Assembly: GCF_026151205.1 (NCBI RefSeq)
Contig: NC_087075.1
Location: 6,900,858 to 6,964,857, forward strand
Direction: 5' to 3'
Length of the DNA: 64,000 nucleotides
Source of the DNA: Bolinopsis microptera
Lineage: Eukaryota; Ctenophora; Tentaculata; Lobata; Bolinopsidae
This document shows, piece after piece, positions 1 through 64,000 of the stretch. Made by a program: the position numbers and the translations under genes. The notes below the pieces were generated by a model, which was not told the origin of the DNA, did not search any database, and saw only the letters and a list, made by a program, of their open reading frames with translations. Each line of letters starts with the position of its first letter. Position 1 is the first letter of the stretch.

Positions 1-357
1 TTGGTATGGTATGTTCAGTAAATTTGCAAAAGTAACAAAGGTTGCTACCCTACTCTTCTCCTAGACCCTCTGACCGGGGCTCGCTGAGAAGTGAAAGCTT
101 TTGTACCACTTCTGTGGTGAATTTCAACGGCATTTCTACGATCAGCTGTATTGACAAGGCCAATAGCTTAGCAGTGAACTGAATGGGGGAATGCAAGCTT
201 AGCCATATGCTGGAAGTACTCAATTTTTTACAATTTCTATTTGTATGAATGGATTTGAAAAATTTTGTCTGGTCGCGCTAGAAAAATGAAGCAGGAAAAA
301 TGTATGGTAGACATTGTCTTTATTGAGCTAAATTAAAAATATCATCTTGTGTTTCAG

Positions 358-402
358 ATGAGTTGCTGTAAAAGCTACCTGGGGAAGAACAATGAAGTTA
401 AG
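358..402 (+). CDS. candidate short coding exon, gene unknown
   Basis: A 45-base block follows a good acceptor (TGTTTCAG) and precedes a good donor (AAG then GTATGT). It opens with ATG and encodes MSCCKSYLGKNNEVK with no stop, ending in phase 0. The adjacent cysteines near the N terminus would suit palmitoylation, but that is only suggestive. It could be a first coding exon, an internal exon of a gene starting before the window, or chance. It does not join in frame to the 25.7-kb exon, whose reading frame has a stop just upstream of its ATG. No partner exon was found. Confidence 0.3.
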
Positions 403-1256
403 GTATGTCGTTTAAATTTTTATTCATGCAACAAATTTTTTTCTTATTAAAATCAATTATATATTACTGTGATAATATCCATTATAATTAGTTTATTGTT
501 CCGTGCGTTAATTTCCCATGCCAAAATTTGTCCGGCCTTTTGTGTTGTTTATCATTTATTAAAATACCAAATTCTATCCTAATTCTAACCAATTATAATT
601 ACGTTATCGGTTATTGTTCCATACGTGAATTTCCCACGCAAAATTTTTCCTTTTTGTCATGTTTATAATTGATAAAAAGACGAAATTTCAATATCTTTTA
701 AATAATTATAATTGATTATAAATTAATATAATTATCTTATCAATAATGCGATAATAATGTCTCGGATCTCGTTAACGGTTATTTGTCCAATAATTATTAC
801 ACTTTCCATGTGATAAATAGTATACTCTCAGGCAATTTCCGTTGAGAGTTTCGATTAAGCTATTAAGTCCTCATCGTGTCTATTTTCCTGTAGCAATATA
901 TCGTCATGTCTGTCATTATCTTCGTGATGTCTTACGTTTCTCGCCTGTGTATTAATTCAAAGATACCTTAATTCTTGCCAAAGATTATTTGGTGATATTT
1001 CTGGGTTTCAAACCCGGTAATCTCTCGCCAAACCAATGGCTAGAACCGCCTTCCAGTTTACACACGTAAGTACATGACTTGTGTATGATCATATTTTCAT
1101 GTTACGGTGTCTGCACAGTTCGTTAGTTCGTCTGTTCGTTAGTTCGTAGCTGAGAGTATTTCACAGTCATGTGATGAGCTGTCAGTTAGTTTCAGTTAGT
1201 TGATAGTCTGTGAGTTTGTTCTTGTGTCATGTGATGTTTGCTGTACTGTGTGTGTG
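403..1256. other. AT-rich non-coding stretch
   Basis: No gene is visible. The last part (about 1118-1200) contains short iterations of GTTCGTTAGTTCG and GTTAGTTTCAGTTAG directly upstream of the candidate exon at 1257. Otherwise nothing was recognised. Confidence 0.5.
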
Positions 1257-1331
1257 ATGGAGTCGTCTATTCAGGAGGGAGAGGAGGAGGTTGAGGAGGA
1301 TCGTACTCGTAAAAAGTCCTCGTACGATCCC
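1257..1331 (+). CDS. candidate first coding exon, acidic N terminus
   Basis: An ATG at 1257 opens 25 codons without a stop, ending exactly at a consensus donor (CCC then GTAAGTG). The peptide begins MESSIQEGEEEVEEDRTRKK, acidic then basic, as expected of a disordered cytoplasmic N terminus. The sequence upstream lacks an open frame, so this looks like a 5' UTR plus start-codon exon. It ends in phase 0. No downstream exon that it joins in frame was identified. It might be an alternative first exon of the K2P gene or of an unrelated gene. No family is recognised. Confidence 0.4.
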
Positions 1332-2237
1332 GTAAGTGATTGCAGATATCTGCCCCTTTTTTGCGTGCTAAGCACCGTTTTTTATAAAGGAACTGTGCTC
1401 TCAGGTTTCTTTAGTGCAGTAACTTTCAGCGTGCGATGCTAATTTTAACAAACTCTACTGCATTTGGTGCGACATATCGCACAGCATCTCTCGCATAACA
1501 GTTCTTGAACAGCATCTTGCACAGCTTCTGCCACAGCATCGGCCCTTTTCTATAAAGTGAAAAGGATTTGACTGGGCTGGTTATTTGCCAATTTTGAGTT
1601 TTCTCATATTATTCATCAATCCTTTGGTGATTTGATCTTTCGCTTGCTGATTGGAATGCCAGCAGTTTAAAACATATAATACTGAATGGATGAGCTTTAA
1701 GTTTTTCGAACATATTGGTACTTGGTTTTCAGTGCAGTGGTAAGGCTGAAACGGGAATTTTGCCGCTGAAACATCATTATATGAAGAAGAGCGATCGATC
1801 TTATAATTGGCTCAACAGTCAATTCATCTAATTTTAATTTCCATCTTTAATCTTCAAAACTGGAGAATAAAGTAAAAAGTTTGACATTGGTTTAATAATA
1901 ATTTTGTGACTTCAGTATTTAACTTCACCATTGTCGGTGGTTCACAAACAATGGGCAGTTAAGCAGCCTAAACATACTTCGCGCCAGTCGCCACGATTCC
2001 ATTGCATTTCAATGTTATTTTCATTAATTATTTGATGACAATTTCTTATCAAATTATTAAGAAAAATTGGCACCTGCAGCGCAATCATTGGCAACTACAA
2101 GTCGTGTAACGTGGAGGTGTTGTTGGTGAGTTCATCTCTAGTGGCCAATACACAAGATGAAGTTGACTGATTATGGTGATCTCCCTGAAGTAATCAGGCT
2201 CATATTAAGATTGACAGCTGGTGCAGGGGCTCCTAGC
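1332..2237. other. non-coding stretch, nothing recognised
   Basis: AT-rich sequence with scattered stops in all frames. No conserved protein segment or repeat structure was recognised. Confidence 0.5.
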
Positions 2238-2443
2238 TTGTCACATGACACTGCCCACGTGTCAAGTGACACTACGCTCTTGTCACGTGACACTGCCCAC
2301 GTGTCACGTTACACTGCCCACGTGTCAAGTGACACTGCCCACGTGTCAAGTGAAACTGCCCACGTGTCAAGTGACAATGCCCACGTGTCACGTGACACTG
2401 CCCACGTGTCAAGTGACACTGCGCGCTTGTCACGTGATACTCC
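2238..2443. repeat. 21-bp minisatellite rich in CACGTG
   Basis: Nine to ten imperfect copies of a 21-bp unit built on CACGTGTCAAGTGACACTG. Most units carry the palindrome CACGTG and the related half-sites GTCACGTGAC or GTCAAGTGAC. Because the unit length is a multiple of three, the array is open in several frames on both strands and produces spurious ORFs. Confidence 0.9.
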
Positions 2444-4642
2444 TGACGGATTCTTTTACCAACATCAGCTGCTAAGCAAACCAAAGACTCTATGAGATGT
2501 TATTTGAGGGTTGAGTATCATAATACCTTTAGTAGACCAGAGGATTGACCTGCTGTCATCATAATAGCTAGTGATCCGCCCGCAAACGTGGTCCAATAAT
2601 GCTGTCCCTGAAAATTACTGGTAAGTCCTGTTTATATAAAGTACATGGTGCAAAGGTGTTAATATCTACGCACGGACTGGTTGGCAAGCCACTGACCCGT
2701 AATTACTGGATCATGAATAAACAAGAAGAAGATTATAGACCACAAAACGATGGTAATTAGTCGTCCCGGGTCTCACAGGTGGAGTGGATTATTCACAGTT
2801 CAGCTTTCTGAGTCCCGTGACCGTCGTGTTATGATGGGGACGTATAGTTCTGTTCTTTTATTTATTGGTGCGATTATTTTATCTTACATCCTCAACATGT
2901 TATATCAGAGGTAGTGCACAACTATATATTATTTAAATGTCAGAGTTTGCACTCTATCATCTGATCAGCTGATCAAGGATGCTAAATTAGCTTCTTTATT
3001 TCTTTAATCAGCAGCAGCGTATGTCAAATTATGTCCCATACAAATTATGTCTCCTACAATTTACACGTAATTGTATCGGAGGTATCTCGTGTAATGTTGC
3101 AAGCAATCAAATTAACATATGTATGGACTATAATGGATCAAGAATAATAAAATATTGATAAGATCATAAATTTTGAATATCGTGTATCAGTGCGACTGAA
3201 TCTCTGAATGGTTGGGCGACTGTGTGTCTCCATTGTCAATCGCTACTTTGGTGTACCATGGGTAAAGTTATTATTTAATCCATCTTCGCCGAGTTTGCGG
3301 TAACAAATTTGGTTCAACATGCAAATAGTCTGAAAATAGTCTGAAAAAGATTATCATTTGCATTTTCCTCAGCTCTCACAGTTAACCATGATGACGTACC
3401 GTCTGTTCCTAATTACTCAGCGCACGCGGAGATTTTGAAATATTTTTTAGCGATTAGTCATCTCACACCCGTCACTCTTCACCTAACTTATACCTAACTT
3501 ATGTTATATTATTAATGCACATATTGCATTTAATTTGTGAGGCGTAAGGGTGTCGGATCGTTTTGTCCAATTATTTTATTTGATGCTATATGGCCGGTAA
3601 TTACCGAATTAATATAAAAATATTATAAGGAAAATCATTTTTCCACTTTCAAATACCATTATTATATTCATATTAACATTATACTGTTCTTTATGCAGCG
3701 ATCAAATATAAATGGACAAGATATAGCGTACCTACTTAAAAGGTGCAAGAAAACAAAACGGCAAAGCCTTTGATCAAATCGCCTTCTCAAAAATTTTAAA
3801 TTTTGTATACCTACCTGCTGAGAGCAATAAGTATAACAGTGCTACACTTGATGAAAGATATACTTCCATACTTCTATACTTGATGAAATGCTTGCGATCT
3901 GTGGAAATAATTCCATCTGTTTATACTTTTCTATTTCTAGGAGTTGGTGGTCAAATATCTTGCCCACCCATGCTATAATGCCCACCCGCGGTGGTTTTCT
4001 TCCACCCTCATCGCGGTTCCAGTCCTTACGATTTTTGTCACATTCCACAAGCACATAATGAATATTCTGGAAGCAGATTTCAGAATTCATTTTACCGTAT
4101 TTTATTTATTGTAGCATGTGATGTTTCTTTCTTGTGAGTCCCCCTGCCTCCTCCATCAAATTTTAATTCAATTTTCTTGGATTGTGGTAGGGGGGCCGGG
4201 GCCCGGGCGGAGACCCGTATTATTGAAATTCCTTGTAGAAACGGCGTACCAAAACAAATGATCTGCAAGTTCTGCTCACCACTAATCGATGAAATCCACG
4301 CAACTAAAGAAAATTGTTTAATGAAAATCCCAGCACTGGCCGTTAGCCATGATTATTTATGTTTCAATTGCTGTCTTTATCTGAAAGCCACCTTGATTAC
4401 CATTAACCCTTTACCCAACTATTGTGTCAACCGCATTAGAGCTGAGATTGACCACCAAACACCATTTTCCATGTCATCTTGATTGTTCAGCCTTCATAGT
4501 TCATAACTATTAACCCATTACGTCTTTATTGACCGCCTCATTAACTCATCAACCATTTTGTCACTTGAAGGCTAAGACTGTGTCAATGTTAAGGCAACTA
4601 ATTCAAATTGACTAACGATCCCCGGGGGAGCAGGACATGAGT
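2444..4642. other. non-coding stretch
   Basis: AT-rich intergenic or intronic sequence. Short ORFs on both strands (for example 3842-4090 minus and 4177-4482 plus) show no recognisable domain or splice context. Nothing else was seen. Confidence 0.5.
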
Positions 4643-4795
4643 TAGGTTGGTTATTAGTTGGTAATTAGTTGGTTATTAGTTGGTTATTAGTTGGTTATCA
4701 GTTGGTTATTAGTTGGTTATTAGCTGATAATTAGTTGGTAATTAGCTTGTAATTAGTTGGTAATTAGTTGGTTATTAGTTGGTTATCAGTTAGAT
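4643..4795. repeat. 11-bp tandem repeat (GGTTATTAGTT type)
   Basis: About fourteen degenerate copies of an 11-bp unit related to GGTTATTAGTT, with variants GGTAATTAGTT and GGTTATCAGTT, run head to tail. Confidence 0.85.
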
Positions 4796-6059
4796 CAACA
4801 AATGCCGACCTTCAAAAGCGGTCCAAACTTAACAATGGCCCGGTTATGCTATATTTTCAACGCTAAGTAGATGATAGGATTAAATTCCGTCTTGCTTCTT
4901 TTCAGTTTAATATGGGTAATCTTAGGATGTTGGAGAACCATTTTTATTTGTTTTTAACGTGAAAGTCGAGACTTCCAAGCGATCGCGAGTTTATGAGACC
5001 TGCATTGTCTTCAATTTAGGGCTCATTAAAAAACTTTTATCTCATTAGTCGGTGCATGTTAAAGTAATGGAAATATTTCATATTTTTCACTTTCTCGCGA
5101 AAACAATTTCAGCTTAGTCCGCCTCATGTCATCAGTAAAATTGAAAACGGCTTCGTTTTACTTTGAATAAATAAATTGCGACAACCTTACTAAGGACTTA
5201 AGGAGTTACGTTTAGCCTTAGGGCTATAAAATATCAATTTAAAAAGATTTTTATTAAGGATTCTAGTATATAAACTAAGCATATAATATAAACGGAGACT
5301 CCTAATAATATAAACGGAGACTCCTAATAATAAAACGGAGACTCTAATAAAACGGCCGAGTCTCCTAATAAGAAAACTTGTTTACCCTAACCAATGGCTT
5401 TCACGAATGCCTCAAAGCGACAAATAACTGCATTTCAGTGCCTCCGATGGCTTAAGTAGGAAAACGTTATGAAAATTATCACCGTATGTCAAGAATAAAC
5501 TAATAAAGGAATAAGGGTGTATAAAACTTAAGTGTGAATATTTTGAAATAGTTTCTCTGTAACTCTGTTACTAAATTTACCTTATGTATAATATTTGCCT
5601 GACGTGAATGATGCATATATTTGTACATTGATTGCTTGAGAGTTCGTATTGTAGGCATTGCAGTTCATCTTTTTATTATTACATGTGGTAGATTAGTAAC
5701 AAATTGGTAGTTCTGAGGGCTTGGTTAACACTATTTTCTAAAGTTAAAAACAACCCCCTTTTTCTTGTTACCATAATATCATGTTATCGTAACACATATC
5801 AAGTTTAACTTTGGAACAAGTGCGCTTTTTTATAGCTTTCTGGGAGTTGCATAGGTAGTCAAAACTCGAAAGGTGCAATTAGTAAGTTTAAACTTTAACC
5901 TATTTGATGTGGCCGACGTGATGAAAATGAATTACTTTTTCTGAAAAACTTGTAAAGCTTTTTTATCTCTCACGAAACCCACCATCAAAGAGTAGAATCG
6001 CAGGAGAATTACCAACACTACCATTCCGATTTGATATAAAAGCAAACGAGCCAACAAAG
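4796..6059. other. non-coding stretch
   Basis: No gene was recognised. Contains the short array at 5285-5359. The rest is AT-rich without visible structure. Confidence 0.5.
5285..5359. repeat. short tandem repeat with ACGGAGACTCCTA core
   Basis: Three to four shortening copies of a 20-23-bp unit containing AAACGGAGACTCCTAATAA lie in direct orientation. Confidence 0.8.
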
Positions 6060-6067
6060 CGTAATGC

Positions 6068-6135
6068 CTGTTTACGTTCTTTCCATACGTCCTTTTTTCA
6101 AGCATGTCAGCGAGCCTAGATTTAACTGTCAATGT
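6068..6135. repeat. dispersed repeat copy A
   Basis: A segment with TTACGTTCTTTCCATACG, CCTTTTTT and GCATGTCAGCG, followed by ATTTAACTGTCAATG, recurs in the same orientation about 780 bp downstream (6850-6918). The pair could be ends of one mobile element or two copies of one repeat. The short minus ORFs crossing them are not supported as genes. Confidence 0.55.
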
Positions 6136-6430
6136 TTTCCCTGATAAACTATTTGTTTTTTTTTTCTCAACCTACTCTGTATACCAGCGCGTTATCTATC
6201 AGTTGTACTCTGCTTTAGTTATTTTGATATTTCCACTGGACTTGAATTAAAGTGAACAATTTATTTTTCTGAACTATCTCGGCCTCTAACCCGATCATTG
6301 GGTATAATAACCTTAGCAGATCGAGGATCACAACTACAAGCGTAGCCTTAGTTCATCCCAATTACCCACTACAAACACGTGCCGTCACAAAACTCACATC
6401 TCCGTAGTTCCAACTACCTCCAGGGATTAA

Positions 6431-6590
6431 CTAACCAATCAGAGCACAGTATTCACACCACGTGACACAAACTAACCAATCAGAGCACAGCATTCACACC
6501 ACGTGACACAAACTAACCAATCAGAGCACAGCATTCACACCACGTGACACAAACTAACCAATCAGAGCACAGCATTCACACCACGTGACT
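6431..6590. repeat. 41-bp minisatellite with CCACGTGAC
   Basis: Four near-identical copies of a 41-bp unit (CTAACCAATCAGAGCACAG, then ATTCACACCACGTGACACAAA). The array is flanked on both sides by similar sequence around TTCCAACTACCTCCAGGGATT. Each unit carries CACGTGAC and an inverted CCAAT box-like ACCAATCAG. Confidence 0.9.
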
Positions 6591-6849
6591 ACAATCTCCA
6601 GTTCCAACTGCCTCCAGGGATTTGAAAAACAGTTTTATAGGTCTAACCTGCTCGTTTATACGTACCAAGGTGTTGCCCGGCTACAGCAGTTGCTGTGTAA
6701 GTAATGAGATAGTATTGTGTGCCTGTTGTAGGGTACCACAGTCGGGCAGTACAGTACGTACCAGCGCTATAATAACATATAGCTGAGCAGCTATATATTA
6801 TGTAGTTGCTATCTATATGGTATGTGGTATCCACTAGATAGCTACTCGG

Positions 6850-6918
6850 CTGTTTGCGTTCTTTCCATACGCTCCTTTTTGCTGGCATGTCAGCGGACAT
6901 TGACTAGCTATTGACATC
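6850..6918. repeat. dispersed repeat copy B
   Basis: Second copy of the segment at 6068-6135, sharing GCGTTCTTTCCATACG, CTCCTTTTTGC and GCATGTCAGCG. It has diverged in between, including by small insertions and deletions. Confidence 0.55.
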
Positions 6919-7063
6919 TTGATCTAGTTTTATACTTGCATAATTTTCAGGTGAAAGTGGGAACTGTCTCGTCGTCATTCTAACATTTAGAATGTTGGAT
7001 AGAGTCGAATTGGTGAGCACAAGATTGTTTGGATTTCATTAGGGATCATGGTGCTGATCACAG

Positions 7064-7089
7064 TGACGTCACACCTCCTTGTGACGTCA
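7064..7089. promoter_or_regulatory. pair of full palindromic CRE sites
   Basis: Two perfect TGACGTCA octamers (7064-7071 and 7082-7089), each inside GTGACGTCAC, lie 18 bp apart centre to centre. The octamer is the known CREB/ATF binding site. No promoter or transcript start is recognisable beside them, so regulatory use is only inferred. Confidence 0.45.
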
Positions 7090-7090
7090 C

Positions 7091-10000
7091 TAACCTCCAT
7101 ATTTGGTTTGATCGTGGTGCCCTTTGTTTAATAACTTGGCAAATCTGATACATCTGATACATTTGATAGTTGATACAGTATCTGAGCATCTGTTGCGTGA
7201 ATTATATCAGCTGTACAGCGTACATATCCTAAACGTGTCAAACAAGCATTTCTGGCATTTCCATATATATATATCGTATGAGAACGGAAATTAACAGGCA
7301 CAAAATTGGACGTCTCTCAATATAGGACGTTCCCCAATTTTACGTCTACGGTTTAGAGTGAAGCACAGTCTAAATGAGTCCGCGGTCCGCACATAGCCGT
7401 ACAAACTTGTTAAAAATCAGAACCGTTAACTTTTTCAAGGGTAAATTATCAGCACATTACTCTCCATAAACATGATCAACATAACTTTATTTGTTAAAAT
7501 CATTACAGAGGACTCTATTCGGTGTTTAACGGCAGACGTTTCTCACAACCACATAGACTGGAACCTCAATGTCCTCTCTCTTCACCCCTTTTCTACTTAT
7601 TTAACCTACTTTAGTACTTGTTAACTTATTATCGGTTATGGTTTGAGGAATGCGATGCCTCGTACCTTCCCCGGGTGCCAAATTCCAAGAACTCTTTTTC
7701 TCTTTACTGCGTTGAACTAATTTGTTCGTTGCTTGTGGTCCAGGTTGTGATCGTTAACATGTCAAACGGCTCGATAATTATGAGCTCGAGAGGGGGGTCT
7801 AATTTTAGTATTAACATTTAACTCCGTTTAAGCGTATAGAATTTGTAGTTTTGAAACATTAGCTAGCTCCGGGACTAGAGTCGTTTGCTTGTTACACAGT
7901 GCTGTTTTGATAGCCTATAGTTACCATGATGCAACCAATAGTTACACGTGTGGTTCGCTGTAATTCTCGAAGTTTAATTTTAAAAGGTCCGGTTAATTAG
8001 GTGTACTTGGTGCAGTGATGTCTCTATTTCAATACCATTAGCAGATTATCCTAGCAGTAGCTAGACTCCCTGTGTCGCGCCCATATTTTGTTGCCGAGTT
8101 TCCTTTGGTACTGTACGGAGATACAGTTTCCTTTGGTACAGTATGGAGACACAGTTTCCTTTGGTACAGTACAGAGATACAGTTTATTACTGTTAGCTCC
8201 GGAGATCCAGTTTATTACTTTGGTAGGCTTTGTTCAATATCCAGTGTCTACTCCAACAGTTCAGTTGTCGTGTTGTTTTATCAATTTTTTTTCCCTACTC
8301 TTGCCGAAGGCAAAAAGATCGTAGGGAATAAGTAATCGGGTTTGGATATATGAGGTGGCCCGACGGCCGGTCCTACGATGTCGACAAAAGTCTGCTCCTT
8401 CGCAATATAGACCACTCCCCTATAATTATGTGTATAAAAGGAGTCTATTTTGCGCGCGCGACGCCGGTTATGTGTTAATTAATTACAGGCATAGCAACGA
8501 GTTTTTGGTGCTTGACGACTGTTACAAACGGATCAATCATCAATTTAAGTGTTATTTTGGTGAAACAAGCTTAATAAATTACCGAGTGATAAATTCAGCA
8601 ATTCAAAACAAATAAAATCATGATATCAGCTGATAAACTCGTGGCTGATTATTTAACAGTACTTAATCGACCCTGAATGGTAGAAAGCATTGGAATACAT
8701 AGTTGAAAAAAGATGTTACTTTACAGTTACATTCAAGAAGCAACTATAATATCAAGATTGCGTTATGCTTTTAAAGAATCGTATATCAAATAAAAGGCTC
8801 GAAAGTCGATGGTGCTGTGATGTGTCGAGTAAGCATCAAAATGTATTAGTTTATGTTAGATACAAATAATAACACTAAGACGAGACAGCATATTTTATTA
8901 CAGTCAATAAGTTGGCATACGATGCAGTAATATGACGTGACATGATACGCATATCGTTATTGTTATCACAAAACAAAACCGCGCAAAGTATGAAATGATC
9001 TACAACCAAACCACGTACAGATCGACGGCGACACCTCAGATGCGCGCAGGATTTTTCAAGTTCTGCACGCCTAATATAATGTGAACGATTATTACATTGT
9101 ACATGCGCCAAACACCACTCTGGGATACAATAAAGTAAAACAATTAAATTGTATGCACTAGGGAAATTTGATCGTGCGTGGTGTTACCGCGGCGAAATTC
9201 TTGTTAAAAAGGTAGCTCAGTCAATTAGTATAGATCTATGATGGAGCATTTTGTAGACTAATTTTGTCAGGAACTCAGAGGTATATAATCAGTCGGGCCA
9301 TATTCATTATTCAATGATCAACTGATGCCGTCTGAGATACAGATAACTGCATCTTGCTCCGCATATTTGACCCAATGATAACCGTGCAAACCACGATGGC
9401 TCAATGATCTTTGACCCAAAACTTGGTCCTCTTACCATTCCGATCTTGATAGAAGTCGTCGAGGCCGAAGATATGGCTCGGTCAGTCAATTGAAGATTAG
9501 TCTCGCCTGATACTCAAAAGTGTTCTCGAATAATTTACCAGTATTCGAGCGGTATAAGACTTAGTTGATTATTCTTCAGATAAAGACTCCCACAGACGCC
9601 TTACTAAATGCTCTTAAACATCAAGAATATTGCTCGTGTTAATTCGGCTGTCGCGGTGGCCGCCAAAATATTTATAATCGTGCGATTATTTCAATCTCAA
9701 ATAAACATAGTTTTATCTCGGTTCTTAAAGTTGTTTAGAATTGTGAAATTCTTTCGGCTGCATGTCTTGAAGGTTCATGTATATTTTCACGGGTAACTGT
9801 TAAACCAAGCAAGCAGGTAGACGTCTAAAGTGTGGAACGCAAGCGGTTCTTCCCAAGTTCTAAGTGTGCTTTGTGCAATATCTCGGCCCCTCCTTTCTGT
9901 TCCGGACACGTGGTAATCTCCATGATTACCTTACTTGTAAAATCGCATTTCAATCAAATTTAAAGTTTCTAGTACAGCTTGTACTCCAGGAAACATGTTG

Positions 10001-10859
10001 TCTAAAAAAACTCAAGTGTCAAACCCCGAGTGTGCTAAATTCCCTTTGCCGTCTAATTGAAAAGTGAGAAAGCACAGTCCTCAACACTCTACAGTCCTCT
10101 GGAAACAACAACTGAGTCATTATACTATTTTCACATTCGACTATTCTTTTAAACATTTGTTGTTGTTTAATGAATAATGATATTTTTCATAAAATTTCAA
10201 TTTTTCCTCTTACTGAAGTAATAGGCCAGGGACTCGATCAATCAAACACATTTTGATCTACTTAATCGGCCCTTTTAGTTTTATAAACGGCCTTTATTCG
10301 AGTAATTTGCCGCGCTATTCACAGTTTCATCCGTCCATAAACTTAAAGAGCCGATAGTATATTTGCCAAAAGTAAGACCAATCTGTCGTATAAATCTATT
10401 TATATGTTTTTATTTATTTTAGCAATCTTGCTTTTTCCAGTATTCCTCATCGCTGCCGTAGGAACTAGGATTATAGGATAATTTCTGTCTACAATTATAG
10501 TATATTTGTTAAGAATATGGATGATAATCTAGCATGATTAGCATATAATATGCTACATACCGTTATCTTTTTATTATTTTTATAATGGTCCAAACTTCAA
10601 GCTATCCGAATTATGAGTGTCGCATTTCACATTTAGCCAAAGGTGGGTCCATTCAATAGCATAAATCCATGTCTGCCTATATTGTCAAATTCATATAAAC
10701 AATCTTGGCTTCTGCTCGTTGCAGGGCTATTTCTGCCTTAGAACTTTAGAACACTGCTCTATAAAAAATAATGGTTATAATCAAGGCGCCCGCTTTCTAA
10801 AACCTCACAATCACATTACTATAAGTTGCTATTCTGATAATGATTGTGACGCGCTTATA
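7091..10859. other. non-coding stretch with one short array
   Basis: No coding exon was recognised. The only clear structure is the tandem array at 8099-8183. Short ORFs around 7618-9800 have no recognisable domains or splice context. Confidence 0.5.
8099..8183. repeat. 28-bp tandem repeat, three copies
   Basis: Three direct copies of a 28-bp unit with core TTTCCTTTGGTACAGTA followed by GGAGATACAG. A degraded fourth half-unit (GGAGATCCAGTTTATTAC) follows. Confidence 0.85.
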
Positions 10860-11717
10860 TACCGTAGATTGGGGTAAAATCGCCGTGTCGGGGAACTTCG
10901 CCACTATTTTTCAAATAATCATTTTACTGTTTTGAATTGTTAGGAGATCGAGTTTTTGTATAGTATTGTGTTGAACAAATGGTTATAAGGGTATTCCTAT
11001 TCAAAAATAAACGTTTACTATGTTAATTAAACTCAGGCAACATGAAATATTGCTATAAAGTGGCTAAAATTTCCTGCTTGCATATTTCCCATATTTTACA
11101 ATTATATCCTTAATTAATTCTGTGTGACATCATTAGCATATGTCCTGTTCATTTAAGGGCAAATTTAGTTAGCCATGATGCACACAACTGATATTATAAA
11201 GTTTTCAAATTTGTGTATGGCGAAGTTACCCTCTTCTGATCCCATCTGTTCGGCGAAGTTTGGCGCGAAATTCGCGCGCGGCTGGCAAAGTCACGCACGT
11301 GTATTGGCGAAGTTCGACTACATTTCTACTTCATCCCGGCGATGTTACCCGCAGCATGGCGATGTTACCCCGGCGACCAAATTGCCCATTGTAACACGCA
11401 GGCTAGAGCTAGATAAGTAAAATTTGCAGGTATATCAAGGAAATATAATTGAGTTTCGAGTGGTATGGTGCTTAGCACCGAATATGGTATAGTTTCAGAA
11501 TGGCGAAGTTACCCCATATTGCAGGGTAACTTCGCCCTGATTTCAGTGGCACCAATCTAGCTGACTATTTATGCCTGGCTGATGTGGTTCATACGAAAAC
11601 ATTTGCTTTACCAATCCTGTTCATATGAGCTATAAACTTTTTCAAGTACTCGTGTCGTATTTTCTAAATAACATGAAATAGCTGTAAAACATGGCGAAGT
11701 TCCCCCATTCTACGGTA
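10860..11717. mobile_element. TA-flanked MITE-like element, about 858 bp
   Basis: The left end reads TACCGTAGATTGGGG. The right end, reverse-complemented, reads TACCGTAGAATGGGGGAAC. This gives terminal inverted repeats that start after a TA dinucleotide, as in Tc1/mariner-type insertions. The interior has no transposase. It contains at least six variants of GGCGAAGTTACCCC in both orientations (for example near 11219, 11250, 11307, 11343, 11360, 11502, 11525), so terminal-type sequence is iterated inside the element. The 81-codon ORF inside it is a by-product of these repeats. Confidence 0.7.
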
Positions 11718-12447
11718 GCTTATGTTAAAGCGCACTTCTAAGTAAATGATGCACATCTTCATTTATTCCGAGCAGTGCAGTTCCAGTGTTCCACTTGTAG
11801 AGGAAATGCTCATTATTATTTAATGATTTAGTATTGTTCCCATGATCGTGGCAAGGTTGGTTCTGCTGATTATCGACTGTAGCTGTTTTTATGCTGTATG
11901 GAACATGTTCAGGGTGTTATTAATATCCTCTGTGATATTGCTGTTTAATCTTTTATCTTAAACAGTGAAATTATTGATCATACTCTTTTGGCCACACTTA
12001 AAAGAAATATTGGTTAAATGTTAAACCTGTATTATTTGTTCTTCACATAACAGTTCTTTACATAACAGTTCTTAGATATATTTAGACGATTATGCCCTCA
12101 TCACTTTGTCAACTGGTGTCTTGATTTTATGGTGTATTTCGACCCACACTCAACTTCTTGAACATTGAAGACTTGGATTAATTAAGTAGTAGGCAGACAC
12201 TCGATCAGAAGCCAGCGAAAACAATAGCATCATTAATCGCGGGTTCAGTTAGGAGAATCCGTGCGCTGTAAATCAAATCAGTGATCTTAGTTTGGATCGT
12301 GCATAGTTTTATTTAAATCGTTATTCAAATAAGCAAGGTTTTTTGTTCGATGGGTTACGGCTACAGTTATTTACAACATTTTTAGCTGTTTGACATTATT
12401 TAAGTCTTAGAAATAAGTTTAAAAATTCTAAAAATATCCGTTAACAT

Positions 12448-12600
12448 TTTTGTAGGTTTTTTTATATCCATTTGTCAACATGTCGTTTAAAACGTAATCG
12501 TTTTGACAATGCCTTCGTTTTTAATTTTATAGCTTTTAAATGTATTATAGAGACTGTAAGCAATAATTCAATAATAATAACCACGGGACATTTGCTTTTT
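12448..12600. repeat. diverged dispersed repeat, copy 1
   Basis: Shares with 14712-14870, in the same orientation, the order TTTGTAGGTTT, CATTTGTCAACATG, GTTTAAAAC, GTTTTGACAAT, CTTCGTTTTT, TTTAAATxTATTATAGAGA and CCACGxxACATTTG. Both are old copies of an unidentified repeat family. Confidence 0.65.
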
Positions 12601-14711
12601 CACCTGTTTAACACTTATCTAACTCAAAGATTCAAAGATATGGTGATAAAGCACAATAGCACAGTATAAAATGAAGTATGGCTTAGTATGAATCCCTGCA
12701 TTACAAATATCTGGTATGACTTATGAGTGACAATTGAGAAATTTTTGCGCATAAATTTGGGAACCTTATAAATTCTCATCTTTGTCCAAGCCTTATATAA
12801 TGATCATGACTTTATCTAATTTCAAAATTACTCCATGAAGATTCCGTCCCAACGTCTACCCAGACATATAAGAACGCTATATCTAAGATTTTAGCATGTG
12901 TTTGCTTCAATTTTGGGCAATTTATGGACCAATTTAAAGATCCAAGTGGCATTCTAAATGTCATGGCAGGATTTTAATAACAGTAATTCCTGAGCACTGA
13001 ATGAACCACGTGGTAGATAAATGCATAATTACGCAACCAACCAAACTCAGAACATTGAATCATCTTAATAATTAATGATTGAAACAAGAGTTAAACCGGA
13101 TTTTATCCGTCTACTCTCAGTCTTTCCCGGATATTGTACATCCCTAGCTCTACGGTGATTTGGAGTCTGCCATTTAGTTTGCGTATTAGCTTATTTCCGC
13201 ATTTATTCAAAATATGCTAATTAGCATTGTACCATGAACACTAATTTGATGTTCACGGTGAACACTAAAATCATTGTCATGTCGTTAACGATAATGAAAA
13301 ACTAAAATGAAAACTCGAAGAGACTGCTTTGTGACCTCATTTTATTATTGTTTGTTAATGACGATGTAATTAATTATCATTCTCTATTCGCACCGCCAGA
13401 AGCCAAAGCGATTGTTGCGTGTTCTAGATACAAAAACGAATCGAATTAGTGCCGAAACTTTGCTCATATAAACTGAATTTACTTGTTTTGCAGCCACTGT
13501 TAAAATTAATAATCAAGTAGCGATAATCAACTGCCACTGCCAATTATGTCTTATTACCCACTAAATATGTAAATTATCAACACTAAAACGTACCGGGACA
13601 AAACACCGCCGCTTCGCTTGCCTGAGGCTCCACAATTTGTCGATTTTTCTGCATTTTCACGAGACAAGATAGCTTGTAAAATCAGTTATCCCAAGTAACC
13701 TCTGGTTTTAATTTGGTTAGTGAACGTCAGGCTAGACCTCTTACTTATCTATTCTACTTATACCGTACTGAACATCTTTAGTTCCACTTTAACTTGTTCG
13801 TAGGTTAATCTATAGTGTGCCCTTACAATAGCCGATAATACCTCACTTCAAGGAGTTAGTACCTAATTATTGTTTACCTCTGATATCTGATTAGTGGTTG
13901 AGTCCTGTTTAGTTTGGTTGCCACCTCAACTATTTTACGTGGAATATGATCAGTTTGGTACGTTTTGTTTAAGAATTAAGATAAGAATTATTATAGTCTT
14001 GTGCAATTGTGATGACGACATTCTAGACGTTTCCGCGTATATCCCGAATATTTTCTTGATCAATTTATTGTATTTATCTCAGTTACCCTACCAATGACGT
14101 ACAATCAGTGTCTATACCTTTGCAGAACTTATATTCGATTTTTGTTGGTATTTCCTGGCAAAATGAGATCATTGATTTAATTTTCCCGGTGGAGAAGGCA
14201 AGCATTCAAACAGGGTACCACTCCCCGTATATCTATAGTGTCCCCACTTCCTTATTCAATTTGGTGTATCAAGATATCAGATATATTTAATGGTGGCAGC
14301 AAATATTATTTGGTCATTACATTTTCCTTTGTTGTTGTTTGTTTGCTTTTTGGGGCAGTAGCCCTTGACTCTCTAGAGGCGTTTGGAATTTGTGCTATTT
14401 TTTCTGTTTAAATATTCTCTTAATCAAACTTCGCAGATAAAATAGAGGTCAAACCCCTTTTTTGTGAGTTATAGGGTAGAATCACCCCACTCCGTTAAAA
14501 ATAATGATAAATATTTTGTAGTTATTTACGTCTGGACAAACATTAAGTTTAAAATAGAGTTCTGCGGAAATTTCTCGTAGCCTTGATTCTTTTAAAAATC
14601 CTAAAGATTTTCCTTGATTGAAAAATGAGGTTTGCATTTTCAATTTTAAACTCCTTAAAACTTTTTTTAATTAAATCGCGTGGATGTTTTTAAAATGCCA
14701 AAAATATTCTT

Positions 14712-14870
14712 AAATATGTTTGTAGGTTTAATGATTTTTATTGATCATTTGTCAACATGCTGTTTAAAACTTAATTGTTTTGACAATCGAATGTCTTCGT
14801 TTTTCATAGTTTTTAAATTTATTATAGAGATTATGAGAAAAAATAGTAACCACGTAACATTTGATCTGTC
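14712..14870. repeat. diverged dispersed repeat, copy 2
   Basis: Second copy of the 12448-12600 repeat, diverged by substitutions and small indels. Spurious short ORFs on both strands arise from it. Confidence 0.65.
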
Positions 14871-15124
14871 AAGAGATAATATCTGTCTATTAAAGTCATC
14901 TTGATCTACTGGTGGAACTGGAAGTGGAAGAATAGTAAGCGCGTTGAAAACAGATTGCAAATACTAGATTATTCCACGGGCGATCTAGCGAATACAAAAC
15001 GACTAATCTAAATTCTAAATAGTATAAGATATAGTAAACAAAATAATAATAATATTTTACAACAAATTAAGTGAGTAGGGAACAAACTAGTAACTTATTA
15101 TTGATTCGGGTTACACGACTTTTT

Positions 15125-15166
15125 TCCGACAGCGACTGAGCGACTTTTGTCCGAGTCGCTGTCGGA
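15125..15166. repeat. perfect 13-bp stem hairpin
   Basis: TCCGACAGCGACT at 15125-15137 pairs perfectly with AGTCGCTGTCGGA at 15154-15166 across a 16-base loop. The flanks (GATTCGG on both sides, GACTTTT and AAGAGTC) extend the inverted symmetry imperfectly, which suggests a small foldback MITE. Confidence 0.65.
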
Positions 15167-15356
15167 CAAGAGTCGCCGAATCATTGATTCGGAGTCGGAC
15201 TGTATGTGATTTATTGTAGTCGTTGTTCTACCTTACGTGACGTATTTATGTTCTACATAATTCCGGGGAACTAAATGATTTGGGAACGAAAATATGGGAT
15301 TTTTTTATTTTTGAAAACCGCCAAATTTCGTACCCCAAATTAAATCATGGCATTTG

Positions 15357-15434
15357 TTACCTGGAGACCTCAGGCTATTATAGAGATTCGGCGGAATGAC
15401 AGGCTGAGCGCGGCCCAGTAAGGCATTTGGGGAT
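15357..15434. repeat. dispersed repeat, copy 1 (GAGCGCGGCCCAGTAA)
   Basis: Contains TTACCTGGAGACCTCAGGCT, then GGCGGAATGACAGGCTGAG and GCGCGGCCCAGTAAGGCAT. A related copy in the same order and orientation lies at 39606-39682. No coding content. Confidence 0.6.
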
Positions 15435-18400
15435 TTTTTTCATCTCCTAATTATTGTAAAAAAATGAAACCCAATATTTGAGAAAATTAAATACAAAGAT
15501 CTTTTCTGATCATCTATTTCATCTTGTAAACAATTTCTCCGGAGCCTTTGAAAGTTAGCCTCCGCTTAACTTAGCTAATCGGTATAAGAGACTGACGGTG
15601 TCTGTTATCTTCCACTACTCCCGAAATTTCACTGCCGTGGCCAATATAGTAGTGACAGAGCTTGCTTACATAATGATAAATGGAGCGTGTCAAAAATCAT
15701 TTTAAAGCAATTGATGATCGAAGACTAGTGTTCATTTGTTTGATGAATCATATTTATAACTTACTATATTGATAGTAAATCGATAAAGTCATAATTAAAG
15801 AAAAATACGTGAAATATAATTTGGGGGAAATAATGACAGTTACCTAAATTTTGGTAATCCAAAAAAATGGGTGCTTTTTAACCACCGAAATTCCTCGTAA
15901 GGTAAAATATAAAACTTTTAAATTTTCTTACTTATTTATTGATCCCGGTCGATCACCGTAGTAACTACTATCAACCCTGTTCTCTTATACTCCAATAAAT
16001 ACCAAGACCTCATCTTTATGTTGAATAAATTTTACAACAATAAAAGTAATACTATTAATAAAAGCTCTAATTCTTACCACACAAGACAAAAATTGCGACA
16101 TCAAGGTTACAGAGTGATAGGGGATATAGATTTTTCATTTTACCAGTAGTTATTATAGCCGATTCGGTAATTGTTCCAAATTAAGATATGCTACACTCTG
16201 CTACACTACAATATCTCTGTTGTAGTTTTGCTAATGATCTTGTTTGATTAAGTGAAGATGATCTCATTACAAAACTATTAATCTTACATCTCGATCTAAA
16301 ATATTTTTCGATCTTATTTTCCCGCTACATTTTCTTGTTTAGAGCATAATGTCATTGTTGTTTTTCGTTATTTCGTAAAAATAATACCGTATTTTTTTCT
16401 CTCCGTTAAATTTTGCTTGTTTATTTTCATGAATTTTTCATATATGTTTTTCGTTGCATCCATTCAATCCACAGACTCTTTGTTTAGTTTTGTAGCGTTA
16501 TTAAACATTGTTTATGCGCTGGACACCGTGTGGAATGTGAGCCATCTATTTTATAACACGTGTCACTGTCAGCCTCCAGCAGTGACCAATCAAATCCATC
16601 CAAATTACCGTCACGAGTCTCAACTCCCACCACTACCGTTTATCATGAGGATTGTGCTCAGCTGTCTGCTTATTGTCCACGCCCGCTTAAACGGCTCCTT
16701 ATTATGACCTTATATGGGCATCACGTGTAATCGACTAGAGATAATGGATTTGGTATTTTCCCAAAGAAACTATCACTGTAATAGTTATTTTCACTCTACG
16801 CTTCCTTTGATCATTAATGCAATAATACTATTAGCAAATTGTCTTTGCCGATGTGTAATTTAACAGCTTTATTTAAGTCAAATATACCGAGTTTTTTGAT
16901 GGACAACAATTTTTACACTTCCGAATCATTCGATTTGTCTGTCAAATCATTCGATTTGTCTCTCAAAAGTGAAATGATATTTGCGAATTTTTAAACAGAT
17001 CTTTATTCCGCTTTACCAATTAAATGCTTACGTCAAATTCAAGATTTACTTGGGTTTCATTCGTATTTGAATAAAATATCATTTGGGTTCAGTTGAGTTT
17101 TGAATCTTGTTTGTTTGTTCGGGTATCATTTCACTTTTGATTTTCATTTGTAACTTTTGAGTGGCATTTTCTGGCAATGTGCCCATCAAATGCGTTTTTG
17201 AGCACATTGTTCCATTTCAATGTTACTATATATGAAGCAATACGATATAAACAGGATTAAACAGGATTCAAAAATTTGTCAATGAGAGCCCTAACACTCA
17301 CGTCTTGACTACCTGTACATCATAATATATATAGGTATATACAAATTGAAACGACCGGTTGAGTCAGACAAATGTTTCAATCATGATACAAAACCATGAT
17401 ATCATCGCAGTGTCACTGTAATAATAATTTTAGTCTCTTGAGTCTTGACACCACTTGAGGGTTAGACAGGTTCCTGCTAGTACATGTAAATCTACCGCGA
17501 TTCAATTGAGTAAACTTCTAGGTTTCTAGGCTTAATATCAACCAATTCAGACAGTCGAGTCATAAATTGAATGTTCTATGTGTCCGACGTATATAGCCGA
17601 CTACAAGTATATCTATGTTATACGATATCTGTTAACTACGTATCAGCATAAATTTCTGTAGAAACCTATAATTGACACTATAAAAGTGTCTGATCATCTT
17701 ACTGACAGGCTATGAGCAAAGCAATAAGTATTTTTAGTCCTCCAGTTAGTTTCACACCACTCAGCTGAGTCCTGCACACATACTACTGAATTAGACTCCG
17801 TGTAGTTTACTAATAAAAAACAGCTACGTACAGTAATTTCACGTGACTAGTTCTGCTTGCTAAGACAGCTTCGTAATTGTAAAGGAGTCTGAAGCGTGTT
17901 TCCCTAGAGGGGGTGACAAGCCCGCTGTAATTGTGTTGATGATTAATTAATTGATTAATTGATTAGGCAGCGCGCGCGGCTCTCTCCCAACACCTTGCAA
18001 ATAAAGTCTCATCTACAGTTCACACTCTGTCTAGATGGACATGTTCCTTGTCTAACTTAGTAAATACTCTGCTCTATACTACTAATTACTTTAGTCACAT
18101 GTACTTGGAGAAGGTTTCAATGAAATCTCCTTGCAGAACCGTTTCATATGTTTTTTAAGAATTAGCGTTTCGCTTTTAATATGTCGTGCCAACTGACAAA
18201 TTTCGTGTCTTCGGTCGTAGATTAAATTTGAAGGACGTTTATTAGAGATCTTGTTGGAGTTTACCAGTTAGGCGAGTGATGTCACAGCGTTTTAATGAAA
18301 AGGAATATTCTGAGTTGTTTGGTGTCTATTTGCTTCCAGTATAATATGGTAATATGGCAGAACAATTACGGATGTAGCTTTTGTCGTCCGCACCTAATCA

Positions 18401-20029
18401 GTAGTAGTACTAGACAGGGTACTATTGTAATGAAGAAACAACCAATGAAGGTGTCTGCAGGCTGGGGACTTGCTCACAGTGGTTATGAAGTGGGAATTGG
18501 GGGACTTTCAATTCGATGGCAGACTTTGATGGTAACTTCGGTGTTGAACCGTTTATCTAATTAATCTTGTGCCCGTTTCGTTTCAATTTTCAAAGCTTTT
18601 TTAATCCAAATAATCTAATCTCTTATAAGTATCCGAATTTAAAAAGAATCCATTGAAGGCATCTGTCAAGTCAGAAAACAAAACAGTCGACCTGTCACTA
18701 AATGATCGCCCACCATCATGATCATGAACCCTTTATATAATGTAACATGTAACATGTACCAATCTGCTTCTCTTGGTTCCCTTTATAGCTTTATGATTTC
18801 AGCGGTTCAGTTGCCACGTTTGTCTCTCATACTAATACAGTAATACATTCTGTAATTTGTCTTAGACCGTGAAAATTCAGGTCCTAGTTGTTAATATGAG
18901 ATTCACATTTAGAACAATTTAATATGTCGATAAACCTCAATAATCGGCAGCAAAGCTTCCTGAAATATATCTCTATCGAATATACACACGCATATAGCCA
19001 TCCTGCATCATCCTGCCTCATTGCTAAATTTGTGGATAATTGGATATGGTGACGAACGAAATTACTTAATTTCCCGATATATAAATCATAATGGTTTAAT
19101 TGATTCTGAACACGTTTGGGTACTGCAGCCGTGATGCCGTTTAATCGTTTTCAGTTTGCTCTGATGAAAAGAAAAGTTTGGTGCGCATCACTCGTATAAG
19201 ACAGTGATCAGCTGTAATGAGCTTATAGTACACTTAATTTAATGGTATCAAAGTAATAAGGCGGTCATGAACTGTACTGTCGGTCGATCTGTCTAAACAG
19301 GTTAAGTCACTGTATCTTACTTTAAAGTGTAGAGTTTATTATATTTATATTATATTTGTCTAGCTTTATAATTCAGAGTTGCATGTGGGATTTTTATTGA
19401 GCGCTTATTACTTTTGATTCGGCTGCTTAATAGTTAATACTGGCGATTTCAAATCATAGCCCATTTATATGTGGGGATGCCCACAAAAGGGGCAAGTTAA
19501 CATTAATAATCAAAATAGATAAGGAGTTTATATGTGCATATTAAAAAGCTGGTCAATTCATTATTATACAGTCAGGCTCTTAAAATGACAAATACTAACA
19601 CTATTGAATGAACGAATTTAATAAAGATAACAATAATCATTAGTGAGTATCTAAAGTTATTTATGAGATTTATCCCCCAGCGCTAATCTCTCTTCCATGA
19701 TGAATTGATAATGATTAGCTTTTTGATATAATTATGCACATATAAAATCCTAATCTATCTCTGCAAATTCCTCCAAAAGCACCGAATATCCTACACGCCT
19801 GCTTTACGTTTAACTATATGTCTTACTCACCCAAATATTAATTGTTCGCTGAGAAATAGCCAGTTAGCGGTATAATTTCCTGTAGTATAGTCTGTAATGT
19901 AGTTGCTAGTAGTAAAACTGGGTTGTAATGTAATTTGTACCGCGTCGCAACATTGCCGCTAAATAATAGTCACCGTTATTATTAAGTTTTTTAGTGTTAC
20001 TCGTTACATGGCGTAATCCCTCGTTGGAG

Positions 20030-20082
20030 TGATATTTTATGGGATATTTTATGAGATATTTTATGAGATATTTTATGAGAAA
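20030..20082. repeat. 14-bp tandem repeat (GATATTTTATGA)
   Basis: Four head-to-tail copies of GATATTTTATGAGA or close variants. Confidence 0.85.
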
Positions 20083-22027
20083 CCATCTACATTCTGATGA
20101 ATTAAATAGTTTAACACAAATACAATATACCAGATATGCACTTTTACAATTACATGTTACAAAGTGGCTGTATCTATCTGTGTGTCGTTCATTTTTATCT
20201 TTTATTTAATCTGGCATTTACTGGTTTTCAAATATTTCTTATTACCATATACTGTGTACGTGGTTGTGTAATGTGTAGCAATATTGTTGTAATTAGTGGT
20301 AATTGCTGTTGAGACGGTTTAGTAGTTTGCGCAGTGCTCTATAGCAATGGTGACATGTATTTAACTGCTCCGAGCGGAAGTTGAAGTATAGTGATTTCAC
20401 TTTTTCAAATTGCAGTCACTTTATTAAAACGACTTCTTTATTTAATAGTCTTGTAAGATCTTTGTTAGCAGATACTTTGAGCTTATTCTTAAGGCGCCAG
20501 GATGGAGATTGATAATATTTAAAATCAGTTTTATTCTCACCTACTAAATTGGGGACCAGATACTTTCCCCTTCAAAATTTCAACCACTGTCATCTTAACA
20601 AGATTTTTGGGTTAGTTTTATGGTTGGGTATAGTTAGTTATGGTTGGGAATATTTAGGGTCATTATTAGGTTTGGGCTTTAAGCCAGTAGTCACGAGTAT
20701 TAAATCCTAGTATTTGTGAGCTGAAAAATTTGAGGAGGAAATGTCGTACAGCCTCAGAAACTGAGCTACTTCTCCACTTTATTTGCATTTGTCAGTTGTT
20801 GCAAGCGAGGATTATTGAAATATTTTAAAAAACCAACGCCTAGTAAACCTGCCCACCACGGGCGTCAGGTCTTTTCAATTGTACTAAACCTCCCAAAGTG
20901 TTGATATATTTGTCTCTTCACCAGATACTTGGACACCTTGATAAATTGTAGTCCGAACTTCCTTAGTCACGATCAGCCTAATTTCATAAGATCCTCATGT
21001 AGACAAATTTTAGAATTTTGGTATTTTGGTTTGTTTACGCTCAGGTTTAAATGAGATTCAAATTTGGACGGAAACCATTTTACATATCCTCGGAAGACGT
21101 CTCATGAATCAATCTATTGTTTTAGCCAACCGGAAAATCTTCATTGAAAACGACAAATTGTTAGGCTCCGTTATAAAAAAACTCTGTTATTCCGTAATTT
21201 ACCACTTCTGGTTGAGTACCATCTTTGGAGTAAGAATCTCTACAAAGTAATCTTGCACGTGTTTAGTTTTCAAATTACTGGCCAAGTGAAGTTCTTAGTT
21301 CCTTCAACTTATTATACAATTTTAGTTCGCCGGATTCTAAATCTTAAGCACTCTTCCCATATTGATATTCACGGTTGACAGTTTTTGTAATAAAAATCTT
21401 CCTAAAAGTACTTTTCTGGCCGTTGTCATTGTAGTTTTTGTATTTAACATGCGACATTTCCAGTTCATTGAAAGATACAACACAATACTCGTTGAATTTT
21501 CCACAGCAATTTTCCATGAATCGTCGTAGCCATTAAGAAAAAGAAGGATATGAAAAAAACGCCAAACTGTCGGATAAAAATAAGATGCAACATTCTTTAA
21601 CTTTTCTGTCAGGAAACCAATTCTGAGGCAGTCCGTGCTACTATATTCTTGACTTTCACATTGTGATTTATTCATCCGCCTGCCTTGAGCACAATATTTT
21701 CGTTAATGTAATATTAATAACAAAGCGTCCTTTAATAAAATGTGTTCTCTAAAAAAGCATCATGATTCTCAGTTGATCATTTAATTAACATTTAATCATT
21801 TAATTAGTTAGATTATACATGTTATAGATAAATTAGCTAGAAAAACATGATAATAACCGTCACAATCATCACTTCACACGGTAATCCCTAATGGACACAT
21901 ATTGTGTCAAGTGTCAACATATCTTATTCTCTGTAGTCCGCCCTCATTTAACGATGCGTCAAATTACTTTGTCACATTCATATCACTTACTAACCTAGCG
22001 AACCCTGCAAGCTGTGGGACTCTACAT

Positions 22028-22108
22028 TTTATGTAACTGCTATTGGTTACTGGCTATGTTTCCTACTGGTTACTGGCTATGTTGCTATTGGTTACTGGCT
22101 ATGTTTCC
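22028..22108. repeat. tandem repeat (TGGTTACTGGCTATGTT)
   Basis: Three copies of TATTGGTTACTGGCTATGTT-like units of 23-26 bp in direct orientation. Confidence 0.85.
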
Positions 22109-23114
22109 GTTCAATTTAGAGAGCTAGACGACAATTTTTTGCGAAAATTTGTTGCCGAAACAATCTGAGCGTCGCTCAAGCGATAAAATTTTAGTGTCTA
22201 AATGATTTGATTAGCTGTTGACACAATTTAGTTTAAAACACTGATCGATAATGGTACCGAAATTGGCCGATAAAACTTTGTCTAGACTAAAAAGTTTTGA
22301 CCCTTCATCAAATTGCTCCCAGGAAACAAGACGAGTTTAAAATTCAACTTCCAGTGAAAATATGATATCTATTGTTAACCTCAAGCTCACCGCATTTATC
22401 GATAATAATAAGCGGCTAAAATATTTGGACCAGCATTTATAAAAATAAACTGCAGCACCAGACTGATAATGTGATTGATTGAGGGCACTATACCCGGCGG
22501 TAGTACTCTAAAATGCTCGCATCAACTTTTAGTATAGCCGTTATTCTGCTTTTAACATTAATCTTGTTCATTCTTGGAATCTTGTTCATTTCAATTTTAT
22601 TTGCTATCCAAGGCTCTCCCGAAAAACTGCTTTATTTATAACGATGAACGTCGTTATAAATAAAGGCTTAATTCTTTAATTCGAGCCTAATAATCGCGTC
22701 AATGTCATCATCGTCAATACATTGGATCCGCCCGTATTATCTATTGATAGTCTCGTATCCATTTTTGATTCCGATTGAAATTAGATTAAGATGAAAGTAT
22801 TATATTTATCACTTAATTACACAATCAATTTTTTTATTACCAATTTTGTCCTATTTCCGGTTGGAATGTCATGCCATGGTTATTGATATTTTTCATTTAT
22901 TTTTACTTGGGATCACATTTTTAGTTATTCTGATAGGTATTTGTGCCACTCAATCCACGGTTCTTATACATGACCCCTTAATTCCCATTGGGATCTAGTT
23001 GGTACTTTCTTGTAAATTGTCATTATTAATGTATTCAATTTATTTCTTCTCTTTTCTTGTCATGCTTTTAACAATCCTATTACCAACAACATATTATAAG
23101 TGCTGCAGAATTGT

Positions 23115-23177
23115 AACACAACTGTGTTAACACTGTGTTAACACTGTGTTAACACTGTGTAACACAACTGTGTTAAA
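23115..23177. repeat. 11-bp tandem/inverted repeat (AACACTGTGTT)
   Basis: Repeats of AACACTGTGTT, bounded at each side by AACACAACTGTGTT. The unit is itself near-palindromic and can fold. Confidence 0.8.
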
Positions 23178-24807
23178 CACGCTAGATATAATAAAGATAA
23201 TAAGTTTAGATCCCTGTCACCCGATTACCATGGCTGAACCCTAATTCCATTTTAACCACACGCTACAACTTTAATCGGCCACCCTTGCAGCTTGACTCAA
23301 TCTCAACAAGTAAAGATTACTTTTAATACACGTGGGAACTCTCGTGAGACACGTGTACTGTCCTTAAAGTCAAGAGAGGTTCATAAACTTTGATCACTGT
23401 ACGTGAATTCTTTCTTGGAATTCCATCACATAGGAGCTATTGTAAAAAAATAAAACAAAGCATGTCATATGATGTTTTAACGCTGTTTTCCGACAACATT
23501 AAACTTGTTTCACCTCGAATACTGATTATGATCACTTTGCGGTGAGCTCTCTCATTTGTCTCCGAACAGGAAAACTCATTAACTATTTAAAACATTTCGC
23601 TACAATACTCTTTGTGGTGAGCTGCTATGTTGTAATGGTTATTAGTCAAAACATAAATTCTTTCTAAGTGGCAATAGTATACTTGTCGGCCATTTACGGC
23701 GTTTATTAACTTTAAAATCTGTTGATAAATTCCAATTTAAAGTTTTCCTGCATGCCACATCACACAGGTTCTGATAAATCATAACAGTGGTCGTATACCG
23801 TATCTAACGTCCACAAGTATAATGTAAAAACAATTTATTTAAGTTATTAGTATGGCTCAATGATACATGCATTTTTATTGCCTTGCAATCCTAGTCAATG
23901 TTGTCAAGTTTTTATACCCGGCATAATAGCGAGAGTCATTACAAAGTCATTTGTCTCAATCTTATATATAGCAAGAGTCTTACGACACCAAATTGCATAA
24001 AATATATCGGCGCAGCAGCGTATTTCGCCTGACCATGTCTGTAAATTATTCCTCAATGTCCGTCGCTGGCTTTGACAGTGGGTTATTTCTTGGTTTGCAT
24101 ATTTTCGGATACTTTTGATCCTTAGATGTGCGGTCTCGGTATTGACCACCGCTGGATGATATAATTGTATATGAAAATTTACTTTCTGCAGAATTTTTTG
24201 CTCGACGGTCAAAATTTCCCACCCAGTGTTATTTTTAATAAAATAACTTGCTGGTCTTTGGTTCACCTTCGTGGCTTTAACAGAGCGATTATTTATGTTC
24301 ATAGCCCAATATAAATTCCACTTCTCCCCCAAATTATGTAAAGAATGCATTTATATTTACCACGTACAGAATATGAATGCTTTTAGAAATGTGAATCGTA
24401 AACATACAAAATTTTATAGGATTTTTTAGAGCATTGACAAATGAAACGCAGTTTTGCTATGCTGGGGGACTTCCCACTATTTTTAAGCATCTCGCCCTAA
24501 TTACATAGCGATCTGTAAAATATATTAATTAAAGCATCACTAACTACACTTAAGCAACTACGACACAGCTTGACAATGTAACGCTAAATTCTATAAAAGT
24601 AAAACTACTGTGAGATGAAAATGCTGTTTTTAAACAGAACTAATTATAACTATTGGTCTGATCATTGTTCTATCAAAAGACAGAACACTCGTTCGTTAGA
24701 TTTATTTTTAACATTTAAAAGTCGATCCGACAATAATAATGGACTGCAGTGGGGTGATTTATATGGCGTACAGACCGTCTTCTATCTAGCAAAGATTGGA
24801 CTATGCA

Positions 24808-24872
24808 CACATCCTCCCCCCTCCTCCTCCCCCCTCCTCCTCCCCCCTCCTCCTACCATCCTCCCCCTTCCA
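24808..24872. repeat. C-rich CCTCCTCCCC tract
   Basis: Polypyrimidine C-rich low-complexity tract of repeated CCTCCTCCCCCCT. It produces an artificial proline/leucine-rich ORF. Confidence 0.8.
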
Positions 24873-25767
24873 TATCCAATACTGCCTATTTTATTCATCA
24901 TATAATTTCCCGAACTTTCGTCTTTCGTCGGTGATTGGGTTTTATAAAAGAGAAATTCCGATGTAAATCATGCTTTTCATGAAGAATTAATAATAATAAT
25001 AATAATATGCCTTTTCTCGGTGATGCTAGCACGGATTACGTTCAACCTAAGATAAACTGTCTAGATCTTTATGATGCGATTATTTCACGATCTCTTTGCC
25101 ACGTAATACCTATACTTCATCCGACCTCGCCATAAACGGTCAATGATCACAAATCTGCGTGTTTGTAATTTTTGTGATATTTTTAACTTCTTTTGGATCC
25201 TGTGATGCGCAAGATTTTCAACTGCCAACTGCTGCTAATATTTCATTACACGGGATTTTCTTGATTAACGTTTCAATGTTTTTCCCACGATATTAGTTTT
25301 TACTTGATATACCGCGCTATTACAACTCCATGTGGAATACCCATGATCAGTACATTAATTTCCGTCACTACCGCTATTATCTCATAACTAAGCAAGGAAC
25401 AAGTACTTAAGACGTTACGTGTAATTACCAGTTGCTACTTTGCACATGTTTGCGGGGCGCTTACTTCATTACATCTACAATGTAGCCATAACATTCTAAT
25501 CTCTAAAAAGTATCAGTTTCACTTTAGACCTGTTTTTGTAAAACTCAATTTTTAGTTTCTGTATTGATTTTAATTTTAAAATATATATATTTATATTGTC
25601 ATCCGGTGTAAAGCATTGGTGTTGCATGATATTATCATTAGGTAGTCTCCTATTCAATTAAATACTTTGCTTGTCAAACAAATTATTTGTTAAGAAATTA
25701 CTCGCCAAAAAGTTTAATTAAAGTATTAACGTAACCTGCAGTCCCGCAATGTACAATAAGCTGATTG

Positions 25768-26238
25768 ATGGATCTAAAAGCATCACGTGATACAGATGAA
25801 TTCGGAAGTGTTTACTCATTCGATGGGCTCGTCAACAAAATCAAGAAGCACAACTTGGTGCACCCTGTCGCCACCTCCCCTTCCCCACCCACCATCTCTC
25901 GGAGACCGCCCAACCAGGGCGACTTCTTCGCGGGACACCGTGGTTCTGTTACAGGGAACGGAACCGCGGCGGTGACAGGTAACGGGTTCAGGCGGTTCAG
26001 TGTCTTCTCCCAACAGTTACCCCAGTATACTCCTAATGGTGTGTACGGGGGAGGGGTGGGAGGTGGTTTTAATCATGCAGCTACGGGTCTTGGAGGAGGT
26101 CTTGGTGGAGGCAATTGCAAGTTGGATGGACTGTCCGAGGGGAAGGATTCGGAGTATGGGGCGTCCAGCATTGTGTCGGATCAGCCACCAGTTAAGATAA
26201 AGAAACCAACGCTCTCTCAGGACCCTATCTATCAAAAG
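25768..26238 (+). CDS. likely N-terminal exon of the K2P channel gene
   Basis: A clear acceptor (AACCTGCAG at about 25741) is followed by 26 bases of leader with an in-frame stop at 25762, then ATG at 25768 and 157 open codons. The exon ends in phase 0 at a good donor (CAAAAG then GTAGGT, 26238). GC content is higher than its surroundings, which supports coding. The product is hydrophilic and probably disordered: it has proline/serine-rich segments, two glycine-rich runs around residues 92-115, and the basic tail PPVKIKKPTLSQDPIYQK. No domain is recognised. A second ATG at 25749 opens a 13-codon frame overlapping this start. A phase-0 acceptor at 31028 would join it to the next exon of the K2P gene. 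It could instead start a separate gene. Confidence 0.6.
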
Positions 26239-26315
26239 GTAGGTTGAAAATGTGAATAAAGTAGCCCCACAAATTCATGGCTCAAACATTTATGTATATC
26301 TACAATCGGGCTTAA

Positions 26316-28997
26316 CCCATTAGGGACGATAGGGTCGTTTACGACCCACCTTTTCTAGAGGCTATAGAGGACAAACCAAAATACTAAACACCACGAATCT
26401 TTCGCACATATGCTCAAAATTTATTGGGCTACATTATTGACTTTCCAGTCGAGACCCAATTAATCACTAACAATTAAATAATTAGACTAATTAGTCGTCA
26501 TAATTGGAAAATATTTCACTTAACTTCTTGCCTTAATTGGGACATTAAAACTTTATGTAGGCTTATTTTTTTGAGAACAAAATAGTTGCGGGCAACGATT
26601 TTCTTGGCACAAATGAAAAGCCCGTGATAATCAAATGTTCACAAACAGAGCTAGACGCTGTTTACTAACTGCGGTCGCATACGACCCACTCGTCCGGGTC
26701 GCAAACGACCCATCACGGTTTTTCAGCTATTACTTCTGAAACAAAGACGTTAGGACAAAATAAAAACTGTAGCATAAGTTAAAAACGTATGGTCAATACT
26801 GTGTGACTCTAACTTTTCAAAAATAGAGAATTTGGGTCATTAACGACCCACTCGGCTCACTTGCTTATTACTACATTTGTCCATGTAACTTCTTGAATTC
26901 CGCCTAAAACATGACATCATAAGTGCAAAATCGCCTCTCAGCAAGTGATTATCATCATAAATTGCGAAAAATCGGTTAAATGGGTCATTAGCGACCCACT
27001 AGGACCACAAAATTGATTAATTAAATATAATGTTGTCAAACTATTACAAATATTAGTATAAAAACATATTATATCTTGGTCATTACTCCTGTACGTTGAT
27101 TTAACTTCTTAAATCGATCGACTGGGTCAATAACGACCCACTCGGAAGTTGAACCACTTCATTAATTATCATGCTGTTCCACCATCAAGAAAGACACTCG
27201 TAGGTCTTAATTCCACACAAACCACGGTGGCTGACAACTAGCCCTTCTGAGATCCAGGGCCAACTGAAGGGCAGTCATCACTCATCAAAGAGCTGCGAGA
27301 ATAACACGACTGCATATGCCTGGAGTTGCGTCCTGACTATGGTGTGTGGAAATCTGTACCGAAAGGACCGTGGCTGTGTCGTAAAAGAAAAGGAGATCGG
27401 CCCTCGTTCCTAACTTGCTAAGTTATAGCCATGCTGTTGTTGTTGCTTATTAGATTCTGTTACCTTTTTCGTCAATTTCGAATCTTGGTAAACGACCTGC
27501 TACAACTCACCGCTTGAGACCCAGGGTCCCACGGTGATCAGATCATGTCACTCAAGAAAAATCCCCTGAACGAAGTTTACGAGATATCCTGTAACCTTGG
27601 GTAAATACTGAAAGAAGAGCGGTCAAATTGCATATTCTAATCCAACATGCCAATCTGTTTGACATTCCTAGAAAGTACAAGAATAACTAAACAACTGCTG
27701 CATTCAGATGGCTGAATCTACAGCTCTTAGAACATCTGTGAAGAAGGACAAGGAAAAAGCCCCCCCCCCCCCCCCCCCCCATCTGGCTGGTGGTACTGCA
27801 ACCTGCAATGTCTCAGACAACTACTTCGTTGTGGGTAACAACCCCGCAACAACGAGGCAGCTTTCAAAACGAAACCAAGTATTACGTAATCGGCCGAGAG
27901 AGAGGGGGGTTTCCTAATGATTACGCTAGTGTAATTTTGACATAATAGCTGTGTGGTGGGGTGTGGGGGGGGGCGGGGCTAAAAATTGTCCAATAAGTGA
28001 TTACGTAATATTATGTCAATGTGAACGGCCCCTAAGAAGTAAAGAAAGGAAGCTGCGAAATGAGTAGATGCAGCCATCTGAAATCTGAATCCAGCAGTTG
28101 TATAGTTCTTCTTGGACTTTTTAGGAATCGGGAAAAGATAGGCACGTTGTTTGTTGTCTCACGACATTACGGTCGTGTACTAACAGCTGATAAACTCACC
28201 TACCTATCAATCCAATTCTGCCCATTATTTGTCAGTGATTGGGTGACGTGATCTGCACAGATCACCTTGAGACTCCAGATCTCAGGAGGGCTAGTGGTCA
28301 TCCACCCGTGGTTTGCGTGGAATTAAGACCTACGAGTGTCTTTCTTGATGGTGGAACAGCATGATACTGATAATTAATGACGTGGTTCAACTTCCGAGTG
28401 GGTCGTTATTGACCCAGTTGATCGATTTTAAAAGTTAAATCAACGTACAGGAGTAATGACCAAGATATAACATGTTTTTATACTAATATTTGTAATAGTT
28501 TGACAACATTATATTTAATTAATCAATTTTGTGGTCCTAGTGGGTCGCTAATGACCCATTTAACCGATTTTTCGCAGTTTATGATGATAATCACTTGCTG
28601 AGAGGCAAGTTTGCAATTATGATGTCATGTTTTAGGCTGAATTCAAGAAGTTACACGGACAAATGTAGTAATAAGCAAGTGAGCCGAGTGGGTCGTTAAT
28701 GACCCAAATTCTCTATTTTTGAAAAGTTAGAGTCACACAGTATTGACCATATGTTTTTAACTTATGCAGCAGTTTTTATTTTATCCTAACGTCTTTGTTT
28801 CAGAAGTAATAGCCGAAAAACCGTGATGGGTCGTTTGTGACCCGGACGAGTGGGTCGTATGCGACCATAGCTGTATCTTTTAAAGTAAACGAGATACAGA
28901 TTAGCTTTTTTGGATATCTCATTTTTGCTGTAATGTGACCTAGTGTGTTAAACGGCATCAAAATCGGCAAACTTTAAAACTCGTCGTCCCTAATGGG
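26316..28997. mobile_element. piggyBac-like non-autonomous foldback element, 2682 bp
   Basis: The element is flanked by TTAA on both sides (26312-26315, 28998-29001). Its ends are CCCATTAGGGACGA and the exact inverted complement. TTAA duplication with CCC...GGG ends is the hallmark of the piggyBac superfamily. Inside lie long inverted arms (about 26672-27260 and 28276-28866, readily alignable with scattered mismatches) around a 1-kb centre that includes a run of 21 C at 27760-27780. The arms and left end carry repeated 16-bp palindromes of the type GGGTCGTTTACGACCC (26332, 26696, 26834, 26982, 27124 and mirror copies). No transposase ORF remains. The 70-codon ORF at 27708 includes the poly-C and is not a gene. 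Confidence 0.85.
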
Positions 28998-29001
28998 TTA
29001 A

Positions 29002-31028
29002 ACTGCGAATCCTTTGTTAGTTGTTTAAAATAAAGAAGGTTACAGTTATCATATGATTTATGTTAGTTGCCAAAGGGGTTTATCTGTATGTGTAGTGACT
29101 GGCTAATGCTTGTGGTCCTCAAATGAGATCTATAGAAATAACTAAAACTGTCGGAAAGCTAATTTCATTACCTTCTGTCTGCACCACACAAAAGATATTC
29201 TCGATCATACCAAACATGGTTTGTTATCGAGACCTTTTCTAATCTTTTTTGATAGATAAATACTAAGATAGCGCATAGCCGTGATACTATTGATTTTATG
29301 CCTTCGTCAATGCCATTTAATGAATATATTCTCGCGTTTCGATGTATCAGAAAATTGTGAACCAGAATTCTGATGACAATGTAAGGCCTCATAATTTCAT
29401 TTAAAAATGTAATATAAGTTTGTAATTATTGTTAGCGTTGATTAATCTCGCGAAATCAAAGGTGTTAGCAGTTTGAGCTTTTACTTATAAGCGTATAGGT
29501 CTAATTATCGATTTTATGAATTACATTTTAAAATTTACACACAAAATCTTGCCAGTGGAATTTCGAAAGTATAACAGTTTTGGCTGTTCAGGTGGTTGCA
29601 GTTGATCTATTCAGACTTCAGTATTGTATTATACGTCTTTTACTTCCTCCAAACAAAATTTTTCGAGTAGATGCTGAATCTTGACAACATTTATGGCAAA
29701 AATTACTCGAACATACTACCATTAACATACATAATATGGAAATATTGTGGAAATATGGAAATATTTTAAGCGGGTAATATCCTGTCCAAACCCAGGATAC
29801 ATAACATGAAGACTTTATTGTAACTTTTTAAGAAAAGCATTAACACACTACTTAAGTTACACTTTGGTGCAATTAACGTAACACCAAAGCTAAAGTTGAG
29901 TATCCAGATTCACGACATCACATACTTTGATACCGCATCACGATCACCAGTCTCATGATTAGTCTATTATTATTTTTCCTCTCACTTGTACCAACTTTGC
30001 TTCGTACCCTACTCTACACATTATCTTTGATGAAAATGACGTTCAAATTTTCGTCTACCAGTTTCCGCCGAAGTACGATCGCCATTCAGATGAGGAGTCA
30101 TTCTAATCCAGGTTCACTTCACGATACCGAGGTGATTCCAAGAAGCTCTTTTTTCAAACGATGGTTGTGATGATAATTTTGATGGTATAGTTGATTTTCA
30201 GCCTTGTGTGACAGAAGATAAAACACGCAGAGTTGACCATAATTTCCTAAAGATACAACGTTACCCGTCTACAAGTATCAGTGTGCACGTAAGGGAATAT
30301 CCATACTTCGTAAGATGCCTCAAGCTAACTTTTCCCTCGTTAGAATCCTTAGTTTACAAATTAATTAACACAAATAGCAATAATTAAATTCTACGTCAAG
30401 CAAACATTCCGATCTCAAGCAAGAATTTTGACGATCAGTGACGAATTGCCAGCAGCTGCTGTCTCTTGAGTCTTCTCGTGGCATCTCTGCGCTGCTGAGA
30501 CTGCAGACTGTGAATATGTCTGTTAAAAGGGTTTGGTGCTGTGATATGTGATACATTACTGGCATTTAGTAGGGAATTTAGTTCACCTAATCGGCTAATC
30601 ATTTCTTCTAATTGGGTAATTATCGGCTAATTGAATGCACGATGAGATAAAAGTCCTCTGCCAGCGGAAACACCGCTTAATTGTCCGAATAGACGAGATC
30701 ACTGAGAGATTACACTAAACGACATGTAAATAATGCTGGAAAATGCCATTTATTTCCTTATTTAGGTCTCAGCTGCGGTAGTTTGAGAGTTACTGTCTTT
30801 AACAGCTAGCAAATTGATTGATTATCCCACCACATGGTATGTGTTATTAGCCATTAAACCAGGTTAACGCCGTCGCAGGTCTTGTTATTTTTATCGTTAA
30901 CAGTGTTACGATTTGTAAATATGCTGATAAGGACAGTTTAGTTGCATTAGAAATCACTACACTGGAGAGAGGAACAGTATCCTCTCCAGATGGCCTGAAT
31001 TCTCACGGTGCCAGTAGATTCTCCTTAG
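29002..31028. other. probable intron sequence of the K2P gene
   Basis: No exon was identified with confidence. A stretch at about 30030-30105 is open and amino-acid-like in one frame but ends in a stop with no matching splice sites. From about 31005 the sequence is a decayed upstream copy of the 54-bp repeat found in the next exon. Confidence 0.45.
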
Positions 31029-34000
31029 CAACTTATTCTACAAAACTCCTCCAATTGCACGGTACCAGTAGATTCTCCTCGGCAGCCCATTTCACGGACC
31101 CCCTCCAATTGCACGATGTCATTCGACTCAACCCGGCCTAGACCACTGAATCTGACGGTCATAAACCCAAACTTTCTCTCCGCCGACTACCAGTATTTTG
31201 GTGATCGGCCAAATTCAGTCGGTGGTCGACGAAAGACGCCGCCTTCTTCTAATCCATGTTTGCCACTCGATTCTCCCCAGCAGCCTATTCCATTTCCACG
31301 GATCCCCTCAAACCTTACGATGCCACTCGATTCCCCTCGGCAGCCTATTCCACGGACCTCCTCCGACCTCACGAAGCCAGCCGATTCTCCTCAGAAGCCT
31401 ATTCAACGGACCCCCTCAAACCTTACGATGCCATTCGATTCTCCTCAGCAGCCTATTCCACGGACAGTCAGTCAGTCAGTCAGTCAGCCTATTCGCCCTA
31501 TTCCACGGTTCCATAGGATGATGAGTCTGCCGGTCATAAAAGTAAATCACAACTTTCTCTCCGCCAACTACCAATATTCTGGTGATCGTCCAAAGTCAGT
31601 TTGTGGTCGACCAAAGACGCCGACTTCTCCCAATCCATGTTTAACTCCTAATCGTGATGATAGACGTGTCCCAGCGGTCTCCACTAGCCATAGCTCGTCA
31701 CATACTTACCAAAAAACTGTTATAAATAACTCTGCTATTAATTCCTGGAAGTCAATGAACAGTTGCCTAGAAATAGATCCTGTGTTTGGTGGTAACCAGC
31801 CAACTACTGAGCCATGTCTAGACCCCATCTCACGGCGGCTCAGCTGGGAGATCAGTAAACTTGATACTTCCGACTACTACTCGGACATCTCAAGAGATTG
31901 CGACTCGTACTCTAACATCTTAACTCCAATACCACGACAACGCGTGACCTGGATGGATAAGCAATCTGAGGCTGAACCAAAGGTTTTCGTGTTTGGCCTT
32001 GTGGAATGTGGAAAACAAATGAGTGTTTTGTACCTTTTGCTCTCGAAAAATCTAAGATTCGATTCTTTGAGTGCTCATGGTTCATCGTGGTGTGAAAAAA
32101 AATTTCGATTTTTTGTTTTTTACTGTAGGTCTTCCTCTGTTGGCTGTTGTCTTGTTTTGGTCATTCTAAGTCATGTTTTGTCTTCATTAAATCTAATGTT
32201 ATGTTCTGTTTTTAGGATTAACGAGAATAACCACTCGTGATCTGCCTGTGTTTTATCAGAGTCTTAGATTAACATTATTTTCTTTTCAGATGACATCGAA
32301 CTTACCGGAGTGTTTCTTCAGATGTCTCATCATGACCACATTCCTAGCATTCTACATGTGCATAGGTAACCGATAAGTCGTAAAATAGTCTTATTTTTAT
32401 AAGTTATATCACTCTCAAAATGTTAACCAGTTACGACGTTATGTTCAGACACCAATACCATTAATAAATGATTTAAAATTCTGTAGAGCTTAAGTACATC
32501 AAAATGAAGAATACATACATAAATATTTAAGATTTATTTCTACCTTGGTATGCGCCTGAGCGATTAAGCCTAATTCGGGCAGGAATAAGTTATAAACTGC
32601 TCTCTGACAATATGATATGACATCTTCATTCGAAGTCATAATGTCTCAAACTGCCATTCTCCAGGAGCTGCCATATTCTGTGCGATAGAACGGGAAGAAG
32701 AAAAGGAGCATTCTAGAGAAATGATTGAAATGTGGGACAAATTTCAGAAGGTAAACTGTCAAATTATTGAAAGATTTTGAATTAAATCAGTCAAAAGATG
32801 GGACTTTAGCTCTGTCCATATTAAATCATTTACATCTACGTCGTCCCCTTTTCCTCATGATCTTAATAAATATTTACTCAATTCTGAAAAGTCACCCAGC
32901 ATTACATTAAACAGCACTATCTCTCCCCAGGAGAACTCCATACCACAGGAGAAGATGGATAAGTTCCTGCACAAACACTACGAGATGTGCGAGATGGGGG
33001 ATCACAACCACGAGGGTAACAACATCCAGTGGGACTATGTTTCCAGCCTCTTCTTCACTGGCACTATCCTCACCACTATCGGTAATTATCTCATTTTCTC
33101 TTTTTATTTCTCTCCTTTTCGTTTTAAACATTGCGATATTACACAATCTTAATTTGAATGTTATCATTTCGAGTGCTAGATAAAGGATGTTTTCGAGAGA
33201 AATTATCAATCTCAGATCAAAAAACATGTACCGACCTACCATGTTGGGTCTCTTGATCGAACTGTACTGATATCATTGAAGGTTTGATACAGAATACATA
33301 TTATGTAGTAGATTGAAGGATTTTTATTGGAATCTCTTCCAGGTTACGGACATAGCTCTCCAGCGACACTTGGAGGACGAGTATTTACAATATTCTACGC
33401 CATCGCTGGGATTCCCTTCATGTTGGGTAAGTTTAGTTTCAATTAATTAATTAATTAATTAATTATTTTAAATAATTATTAATTTTGCGTTTCTTGGAGG
33501 ACTCTTCATCAATAGCCCCATGTTTGGTTTTTTCTCACTTCTTCAACAAATAATTTTCAGGATTGTTAAACGTGGTGGCAGAAATTTTGCTGACAACGCT
33601 GAAAATAATAAAAAGCAAATTTAAGAAGAAGCCGTATCCTGATGTTTTTCATCACGAGGTGAGAATTGAGCTGCTGAAACCTTTGACGTTCACTTATTGT
33701 CGACACTCAACAAAGAATATATTTTGATCTTAACCAAAGTTTTGCCACGTCATCTTCTATCTATCTACTGTGGTCTCCTATTTTGTATAGATATAAAGTA
33801 ATTGTGAAACAGCTGAATTAGTTCTACCTATAATATACAAATACTGTCACTATTTGCACGATTAATATTGCGTGCTTTGCTGTCTGTAGAACATCGTGCA
33901 TATTTTATTTTTATTTTTTTTTTTTTTTGAGAGGCTGGGCCATGATAGCCCACGAGAGGATAGCATTGAGATGCTCTGCCTACCTCTGGGGTGTGGCAAC

Positions 34001-36125
34001 CTTGGGGAAGGTTGTCGGTGAGATCAGAGTGATTGATGGAGGGTGGTGTAGGATGTTATATGAGTCAAAATGATACGCTTAAATGCCAGCTGGGTTTGGA
34101 AGAGTAAAACGAGACGAGACAGCATATGAGATAATACTTTAAGTCACCCCGGTCTGATCCAGCTCTTCCGGCACAATTAAGCGTTTGGTGCGGTTTGTGA
34201 AATTGACAATTGTGGTGATGTGTTGGTTGTCGAATATGTCATTGACAGAGAGGTAGTAGTCCTGGAAATATTGACCTCTAATTTGGGCAATAGCCGGACA
34301 CTGTCCAAGGAAGTGTGAGACAGTTTCCTCTCCGTCCCCGCACATAGGACAAGCAAATATTTTATTTGATCTTGTTCTCTTTGGGAATTTATCAATACCA
34401 TTTAATCTTATAAAATAACTAAATTTAATTATTAAACTTTATCCCAAAACTGCATAATGAGTCATTATTAGTGACCCGTTATTAGTAACCAATAATGGTA
34501 ACTGGTCATTATAAGTAACCCGTTATGCGCTAATCATACTAACTAACAGAGGAAACACAGATCGAAACTTCTCAGGTGTTTATTTCTGCGTTGGCGTGTG
34601 TGGTTGCGCTGCTCATTTTCATGACTTTCGTCTTCAAAGTGCAGGAGTCCTCGTGGACGTACGAGCAAAGCATCTACTTCAGCTTTATCACCATGACTAC
34701 TATAGGGTTCGGTGATTTTGTTCCAGCACAGGTGACAATTAATAATGATAAACAATTCTAAACAGTTATAAGTCATTATCTTCCGTGATTAATAAAAATA
34801 TATCTGCACATATATCTGCACACTGCACACCTTTTGCTCTACGTCTCATCGAAGGCACTAATTCATTACTTGTACTTGTGTCTTGTACTAGCAGCTACAA
34901 ATTGTAGATTTTAGTCAAATGCTTGACTGTTCGATAGTTTGCGGAAATGATGGATTTAAGCGTTTAACTATTCTCCGAATCTACTAATGGCACAATTGAC
35001 TAATTACTAACGAGCCAATTATAAATTAAATACTAATGCGTAATTCCTCCGCAGGTAAACGTTGAGAATAACTCGCCCACCCTCATAACCCGGGAGTTCC
35101 TGAACTTGATCCTGATCTTTGTGTCGGTTCTGGTCTGGTACTTTCTCTCCCAAGTCAGCGCTCAGGTCCTCAAAGTACACCTAAAGGGGCTCTACCGGAA
35201 ACTCGAATCCAAATCCTCCTTTTTTAATAAGACTAATAATAAATACCCTGAAATTGAGGCAAACCACCAGGTGGACGGAGATTCAGACGACCCGGAAATT
35301 GGTCCGGATCGGTGCACTTGTAACTGCACGTGCGGATACGACCACATGACGGACTCCGCAAGTGGTGTCCTGGATACTCACTCGGCTGTCAGCGACCGGA
35401 GCATGGCCGAGTTTCAACATCCAAACAACAACTTAGAGTGCATCAAGGACGATGATGACGGCGAGCTGGATTACGACGATCAAAGTTCAGTTTCGTCTGT
35501 CCAGTCTTCAGAAAACAATACTTCCCATAACATAGACTTCTCCCCTCGGCTTCAGCCAGATCAGGTGGCCGAGCCTTCAGAAACTCCTCTAAAAATACCC
35601 TCCATAGTAATCACTCCGGTGGACCCCAGCGCTAAGCTATCCAGTAACACTAATAAAGAGAACGCAGCGTACAGCACCCTTCTGAACTCAGAAAATGTAG
35701 ATCACCCCTGTGACTCAGGCAAAGGGAGTAGCGAGATCACAACCTTCACGTGCCAAACTAACGATATAATCAGTAACAATATTTCCCCCTCTCAAAGCTC
35801 AGACTCCCTCAGTTCAAACTCCAGTGGGGTTTTCTCAGACTCCCTCTCCAAAGCTGGAGTTTATGTGAACGGGGGGTTTATGCCCTCAACGCCACGAATG
35901 AAGCGGTCTAAAAGCGAGGAAGTTGGCAGTAGTTCCTTTATTTCTAGTATCAGCATTGGGAGTAAGGGAATTAGACGCATTTCTAGGAGTTTGACAGATT
36001 TAGCTTTCAGTAATAAGCCCTACAAGCATTTAGATGAACGTAGATTGAGTGGCGTAGAATATAGTAGAAAGGTCGAAAGTTTTAGTATACATACCAAAGT
36101 TTTCGACGACATGATGAAATCTTAA
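31029..36125 (+). CDS. two-pore-domain K+ channel (K2P/KCNK), 8 exons here
   Basis: Leak-type potassium channel of the plasma membrane; two subunits, each with two pore loops, form one pore. Exons: 31029 (or ATG 31116)-31982, 32290-32365, 32665-32750, 32931-33081, 33343-33426, 33561-33658, 34576-34731, 35055-36125. All joins keep frame. Counting from ATG 31116 (862 aa): disordered N terminus 1-289, M1 about 298-318 ending GAAIFCAIE, extracellular cap with Cys363, pore 1 filter TIGYG at 392-396, M2 404-425, M3 455-477, pore 2 filter TIGFG at 496-500, M4 about 521-542, serine-rich cytoplasmic tail to 862. The tail has a CTCNCTCG cysteine cluster and basic-serine sites (KRSKSEE, RRISRSL) of the kind bound by kinases or 14-3-3. 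The ATG at 32290 could be an alternative start. The donor at 31982 (AAG then GTTTTC) is weak. Which K2P subfamily is unclear. Confidence 0.9.
31158..31646 (+). repeat. internal duplications in the K2P N-terminal exon
   Basis: Two nested levels are visible. A 35-37-residue block (VIxxNFLSAxYQYxGDRPxSV.GRxKTPxSxNPCL) occurs twice, at residues 15-49 and 140-176 counted from ATG 31116. Between them lie three to four copies of an 18-residue, 54-bp unit of the form DSPQQPIPRTPSNLTMP, followed by a TCAG-repeat tract encoding SQSVSQ. Decayed copies continue upstream to about 31005, where one copy has a TAG in place of a glutamine codon. Confidence 0.85.
33911..34356 (-). mobile_element. 5'-truncated non-LTR retrotransposon (LINE) 3' end
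   Basis: Lies in a K2P intron (33659-34575), antisense to the gene. The T-run at about 33911-33929 is the poly(A) tail of the minus-strand element. An 11-bp duplication, ATATTTTATTT, flanks it (33900-33910 and 34357-34367), the signature of target-primed reverse transcription. The coding part, from the right edge to a stop at about 34139, reads CPMCGDGEETVSHFL then GQCP. This is the CCHC-type tail domain that follows reverse transcriptase in many LINE ORF2 proteins. The reverse transcriptase itself is missing. The short insert with a clear duplication suggests a recent insertion. Confidence 0.85.
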
Positions 36126-38731
36126 CCGGTTTCGCTTTTCAATATTTGCTTTCATTTTAATAAGGGTACTCGAGCCGATTTTCAGGCTTTCATCACAGAA
36201 GATTTTGATTTCGGGTTGCTAGCTTTTGTTTTTAACTAATGGTTAACGTGGGCTTCAATGAATTATGTAAATTCTTTGGAGGTGATCTAAGAACAGCGTC
36301 TTTGGATGTTGATTTACCGTTTATTGTTTTTGCTGCTGTTCGTTTAAAATGTGAGGAACACTGATCGCCCTTAAAGTCAGGTTAAAAGGATTTTCTTCAA
36401 AATAACTAATTTTTGTAATCTCCGTAGACGGTTGGGCGATCAATGTTATAATCCATGTAAAATAGGACACGTAGCTAATTTTCAAAGGTGACCCCGGTCG
36501 ATTGTGGCACTCCAGTTTTATTTTTAGAGGTGCAGTCGGATGAAACTAACCCAAATATGATATCATCGGTCTAATAATTGGGGGGTCGACTGAAGCACCG
36601 AAAGAGTTACCGCCAGAAATGTCATCTATGAAATTACGAGTTGGGAATTCACTATGTATTGGTTCACTTATAAAGAATCCCCAACTTAATTAAATTATAG
36701 ATGGCACTTTGCAATCTCCCTTTCGATCCTTTTTCAATTATCCAATTGATCGATCATTGATATCACATATGCGTAAAAGAAATGTTTCAATAATTATGTG
36801 GAATTTAAAACGTGCTTTTTTAGAACTTACTGTCTTCCACTCGCTAAAAAATTATGTCAATACACTGTTATTACCACTAGCTACTTGTTAATCAACCGGG
36901 AATTAGCCGATAATTTGTTTATTTTAAATTTAATGGCCCTCTAATTATTTAAAAGCGCTATTCAGATGTTCACATTTGAGCATCGTTCTAATGCCCATGA
37001 CACTGTCAGAAAAACGTTACATCGCAATTAATTTCTTCGATAAATGATACTTATAACTTATGTAAGTATGAAATATATGTTAATTGGCTCTGGTTTTTAG
37101 GTTTAACTATAACAGATTTCAATTTTGAATTAATTTAAGTTACGTCATAACAGAAGAACAATATGACATTTGCAGGAGCAGTATTGAAAAACTGGATTTG
37201 TGGGAATGATTAAAAACGTTAAAAATGAGAATTTAAGTCCTACTCTTTTGAATACTATTCTATTAGGAACCAATACTTTAACCACCGACTATCGTATCGA
37301 ACTAAACACTGATTATTTCTTTTTCATGCCTTCACGACATTTTAATCTTAACAGAATAGCATTTTTCAGATATTTAATTGTCAAATTTATAGCGAGAATT
37401 GTTATACATTAACATGCTATCCCGTGTCCGTGTATCGAATTGGGGTCTTTCCTGGTGCATTTACTATTAATTTAAAAATTCAATACGTTGGATCTTGTCA
37501 TTAGGTAATAGAGTATTATCATGATGTCTTTGTTTTATACTAATTTATCAGCTCAATATGCAGTAAAAAGAGTTTCACTTTCTTTGTCCTTTACAATTAT
37601 TGACAGTAACTATGTTAAAATATTTCCCACCTAAGATGGGATAATAAGCTAAAAATATGAAAACATAAACACAAAGAAAAATATAAAAAACAACTAAAAA
37701 TGAGGATAGAGTCGCATGCTCTTTTTTTTTGCAATATGCAAATAATAGTATAAAAATATTTTAACTATTGTAGATGTTTAGCGTCTAAACGAAAATTGAA
37801 TCATCTAGTCTGGATCTACGGCTTCCCCGGTTAAATCCTACCACATACCATGCCACTTAAAGTTTGATGTGTGTGGTTGTTTGCAATTGCTTGTGACAAT
37901 GTTTTTCGATTCTGGATTGATAGCCTCTTCTCTGAACCACAAGACTATCGCAAGCCCACAGACCAGCCCTAGCAGCTCTGTATACCGCACTTCAGAACTC
38001 TTGGTATAATTATGAATTTGAATCGATTGAAGAAATAGTTGACACTGACAGATCTGATGTCATCAGTTTTGCTATACCAGTGTGCGGGAATCATCACGCA
38101 TACTCAAAGTTGACGGGTGTTACTCGTCTAAATTTTTTCGAAGTAGCGCGCGCCGGGCCAAAACATTAAAAATGGTCAAATAAAACTCAAACTCAAAGTA
38201 GCGAGAATAATGAATCAAAATTATACTTAGGACACAATGAGCAGTAAGCAGTCAAACCTAAAAGCCGTCCTTATTTAAATTATTAAACGACTATGACAAA
38301 TAACTATTTGTAGGTTTATAACCTACCAGGACTCGCGCCGAGTTGGACTTGTCGACGGTCCTTGTTCCTAATATTTGGAACAAATATTAATTACGAGTAT
38401 CAGTATCACCCGTTAAATTACTATCAGCAATTTGCTCATATATAATGATTGTTGATAAAGATTAAAGTAGTGAGTTGCTAGTGCTAGTTAGTTTAGTTGC
38501 TATAGTTACTAAGTTACTAAGTTACTAGTTGCTAATGCTACACTGTCGTTGCATGTTCCTTTCATCACGGACAGCTCCGGCCGCGAAAAAGGGACATGCG
38601 CGGCGACGGGTGTTAAGTAATAAGTTACAGTTATAATAAGTTACACTTACAGATACGGATTAGAATCATGTTTAATTGTGTTTACTTTGCAAGTACAACT
38701 AAATTTAGCCTCACAAAAAGAGTTTCCACAG
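36126..38731. other. intergenic region between the K2P and Kv genes
   Basis: No coding exon was recognised. The stretch at 38570-38612 is unusually GC- and CpG-rich (CCGGCCGCG, GCGCGGCGACGGG) and lies about 130 bp before the first recognised Kv exon. It may belong to the Kv promoter or 5' leader. This is inference only. Confidence 0.45.
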
Positions 38732-41700
38732 GTTTTATCGGCAGACTCTGCCTCTCATTCCGGAAATTGTTCCTCTTCCACTGAAAGTATTGGCCCAGAT
38801 AACAGCAGTGGGAATGAGGACAATCAAAAGCAAACAAAAGTGAAAATAAATGTTGCAGGTGGATAGTACACATTTCTTACCGCTAAATTGTTGTACCCAA
38901 ATTTAAATTATGCAATTGTGTTCAGCATGTAATTGTATGCAATTGATTTAGAAATCACTAAATACCCTATTAATCAATCAGAATCAACTTAAAGTTACCA
39001 AGCAGAATTAATACCGTCTACAAGCTTGTTATTTTCAGGAGAAATATTTGTAACTTACATTTCAACTTTAGAAAGATTCCCGGGCACGCTACTAGGCGAC
39101 AAGAAGGTTAATTAATATTATTATTAATAATACTATTGATTATTTATTATCATTGACATCATCAGTTTATAGTTGGGTTTAACTTTGAATCAGAAATTTC
39201 AAGTTAAACTGAGCTATTTTGATTGTTGAGCTGTTTTGCAACACCACGTGATGTGACGTCACATCACGTGATTGTTGACCTGTTTTGCAGGCCCAATTGT
39301 TGCAGGCCCCTGTTGCGGGCCCCTGTTGCGGGCCCTTGTTGCAGGCTCCTGTTGCGGGCCCCTGTTTTTACTACGGAGCGGGTTTATTTGAAATCAAAGA
39401 AAAAATATAAAGGTTTGGATATTTGACAAAACACCATGCTTTATTTTTCAGAGGCGACAGAAACATTACAATCCAGAAAAGGAGATGTACATATTCAATA
39501 GGAACAGAGTTATGTTTGAATGGATTCTCTTTTACTATCAGAGTCGCGGGGACCTTTATATTCCCAAGGTTAGAATTGAGAACTGTGATAATTTTTTCTG
39601 AGATACCTTACCTGGGGACCCCACCTTAAATATATTGATAGGAGATATGGCAGAATGATTGGCAGAGCGCGGCCCAGTAAAACATAGGTACCGAATATTA
39701 TTATTAAAATATACTATCGTCGAAAAATCGAAAAAATTCTAATTAAAGTAATTCATAAATAGCAAAAGGTCAAAATCTTCATAACTGATTCTTCAGTATT
39801 TTGTATTTTAATTGGAGTTAAAAACTTGGTTCAGTCCCGGTATCAGATATTACATAGATTAAACATTTCAAGAGCAATATAATCCAGTTATTTGTACCCC
39901 ATAACCACTGTACTGACTGGAGATATGAGAGGAGAAGGGGCCAGTTGGTAGATCACCGACCGGCTATAAGCCGGCTACTAACCGGCTATAAGCCGGCTTA
40001 TAGCCGGCTACAATTTTTATAGCCGGCTATAAGCCGGCTTATAGCCGGTTAGTAGCCGCTTACATTTGTTGTTGAGCGACGGCTATTAGCCGGTTATAAG
40101 CCTGCTATTATAGCCGTTTTGGTATTAAAAGTGGTTATAAGCCGGTTATAAGATATTAACTCAACTACATCGTACTGAACGATAGTCAGGAGCCGGCTAT
40201 AAGAAATTCAGTGAAAACGGCTATTAGCCGGTTATAAGCCGGCTATTAGCCGTTTAGGTATCGAAAGTGGTTATAAGCCGGCTATAAGCCGGCTATAAGC
40301 CGGTTATAAGATATTAACTCAGTTCAGTACGATGAAGTTAAGTTAATATCTTATAGCCGGCTTATAGCCGGCTTATAACCACTTTCGATACCTAAACGGC
40401 TAATAGCCGGCTTATAACCGGCTAATAGCCGTTTTCGCTGAATTTCTTATAGCCGGCTCCTAGTCCTGACTATCGTTCAGTACGATGTAGTTGAGTTAAT
40501 ATCTTATAACCGGCTTATAGCCGGCTTATAGCCGGCTTATAACCACTTTATATACCTAAACGGCTAATAGCCGGCTTATAACCGGCTAATAGCCGTTTTC
40601 ACTGAATTTCTTATAGCCGATACCTAAACGGCTAATAGCCGGCTTATAACCGGCTAATAGCCGTCGCTCAACAACAAATGTAAGCGGCTACTAACCGGCT
40701 ATAAGCCGGCTTATAGCCGGCTATAAAAATTGTAGCCGGCTATAAGCCGGTTTATAGCCGGCTTATAACCGGCTTATAGCCGGTCGGTGATCTACCAATT
40801 TCCCGGAGAAGGATTCGTTGAACTTGTAGTTGTAGAGTAGGTAGGTGAGACAGTGAGAGGAAGTATTTGGGTTAAATCTTGGTGACAGCTGGAGATAAAG
40901 GGGTCAGAGTTCAAAGGCTTTGGAAACGTTAGAAGCTTCACGAAAGGTAAAGGCTTAACAAAAATTGGACTTCCAACACTATCAGTATGGTTCTGTAAAT
41001 AATTTAAAGAGCGGCTACTTTCATGAAATGTATGTGAGTTTTCTCCGATATCAATTCGCTGATTGGAAACCAACGTTAACTCATTACTATCACTATAACT
41101 ATAAGAATATTTAAAAGATTGATATGGATTTTTCTTGCAGACGTAAGGTTTCCGATGGCGAGCTAAATTAGATTTTCGGATTGTACTGTAGGAACATTCA
41201 GAGCATTTGTATGGTTTTTCACCGGTATGAGTCCTCTGATGGTAAACTAGCTCTGATTTTCGGATTGCACTGTAGGAACACTCAAAGCATTTATATGGTT
41301 TTTCACCGGTATGAGTCCTCTGATGGAAAACTAGAGATGATTTTCGGATTGCACTGTAGGAACACTCCGAGCATTTATATGGTTTTTCACCGGTATGAAT
41401 CCTCTGATGTAAAACTAAGGATGATTTTCGGCTTGCACTGTAGGAACACTCAAAGCATTTGTATGACTTTTCACCGGTATGAGTCAACTGATGGCTAACT
41501 AAATGAGATTTTTGGCTTCCACTGTAAGAACATTCAGAACATGTATACGGTTTTTCGCCGGTATGAGTCCTCTGATGTAAAACTAAAGTTGAATTTTGGA
41601 TTGCACTGTAGGAACACTCCGAGCATTTATATGGTTTTTCACCGGTGTGAGTCCTTTGATGTAAAATTAAAGTTGAATTTTGGATTGCACTGTAGGAACA

Positions 41701-44700
41701 CTCCGAGCATTTATATGGTTTTTCACCGGTATGAATCCTCTGATGTGAAACTAAGGATGATTTTCGGCTTGCACTGTAGGAACACTCCGAGCATTTATAT
41801 GGTTTTTCACCGTTATGAATCCTCTGATGTGAAACTAAGGATGATTTTCGGCTTGCACTGTAGGAACACTCCGAGCATTTATATGGTTTCTCACCGTTAT
41901 GAATCCTCTGATGTAAAACTAAAGATGATTTTCGGATTGCACTGTAGGAACACTCAAAGCATTTGTATGACTTTTCACCGGTATGAGTCAACTGATGGCT
42001 AACCAAATGAGATTTGTGGCTTCCACTGTAAGAACATTCAGAACATGTATACGGTTTTTTGCCGGTATGAGACTGCTGATCAGAATTAGAAGGCAATGTT
42101 GATTTTTTGCTGGGACTGCAAAAAGTATCAGAGGGTTTTAATTGATGTTGGGTTACTTTCATCAATTCTGTTTCAGCAACAAAACTTTGGCTAAGTTCTA
42201 AATCAGCATCGTTTTGTAGGTTTTGTGGTGAAGTATGGCCTTTATCTGTGTCTCCAGCGATAACCGTAGAATCATAGTGTGGACGAGGTTCCTTTTTATA
42301 CTTCATCTGAAAATTAGTAGGATTCGAATACACTTCTGATTTGATGAGTAAATCATCTTCCTCTTTCTTGATGTCTGTCTCTATCAATTCTGGCGTAATA
42401 CAATCATCTTCCGTCTTCATCTCATCTTTAAATTTTAGTACATTTTGTTGCTTCATTTCACTGAAATGCCAACGATCGTATAAAAGTTGCCGTACAAAAA
42501 TAGCAACTAGAAAGAAATGAATTGGAATCACGATATGGTCCTGCGAGGCTGAGATTTATAATTAAATTTCGCTAAAGATGCACGATGAAGAAAGAAGCCC
42601 TTGATCACCATGTGTTCATGAACTTGATGGTATCCCAGGAAATAGGGAAAAGGCGGAGAAGGTAACCAAGTTCGAAAAAATTTGTCGATAGTTAAACAAG
42701 GTATTGTTTACACTTGCTTCCCGGTTCGAAGTTTATTAGTACTTAATTAAGGGCTTGGACAATGGAAACGAGATGGATAATAATGGTCAGAAAGGTACGA
42801 AACTGAACAACGAATAATCGAATAATTGCACAACAAAACTCCTCATTACTCCGACTCATATTGCCTCAAACATTGCACGACAAAACTCCTAATTACTCCG
42901 ATTCATATTGCCTCAACTATTGCACAACACAATAGGCAAAACAATAGCATCTATGACTATACTAATAATCTAAAGTGTTAAGATCTAAACAGACTCTTCT
43001 TCATGATGTTCTTACACGAATTATGAGGGTATAGGACGCAGCGGCGGAAGTCACTCCGGCAGTGTACAGTCCGGCGGAGGACGGTACAGCGGAGGTCGGT
43101 ACGGCGGTAGTTTCCAAAAAGGTTAGACGGTACGGCGGATCACATGACACCCACTTTACTTTGGACAGTACGGCGGTACTACTACTACTTTTTTTATGAA
43201 AATCTTTTCAAAATTTACAGAACAGCAATAAATCGATCAGAAAATAAAACTGGTAAAAACATGCTTCCGTCTGTAAATAATGACGGGACACCAAAACACG
43301 ATGATTGCATGACAAGTCACGCTCGCAAAAGATGGGCCCTTCAGGCAAGAATGAAATGTGAGCTGTGATACTCAATATAACAAAATTAAAAGCAAATCAT
43401 GAATTGTGAGCTGTGGTCAAAAGGCACTCTCGTAAATGCACAGACAAAACATATCACACGATACAAAATCTTCAAGTTCATTTATCAGCCTTCACTATTT
43501 CACCCTTCCGTATGAAATAGCTTCCAGACGGGTCGTCTGATCGCTTCTTCTTTAGTTCGGTAACGAGTTTCTGACGGCTGATACGTTCTTCGGGAGTTCT
43601 ATTTGGTGAAATATAGACTGTCTTAAGACCTTCTATATCTTTAAGTCGCTTAGCTTTTTTCAGTATTTGATAAACCACGTCCGCACTCTGAACACTGAAT
43701 ATGATCGGTCTCTTGAGATCAGCTCCACGCTGACCGATTCTCCTGCATCCCGTGATACGTGGCCTCTCCTCCAGCTGTTCGAGGATTTTAGACACTTTTG
43801 TAGCTGGACACTCGCCATTCTCCTCTTCAACACCGAACACAACAACTTCTTTACTTCTGTCCTCTTCCTTGACGATCTTCTTAACTGCTGTAGCAATCTT
43901 CGTCGGTGATAGAGCAGTTGAACAGCTCTCCTGCAGTGTTGAGCAGCTCTCCTGTAGTATTGAAGAATAAGACTTTATCTCCTTCTGAACTGAATGCTGA
44001 ATGATTGCTAAATCTCTATCTTTCATGGTGATAACTTTATTCTGCAGAGTGATCATTTCCTTTTTATCAGAAATATTCTCTTCCTGCAAATCTTCAATCT
44101 TTCTTCTGGCAGAAGACATCATCGGCAAACAAGTCTGATGAAGAAGATAAATCGCCGCATGCAACCACTCAGCCATCTGGGCCTTTACAACAGAGGTCTT
44201 GTTTAACATATCAGGTTCAAAATCCCCAGGGTCATCACAGTTATAAACTTGACACATGTCGTTAAACAATGAATTACATGATTTCTGCACTTCCTTCAGA
44301 TTATCCTCCCCAAAAACTTCGTCAGACCCGATTCCCTCCTCGAATATTTTCTTCAAATACTTGTCAGAATCATACCGAACAGCCATAATACAATGTGCAA
44401 TGTATAATTCGCTTGTATATCCGGTGTAACACAGTAACAGGGTAATCCGCTCAGCGTGTAATTATCAAGTAGAGATAAGCAAGAGCGACTAAATTGCAAC
44501 AGCAGATAAAATACAAGACGATATATATATACTAGAATATATATATACTAGAAACTGTACCTATAAGATAGACCTAGCACTGCTTATACAAAATGATAAA
44601 GAGAAAAGAAAAAAGAAAACTTATAATGCGAATCTAGAACAAAACTTAGAAACAAGTTGAATGTGTAAGTTCTGTCTTAGGTACAGTTTCTAGTAGTAGT

Positions 44701-47700
44701 AGTAGTACCGCCGTACTGTCCAAAGTAAAGTGGGTGTCATGTGATCCGCCGTACCGTCCAACCTTTTTGGAAACTACCGCCGTACCGACCTCCGCTGTAC
44801 CGTCTTCCGCCGGACTGTACACCGCTGCAGTGACCGGTTCCCGAATTATGAATTAGGGATGAACTGGTTCATAGGAATCCTATTAGGGTAATGCAAGTTA
44901 TTAGTTGGTTTGTGTGTACTTGTAGATAGTAACTCTGTGCGGCTTCTAGTGATATAATAGAAAATTATTGTAATTATTAGTTATTACGTAAGAATTATTA
45001 TAAAAGTTATGTTTATATAGAAACAAGGAGAGTAACTTATTACTTACACATTGAGGCACTTTTCTAATTTCTTGTACCTATCGAGAATGACTCGGACCAA
45101 AAATTTTCGTCAAAAATCGCGATTCGTCGCAGGGAATTGGAAAAATCGCGATTCTGCACGTGCCGCGATTTCTTTTTGACCTTGCTGCTCCTGTCTCTTG
45201 ATTGCTTATGATGATCAGGAACACATCACATATGACGTATCATCACGACGATTATTGGTCACTCGAAATCGACCCGGTATTGTTAAGAATGCAATGTAGT
45301 CTAGTAGTACAGACAGATCCGTCTGAAAAAATCGATCTGCTGACACACGAAGCTTTCAGAGGATTTTTGATGTTTTTGAGTCCCATTAAGTGCCCTTTAT
45401 GGCTGACCAACTTTTCCAAACTTTTCCACTTGTCTTAAGGCCACTTTTTGCCACTTTACCACTTTTTACCACCTTTCTTGTTTGTCGAATATCTTTAGTT
45501 GTGAACATCGTAAAAGGTTGCAGATCAATCGAGTGTGTTCATATTATCAGGAAGAAAAACTTTTGTTCAAACAATTTTTACGTCAGATAATAAGTTAATT
45601 GGATAATTATCAATTAACTAATTAGCAAAATTCTAAAAAAATTTTATTGGCTCAAAATGATCGGAATAGCTTAAAACACGGAGAAAAGTAGTTTTTAGAA
45701 AAAATTTGAAAATTTTTCACTTTCATTTTTTTCGAAAATTCAAAATATTTTTTCCGCCAAAAGTGATCAAACCGCATGAAACACGGAAAAAAATGCCTTT
45801 CAAAAGAACTTAGTAAATTTTTCGTTTCAAGAATACTTAAATCGCCAATATTTGTAGTTGGAGTTCAGTAAATCTCGGCAGATTTTAGTAATCAGGAATT
45901 ACTAAGTGAAGAGGTCTGAAACTGAAAAACGTTAACCATACGATCGCGCGGCGATATAAGAGTTTCATAAATTATTTTACGCAGAAACTGCACCAATGGC
46001 ACAGTCAAGATCGAAACGATAGCCTGCTGTACTGTCATTTTATTGATTTCAATGATGAATCAGTGGGGTTAAGATAATCACATTTGTAATAAATAAACAT
46101 CTCTGTACCGTCAATTGTGCTAATCTAAACCAGCCTACCTGTATTACCAGACCTCTTCTTTTCCTCGACAATCAAACCAAGTTGTTCATATCGCATTTGG
46201 TGAGAGACGTTTTAAAGTTTATCACGAAAACGTATACTTGACCTCATGGCTCATTTACAGTTCGAAGAAGGCAAGAACAGATCAGGGAAACTAAGGAACA
46301 GCCAGGTCCAGGAAGCAAGTGTAAATACACCTTCCAACATCAACTGTGACTTGTTTTGTATTGTTCTGCATACCGCTTCATTTACTATGCTGGATCGGTG
46401 GTTACCTCAAATCACCCCCATATGTCATCGTCAGGGTCGGCTAAACGTAAAATCAGCAAGAGTAACATACTGGCAAGGGTAAGATGTAGATACGAGTGAC
46501 GGGCAAGGGGTAGTAAAGAACCGGTAATAATTAATTCAGTGAAATGCTCCACGAGAGTCAGGATATTTTGGAAATTGCTAATAGAGACAGATTCTGATCA
46601 GGAAGGATTGTTAATGTTATTGAGGGTGTTGATTTGAAATCCGGACGTCGTGAGGTAAAAATACAGGTTCTTCCCGTAGGATATTCGGGGCCATGATGAT
46701 CAGCTCAGGATTAATGTGGGACAGATCGAACTTCGAAGAGCATTGAAAAGAGCGAGTTGAAATTTTAAGCTTTCTGGTCTTTTCTTGCCTTCTTTGAGCT
46801 GTCAAAGAGCCATGAGGCCAAGTAGACGTTTTCGTGCTAAACTGTAAAACCTCTCCATACTGGGCCTCTCACAGGAGAAACGAGAAGTGTACGGTATAGA
46901 ACGTTTCATATACCTCATTAAGGGCCATAATATAATATACACGTATTGCATTGTGTCGTATTGTGATTGAATACATTCACGATATGTATTACTACTTACA
47001 TCACCCACCAAATGCGATATGAACAACTTGGTTTGATTGTCGAGGAAAAGAAGAGGTCTGGTAATACAGGTAGGCTGGTTTAGATTAGCACAATTGACGG
47101 TACAGAGATGTTTATTTATTACAAATGTGATTATCTTAACCCCACTGATTCATCATTGAAATCAATAAAATGACAGTACAGCAGGCTATCGTTTCGATCT
47201 TGACTGTGCCATTGGTGCAGTTTCTGCGTAAAATAATTTATGAAACTCTTATATCGCCGCGCGATCGTATGGTTAACGTTTTTCAGTTTCAGACCTCTTC
47301 ACTTAGTAATTCCTGATTACTAAAATCTGCCGAGATTTACTGAACTTCAACTACATGCGGTTTATTTAAGTATTCTTGAAACGAAAAATTCACTAAGTTT
47401 TTTTGAAAGGCATTTTTCTCCGTGTTTCATGCGGTTTGATCACTTTTGGCGGAAAAAATATTTTGAATTTTCGAAAAAAATGAAAGTGAAAAATTTTCAA
47501 ATTTTTTCTAAAAACTACTTTTCTCCGTGTTTTAAGCTATTCCGATCATTTTGAGCCAATAAAATTTTTTTAGAATTTTGCTAATTAGTTAATTGATAAT
47601 TATCCAATTAACTTATTATCTGACGTAAAAATTGTTTGAACAAAAGTTTTTCTTCCTGATAATATGAACACACTCGATTGATCTGCAACCTTTTACGATG

Positions 47701-49477
47701 TTCACAACTAAAGATATTCGACAAACAAGAAAGGTGGTAAAAAGTGGTAAAGTGGCAAAAAGCGCTCCTACTAAATCGCTCGCCCAAATTTTAAGAAAAT
47801 TCTTGTGAAAAGGCCCTTTGGGCATGAAAGTGATCGGAATCGGTGTATTTTTAGACGCTGATTCCGAATCACCCCCATGACATAGGGTTAAAATGCTTCC
47901 CTGGAGAGTTATGGGCAAAAAACCGTTTTGGTCACGTGACAGGCTAGTAAAATACGAATTCGATTGTTTAGGGCTCGTGTTAGGGTTAGGGTTGTGGTAA
48001 GGGTTATGGTTAGCTTCGGGGTTATGGTTAGGGTTAGGGTTGGGATAAGGGTTTATGTAAAACCGTTTTGTACGGCTGCAAAACCATAAAAAGTCACGTG
48101 AAATTTTTGGGCGAGCGAATTAGTAAAAGCCGGCAAAAATTGGCCTTAAGACAAGTGGAAAAGTTTGGAAAAGTTGGTCAGCCATAAAGGGCACCTAATG
48201 GGACTCAAAAACGTCAAAAATCCTCTGAAAGCTTCGTGTGTCAGCAGATCGATTTTTTCAGACGGATCTGTCTGTACTATATAATAGGTAAACTATAGGT
48301 GTGATGGTTGTTTCTGCGTATTTGTGATGGTTGTTTCTGCGTATTTATAACCTGTTACTAATTAATCAACAGGATTATTATGTTGATTGTATCGATAAAA
48401 CATGTATTTTAAGGCATAAGGAAGCATTATTGAGCTCTGAAACCAATTTTAATCGATTGCTCGTGCAATTTTAGGTTCGGAATGTTGATCAAAATAAGTT
48501 TATAACAATGACGATATTTTGTTAAACTTCTAGCTTCTGTCAGAAAATAAATTTACGGATTCTTATTCTATAACAGGGAGTAATTAGATATAAACTACAG
48601 TACAGCTGTGCTTACACCCACATTCGCAAGCATGCAAGCTCACCTGGTCCAATTAGCGGGAAATGGAGAACAAGCTCTGGTGGCGTCATAGTCACGTGAC
48701 CTCAGGCTCATAATCACGTGACCTCAGACCCAATCAATTGGGTTCTGGCCTGGTCAGCTCCCTGTTACCTGATCTTGAGGTGACGTACGACACCTCGTTA
48801 ACCCGATCAATGTCTGGAAGGCTGCAAATTTTCACATGCCAAACTCACAAGGGTCTTGCGGAGTTGTGCGAGATAACGATACATAGAGGCCGCAGAATTA
48901 TGAAGACTAGTGACTACCAGATCGTGGTGTAACCTAAGCGATCCATGATATCATGACGGCGCATCGTATATGTTAAATTGACCTCTCTGCACTCAAACTG
49001 CAATAAATGTCGTATACGAATATATGCCCCAAAATACTACGGTAAAATACTGGACACCACGACCACCTAATATTATAAAAAATAATACCTTGGCTGCTTC
49101 GGCCTTCGGGCGGCCCGAAGCAGCCAAAGTATTATTGTATTACTAGTGTAACCCGGCCTACGGCCGGGATTTCACTGCCGCAATTAAAAAGGGTAGGAGT
49201 AATTACCCGCTGAGTCAAAACCCGCATTAGGTGACCCAATAGTTTCTTAAACAATAATCTCATAATCAGTTATTTCTTGTGGATAATTAAGTCATTATTA
49301 GCCATGAGGCACCACACTCCATGATCATAAGGTCTGAACACCGAGTATAATTACACCTCATCACTCCCGTCTTGAACCGCTTTCTATTTTTATTTAAATC
49401 GTTATAGAAATTAACCCTTGTTAACTCCGCGCCACATCCGCATATTATATTTGAAAACACGCATAACATTGTCGTAT

Positions 49478-49549
<72 letters not shown>

Positions 49550-52291
49550 GTCCAAACAGACCCCAAACACTAACAGTCCCCCCTCCCCTAATAAGCTTAA
49601 GGTATAACATTACAGCGAATCTTCCGGGCTAATCAAATTATGACGCTACTTAAATGCAGCTATAACATATTACACAGTTATGAGAGAGAGAGAGAGAGAG
49701 CAAGCCCCGTAACTCTTGCCGTTCTGCTCAAGCAATTTTATGTAACATTTGTGGTACAAAACCATCAATTAAACCACTTACCGCCGGCCGATTTGAAAAA
49801 AAAATTCCTATGGGCTTCATCAGAGTTTTGTCGGCACTATACCGAAAAAACCAGTCCCGTAACTATTACCGTTTTTTTTGTATAACTGTTTGGAAATTAC
49901 ACACAGACACACACACAGACACACAGACACAGACACACACACACACACACACACACACATTCTGGTGTTATTAAGTTGATAATCACTATACTAACTTCAT
50001 ATTACACAATATGACCCAAAATTCATCTCCATTGATCACGGCTTACATAACTACCACATAACCACATGTTGTGTTAATATTAATACGGGATCATAATACC
50101 CGAGTGTAGTGTGTAATCAGTTCGTATGTGCGTGTAAACAAATTGTCTATCAAATCCGATAAAAACCATATCTTCAGACCATGTCAGTAGACCTGATTGA
50201 GCGAGAGTTGCTGTTTTTTGGTATCCTGCAGGGAAACGGCACCACTTCTAAAAGAACCAGCCCTCAGGAGACAGCTCACATCCCGACTCCAATACCAGAT
50301 GAGGAGGCTATACCTTGGAGGGAACAACTTTTCAAGATTGTGTCCGTCCCTTATAGCTCCACACCGTCAACTGTATGTGCTAAATTAGAATAACCTTCTT
50401 ATATGTATAAACTCTGGCATAATTTATTCTAACTTATTTTTTGGTGGCGGACTTACTTTCTTTGCGGCACTAATTATTGACATTGAATTTAATGGATCGA
50501 ATGCCTCTAAAGATTGGGGAAACTGACCGAAATTTCCATTATTGGCAGGTATGGGCAATATTGGACGTCACCTTGATTCTAACCTCCATCATCGCATTTA
50601 CTATCGAGACAGAGCCAGACTTTGAGAATATGATAAAGTCATTGAGCCCGAATGGGAGCAATGTAGCAAATGTAAGTTTTTAGTTGCATAATACATAATG
50701 TATAATTTATAATGTATAATACATAATGTATAATGTATAATGTATAATACATAATGATATAATGATATAATGATATAATGTATAATGTATACAGTATAAT
50801 GTATAATGCATAATGTATAATGTATAATGTATAATGTATAATGTATAATACATAATGATAGCCTCTTAAAGAAAACGAATGTAGATAGATCTTGAAGTAA
50901 AAGAACTGAACAGTTTTTGAATTCATGGCTTGTGGCTGCTATTGAAAAGTTAGTTCACAGTATTTACATTCCAGGTTTTGTTCTACATCGATGCGGTGTG
51001 CGTTTCATTTTTCTCGTTAGACATGATTATAAAATTCTTAACGTGGCCTGACAGGATAAACTTCTTTAAAGAACTACTAAACTGGTGTGATATGATATCT
51101 GTTGGCCCTTTTTACATACAGGTAAACTAATCACCTACTTTCACACAGATTCCACGCTTCATTATATTAATATGAAGGACTCGAAAAGCTGGGATAAGCC
51201 GCTTTAAAATTGCTTGTTTTATTAAATATAACCCAACACACTAAACCGAGTCTAAATCCCTCCCAGCTGATAACGTACATGTTTAACGGGGATGTACATC
51301 TTCCTTCTCTCTTCATACTAAGAATGGGGCGTGTGGTGAGATTGTTCAAACTGGTGAGGAGGATACCGGCTCTAACCATGGTCACCAACATCATCTATAG
51401 TAGTCGGAGGGAACTGGCTATGCTGGCTGTTTTGTGGTGTATATTTGTGAGTACAACACTTTCTCTTTCACTTTCTATTTACCTTCATTTTCGATTAATA
51501 TATAAATATTTAATACTCAAGCGGTCCTCTTATCCAGATGTCTCTAATTTCGCAGAGCTAAATGACATTTACCACAGGTATACATATCAGCTGCACTGAT
51601 GTTCTTTTTAGAAAACTTGAACAATGACAGCGACATGTTTCAAACGATGTTCCACAGTTTATGGTGGAGTGTGGTAACCATGGGGACTGTGGGTTATGGT
51701 GATATTTACCCTCGGGAGGTTAGCGGCAAGGTAAGTGTTCTGCAGCGAAACAGCGAACAATTTTGTTATTGCAGTTGAATATGCAGCTCACTGTAACATT
51801 TTTGATTTTATTTAAAATGTTAATAAAAATTTATTTACTTAGACAGGGAAATTGTCTGATTGTTGTTATCTACTTTAATAAAAGATACGAATCAATAATT
51901 TAGGTGGCAGGTGTGTTCGTGGTGTTCGGTAGCACAATTTTCCTCACTCTCCCAATGACTGTCATAGTCTCCAAATTCAATGACGTGAGTTGAAAGTTCT
52001 CAAATACCTTAGTACAGTCAATCAGACTTATTTAGTAAGTCTGACATGTTCAAACTTTTATCATTGTAATAATAGTTCATTCGAAATGAATGAAAACTCA
52101 GTGTTATTTTAAACATAATATAACTCAACTCATATAAAATATGTTCATTTTACCAATTTTTTAAGAAATGAACCTTACAGGTGTACGATGATATAAAAGA
52201 CCAGGAAGATTTAGATAACAGAGAATTCACGGACATGCCCCTTCGAGAAAAAATATTGCTCATTCAAAACCGGGACTGTGAAGGTGTCTAA
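38732..52291 (+). CDS. voltage-gated K+ channel alpha subunit, Shaker-related, possibly silent
   Basis: Six-transmembrane Kv subunit. Exons: 38732-38858, 39039-39106, 39452-39568, 50178-50372, 50549-50671, 50975-51121, 51267-51446, 51578-51730, 51904-51984, 52181-52291, all frame-consistent (433 aa as recognised). The start codon was not found; an earlier exon is likely, or ATG 50181 as a shortened start. Numbering from 38732: T1 assembly domain about 36-125 (KVKINVAG, STLERFPGTLLGD, FNRNRVMFEWILFYYQSRG), with no cysteines, hence no zinc site as in Shaker-type T1; S1 171-190; S2 213-233 with conserved acids and Phe; S3 Asp in NWCDM; S4 with basic residues 278, 281, 284, 287, 290, 291; filter TVGYG 356-360; S6 371-395. 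The S6 motif is PMT (387-389) rather than PVP. The C-terminal tail is only 36 residues. Intron 39569-50177 splits T1 and hosts other genes and elements. Confidence 0.92.
39245..39270. promoter_or_regulatory. 26-bp perfect palindrome, E-box/CRE/E-box
   Basis: CACGTG, AT, GTGACGTCAC, AT, CACGTG form one uninterrupted 26-base palindrome: two CACGTG E-boxes symmetrically around a TGACGTCA cAMP-response-type site. It lies in Kv intron 2 (39107-39451). Binding by bHLH-ZIP and CREB/ATF factors is known for the separate motifs. Combined use here is inferred. Confidence 0.55.
39283..39366. repeat. GC-rich minisatellite (CCTGTTGCGGGCC)
   Basis: Six imperfect copies of a 13-15-bp unit around CCCTGTTGCGGGCC in direct tandem, within Kv intron 2 and beside the 26-bp palindrome. 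Confidence 0.85.
39606..39682. repeat. dispersed repeat, copy 2 (GAGCGCGGCCCAGTAA)
   Basis: Shares the order TTACCTGGGGACC, GGCAGAATGATTGGCAGAG and CGCGGCCCAGTAA with 15357-15434, about 24 kb away. It lies just inside the large Kv intron. Confidence 0.6.
39939..40804. mobile_element. hAT-like foldback element built of AGCCGGCTATAA repeats
   Basis: An 866-bp element flanked by the 8-bp duplication GGAGAAGG (39931-39938, 40805-40812). The terminal inverted repeats match over TTGGTAGATCACCGACCGGC; the outermost six bases differ between ends. Almost the whole element is a large imperfect palindrome made of TATAAGCCGGCT iterations. The two halves also share ACATTTGTTGTTGAGCGACGG and TTAACTTCATCGTACTGAAC-like spacers in opposite orientation. 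The 8-bp duplication points to the hAT superfamily; no transposase is present. Its right end overlaps the 3' end of the zinc-finger CDS. Confidence 0.85.
40792..42456 (-). CDS. polydactyl C2H2 zinc-finger protein
   Basis: Probable sequence-specific nuclear DNA-binding protein of 554 aa, apparently a single exon, nested antisense in the big Kv intron. The start is the ATG at 42456 (MKQQNVLKFKDEMK). The frame is open 25 codons further upstream but has no ATG. The N-terminal 130 residues are acidic, with sumoylation-like motifs (LIKSEVY, YKKEPRP). Ten complete C-x2-C-x12-H-x3-H fingers with TGEKPY linkers follow, then an eleventh without its last histidine (LARHRKPYVC). Finger consensus is CSECSYSAxRKSSLVxH, where Ala or Gly replaces the usual core Phe. 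Recognition helices are nearly uniform. Fingers 7-8 repeat 1-2 almost exactly, and 3/4 and 5/6 are near-identical pairs, so the array grew by recent duplication. A serine/proline-rich C-tail ends in PSPGNW. The stop and last residues come from the adjacent foldback element. Codon use looks intact. Confidence 0.87.
   Translation of the reverse strand: MKQQNVLKFKDEMKTEDDCITPELIETDIKKEEDDLLIKSEVYSNPTNFQMKYKKEPRPHYDSTVIAGDTDKGHTSPQNLQNDADLELSQSFVAETELMKVTQHQLKPSDTFCSPSKKSTLPSNSDQQSHTGKKPYTCSECSYSGSHKSHLVSHQLTHTGEKSYKCFECSYSAIRKSSLVLHQRIHNGEKPYKCSECSYSASRKSSLVSHQRIHNGEKPYKCSECSYSASRKSSLVSHQRIHTGEKPYKCSECSYSAIQNSTLILHQRTHTGEKPYKCSECSYSAIQNSTLVLHQRTHTGEKPYTCSECSYSGSQKSHLVSHQLTHTGEKSYKCFECSYSASRKSSLVLHQRIHTGEKPYKCSECSYSAIRKSSLVFHQRTHTGEKPYKCFECSYSAIRKSELVYHQRTHTGEKPYKCSECSYSTIRKSNLARHRKPYVCKKNPYQSFKYSYSYSDSNELTLVSNQRIDIGENSHTFHESSRSLNYLQNHTDSVGSPIFVKPLPFVKLLTFPKPLNSDPFISSCHQDLTQILPLTVSPTYSTTTSSTNPSPGNW
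42457..43026. other. Kv intron sequence upstream of the zinc-finger gene
   Basis: No coding feature beyond the open 5' extension of the zinc-finger frame to 42531. A roughly 55-bp direct duplication (ATTGCAC/AACAAAACTCC, then ATTACTCCGA and TCATATTGCCTCAA) is seen at 42827-42925. The zinc-finger promoter probably lies here, but no TATA box stands out. Confidence 0.45.
43027..44841. mobile_element. Mutator-like 1.8-kb TIR element carrying an ORF1-like gene
   Basis: A 10-bp direct repeat, CGAATTATGA (43017-43026 and 44842-44851), flanks the element. Terminal inverted repeats of about 125-165 bp are nearly identical (two mismatches over the inner 125 bp) and rich in GGTACGGCGG and GGACAGTACGGCGG motifs. 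The ends begin GGG on both sides. A 9-10-bp duplication with long TIRs is typical of MULEs. No transposase is present. Instead the centre holds one intact minus-strand ORF (43478-44386). High TIR identity and the intact ORF indicate a young insertion. Confidence 0.82.
43478..44386 (-). CDS. LINE ORF1-like nucleic-acid-binding protein inside a DNA transposon
   Basis: An uninterrupted 302-codon frame from ATG 44386 to TGA 43478. Residues 1-88 are mostly helical with no known domain. About 90-155 form a likely coiled coil, with a short internal repeat (LQESCST twice). Residues about 177-240 (KEVVVFGVEEENG, ITGCRRIGQRG, KRPIIFSVQS) and a following basic segment (YISPNRTPEERISRQKLVTELKKKR) match the RRM-like plus C-terminal arrangement of ORF1 proteins of LINE-type retrotransposons, which bind RNA and act as chaperones. 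There is no reverse transcriptase, endonuclease or transposase alongside. It sits centrally between long TIRs, so it is cargo of a DNA element, or an ORF1-like protein domesticated by it. Family assignment is by recognition of the motif order and needs a profile search. Confidence 0.72.
   Translation of the reverse strand: MAVRYDSDKYLKKIFEEGIGSDEVFGEDNLKEVQKSCNSLFNDMCQVYNCDDPGDFEPDMLNKTSVVKAQMAEWLHAAIYLLHQTCLPMMSSARRKIEDLQEENISDKKEMITLQNKVITMKDRDLAIIQHSVQKEIKSYSSILQESCSTLQESCSTALSPTKIATAVKKIVKEEDRSKEVVVFGVEEENGECPATKVSKILEQLEERPRITGCRRIGQRGADLKRPIIFSVQSADVVYQILKKAKRLKDIEGLKTVYISPNRTPEERISRQKLVTELKKKRSDDPSGSYFIRKGEIVKADK
44842..45298. other. spacer between two mobile elements in the Kv intron
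   Basis: Sequence without genes. It includes a doubled AAAAATCGCGATTC motif near 45109-45160. Confidence 0.5.
47766..48131. mobile_element. MITE nested in the right arm of the palindrome
   Basis: The left arm of the palindrome preserves the empty site (GTGGCAAAAAG joined to TGGCCTTAAG in the matching orientation). In the right arm these are separated by about 370 bp with terminal inverted repeats around CTAAATCGCTCGCCCAAA / TTTGGGCGAGCGAATTAG. GGCAAAAA stands on both sides, consistent with an 8-bp target duplication (hAT-like). The interior includes telomere-like repeats and two CACGTGA sites. No coding capacity. Confidence 0.75.
47967..48052 (+). repeat. interstitial telomere-like TTAGGG repeats
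   Basis: Degenerate array of TTAGGG with variants (GTTAGGGTTAGGGTTGTGG, GGTTATGGTTAGGGTTAGGG), about 85 bp, inside the nested MITE. It resembles the metazoan telomere motif but is far from any visible chromosome end. Confidence 0.75.
49081..49135. repeat. 22-bp stem hairpin
   Basis: AATAATACCTTGGCTGCTTCGG (49081 on) pairs with CCGAAGCAGCCAAAGTATTATT (ending 49135) with one mismatch around an 11-base GC-rich loop. A short GC-rich palindrome (CCCGGCCTACGGCCGGG) follows at about 49151. It resembles a small MITE or transcription-stalling structure. Confidence 0.7.
49481..49546. repeat. (CT)33 microsatellite
   Basis: Uninterrupted CT dinucleotide run of 66 bases. It creates an artificial Arg-Glu ORF on the minus strand. 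Confidence 0.97.
49682..49700. repeat. (GA)n microsatellite
   Basis: Short GA run of 19 bases, about 140 bp from the long CT run and in the opposite sense. Confidence 0.9.
49899..49960. repeat. (CA)n/(CACAGA)n microsatellite
   Basis: ACACAGAC units grading into pure CA repeats. Confidence 0.95.
50697..50855. repeat. TAATGTATAATACA microsatellite in a Kv intron
   Basis: About 160 bp of iterated ATAATGTAT with ATACATAATG variants, between the S1 and S2 exons of the Kv gene. Confidence 0.9.
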
Positions 52292-52455
52292 ATATTTTCT
52301 TATCAAATTGGAGTTCAGAGCAAGGATCGGGAGTTAGGTTTATAGCGAATATAATAGGCTAGAGCAAATAGCTATAGAATATCGAGTTAAAGTAAGAGTA
52401 ACTAAAGAAGGTTATGATAAACGATTCACCATGAATCAAGATGATGTACATGCGA

Positions 52456-52540
52456 CAGGTGCTGTATGTATAGGTGCTGTATGTATAGTATGTATAGGTG
52501 CTGTATATATGTATAGTATGTATAGGTGGTGTATGTACTC
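52456..52540. repeat. TGCTGTATGTATAGG minisatellite in the Kv 3' region
   Basis: Imperfect repeats of GGTGCTGTATGTATA, about 165-250 bp past the Kv stop codon, so probably in the 3' UTR. Confidence 0.8.
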
Positions 52541-52655
52541 TAGTAAGATTTATATTATCATTATTATTAAATTGCAGTATTTCGTTTGGAAAAGATTGAA
52601 GTATTTTTTAACATATTTGATCGTACAAATTTCATTTGTTCAAGATAAAATGACG

Positions 52656-52661
52656 AATAAA
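52656..52661 (+). terminator. probable poly(A) signal of the Kv gene
   Basis: AATAAA on the + strand, 365 bp after the Kv stop codon at 52291 and before the convergent ARMC3 signal. It is the most plausible cleavage signal seen for this gene. Confidence 0.5.
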
Positions 52662-52915
52662 ATACATGATATTCAGTAGCAAAGTAGGGAGTTTTCCTCC
52701 TCAATATCAACACTATTTACAGATTACTTATTAACAAAAATAAATCACGCATCCTGTATAATCACCTCTCATAACGCATCGGTTATAACTCTAGACACTT
52801 TATGTGGGGGTGATTGGAAGTTTTCTGTCCGATTGACACCAAATAAAATCAAATCGTTTTCAAGAGAGTAAGAAGCGCAAATTCTAAATGCAATAAAATC
52901 AAACAATCATCTCTG

Positions 52916-52921
52916 TTTATT
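52916..52921 (-). terminator. probable poly(A) signal of ARMC3
   Basis: TTTATT on the + strand, which is AATAAA on the - strand, about 230 bp after the ARMC3 stop codon. Together with the Kv signal at 52656 it places the two 3' ends about 250 bp apart. Confidence 0.5.
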
Positions 52922-53119
52922 GATGAAATGATTTTAAATCCTTTTCAGCCTACCCTTCAAATAGCTCGTGATATGTGAGTGCCGAGCGGGAGCTAGTTAT
53001 ACATCTGACTAAACTTTAAAATCAATCCATCTCTTATCTGACATATTCTGTTACACTCATCACTGTACAATCTTCTACGCAGCGACACTGTATATCTCAC
53101 TGATGGAAAGTCACGTGTT

Positions 53120-53150
53120 CTCTCTCTCGATCTCTCTCTCTCTCTCTCTC
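53120..53150. repeat. CT microsatellite abutting the ARMC3 stop codon
   Basis: Interrupted CT run whose last base is shared with the ARMC3 TAG stop (CTA on the + strand at 53150-53152). On the coding strand the stop reads straight into AGAGAG. Confidence 0.9.
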
Positions 53151-56100
53151 TAAAGTTTCTTGTAAACCCCAGCCCCATGACTTCCCACTTCCAAAAGTTG
53201 ACCAGGTTCCCACATCAGATCCACCAAATAATGCTTACTCTTCCCTCCCTCCACCAGGGTTACCTCATTCCAGGCTCTGTTATATTCTCCTCTCACTAAC
53301 GAGGCGGGTACTCCAACTCTGTCGGCTAGAACTTTAAACAATAAAGCCCGGTGGTAGAAAATACCCCGTTTGATAAACCCGATGGGTATAACATTAGTCT
53401 TGAGATCTGCTTTGATTTGGGCGATGTGAAGGTCGTATGATAGGGCGGCAATGCTGGTAACAGGGCCTCCCATCTGATTACTAACGTACACTGATAGTGC
53501 TGCTATCTGCTCAGCTTGAGTGGGGAGCGGACCGACTGCGGAGGTTGCTTCTTCTATGTACTCTCGGAGTGAAGAGTCCACGCGAGGTTTTCCAGTATCT
53601 TTCTGCTCTTTTGGTGGCTCTGGTTCCGGGACTTCTTCTTTCTTTTCTTCGGCTTTGTGCGGCTTTTTACCTGTAATGTAGGATGGTTGAAAATGCAATA
53701 TCTCACTGCAATAAATTCTAAGATAAGTTTTGTTTAAAAATTAAGAAGTATGAACGATTTAAAGATTAGGAGCAAAACCTCTTTCCTACTATACTACGCA
53801 TCATCGCTTATTAATGTAAGTACAGCAACTTACCTTTAGCTGTGCCCCGGCCTGTCTTAACATTGGTGGTAGACCCAGTAGTACTGGCTTCAGACTTCAT
53901 ATCAGCTGGCTCTGGGTCGGCTCCTATCGAACTAACGTACAGTACTGCTCTCTTGTTATCTACCTGCACACATGAACAAGATAACAGATAGTACCAGACA
54001 GAGAGACTCAGGTCTAATATAAGTTCAAATGTACGACGGTCGGAAGAAAATTACTATCTGTTCAGTCCGTATTTTTGAATTGAGAGTAAGTTACACATTA
54101 AATATAGCTTTTATTTCAAAAAGCTGAAGGCGACACAAGGAGTGACCGACGGACGGACAGACAGACAGTGTTCCTAACCTTGCGATCGAGAAGTAGCTTG
54201 ATAGGTTTGAAATCATCTCCCGGCTTGTGAGCACCAGTATCGTAGAAACCATCCTTAACAACATCAGTCTGGGACAGGGTCCCCATGTGCCAGTACTTAG
54301 CAGCTAGATCGTAGTGGAGCAGCTTTTCTAACGCAACTACTGCCAGGTTACTTACTCCCTGGGTATCAGAAAGTTTAAAGTTCCCTATCTATTAAATTCT
54401 TATCCTGTTTTATATACCAGGATATTCTGACAAACCAAACATCTTCGGGTGATAAATTGGAATTCACAGCAAAATACACGTGGAATCACCTGTATATCAT
54501 TAGTGCACATGTCCATCAGAACTTGTAGAGCCCCGTTCTTGTTTAGCTCTTTCGCCATTTCCTCATTTGCTACAGAGATACCTATAGTCCAGGCTGCTTT
54601 TCTTAGCACCTGCAGTGGAACATTGATATGAGAAATTGTAGCGCCACAAATAACTGATAATATACAAATATCTTAGAGGAGTGAGGACCAGTTAACTGAA
54701 AAAAAAGTTATCCTCATATTTTGACAGATTGTGACAAATAGCAAACTAAGCAACGAGTCGAAATTCCTAAATCTCTAACTGCTCTCTAACGCGTGTAAAT
54801 ATCGTTTGTATTATTTTGGCGATGACGTCATAAAGTCCCTTGCGCGCGCAGATGACCTCGTGAGACTGTATTTTACAGGTAGAAAATGTACATAATACAA
54901 TGTTTTTCCCCGAATAACTCGAAAAGTAAGTAATTTAGGGTACATGTTGCTTCATAAGTTGTATATAAACATGGCCATTCTGCACAATTTGTACACATTC
55001 AAAAACCTTTAGGGCCTTCATAGCCCAATTTACCAGATACCCATAGTTTTGCATAATTTCTGGAACCGAAAATCAGTTTTTCGCCAATAACTGAAAAAGT
55101 AAGCACTTAAAGGCATATGTTTGTTCGTAAGTCATATATTAATATGCTAATTGCGGTTCTTTTGCACCCTGTCTAAAGACTCTATCACGATCCTATCGAA
55201 AATGGGCTCAGCACCACGCCCAAAATGGTTTTTGGCGAATTTCTCGAAAAGTGAGGATTTTAGGCCATGTGTTGCTCAATAACTCCTATATAAACATGCA
55301 TATGCGGCTTCGTTTAAGCCTATTTTGAAGTCTCTACGACCTTCAGAAGCAAGGGGTCGGTTACGTTATTGGGTCAATATGGGCGTGGCCCTCCTGGGTT
55401 TTCTCCACGGTAAAAAAATGTCTCCAAACGAAAATCGTTTATTCATACCTTCGGGAAGGTCTGTGCAAAGTTTCGTGAGCATTTGAACATTTGCAGGTTC
55501 ATTTCCATAAATGTCAATAAATGACTGGACTATATCTATTATTGTGTAGTACTATATCTATTATTATTATCAGTTAATAGTTTTGTTGTGCTGATGTAAG
55601 TTATGTTTGATGTTGGGTGTCTTGTGTTGGTATAGTTTTGTCTCCTGTAGTGTATGTGATATCACTGCAGTACTGACCTATAATTATAGATAGGTATTAG
55701 GTACATGTTATATTATAGTAAATATAGGGGTGTATATAATGTAATGTCTATTATATAACCGCTATTCAACAGGTTTTACACACTATATTTTACATATTAT
55801 TCACGTATTATTTTGCATATTATTTTGCATATTAGAGTACGCGATCTCACTGTTTCTCTTTTGTTTCTTAAGGCTTCTAATAATAGTCTTCTTAATGTGC
55901 TGGACTACACAACTTTAGAGAAACTAAAGAATTCATTTATCTCAAATTAAGCTGTTAGTGTCCATGATCAACCTGTGGCGACAATATTTTACGTGAAATG
56001 TAAAAATCAGGAGTAATATAAAAAGTGTATTTTTAGATTAAAGTGCTAGCTCATAGTTTTAGAATTGTATTATAGATTAACGTTGGTCGTTTAGCCATCT

Positions 56101-59100
56101 AACAATCGATCGTGCCGTAATATATGGCCAGAGAATAATAGGGTCTTGGAAATTCTATAGTTGTTCAGTGGGTCGATTGACTGAACACGTTTGCACTTGG
56201 TATTTAAACTTACCAGTAGTTTATTTATGTTATGTGCCGATGATAATGCAATTAGGATAACAACTAGGTAAGCCGTAAGTCTAATTCAAAAGACACCGCA
56301 CCCCGCACACCGCACACCGTACACTCCTCAGTATTACTATTTGGTAGACCGGGCATTTTTGCGGGAATTCTGTTCCCACGGCACTGTTCTGATAGAAGCT
56401 ACTTCTACTAATGGTCCCAGAGGAACGGCCGTAAAGTAGCCAGACTTCTTGTCTCCTGTACTGGCTGCCACATGCAGATTAAAGTTAGAAATTTCGCTAT
56501 ATATGCTATAAATATAATTGCTCTCGGAATTGAACAAACTACTTATCTAGATCCTTTCTAAATTCGTTAGAGTTTCATGGACTGGGGAAAAATAATCGGT
56601 ACAGTCTCCCTGCTTGTGTAATTAAGCAATGAAAACAATCAAAAATTATCACATATGACATAAGTTGTAATACTAATAGCAGAAACTTTCTAACCGTACA
56701 TTCACCCGCCACTGTTCAAGAACCTATATCACTGTTTAAAATCATGACGTGAGCACTGTACATCCAATCAGCTATTCCTTTAGTTAGGATGATAGCCGAA
56801 ACTATAAGGATTGTGGAGAACTAGGGTAATAGTCATAATTCTAAAATTTGAGTGAGTTACACGTGTTTTATTGACGATGATAAACATTTGCAAGGTAATT
56901 TACGCTATGCAAGCGCGCACTGAGGGACTTTATGACGTCACGAGGCCACAGCTTATTATTGCAATAACACGCGTTACAAATACACGTACGCTAGAGAGTT
57001 GGTTCTTTCGGCGATACGATTCTTTACCGGTTTGTCACAGCTGATTTAAATCTTAGCCAAATTGGAGACTACAAATTTTTCAGTTAACTGGTCCTTACCA
57101 TTCCGCTGTATGTAAATCATAGAAAAACCGACAATTTTCTCCTGGGAGAACAAACTGTTTAATGAACATCTCCTCACCTCTTTATTGCTGGACTCCTTGA
57201 GGATGGAAACAAGAGATCCGAGTGCGTTAGTTTTGAGCAACTCTTCTCTAGCACTTGAGTCAGCTACGAGTGCAGCGAGTGCTTTACAGGCAGCAATACA
57301 CACGTCCGTGTCTGGGTTGGTGAGACAGGCGGAGAGACTCTGCATGACGTTTAGAGACACCAGCTGCTCTCTCAGTGTCTCTGTAATGTTGTCAATTACA
57401 TTATTAGTTTTTAGTTGTGTCAACTTTAATATAACATAATACGTTAGGGCTTTAAATTATTAATTTTGAAAAACTATGAAAGCTGTGTTAAATGTTAGTC
57501 CAGGTTTAGCAGCGTAACATACTCAAGCCTTGAAAGATACAAGATACAAGATAATTTCACTGTTTCACATGTACTACTAACCGAACTTGACGATGTTGAA
57601 CACGACGGTAGCCAGGTAGCTGAGAATGCGCGGAGAAGTGCTCTCTTCAAGAACCTCTACTAGCTGGGTCACGTGCTCATCTTGTATTATATCTAGACAC
57701 ACCACCTTGCTATCTGTAACAGGTTTTAAACTAATTACAACAGTGTATTATGCCGTGATAGGATATATTTAATCTGGTACTGGCCAGTCCATGAGTCCAG
57801 AGCCTGGCTTGATGCGTGATGAAGAACACAAATACCATTATATATCTAGAAAATAGAACATAAGTTTTCTTCCTGGTACCCTGCACGTTTATTCTAGACT
57901 TATATTCATCACGAAATAAGCCAAATTGATCAATTATTCGGCATACACAGCTGAGTGTGGATTAGGAAAATGTTGATAATATATTTAAAGTAAACATACT
58001 AAGTGATAAATTAGCTAATGAGAGAGTGCTCATCTCCTGAACAGTCTGATCCTCGTGTCCTATCAGCTTCATTAGAGCCTGTAGAGGGATGAGGTTAACT
58101 CGTGACCAAATGGTGTGTAGAAAACGATATAATTTCAACATCTCATAGTTCAACGGTTTAAAATAGTCAAATATACTGCAAATGGACGAGATGATTAGGT
58201 TCCTACCTGGATGACACCAATTTTGGTGAAAGTCTCCTTGACCAGAGGGTTGGCCACCATAGTGGAGACAGTTAGACACGCTTGAGCTAGGACCCCAGCG
58301 TGCTCACCCCCGAGCACTGTCATTATTGTGGTCTCAATCTCGTTATCGTGCAGAATCTGGCAGTTCTCCGGTTTTCCACTGCATGTGCTGATTGCACGCA
58401 GAGCGTTTAACTGAATTGAAACCATATGCTGATTATCTACAATTTCTTCAGATAGCACTTATTCAATACAGCTGTCACAAATTTATTTTTCGCCAACCTC
58501 TTAAATTTAATATCAAACTGCTCGTGGTCACTAACCTGTCCCTGAGGCTCGGTGGAAGTGGCGTAGTTAGCGAGTGTTAACAGACATCCACTATCCTTCA
58601 TAGCATCCAACTGTTCCGTGTCTAACATACATACTCCTACTACTTGAACTATTCCTAGAACAGGGAAGTAGTTTTGATAATTTTGAAAATTTTTCTAATA
58701 TTTTTGTACCTGATTAGATACCAGAACCCACATAACTCACGATCAATTTTAGAAACCATTGAAATTATGAAATATGCTAATTCTGGCAAAAAAGGATTTC
58801 CCGAAATTCCAGGCATATTATTATTAACATGGTGCCACCACTAAAAAAAGTTACGAAAAGCATCAAGCAACAAAACAAAATCTCACCCTCGTGCAGGTCG
58901 GTGACCTCCTCGTTCGTTAACATCTTCAACAACGCCTCCAAACCATTAACATCTTTTACAGAGGTCCTGACACACTCTTCTTGACAAACTGAGTAGGTAA
59001 CTTTCAGAACTAGCAGCTGTATAGCGGGGTACTCACAATTCAGGGCTTCCAGGAGAGACGTCACTACCTGGTGGGTAGTGGAGTTGATGTGCTGATTTGG

Positions 59101-62100
59101 CAAGTTAAAAAAATTCCTATTCAAATTTTACCCTGTGAGAATTCATTCAGCTGGGAATAGAATGTAAGAGTGAAACTTAAGAACTGACAAAATTTCAAAA
59201 TTTGTCATTATTTGTTAATATCCTCACATTAGCTTCATTAAGAGCAATCCTACACTGACTATCTACAGCTAACAGCTCAATAGTTTCAAGGGTGTTCTGC
59301 TGAACAAGAGGGTCTGGGTCCGTTATCAGCTGGACTAACAGCTCCACTCCTCCATTCTCTAGGATAACTGACTTCGTCGTGTATTGGTCTGAGGTAGTTA
59401 GGGTAATTGAGACAGCGTAAACATCATCATTCATCAATCACCAAGTATACAGTTAGGTTAGATTGGGACGATAATTAATGATAAAAAACTCAGTTGTTCC
59501 TTAAAAACATATATCCATTTCGAATTTCCTGGTTTTAACCCAGATATTTTCTATCACTGAAAAACAAACCAGCAATAGTGAGAAGACACTTTGTAGCATG
59601 TTCGTGAGTCATAACCCCTTCCTCTGGCTTAAGGAGGTTTATCAACGCTGCTACTACTTCTTCTTCTCTTATCTCTGCTCTACTTTCCTCTGTGATAACA
59701 GCTGTTAGTGCGATACGCAATTTTTCGAACAGGTAACTTGAGTGCACGATTTAACTTATCCACCATATGAATGTGTTTAAAATTTAGCATGTATTGAAAT
59801 AACAATGGTCAGGATAAGGTATTTCAAAATCAGACCTAACTGCGAGAGAGAGTTGACGAGCATAACACTACTTCGACGAGTGGCAGCGTCAGCTGATAAC
59901 AGGTGAGGTATCGCAGCTTTTACTGTCCCCATGCTCAATAACTCAGTTTTATTTGGTTCACCTGAAATAAGGTCAGTGACTGAGTGATCAACAGTATGCT
60001 GCCAGCGCTTTTAGATAGTAAATGTGGTGAGGCGACCAATGTTATCGCTCGAAAACTTGACAAAAAAGCAATACAGGATACAATTGGGGCTGCAACAGCC
60101 AACACGATGCATAAATTTGGGGCTTGTCTACCCATGCTCGCCTGCAATAAGTTAGACGATCTTAGGAGGACGTTGCCATGGCAACATGGCAGATATTTTG
60201 GTCGCGCGCGCCTTTTTTGCGCGGAATCAGTATTAAAATATACATTTGGCGTTCGCGCCTAGTAGTATTGCTGTCCAAATATTCTCGGACGATGTAAGAT
60301 CGGTTTTTGTGGCGCGACCCCCATTATAATTTTATTAACTTATTCTTACTTAAACTATTAACAACTATATGATAGAAATCAATTATAAAGAATTGATCAA
60401 GTAATTAGGTCACATAATGATGGGGGCAAGCGTGCCACAAATGGGGGAAAGAAATGGGGGAGTGCCACAAATATTGAGAATACCTTGCCTCAATTATTCG
60501 AAACCTGTTATTTTGCCCGAAAGTTTGAACAAATTATCGAGTTCGCTAATTACTGATAAAATAAGGGCATGTCAAGAAGAAAGTATCTCCCATACCCTGC
60601 AGGAAATATACCGAACTTACGAACACCTTTTAATTATAAACATAAAGATATTTATAAGATACGCTTTACATCCAAGAATGTTGGCAAAAGTGTACCAAAA
60701 GATGGAGTTGTTTCAAGATTATCTCTCCTCCCATGTCCTTAATCATGTTTGAGATATAAATAAACTTGTTGGCTACAAAATATCGAATAAATTATACTGC
60801 TTTGCAAACGGACTTTCATAACAGGGCCAGGTTTAAAATCCCGAGAACTGCCTAAATGCTTACTCATTCTCTCGTTGGTAGAATGCATGAAATAAAAAGT
60901 CTTCCCAAGGAATCCAAAAACCTAATTTTAAAAACTATTTTGGGATCAGTAAAAGTGAGCAGTTTTACAAAAAACTGTTTATCACCAAAAGTTGGCTTCA
61001 TGATGTGGTGTTGTCGAGACATCACATGGGTTGACATAAAGTCACGTGGTTTTGTGATGAAGTCACGTGGTTTTGTGATGAAGTCACGAAAACAGTACTC
61101 GACAGTATCCTCTTCTGTATTCCTCCCTTAATAACTCTGGCAGTATGGTGTTTTGAGTTTTCCAAACAATTAAAATCGGGTACGCATAAATAAGAACAAG
61201 TTCCCCAAATTTAAAAAGATTGGTCAGGTTATTCATCACTTGTAAAAGAGTTCAAAGTAAGCACATATGAATGTTGGCATCTTAGAATGATCACACGATT
61301 TATTTAAATATAATTATAGATCATGTCGACATAAAATCACTCGACGTGGATCTTAGATTAGTCCGACCCTGTCATTCTTCTGTTTTGACATGCAGTGATA
61401 TTATTAGCTACGGATTCTGGTCGCATTTCTTCGTCTCTGTTGTAGTTTCTTCTTCTTCTTGATTGCTGACCTCTACTGACGCCGTTTCAGATGACACAGT
61501 ATCCACTGGCGCCGGCCATTTGCTTTCCCATTGCAAATTATATGAGGAATCTGGGAGATTCCAGTTATTTGTAGAGATTTTTATTATGATTCAACGTGGG
61601 TTCCTGTAGAGTCTGTCTATCCGCTTTTAGCAGATAGGCAGGCTCATTTGATGATCTGGATTACCATTCACCTGTAGAACCTGTCTATCCGCTGATCTTG
61701 TCTGATTATTCATTGAGTAGTCCTGTCGATTTTGTCTAGTGGCCAAGGATTCCCTTTTATCCCGGCGATCCACTGCGACCGAGGATTCCTGTGTTGGTTG
61801 TTGTGAGTTATCTCCCCATGTTCCTCAGGGTCTTCGTTCTCTGTTGTTATTTCTATCGAACACTGGGCGTATATTGCGAGGAATAGGTCTCTGGTCGCAG
61901 AAGTGGCAGAAACTATTTAATCGAAAGTTAAGGTTATTGCAACTATATAGATCATTGGGCGTACTAGGCTCGACCCACAGCGTACACAGAACTTATGGTA
62001 GTGGAGGTTAGACCTCCCACATTGACGACAGGTTTGACTCTGATGGATGTGTTTCCAACGATCAAGATGGAGATAACAGTGAGAATTTAAAGGAAATGAC

Positions 62101-63954
62101 TGAAAAGATAGGTTTAGCGTGACAGAATGTACGGTTGGTTCTGATAAGTTACTATTATATGCTGAGAAATGTTTAACTGATCATTAAATTTATCACTTGA
62201 TGAAGACGAACTTTCTGATAGAGAATCCTGTTGACTGTTGTAGAATGATATTGGCTTGTAGAATGATGATTTGATGATTCGTCATTAATTTCCAGACTCT
62301 GTTGCAATATTTATATCTGTTTGTTCGATAAGTGAATTATCTGCCTAGCTGATCATATTCCTGCTTGGGAACGGATGTTCTGGGATAATCATCGTTCTTT
62401 CGAATTCTCTATTGTTGCCAACTGGTGAAGTGAACCAGTAGTTATCGTCCACTTCTTCATTGAAGAGTTTTTCGATTTGAAGATGTAAGTGCAGTTTATT
62501 CGGATTCCTTTTGCAGTTTTTTTTCTTCATTTTAAGCTCCAATTCGGCCAACATGAGAAGAAACAGTGGTAAACACACAACGAGCGGTGCTGGGGAGCAA
62601 TCTGACTCAGTGGGTTGACTAGGTCCACAAATTAATTGACAAATTTGACTTTCACATTTTCACAATGAGTCACAGATAGATAAGAAACTTTGGAGCAGCT
62701 GTTCCCTGGAAGCGGGGTGACCAATTAAAGTTGGGAAAATTGAGACTGCAGAGCGCGAGCGTAATGATTATTGGCCAAAATTTCCGGTTAAAAGCCGGCA
62801 CCTGGCTGGCTGAAGTCTGAGTACCACAAGTTAGGTGGATAAAAGTAGTTGATGCTGACTATTTGCCGGTTGAAACTTGGATGTATGAACTGTATTTATG
62901 ATGTATGAACTATAAATGATCAATGAATTTCCAAATGAGTGAAAAAGTGAGCTGTAATTCTCAATATGAACTATAAGCGGTCCTATATAACTCTTCCCGA
63001 CGTTTTCCAAATTAGCCAAGATCGAAATCTCAATCACTACAAAACAGTTAATTAAATACCATCAACTCCTTACAGTATCTCGAAATCTTATTAGTAATTA
63101 ATACAATCGTCAATCATGTAGCTAAATACTTAATTAACAAATAACTTACCGACAAGTGAGTAATTGTAAAGTGCGTCACATGACCTCCACAAAATATTCT
63201 CCTCTTTAGAGAATAGTAAGTGGTACAAGGTCTGGGGGTCCTTTGATTTGAAGTTCACCTCGCTCAGCTTCTGTAAAATAATAATGTGTAAGTAAAACAA
63301 ATAACAATACAATGTGATGAAAAGTAACTTCACTCAGTTTTAACTCAGACTAAAATATATTTGATAAAACAGCCCATAAAACAGTTTTATGAAGGAGCAA
63401 CGCTCATAAAACAGTTTCAAACCAGTTGTTCCTCGACATCCATCACACAATCTCAACTAATAAACGCAAAGTGATCTGATTTATTAAAGCTGTATGGACC
63501 TATCTTTTATGTTTGACCATCATCATCTAACGACGAACAAATAATGCACTAATGCAGCAACGTGTGATACAAGTTGATAAGCTGAGGTTAGTGATCATTG
63601 CTTGACAACATTTAGCAAGTTGAAGCGGTTGAGCAATCGAGGGTAATCGTTAGGAGCACTTGTGGTGATATTCTTGAAGAGGTTTCCTTCTCAAAGAGTT
63701 TTAACATTTGATTTAGGAAATGTAGGCAACAGAGCAGATCTATTAGTGTAACAATTGTGTCGCTCACATGTTGTGCTCTGCTTGTATACTCTGTGCTTTC
63801 TGATCGACGTTGATTATGCGCCTACTTTTTAATTATATACTTAACATTCACGTGGATTACATAAAATGTTATGGAATTGTTAATAATAACGATAAAAACT
63901 TACTGGCTCTTCGTCTTTCTTCTTAGAGTCTTCATCCTTCTTTTTGGGTGGCAT
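53150..63954 (-). CDS. ARMC3: armadillo repeat-containing protein 3
   Basis: Armadillo-repeat protein conserved among ciliated eukaryotes; in mammals it is testis-enriched and linked to sperm flagellum formation. Exons in transcript order: 63904-63954, 63150-63270, 59836-59961, 59570-59701, 59228-59388, 58887-59067, 58536-58654, 58207-58410, 58000-58078, 57582-57713, 57178-57380, 54490-54609, 54179-54358, 53834-53963, 53150-53670. All joins keep phase and give 819 aa (human ARMC3 is 872). It starts MPPKKKDEDSKKKDEE, has about a dozen armadillo repeats across roughly residues 20-570 (for example ENGGVELLVQLITDPDPLVQ, NALGSLVSIL), an acidic/proline linker, and a C-terminal EDR1-like domain in the last exon (NVIPIGFIKRGIFYHRALLF, SLVRGEYNRAWNEV). 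The donor of exon 3 (TTAG then GTCTGA) is weak. It converges on the Kv gene. Introns 2 and 11 hold mobile-element debris. Confidence 0.94.
54684..57095. mobile_element. TIR-bounded non-autonomous element in ARMC3 intron 11
   Basis: AGGACCAGTTAACTGAAAAA at 54684-54703 recurs inverted at 57076-57095. A second, diverged inverted pair lies inside (about 54770-54870 and 56905-57010), sharing ACGCGT, GATGACGTCATAAAGTCCCT and a GCGCGC tract. The element fills most of the 2.57-kb intron between exons 11 and 12. It has no transposase and no obvious target duplication, so its class is unassigned. The GTTAAC-containing TIR is itself palindromic. Confidence 0.65.
54897..55345. repeat. three diverged tandem repeats of about 160 bp
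   Basis: Three successive blocks share the order CGAATAACTCGAAAAGTAAG, TTAGGxxATGTTGCTTCATAAGT, TATATAAACATG and a later CATTCTGC/GCGGTTC segment (starting near 54905, 55080 and 55230). They lie within the ARMC3 intron 11 element. Confidence 0.65.
59984..61131 (+). pseudogene. protein-like open segments, probable decayed element (ARMC3 intron 2)
   Basis: Three successive plus-strand frames look amino-acid-like but lack a joining structure: about 59993-60262 (LPALLDSKCGEATNVIARKL), 60417-60752 (GVPQILRIPCLNYSKPVILP) and 60856-61131. They are antisense to ARMC3 and separated by stops. A GC-rich block (60170-60260) interrupts the first. Two CACGTGG-containing direct repeats sit at 61037-61078. 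No family was recognised. They may be remains of a mobile element or of an unrelated nested gene. Confidence 0.3.
60172..60185. promoter_or_regulatory. perfect X-box (RFX-binding) palindrome
   Basis: GTTGCCATGGCAAC fits the RFX consensus GTNRCCNNRGYAAC exactly and is fully symmetric. RFX factors control many ciliary genes through X-boxes. The site lies in ARMC3 intron 2, about 210 bp upstream of exon 3 on the transcribed strand. It could serve an intronic promoter or enhancer, or be an incidental part of the surrounding element. Confidence 0.55.
61700..62120 (-). pseudogene. remnant coding sequence with a Cys4 zinc-ribbon motif
   Basis: After an acceptor-like CTATCTTTTCAG (about 62110 on the minus strand) a frame reads HLDRWKHIHQSQ then CRQCGRSNLHYHKFCVRCGS, a C-x2-C-x10-C-x2-C zinc ribbon. 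The frame stops after about 20 further residues. A shifted frame continues with CHFCDQRPIPRN and a Gln/Asn/Arg-rich stretch containing stops. A further minus frame upstream (62345-62578) may belong to it. The frame breaks and the intronic position suggest a dead mobile-element gene. The family was not identified. Confidence 0.35.
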
Positions 63955-64000
63955 TCTACAAGGATAGGTATTTAAAATTGCATAAAATATATGCATGATA

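Follow-up and report, generated by a model that had tools for sequence, protein, structure and literature searches.

A probable ORF-only LINE parasite nested in a Mutator-like MITE of the ctenophore Bolinopsis microptera

Transposons of the Mutator superfamily have long terminal inverted repeats (TIRs) and produce target duplications of approximately 9 bp, SINEs are short and non-coding, and the TR-GAG LTR elements of plants contain a structural gene only and use the enzymes of other elements. Parasites of LINEs are mostly viewed either as non-coding (SINEs) or as LINE deletion products (HAL1). HAL1 of mammals is a non-LTR element encoding only an ORF1-type protein (PMC5753468); type II LINE ORF1 proteins, organized as coiled coil, RRM and CTD, are known in the L1, CR1, L2 and R1 clades (PMC4120745); the SINEs of "stringent" SINE/LINE pairs have a 3' end in common with a LINE, by which it is presumably recognized, LINEs being thought to recognize the 3' tails they share with SINEs (PMC3747384); and pol II transcripts in human cells require ORF1p besides ORF2p (PMC2666806). 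Literature searches, with capped listings and few subscription journals, gave papers on HAL1, but none of the titles or opening abstract lines listed described an ORF1-only LINE parasite outside mammals. The locus reported here, located in a 64,000-nucleotide window (the whole stretch of DNA analyzed), probably represents an ORF1-only, HAL1-like LINE parasite which is nested in a Mutator-like MITE, encodes its own RNP-type protein and borrows the LINE enzyme through a shared tail (Table 1).

An earlier note on this window had described a Mutator-like element at 43027-44841, with a 10-bp direct duplication and long, nearly identical terminal inverted repeats enclosing one intact 302-codon gene. 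The start of the element, the repeats (140 nt at 96% complementarity) and the intact gene are as described, whereas the element ends at 44842 and its duplication, GAATTATGA, is 9 bp long, with the tenth base explained by a C that the flank and the terminus of the element have in common. The Mutator-like label fits the anatomy, namely long TIRs and duplications of 8-9 bp; among the 12 sister copies fetched, both ends could be located in 8, and 6 of these have such a duplication, with flanks judged by eye. The TIR ends recur at no fewer than 31 other genome loci (a lower bound, with 40 of 152 candidates scored) and the protein has at least 157 matches in the genome (also a lower bound, with 130 of 1,239 candidates scored); thus, neither the TIRs nor the protein are chance occurrences.

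The inverted repeats and the ORF belong to two distinct mobile elements, the retroelement being nested in the left TIR of the MITE. The outer part of this TIR stops at 43189 and the inner part resumes at 44546, and therefore a 1.36-kb ORF-bearing block lies inside it. The block is present in none of the 12 fetched sister copies and was matched at none of the at least 31 sister loci of the genome search. Seven of the 12 fetched copies are continuous across the insertion point with small differences, the 43189 side adjoining the equivalent of 44546-44563.

Table 1. Positions of the outer MITE, the nested retroelement and their parts in the window.
Feature	Position	Strand	Basis or remark
Outer element with TIRs (Mutator-like MITE), split by the retroelement insert	43027..44842		TIRs, family copies, ends
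Target duplication of outer element, left, GAATTATGA	43018..43026	+	Flank sequence
Target duplication of outer element, right, GAATTATGA	44843..44851	+	Flank sequence
Left TIR, outer part, ending at the insertion point	43050..43189	+	140 nt, 96% complementary to 44695-44834
Left TIR, inner part past the insertion	44546..44563	+	Pairs with 44678-44695
Right TIR, uninterrupted	44695..44834	+	Complementarity to left TIR
Inserted non-LTR retroelement, putatively ORF1-only	43190..44545	-	5' end near 44545, 3' A-run at 43190; unmatched in 12 of 12 sister TIR copies
TACT, candidate target duplication (4 bp) for the retroelement	43186..43189 and again 44546-44549	+	Ambiguous, within a short TAC repeat
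16-bp tandem duplication across the 5' junction of the insert	44521..44552	+	Repeat comparison
ORF, 302 aa, intact	43478..44386	-	ORF call, genome homologues, family alignment
3' terminal region homologous to the 3' end of an RT-encoding LINE	43190..43300	-	77%, E 2.6e-18 and E 2.4e-16
Possible 3' hairpin	43266..43287	-	One pair G-C here, A-U in the LINE; covariation score equalled or exceeded in 77 of 500 shuffles
Conserved tail motif GTAAANTTTGAAAAGNNTTTNATAAAA	43192..43218	-	258 genome matches; reversed control 0

A second copy of the block lies on another contig (locus L001, 4166-5462), outside any TIR. With 1 difference from the window insert in 1,296 bp, it has a 3' A-run, a shorter 5' end and its own 7-bp duplication, TATGCTC, on both sides, separated by one T from the A-run. 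Loci L003-L008 contain an approximately 440-450-bp copy of the 3' end only (89-95% identical), within a common repeat that, because two of its copies (C13 and C8) terminate in CAGTGGCG and are flanked by duplications of 8 bp (TGGAGCAT and GTCCTCTC), looks like a hAT-like element carrying this 3'-end copy; the interpretation of these loci as a last exon was rejected. Overall, the insert and its copies bear the hallmarks of target-primed reverse transcription, with an A-rich 3' end, 5' truncation (L001 and L003-L008) and variable target duplications.

The retroelement belongs to a family of ORF-only elements. In four sister subfamilies, all of the 12 copies compared begin and end at corresponding points (placed by hand from pairwise alignments), measure 1,225-1,409 bp and contain one ORF each; no TIRs were seen by eye at the ends of these 12 relatives. 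Several relatives lack a clear target duplication. On contigs C1-C4, the exact tail follows 31 of the 47 ORF matches at a distance of 197-370 bp, an interval too short to accommodate an RT ORF, and the other 16 have no exact tail downstream. Purifying selection acts on the ORF family: among ORFs chosen from rows without stops, dN/dS is 0.10-0.24 in 21 of 21 pairs with dS of 0.1-0.3 (8 sequences from one subfamily), and a further 18 pairs, whose dS is 0.43-0.47, give 0.34-0.38, the ratio being noisy below a dS of 0.1 (0.13-1.08, with a dS of 0 in one pair). Given that the proteins of the relatives are 29-37% identical to that of the window and that saturated dS values occur in 128 of 253 ORF pairs, the absence of RT appears to be ancient or to have arisen repeatedly.

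The tail points to a possible partner. LINE copy L046, in which both ORF1 (481 aa, GDSL lipase) and ORF2 (1,178 aa, endonuclease and RVT_1) are open, has sequence in common with the ORF-only elements at the 3' end only, amounting to 113 bp in the 320-aa subfamily (80.5%, E 1.4e-27), 114 columns in the window insert (77%, E 2.6e-18) and only 33 and 26 bp in the 308-aa and 330-aa subfamilies. All 15 matches to the RT of this LINE on C1-C4 are followed by a tail of this kind at 388-421 bp. L042 was rejected as the partner, since its RT frame of 1,093 aa comes from a different LINE and the tail at this locus is part of an L044/L046 LINE fragment. The candidate hairpin has a single compensated pair, its paired fraction being reached by 21 and its covariation score by 77 of 500 shuffles. 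Members of the 343-aa subfamily end instead in (AAATC)n, and the search for a LINE partner with this tail found none: the 4 fetched tail loci without a listed ORF match all proved to be ORF-only elements, the frame being broken in 2.

The LINE-type 3' tail, the 5'-truncated copies and the RT-less retroelement family support, by context, the retrotransposon origin that the earlier note had read from the ORF1-like appearance of the protein. No profile supports this origin: the Transposase_22 profile (PF02994) matched none of the 10 family members searched, and across the genome it gave no match at E up to 10, although this is a weak test with no candidate scored, in which a miss does not equal absence. 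The PDB matches were not relevant and included no ORF1p. The only Pfam matches are below the cutoff and unrelated, for instance, TetR_C_5 for the window protein (E 0.027) and Toprim for one relative (E 0.00079). No transposase was matched in Pfam, and the ORF was rejected as a transposase, in line with the earlier note. In the heptad test, residues 78-133, where a coiled coil was expected, are non-significant (p 0.125-0.23); the minimum p, 0.005, uncorrected over 38 windows, falls on residues 15-56, a region with four glycines, and the windows within residues 92-154 contain neither Pro nor Gly. An RRM-like block and a basic C-terminal end were recognized by eye in the family alignment. The 302-aa product is probably an RNA-binding, ORF1p-type RNP protein.

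The MITE inserted first, leaving the 9-bp duplication, and the 1.36-kb non-LTR retroelement, with one approximately 300-aa protein and no reverse transcriptase, later entered its left TIR. We propose that, because the RNA tail is common to the retroelement and a LINE with endonuclease and RT, the LINE ORF2 protein would recognize this tail and use target-primed reverse transcription to copy the retroelement RNA in trans, and the protein of the retroelement would act in cis, coating its own RNA.

In this one copy, the ORF lies between TIRs that are bordered by a target duplication, and the earlier note had offered a captured gene, a transposition helper or a new class of TIR transposon as explanations. 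These readings, with the ORF as cargo or a helper of the TIR element, are almost certainly wrong: the comparison of copies with the same TIRs, as proposed in that note, found the ORF in none of the 12 sister copies fetched, 7 of which show an empty site, the block splits the left TIR, the near-identical L001 copy lies outside any such TIR, and the relatives show no TIRs by eye. The opposite outcome named in the note, a simple LINE fragment nested in this copy only, with its own 3' tail and target duplication, comes much closer, the tail being LINE-type and L001 having its own duplication; nevertheless, the ORF is not confined to the window copy, and the insert, rather than a LINE fragment, is a retroelement that contains only this ORF, in intact form. 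It is very improbable that the copies are LINE-made processed retrocopies of a host gene family, not mobile in their own right. The 3' A-run and shortened 5' ends would suit such retrocopies, as at first sight would the interrupted relative L002 (C6), with two apparent exons approximately 437 bp apart, but this candidate for an intron-bearing parent gene was rejected, the gap containing short tandem repeats in a degenerate copy without a clear intron; furthermore, there are many copies across several subfamilies, with common 5' ends and LINE-homologous 3' ends.

An origin in the manner of HAL1 is unlikely. The ORF-only elements would then derive by internal deletion from a full LINE encoding this ORF1 together with an ORF2, with the ORF persisting as a relic or by recent descent. 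Mammalian HAL1s are such elements (PMC5753468), the ORF could be of the ORF1 type, and the RT survey covered 150 of 6,513 RT candidates. However, the ORF was seen in none of the 7 RT-LINE families viewed (L037-L042 and L044/L046), in some of which ORF1 runs off the end of the locus, the best score, in L046, being non-significant (E 0.084); only the 3' end is common to the partner LINE, the lack of RT looks old or recurrent, and purifying selection acts on the ORF family.

Returning to a LINE parasite with its own protein, the presence of an intact, selected ORF in several divergent RT-less subfamilies suggests that the protein serves the RNA of the element itself and that the ORF1-type function may be separable from the enzyme and able to evolve alone. 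We give even chances to the broader view that these elements form a long-lived, diversified RT-less retrotransposon lineage, in which the RNP protein is kept by selection and 3' tails are acquired from active LINEs, that is, a protein-coding LINE parasite between SINEs and LINEs. If the interpretation is correct, the family would provide a natural system for studying the role of an ORF1-type protein on RNA copied in trans and the reason for which it is required by pol II transcripts.

Among the known systems, Mutator-like MITEs resemble the outer element in their long TIRs and approximately 9-bp target duplications, the superfamily being assigned here from anatomy alone. The window protein is similar to type II LINE ORF1 proteins in length, block order and basic C-terminal end, as judged by eye, but has no Transposase_22 match, and no ORF2 follows its ORF. 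TR-GAG elements likewise have only a structural-type gene and rely on the enzymes of another element, although, as LTR elements, they differ in the mechanism of integration. As in LINE-tailed SINEs, the 3' ends of the window element and the 320-aa subfamily, but not of the 343-aa subfamily, are homologous to a LINE of the same genome; unlike the non-coding SINEs, the window element has an intact ORF of approximately 300 aa from a family under purifying selection. HAL1 likewise encodes only an ORF1-type protein, a type that is probable for the present family, and must also borrow ORF2p; all 12 copies compared here are 1.2-1.4 kb long with a single ORF and no RT. HAL1, however, is an L1 derivative of several origins, whereas the 10 family members searched give no PF02994 match that would indicate derivation from L1, and, rather than an internal deletion, the window element has only the last approximately 113 bp in common with the LINE viewed. 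The ORF and body thus appear, from their sequences, not to come from this partner LINE, which sets the window element apart from HAL1, and several divergent ORF-only subfamilies coexist in the genome.

The 302-aa ORF lies in a block (43190–44545, minus strand) that was inserted into a Mutator-like TIR element; it is not the resident gene of that element, the possibility raised in the earlier note. The left TIR of the outer element is split, with its inner part pairing with 44678–44695. In a whole-genome DNA search, no match to the block appeared at any of the 31 sister loci, and there was no match of 30 bp or more in any of the 12 sister copies (L009–L020) compared in detail. In seven of these (L009, L010, L013, L016, L017, L018, and L020), the 43189 and 44546 sides are joined, with approximately 7 additional bases at the insertion point in L009 and fewer TAC units in L016, L017, and L020; inner segment 44546–44597 had no match in the other 5. 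Because the left TIR is interrupted and the 12 sister copies lack the block, 7 of them reading across, 43190–44545 represents an insertion into the TIR. Its candidate target duplication, TACT, is ambiguous. Reciprocal nesting was observed in L016, where a copy of the same TIR element, flanked by the 8-bp duplication AAGCTCAA, lies inside the ORF of another such ORF-only element.

Coordinates of the described features (window positions unless a locus is named)
Feature	Position	Details
Outer element with long inverted repeats	43027-44842	140 nt, 96% complementary
Duplication of outer element, GAATTATGA	43018-43026 and 44843-44851	9 bp
ORF of insert	43478-44386	minus strand, 302 aa
Possible hairpin	43266-43287	one pair G-C in window and 320-aa elements, A-U in LINE
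C2H2 zinc-finger ORF	40792-42531	minus strand, 579 aa
TIR element inside ORF	L016:325-1238	
Head-to-head ORF-only elements	L026:540-1244 and L026:1500-2528	frames ~255 bp apart
ORF-only element in LINE RT sequence	L071:420-2248	
Minisatellite-broken LINE locus	L042:3824-6200	translation repeats NTGNSTILVV
AlkB-like ORF1	L037:326-1855	
AlkB-like ORF1	L038:6156-7973	
AlkB-like ORF1	L039:170-2380	
AlkB-like ORF1	L040:442-2313	

Mutator-like MITEs are characterized by long TIRs and target duplications of approximately 9 bp, an anatomy which the outer element, classified by anatomy alone, fits. The long TIRs and the enclosed ORF described earlier were recovered, whereas the duplication measures 9 rather than 10 bp. 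The element ends recur at at least 31 other loci (whole-genome DNA search; 40 of 152 candidates scored). Eight of the 12 compared copies yielded both ends; judging the flanks by eye, 6 of the 8 have target duplications of 8–9 bp (one with a mismatch), one has a duplication of approximately 6 bp and one has none.

On the minus strand, the insert comprises a 5′ region, the ORF, a 3′ UTR and the terminal ...GTAAATTTTGAAAAGATTTTCATAAAAAAA. A copy on another contig (L001), outside any such TIR, shows a single difference in 1,296 bp and is flanked on both sides by TATGCTC, the 3′ one starting one T past the A-run, whereas a further copy (L002) is degenerate and 96–97% identical. The occurrence of copies outside the TIR, which differ in where they begin at the 5′ side but share the same 3′ end, thus indicates that the block moves independently, in a retroelement-like manner. 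The 3′ end alone (approximately 440–450 bp, 89–95% identical) is also found within a repeat (L003–L008; 3.9 and 4.5 kb, with hAT-like ends and 8-bp duplications in two copies), which has carried it to several contigs. A long zinc-finger ORF adjoins the element in the window, and zinc-finger ORFs also adjoin an ORF-only copy in L025.

The window protein has at least 157 genome matches (130 of 1,239 candidates scored), and most of those listed are free of internal stops. Twelve copies at different loci, representing 4 subfamilies and with ends set by hand from pairwise alignments, measure 1,245–1,268 bp (n = 4), 1,225–1,226 bp (n = 3), 1,409 bp (n = 2), and 1,310–1,313 bp (n = 3). Each carries a single ORF of 308–343 aa; no TIRs were seen at their printed ends, and several had no clear target duplication. 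On the 4 contigs with complete tail lists, 31 of 47 ORF matches are followed, 197–370 bp downstream, by either of two tail sequences in exact form, so that a reverse transcriptase could not fit between the ORF and its tail in these 31 elements. The 1.31-kb subfamily has neither tail and probably accounts for approximately 5 of the 16 matches without an exact tail. In L026, two ORF-only elements face each other head to head, and another, in L071, is apparently an insertion into LINE RT sequence.

The tail pattern matched the genome 258 times (reversed control, 0), and its commonest variant among the 100 places listed lies at the 3′ end of a LINE. Among 4 loci with this variant, the ORF2 of this LINE is present in L043 and L044, a fragment of the LINE in L042 and its end only in L045. 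In L046, another copy of this partner LINE, both frames are open: ORF1 spans 481 aa, with a GDSL lipase match (E 3.3e-12), and ORF2 spans 1,178 aa, with endonuclease and RVT_1 domains (E 1.2e-28). The RT of L046 has at least 60 genome matches (58 of 6,913 candidates scored); many lie in frames of 1,178 aa, and all 15 on the 4 contigs carry the tail 388–421 bp downstream. The similarity of the window insert to the partner LINE covers the final 114 columns of the insert (77%, E 2.6e-18), and that of the 320-aa subfamily to this LINE covers 113 bp (80.5%, E 1.4e-27); the 308-aa and 330-aa subfamilies share 33 and 26 bp with it, respectively, and the 343-aa subfamily has no 3′-end match to it. Elsewhere in the 8-kb LINE locus, only short weak matches were found (E 0.03 or worse). 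The covariation score of a possible hairpin in the shared end was reached by 77 of 500 shuffles, and the hairpin is absent from the 308-aa subfamily. The L042 LINE locus is broken by a minisatellite.

Alignment of 10 family members revealed a conserved order of EEDRS, VFG, EKP, R-G, and RP, followed by a stretch resembling a helix, by VYI-PDRS-ER, and by a C-terminal end that is basic. By eye, this pattern resembles the RRM and CTD portion of ORF1 proteins from type II LINEs. The retrotransposon ORF1-like character proposed earlier is retained as a visual likeness, without support from profile, PDB, or heptad searches: PF02994 (Transposase_22) matched none of the members tested and nothing in the genome (profile search, a weak test), PDB searches found no ORF1p, and residues 78–133 gave no significant heptad signal. 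No related ORF was found in the 7 RT-LINE families viewed, within the locus DNA examined; the best comparison, with L046 ORF1, is not significant (E 0.084).

A 2OG-Fe(II) oxygenase (AlkB-like) domain (PF13532, E 5.5e-16 to 5e-23) is present in ORF1 of 4 RT-LINE families, and in 3 of them a weaker GDSL lipase match follows it. AlkB domains have been reported in orchid Ty3/Gypsy elements, and no case in a LINE appeared among the matching papers listed. A function in RNA repair or demethylation is possible and worth separate study.

Selection was assessed on 19 ORFs from matches without stops plus 4 others (253 non-independent pairs). The dN/dS was 0.10–0.24 in all 21 pairs with dS 0.1–0.3 (8 sequences, 330-aa subfamily), 0.34–0.38 in 18 pairs with dS 0.43–0.47, and noisy (0.13–1.08) at dS below 0.1, with one pair at dS 0; 128 of the 253 pairs were saturated and the rest, outside these classes, nearly so. 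Given the stop-free picks and non-independent pairs, the exact ratios are unsafe to lean on; the natural reading of these sequences is that the ORF matters for element spread, since relic ORFs would give dN/dS of approximately 1.

We infer trans copying, a promoter and RNA binding for the ORF-only element. In the most likely scheme, its mRNA would be translated into an RNP protein that would stay on its own RNA, and the ORF2 protein of the partner LINE would recognize the shared 3′ end and reverse-copy this RNA at a nick. For SINE/LINE pairs, it is accepted that common 3′ ends are recognized in this way (PMC3747384). Transcripts made by pol II in human cells, unlike pol III SINEs, are reported to require both ORF1p and ORF2p (PMC2666806), which would explain a pol II parasite with its own ORF1-type gene.

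Metcalfe and Casane described how CR1 and L2 LINEs have exchanged ORF1, and they raised the possibility that certain elements with one ORF and a PHD are TE parasites (PMC4120745). Among the literature titles and abstract openings listed, none described a diversified lineage of ORF1-only elements like this one. The nearest known element, HAL1, derives from L1, is non-autonomous and encodes ORF1p alone (PMC5753468). Unlike HAL1, the ORF-only family shows no evidence of L1 derivation and its body is not common to the partner LINE viewed, but it would work likewise.
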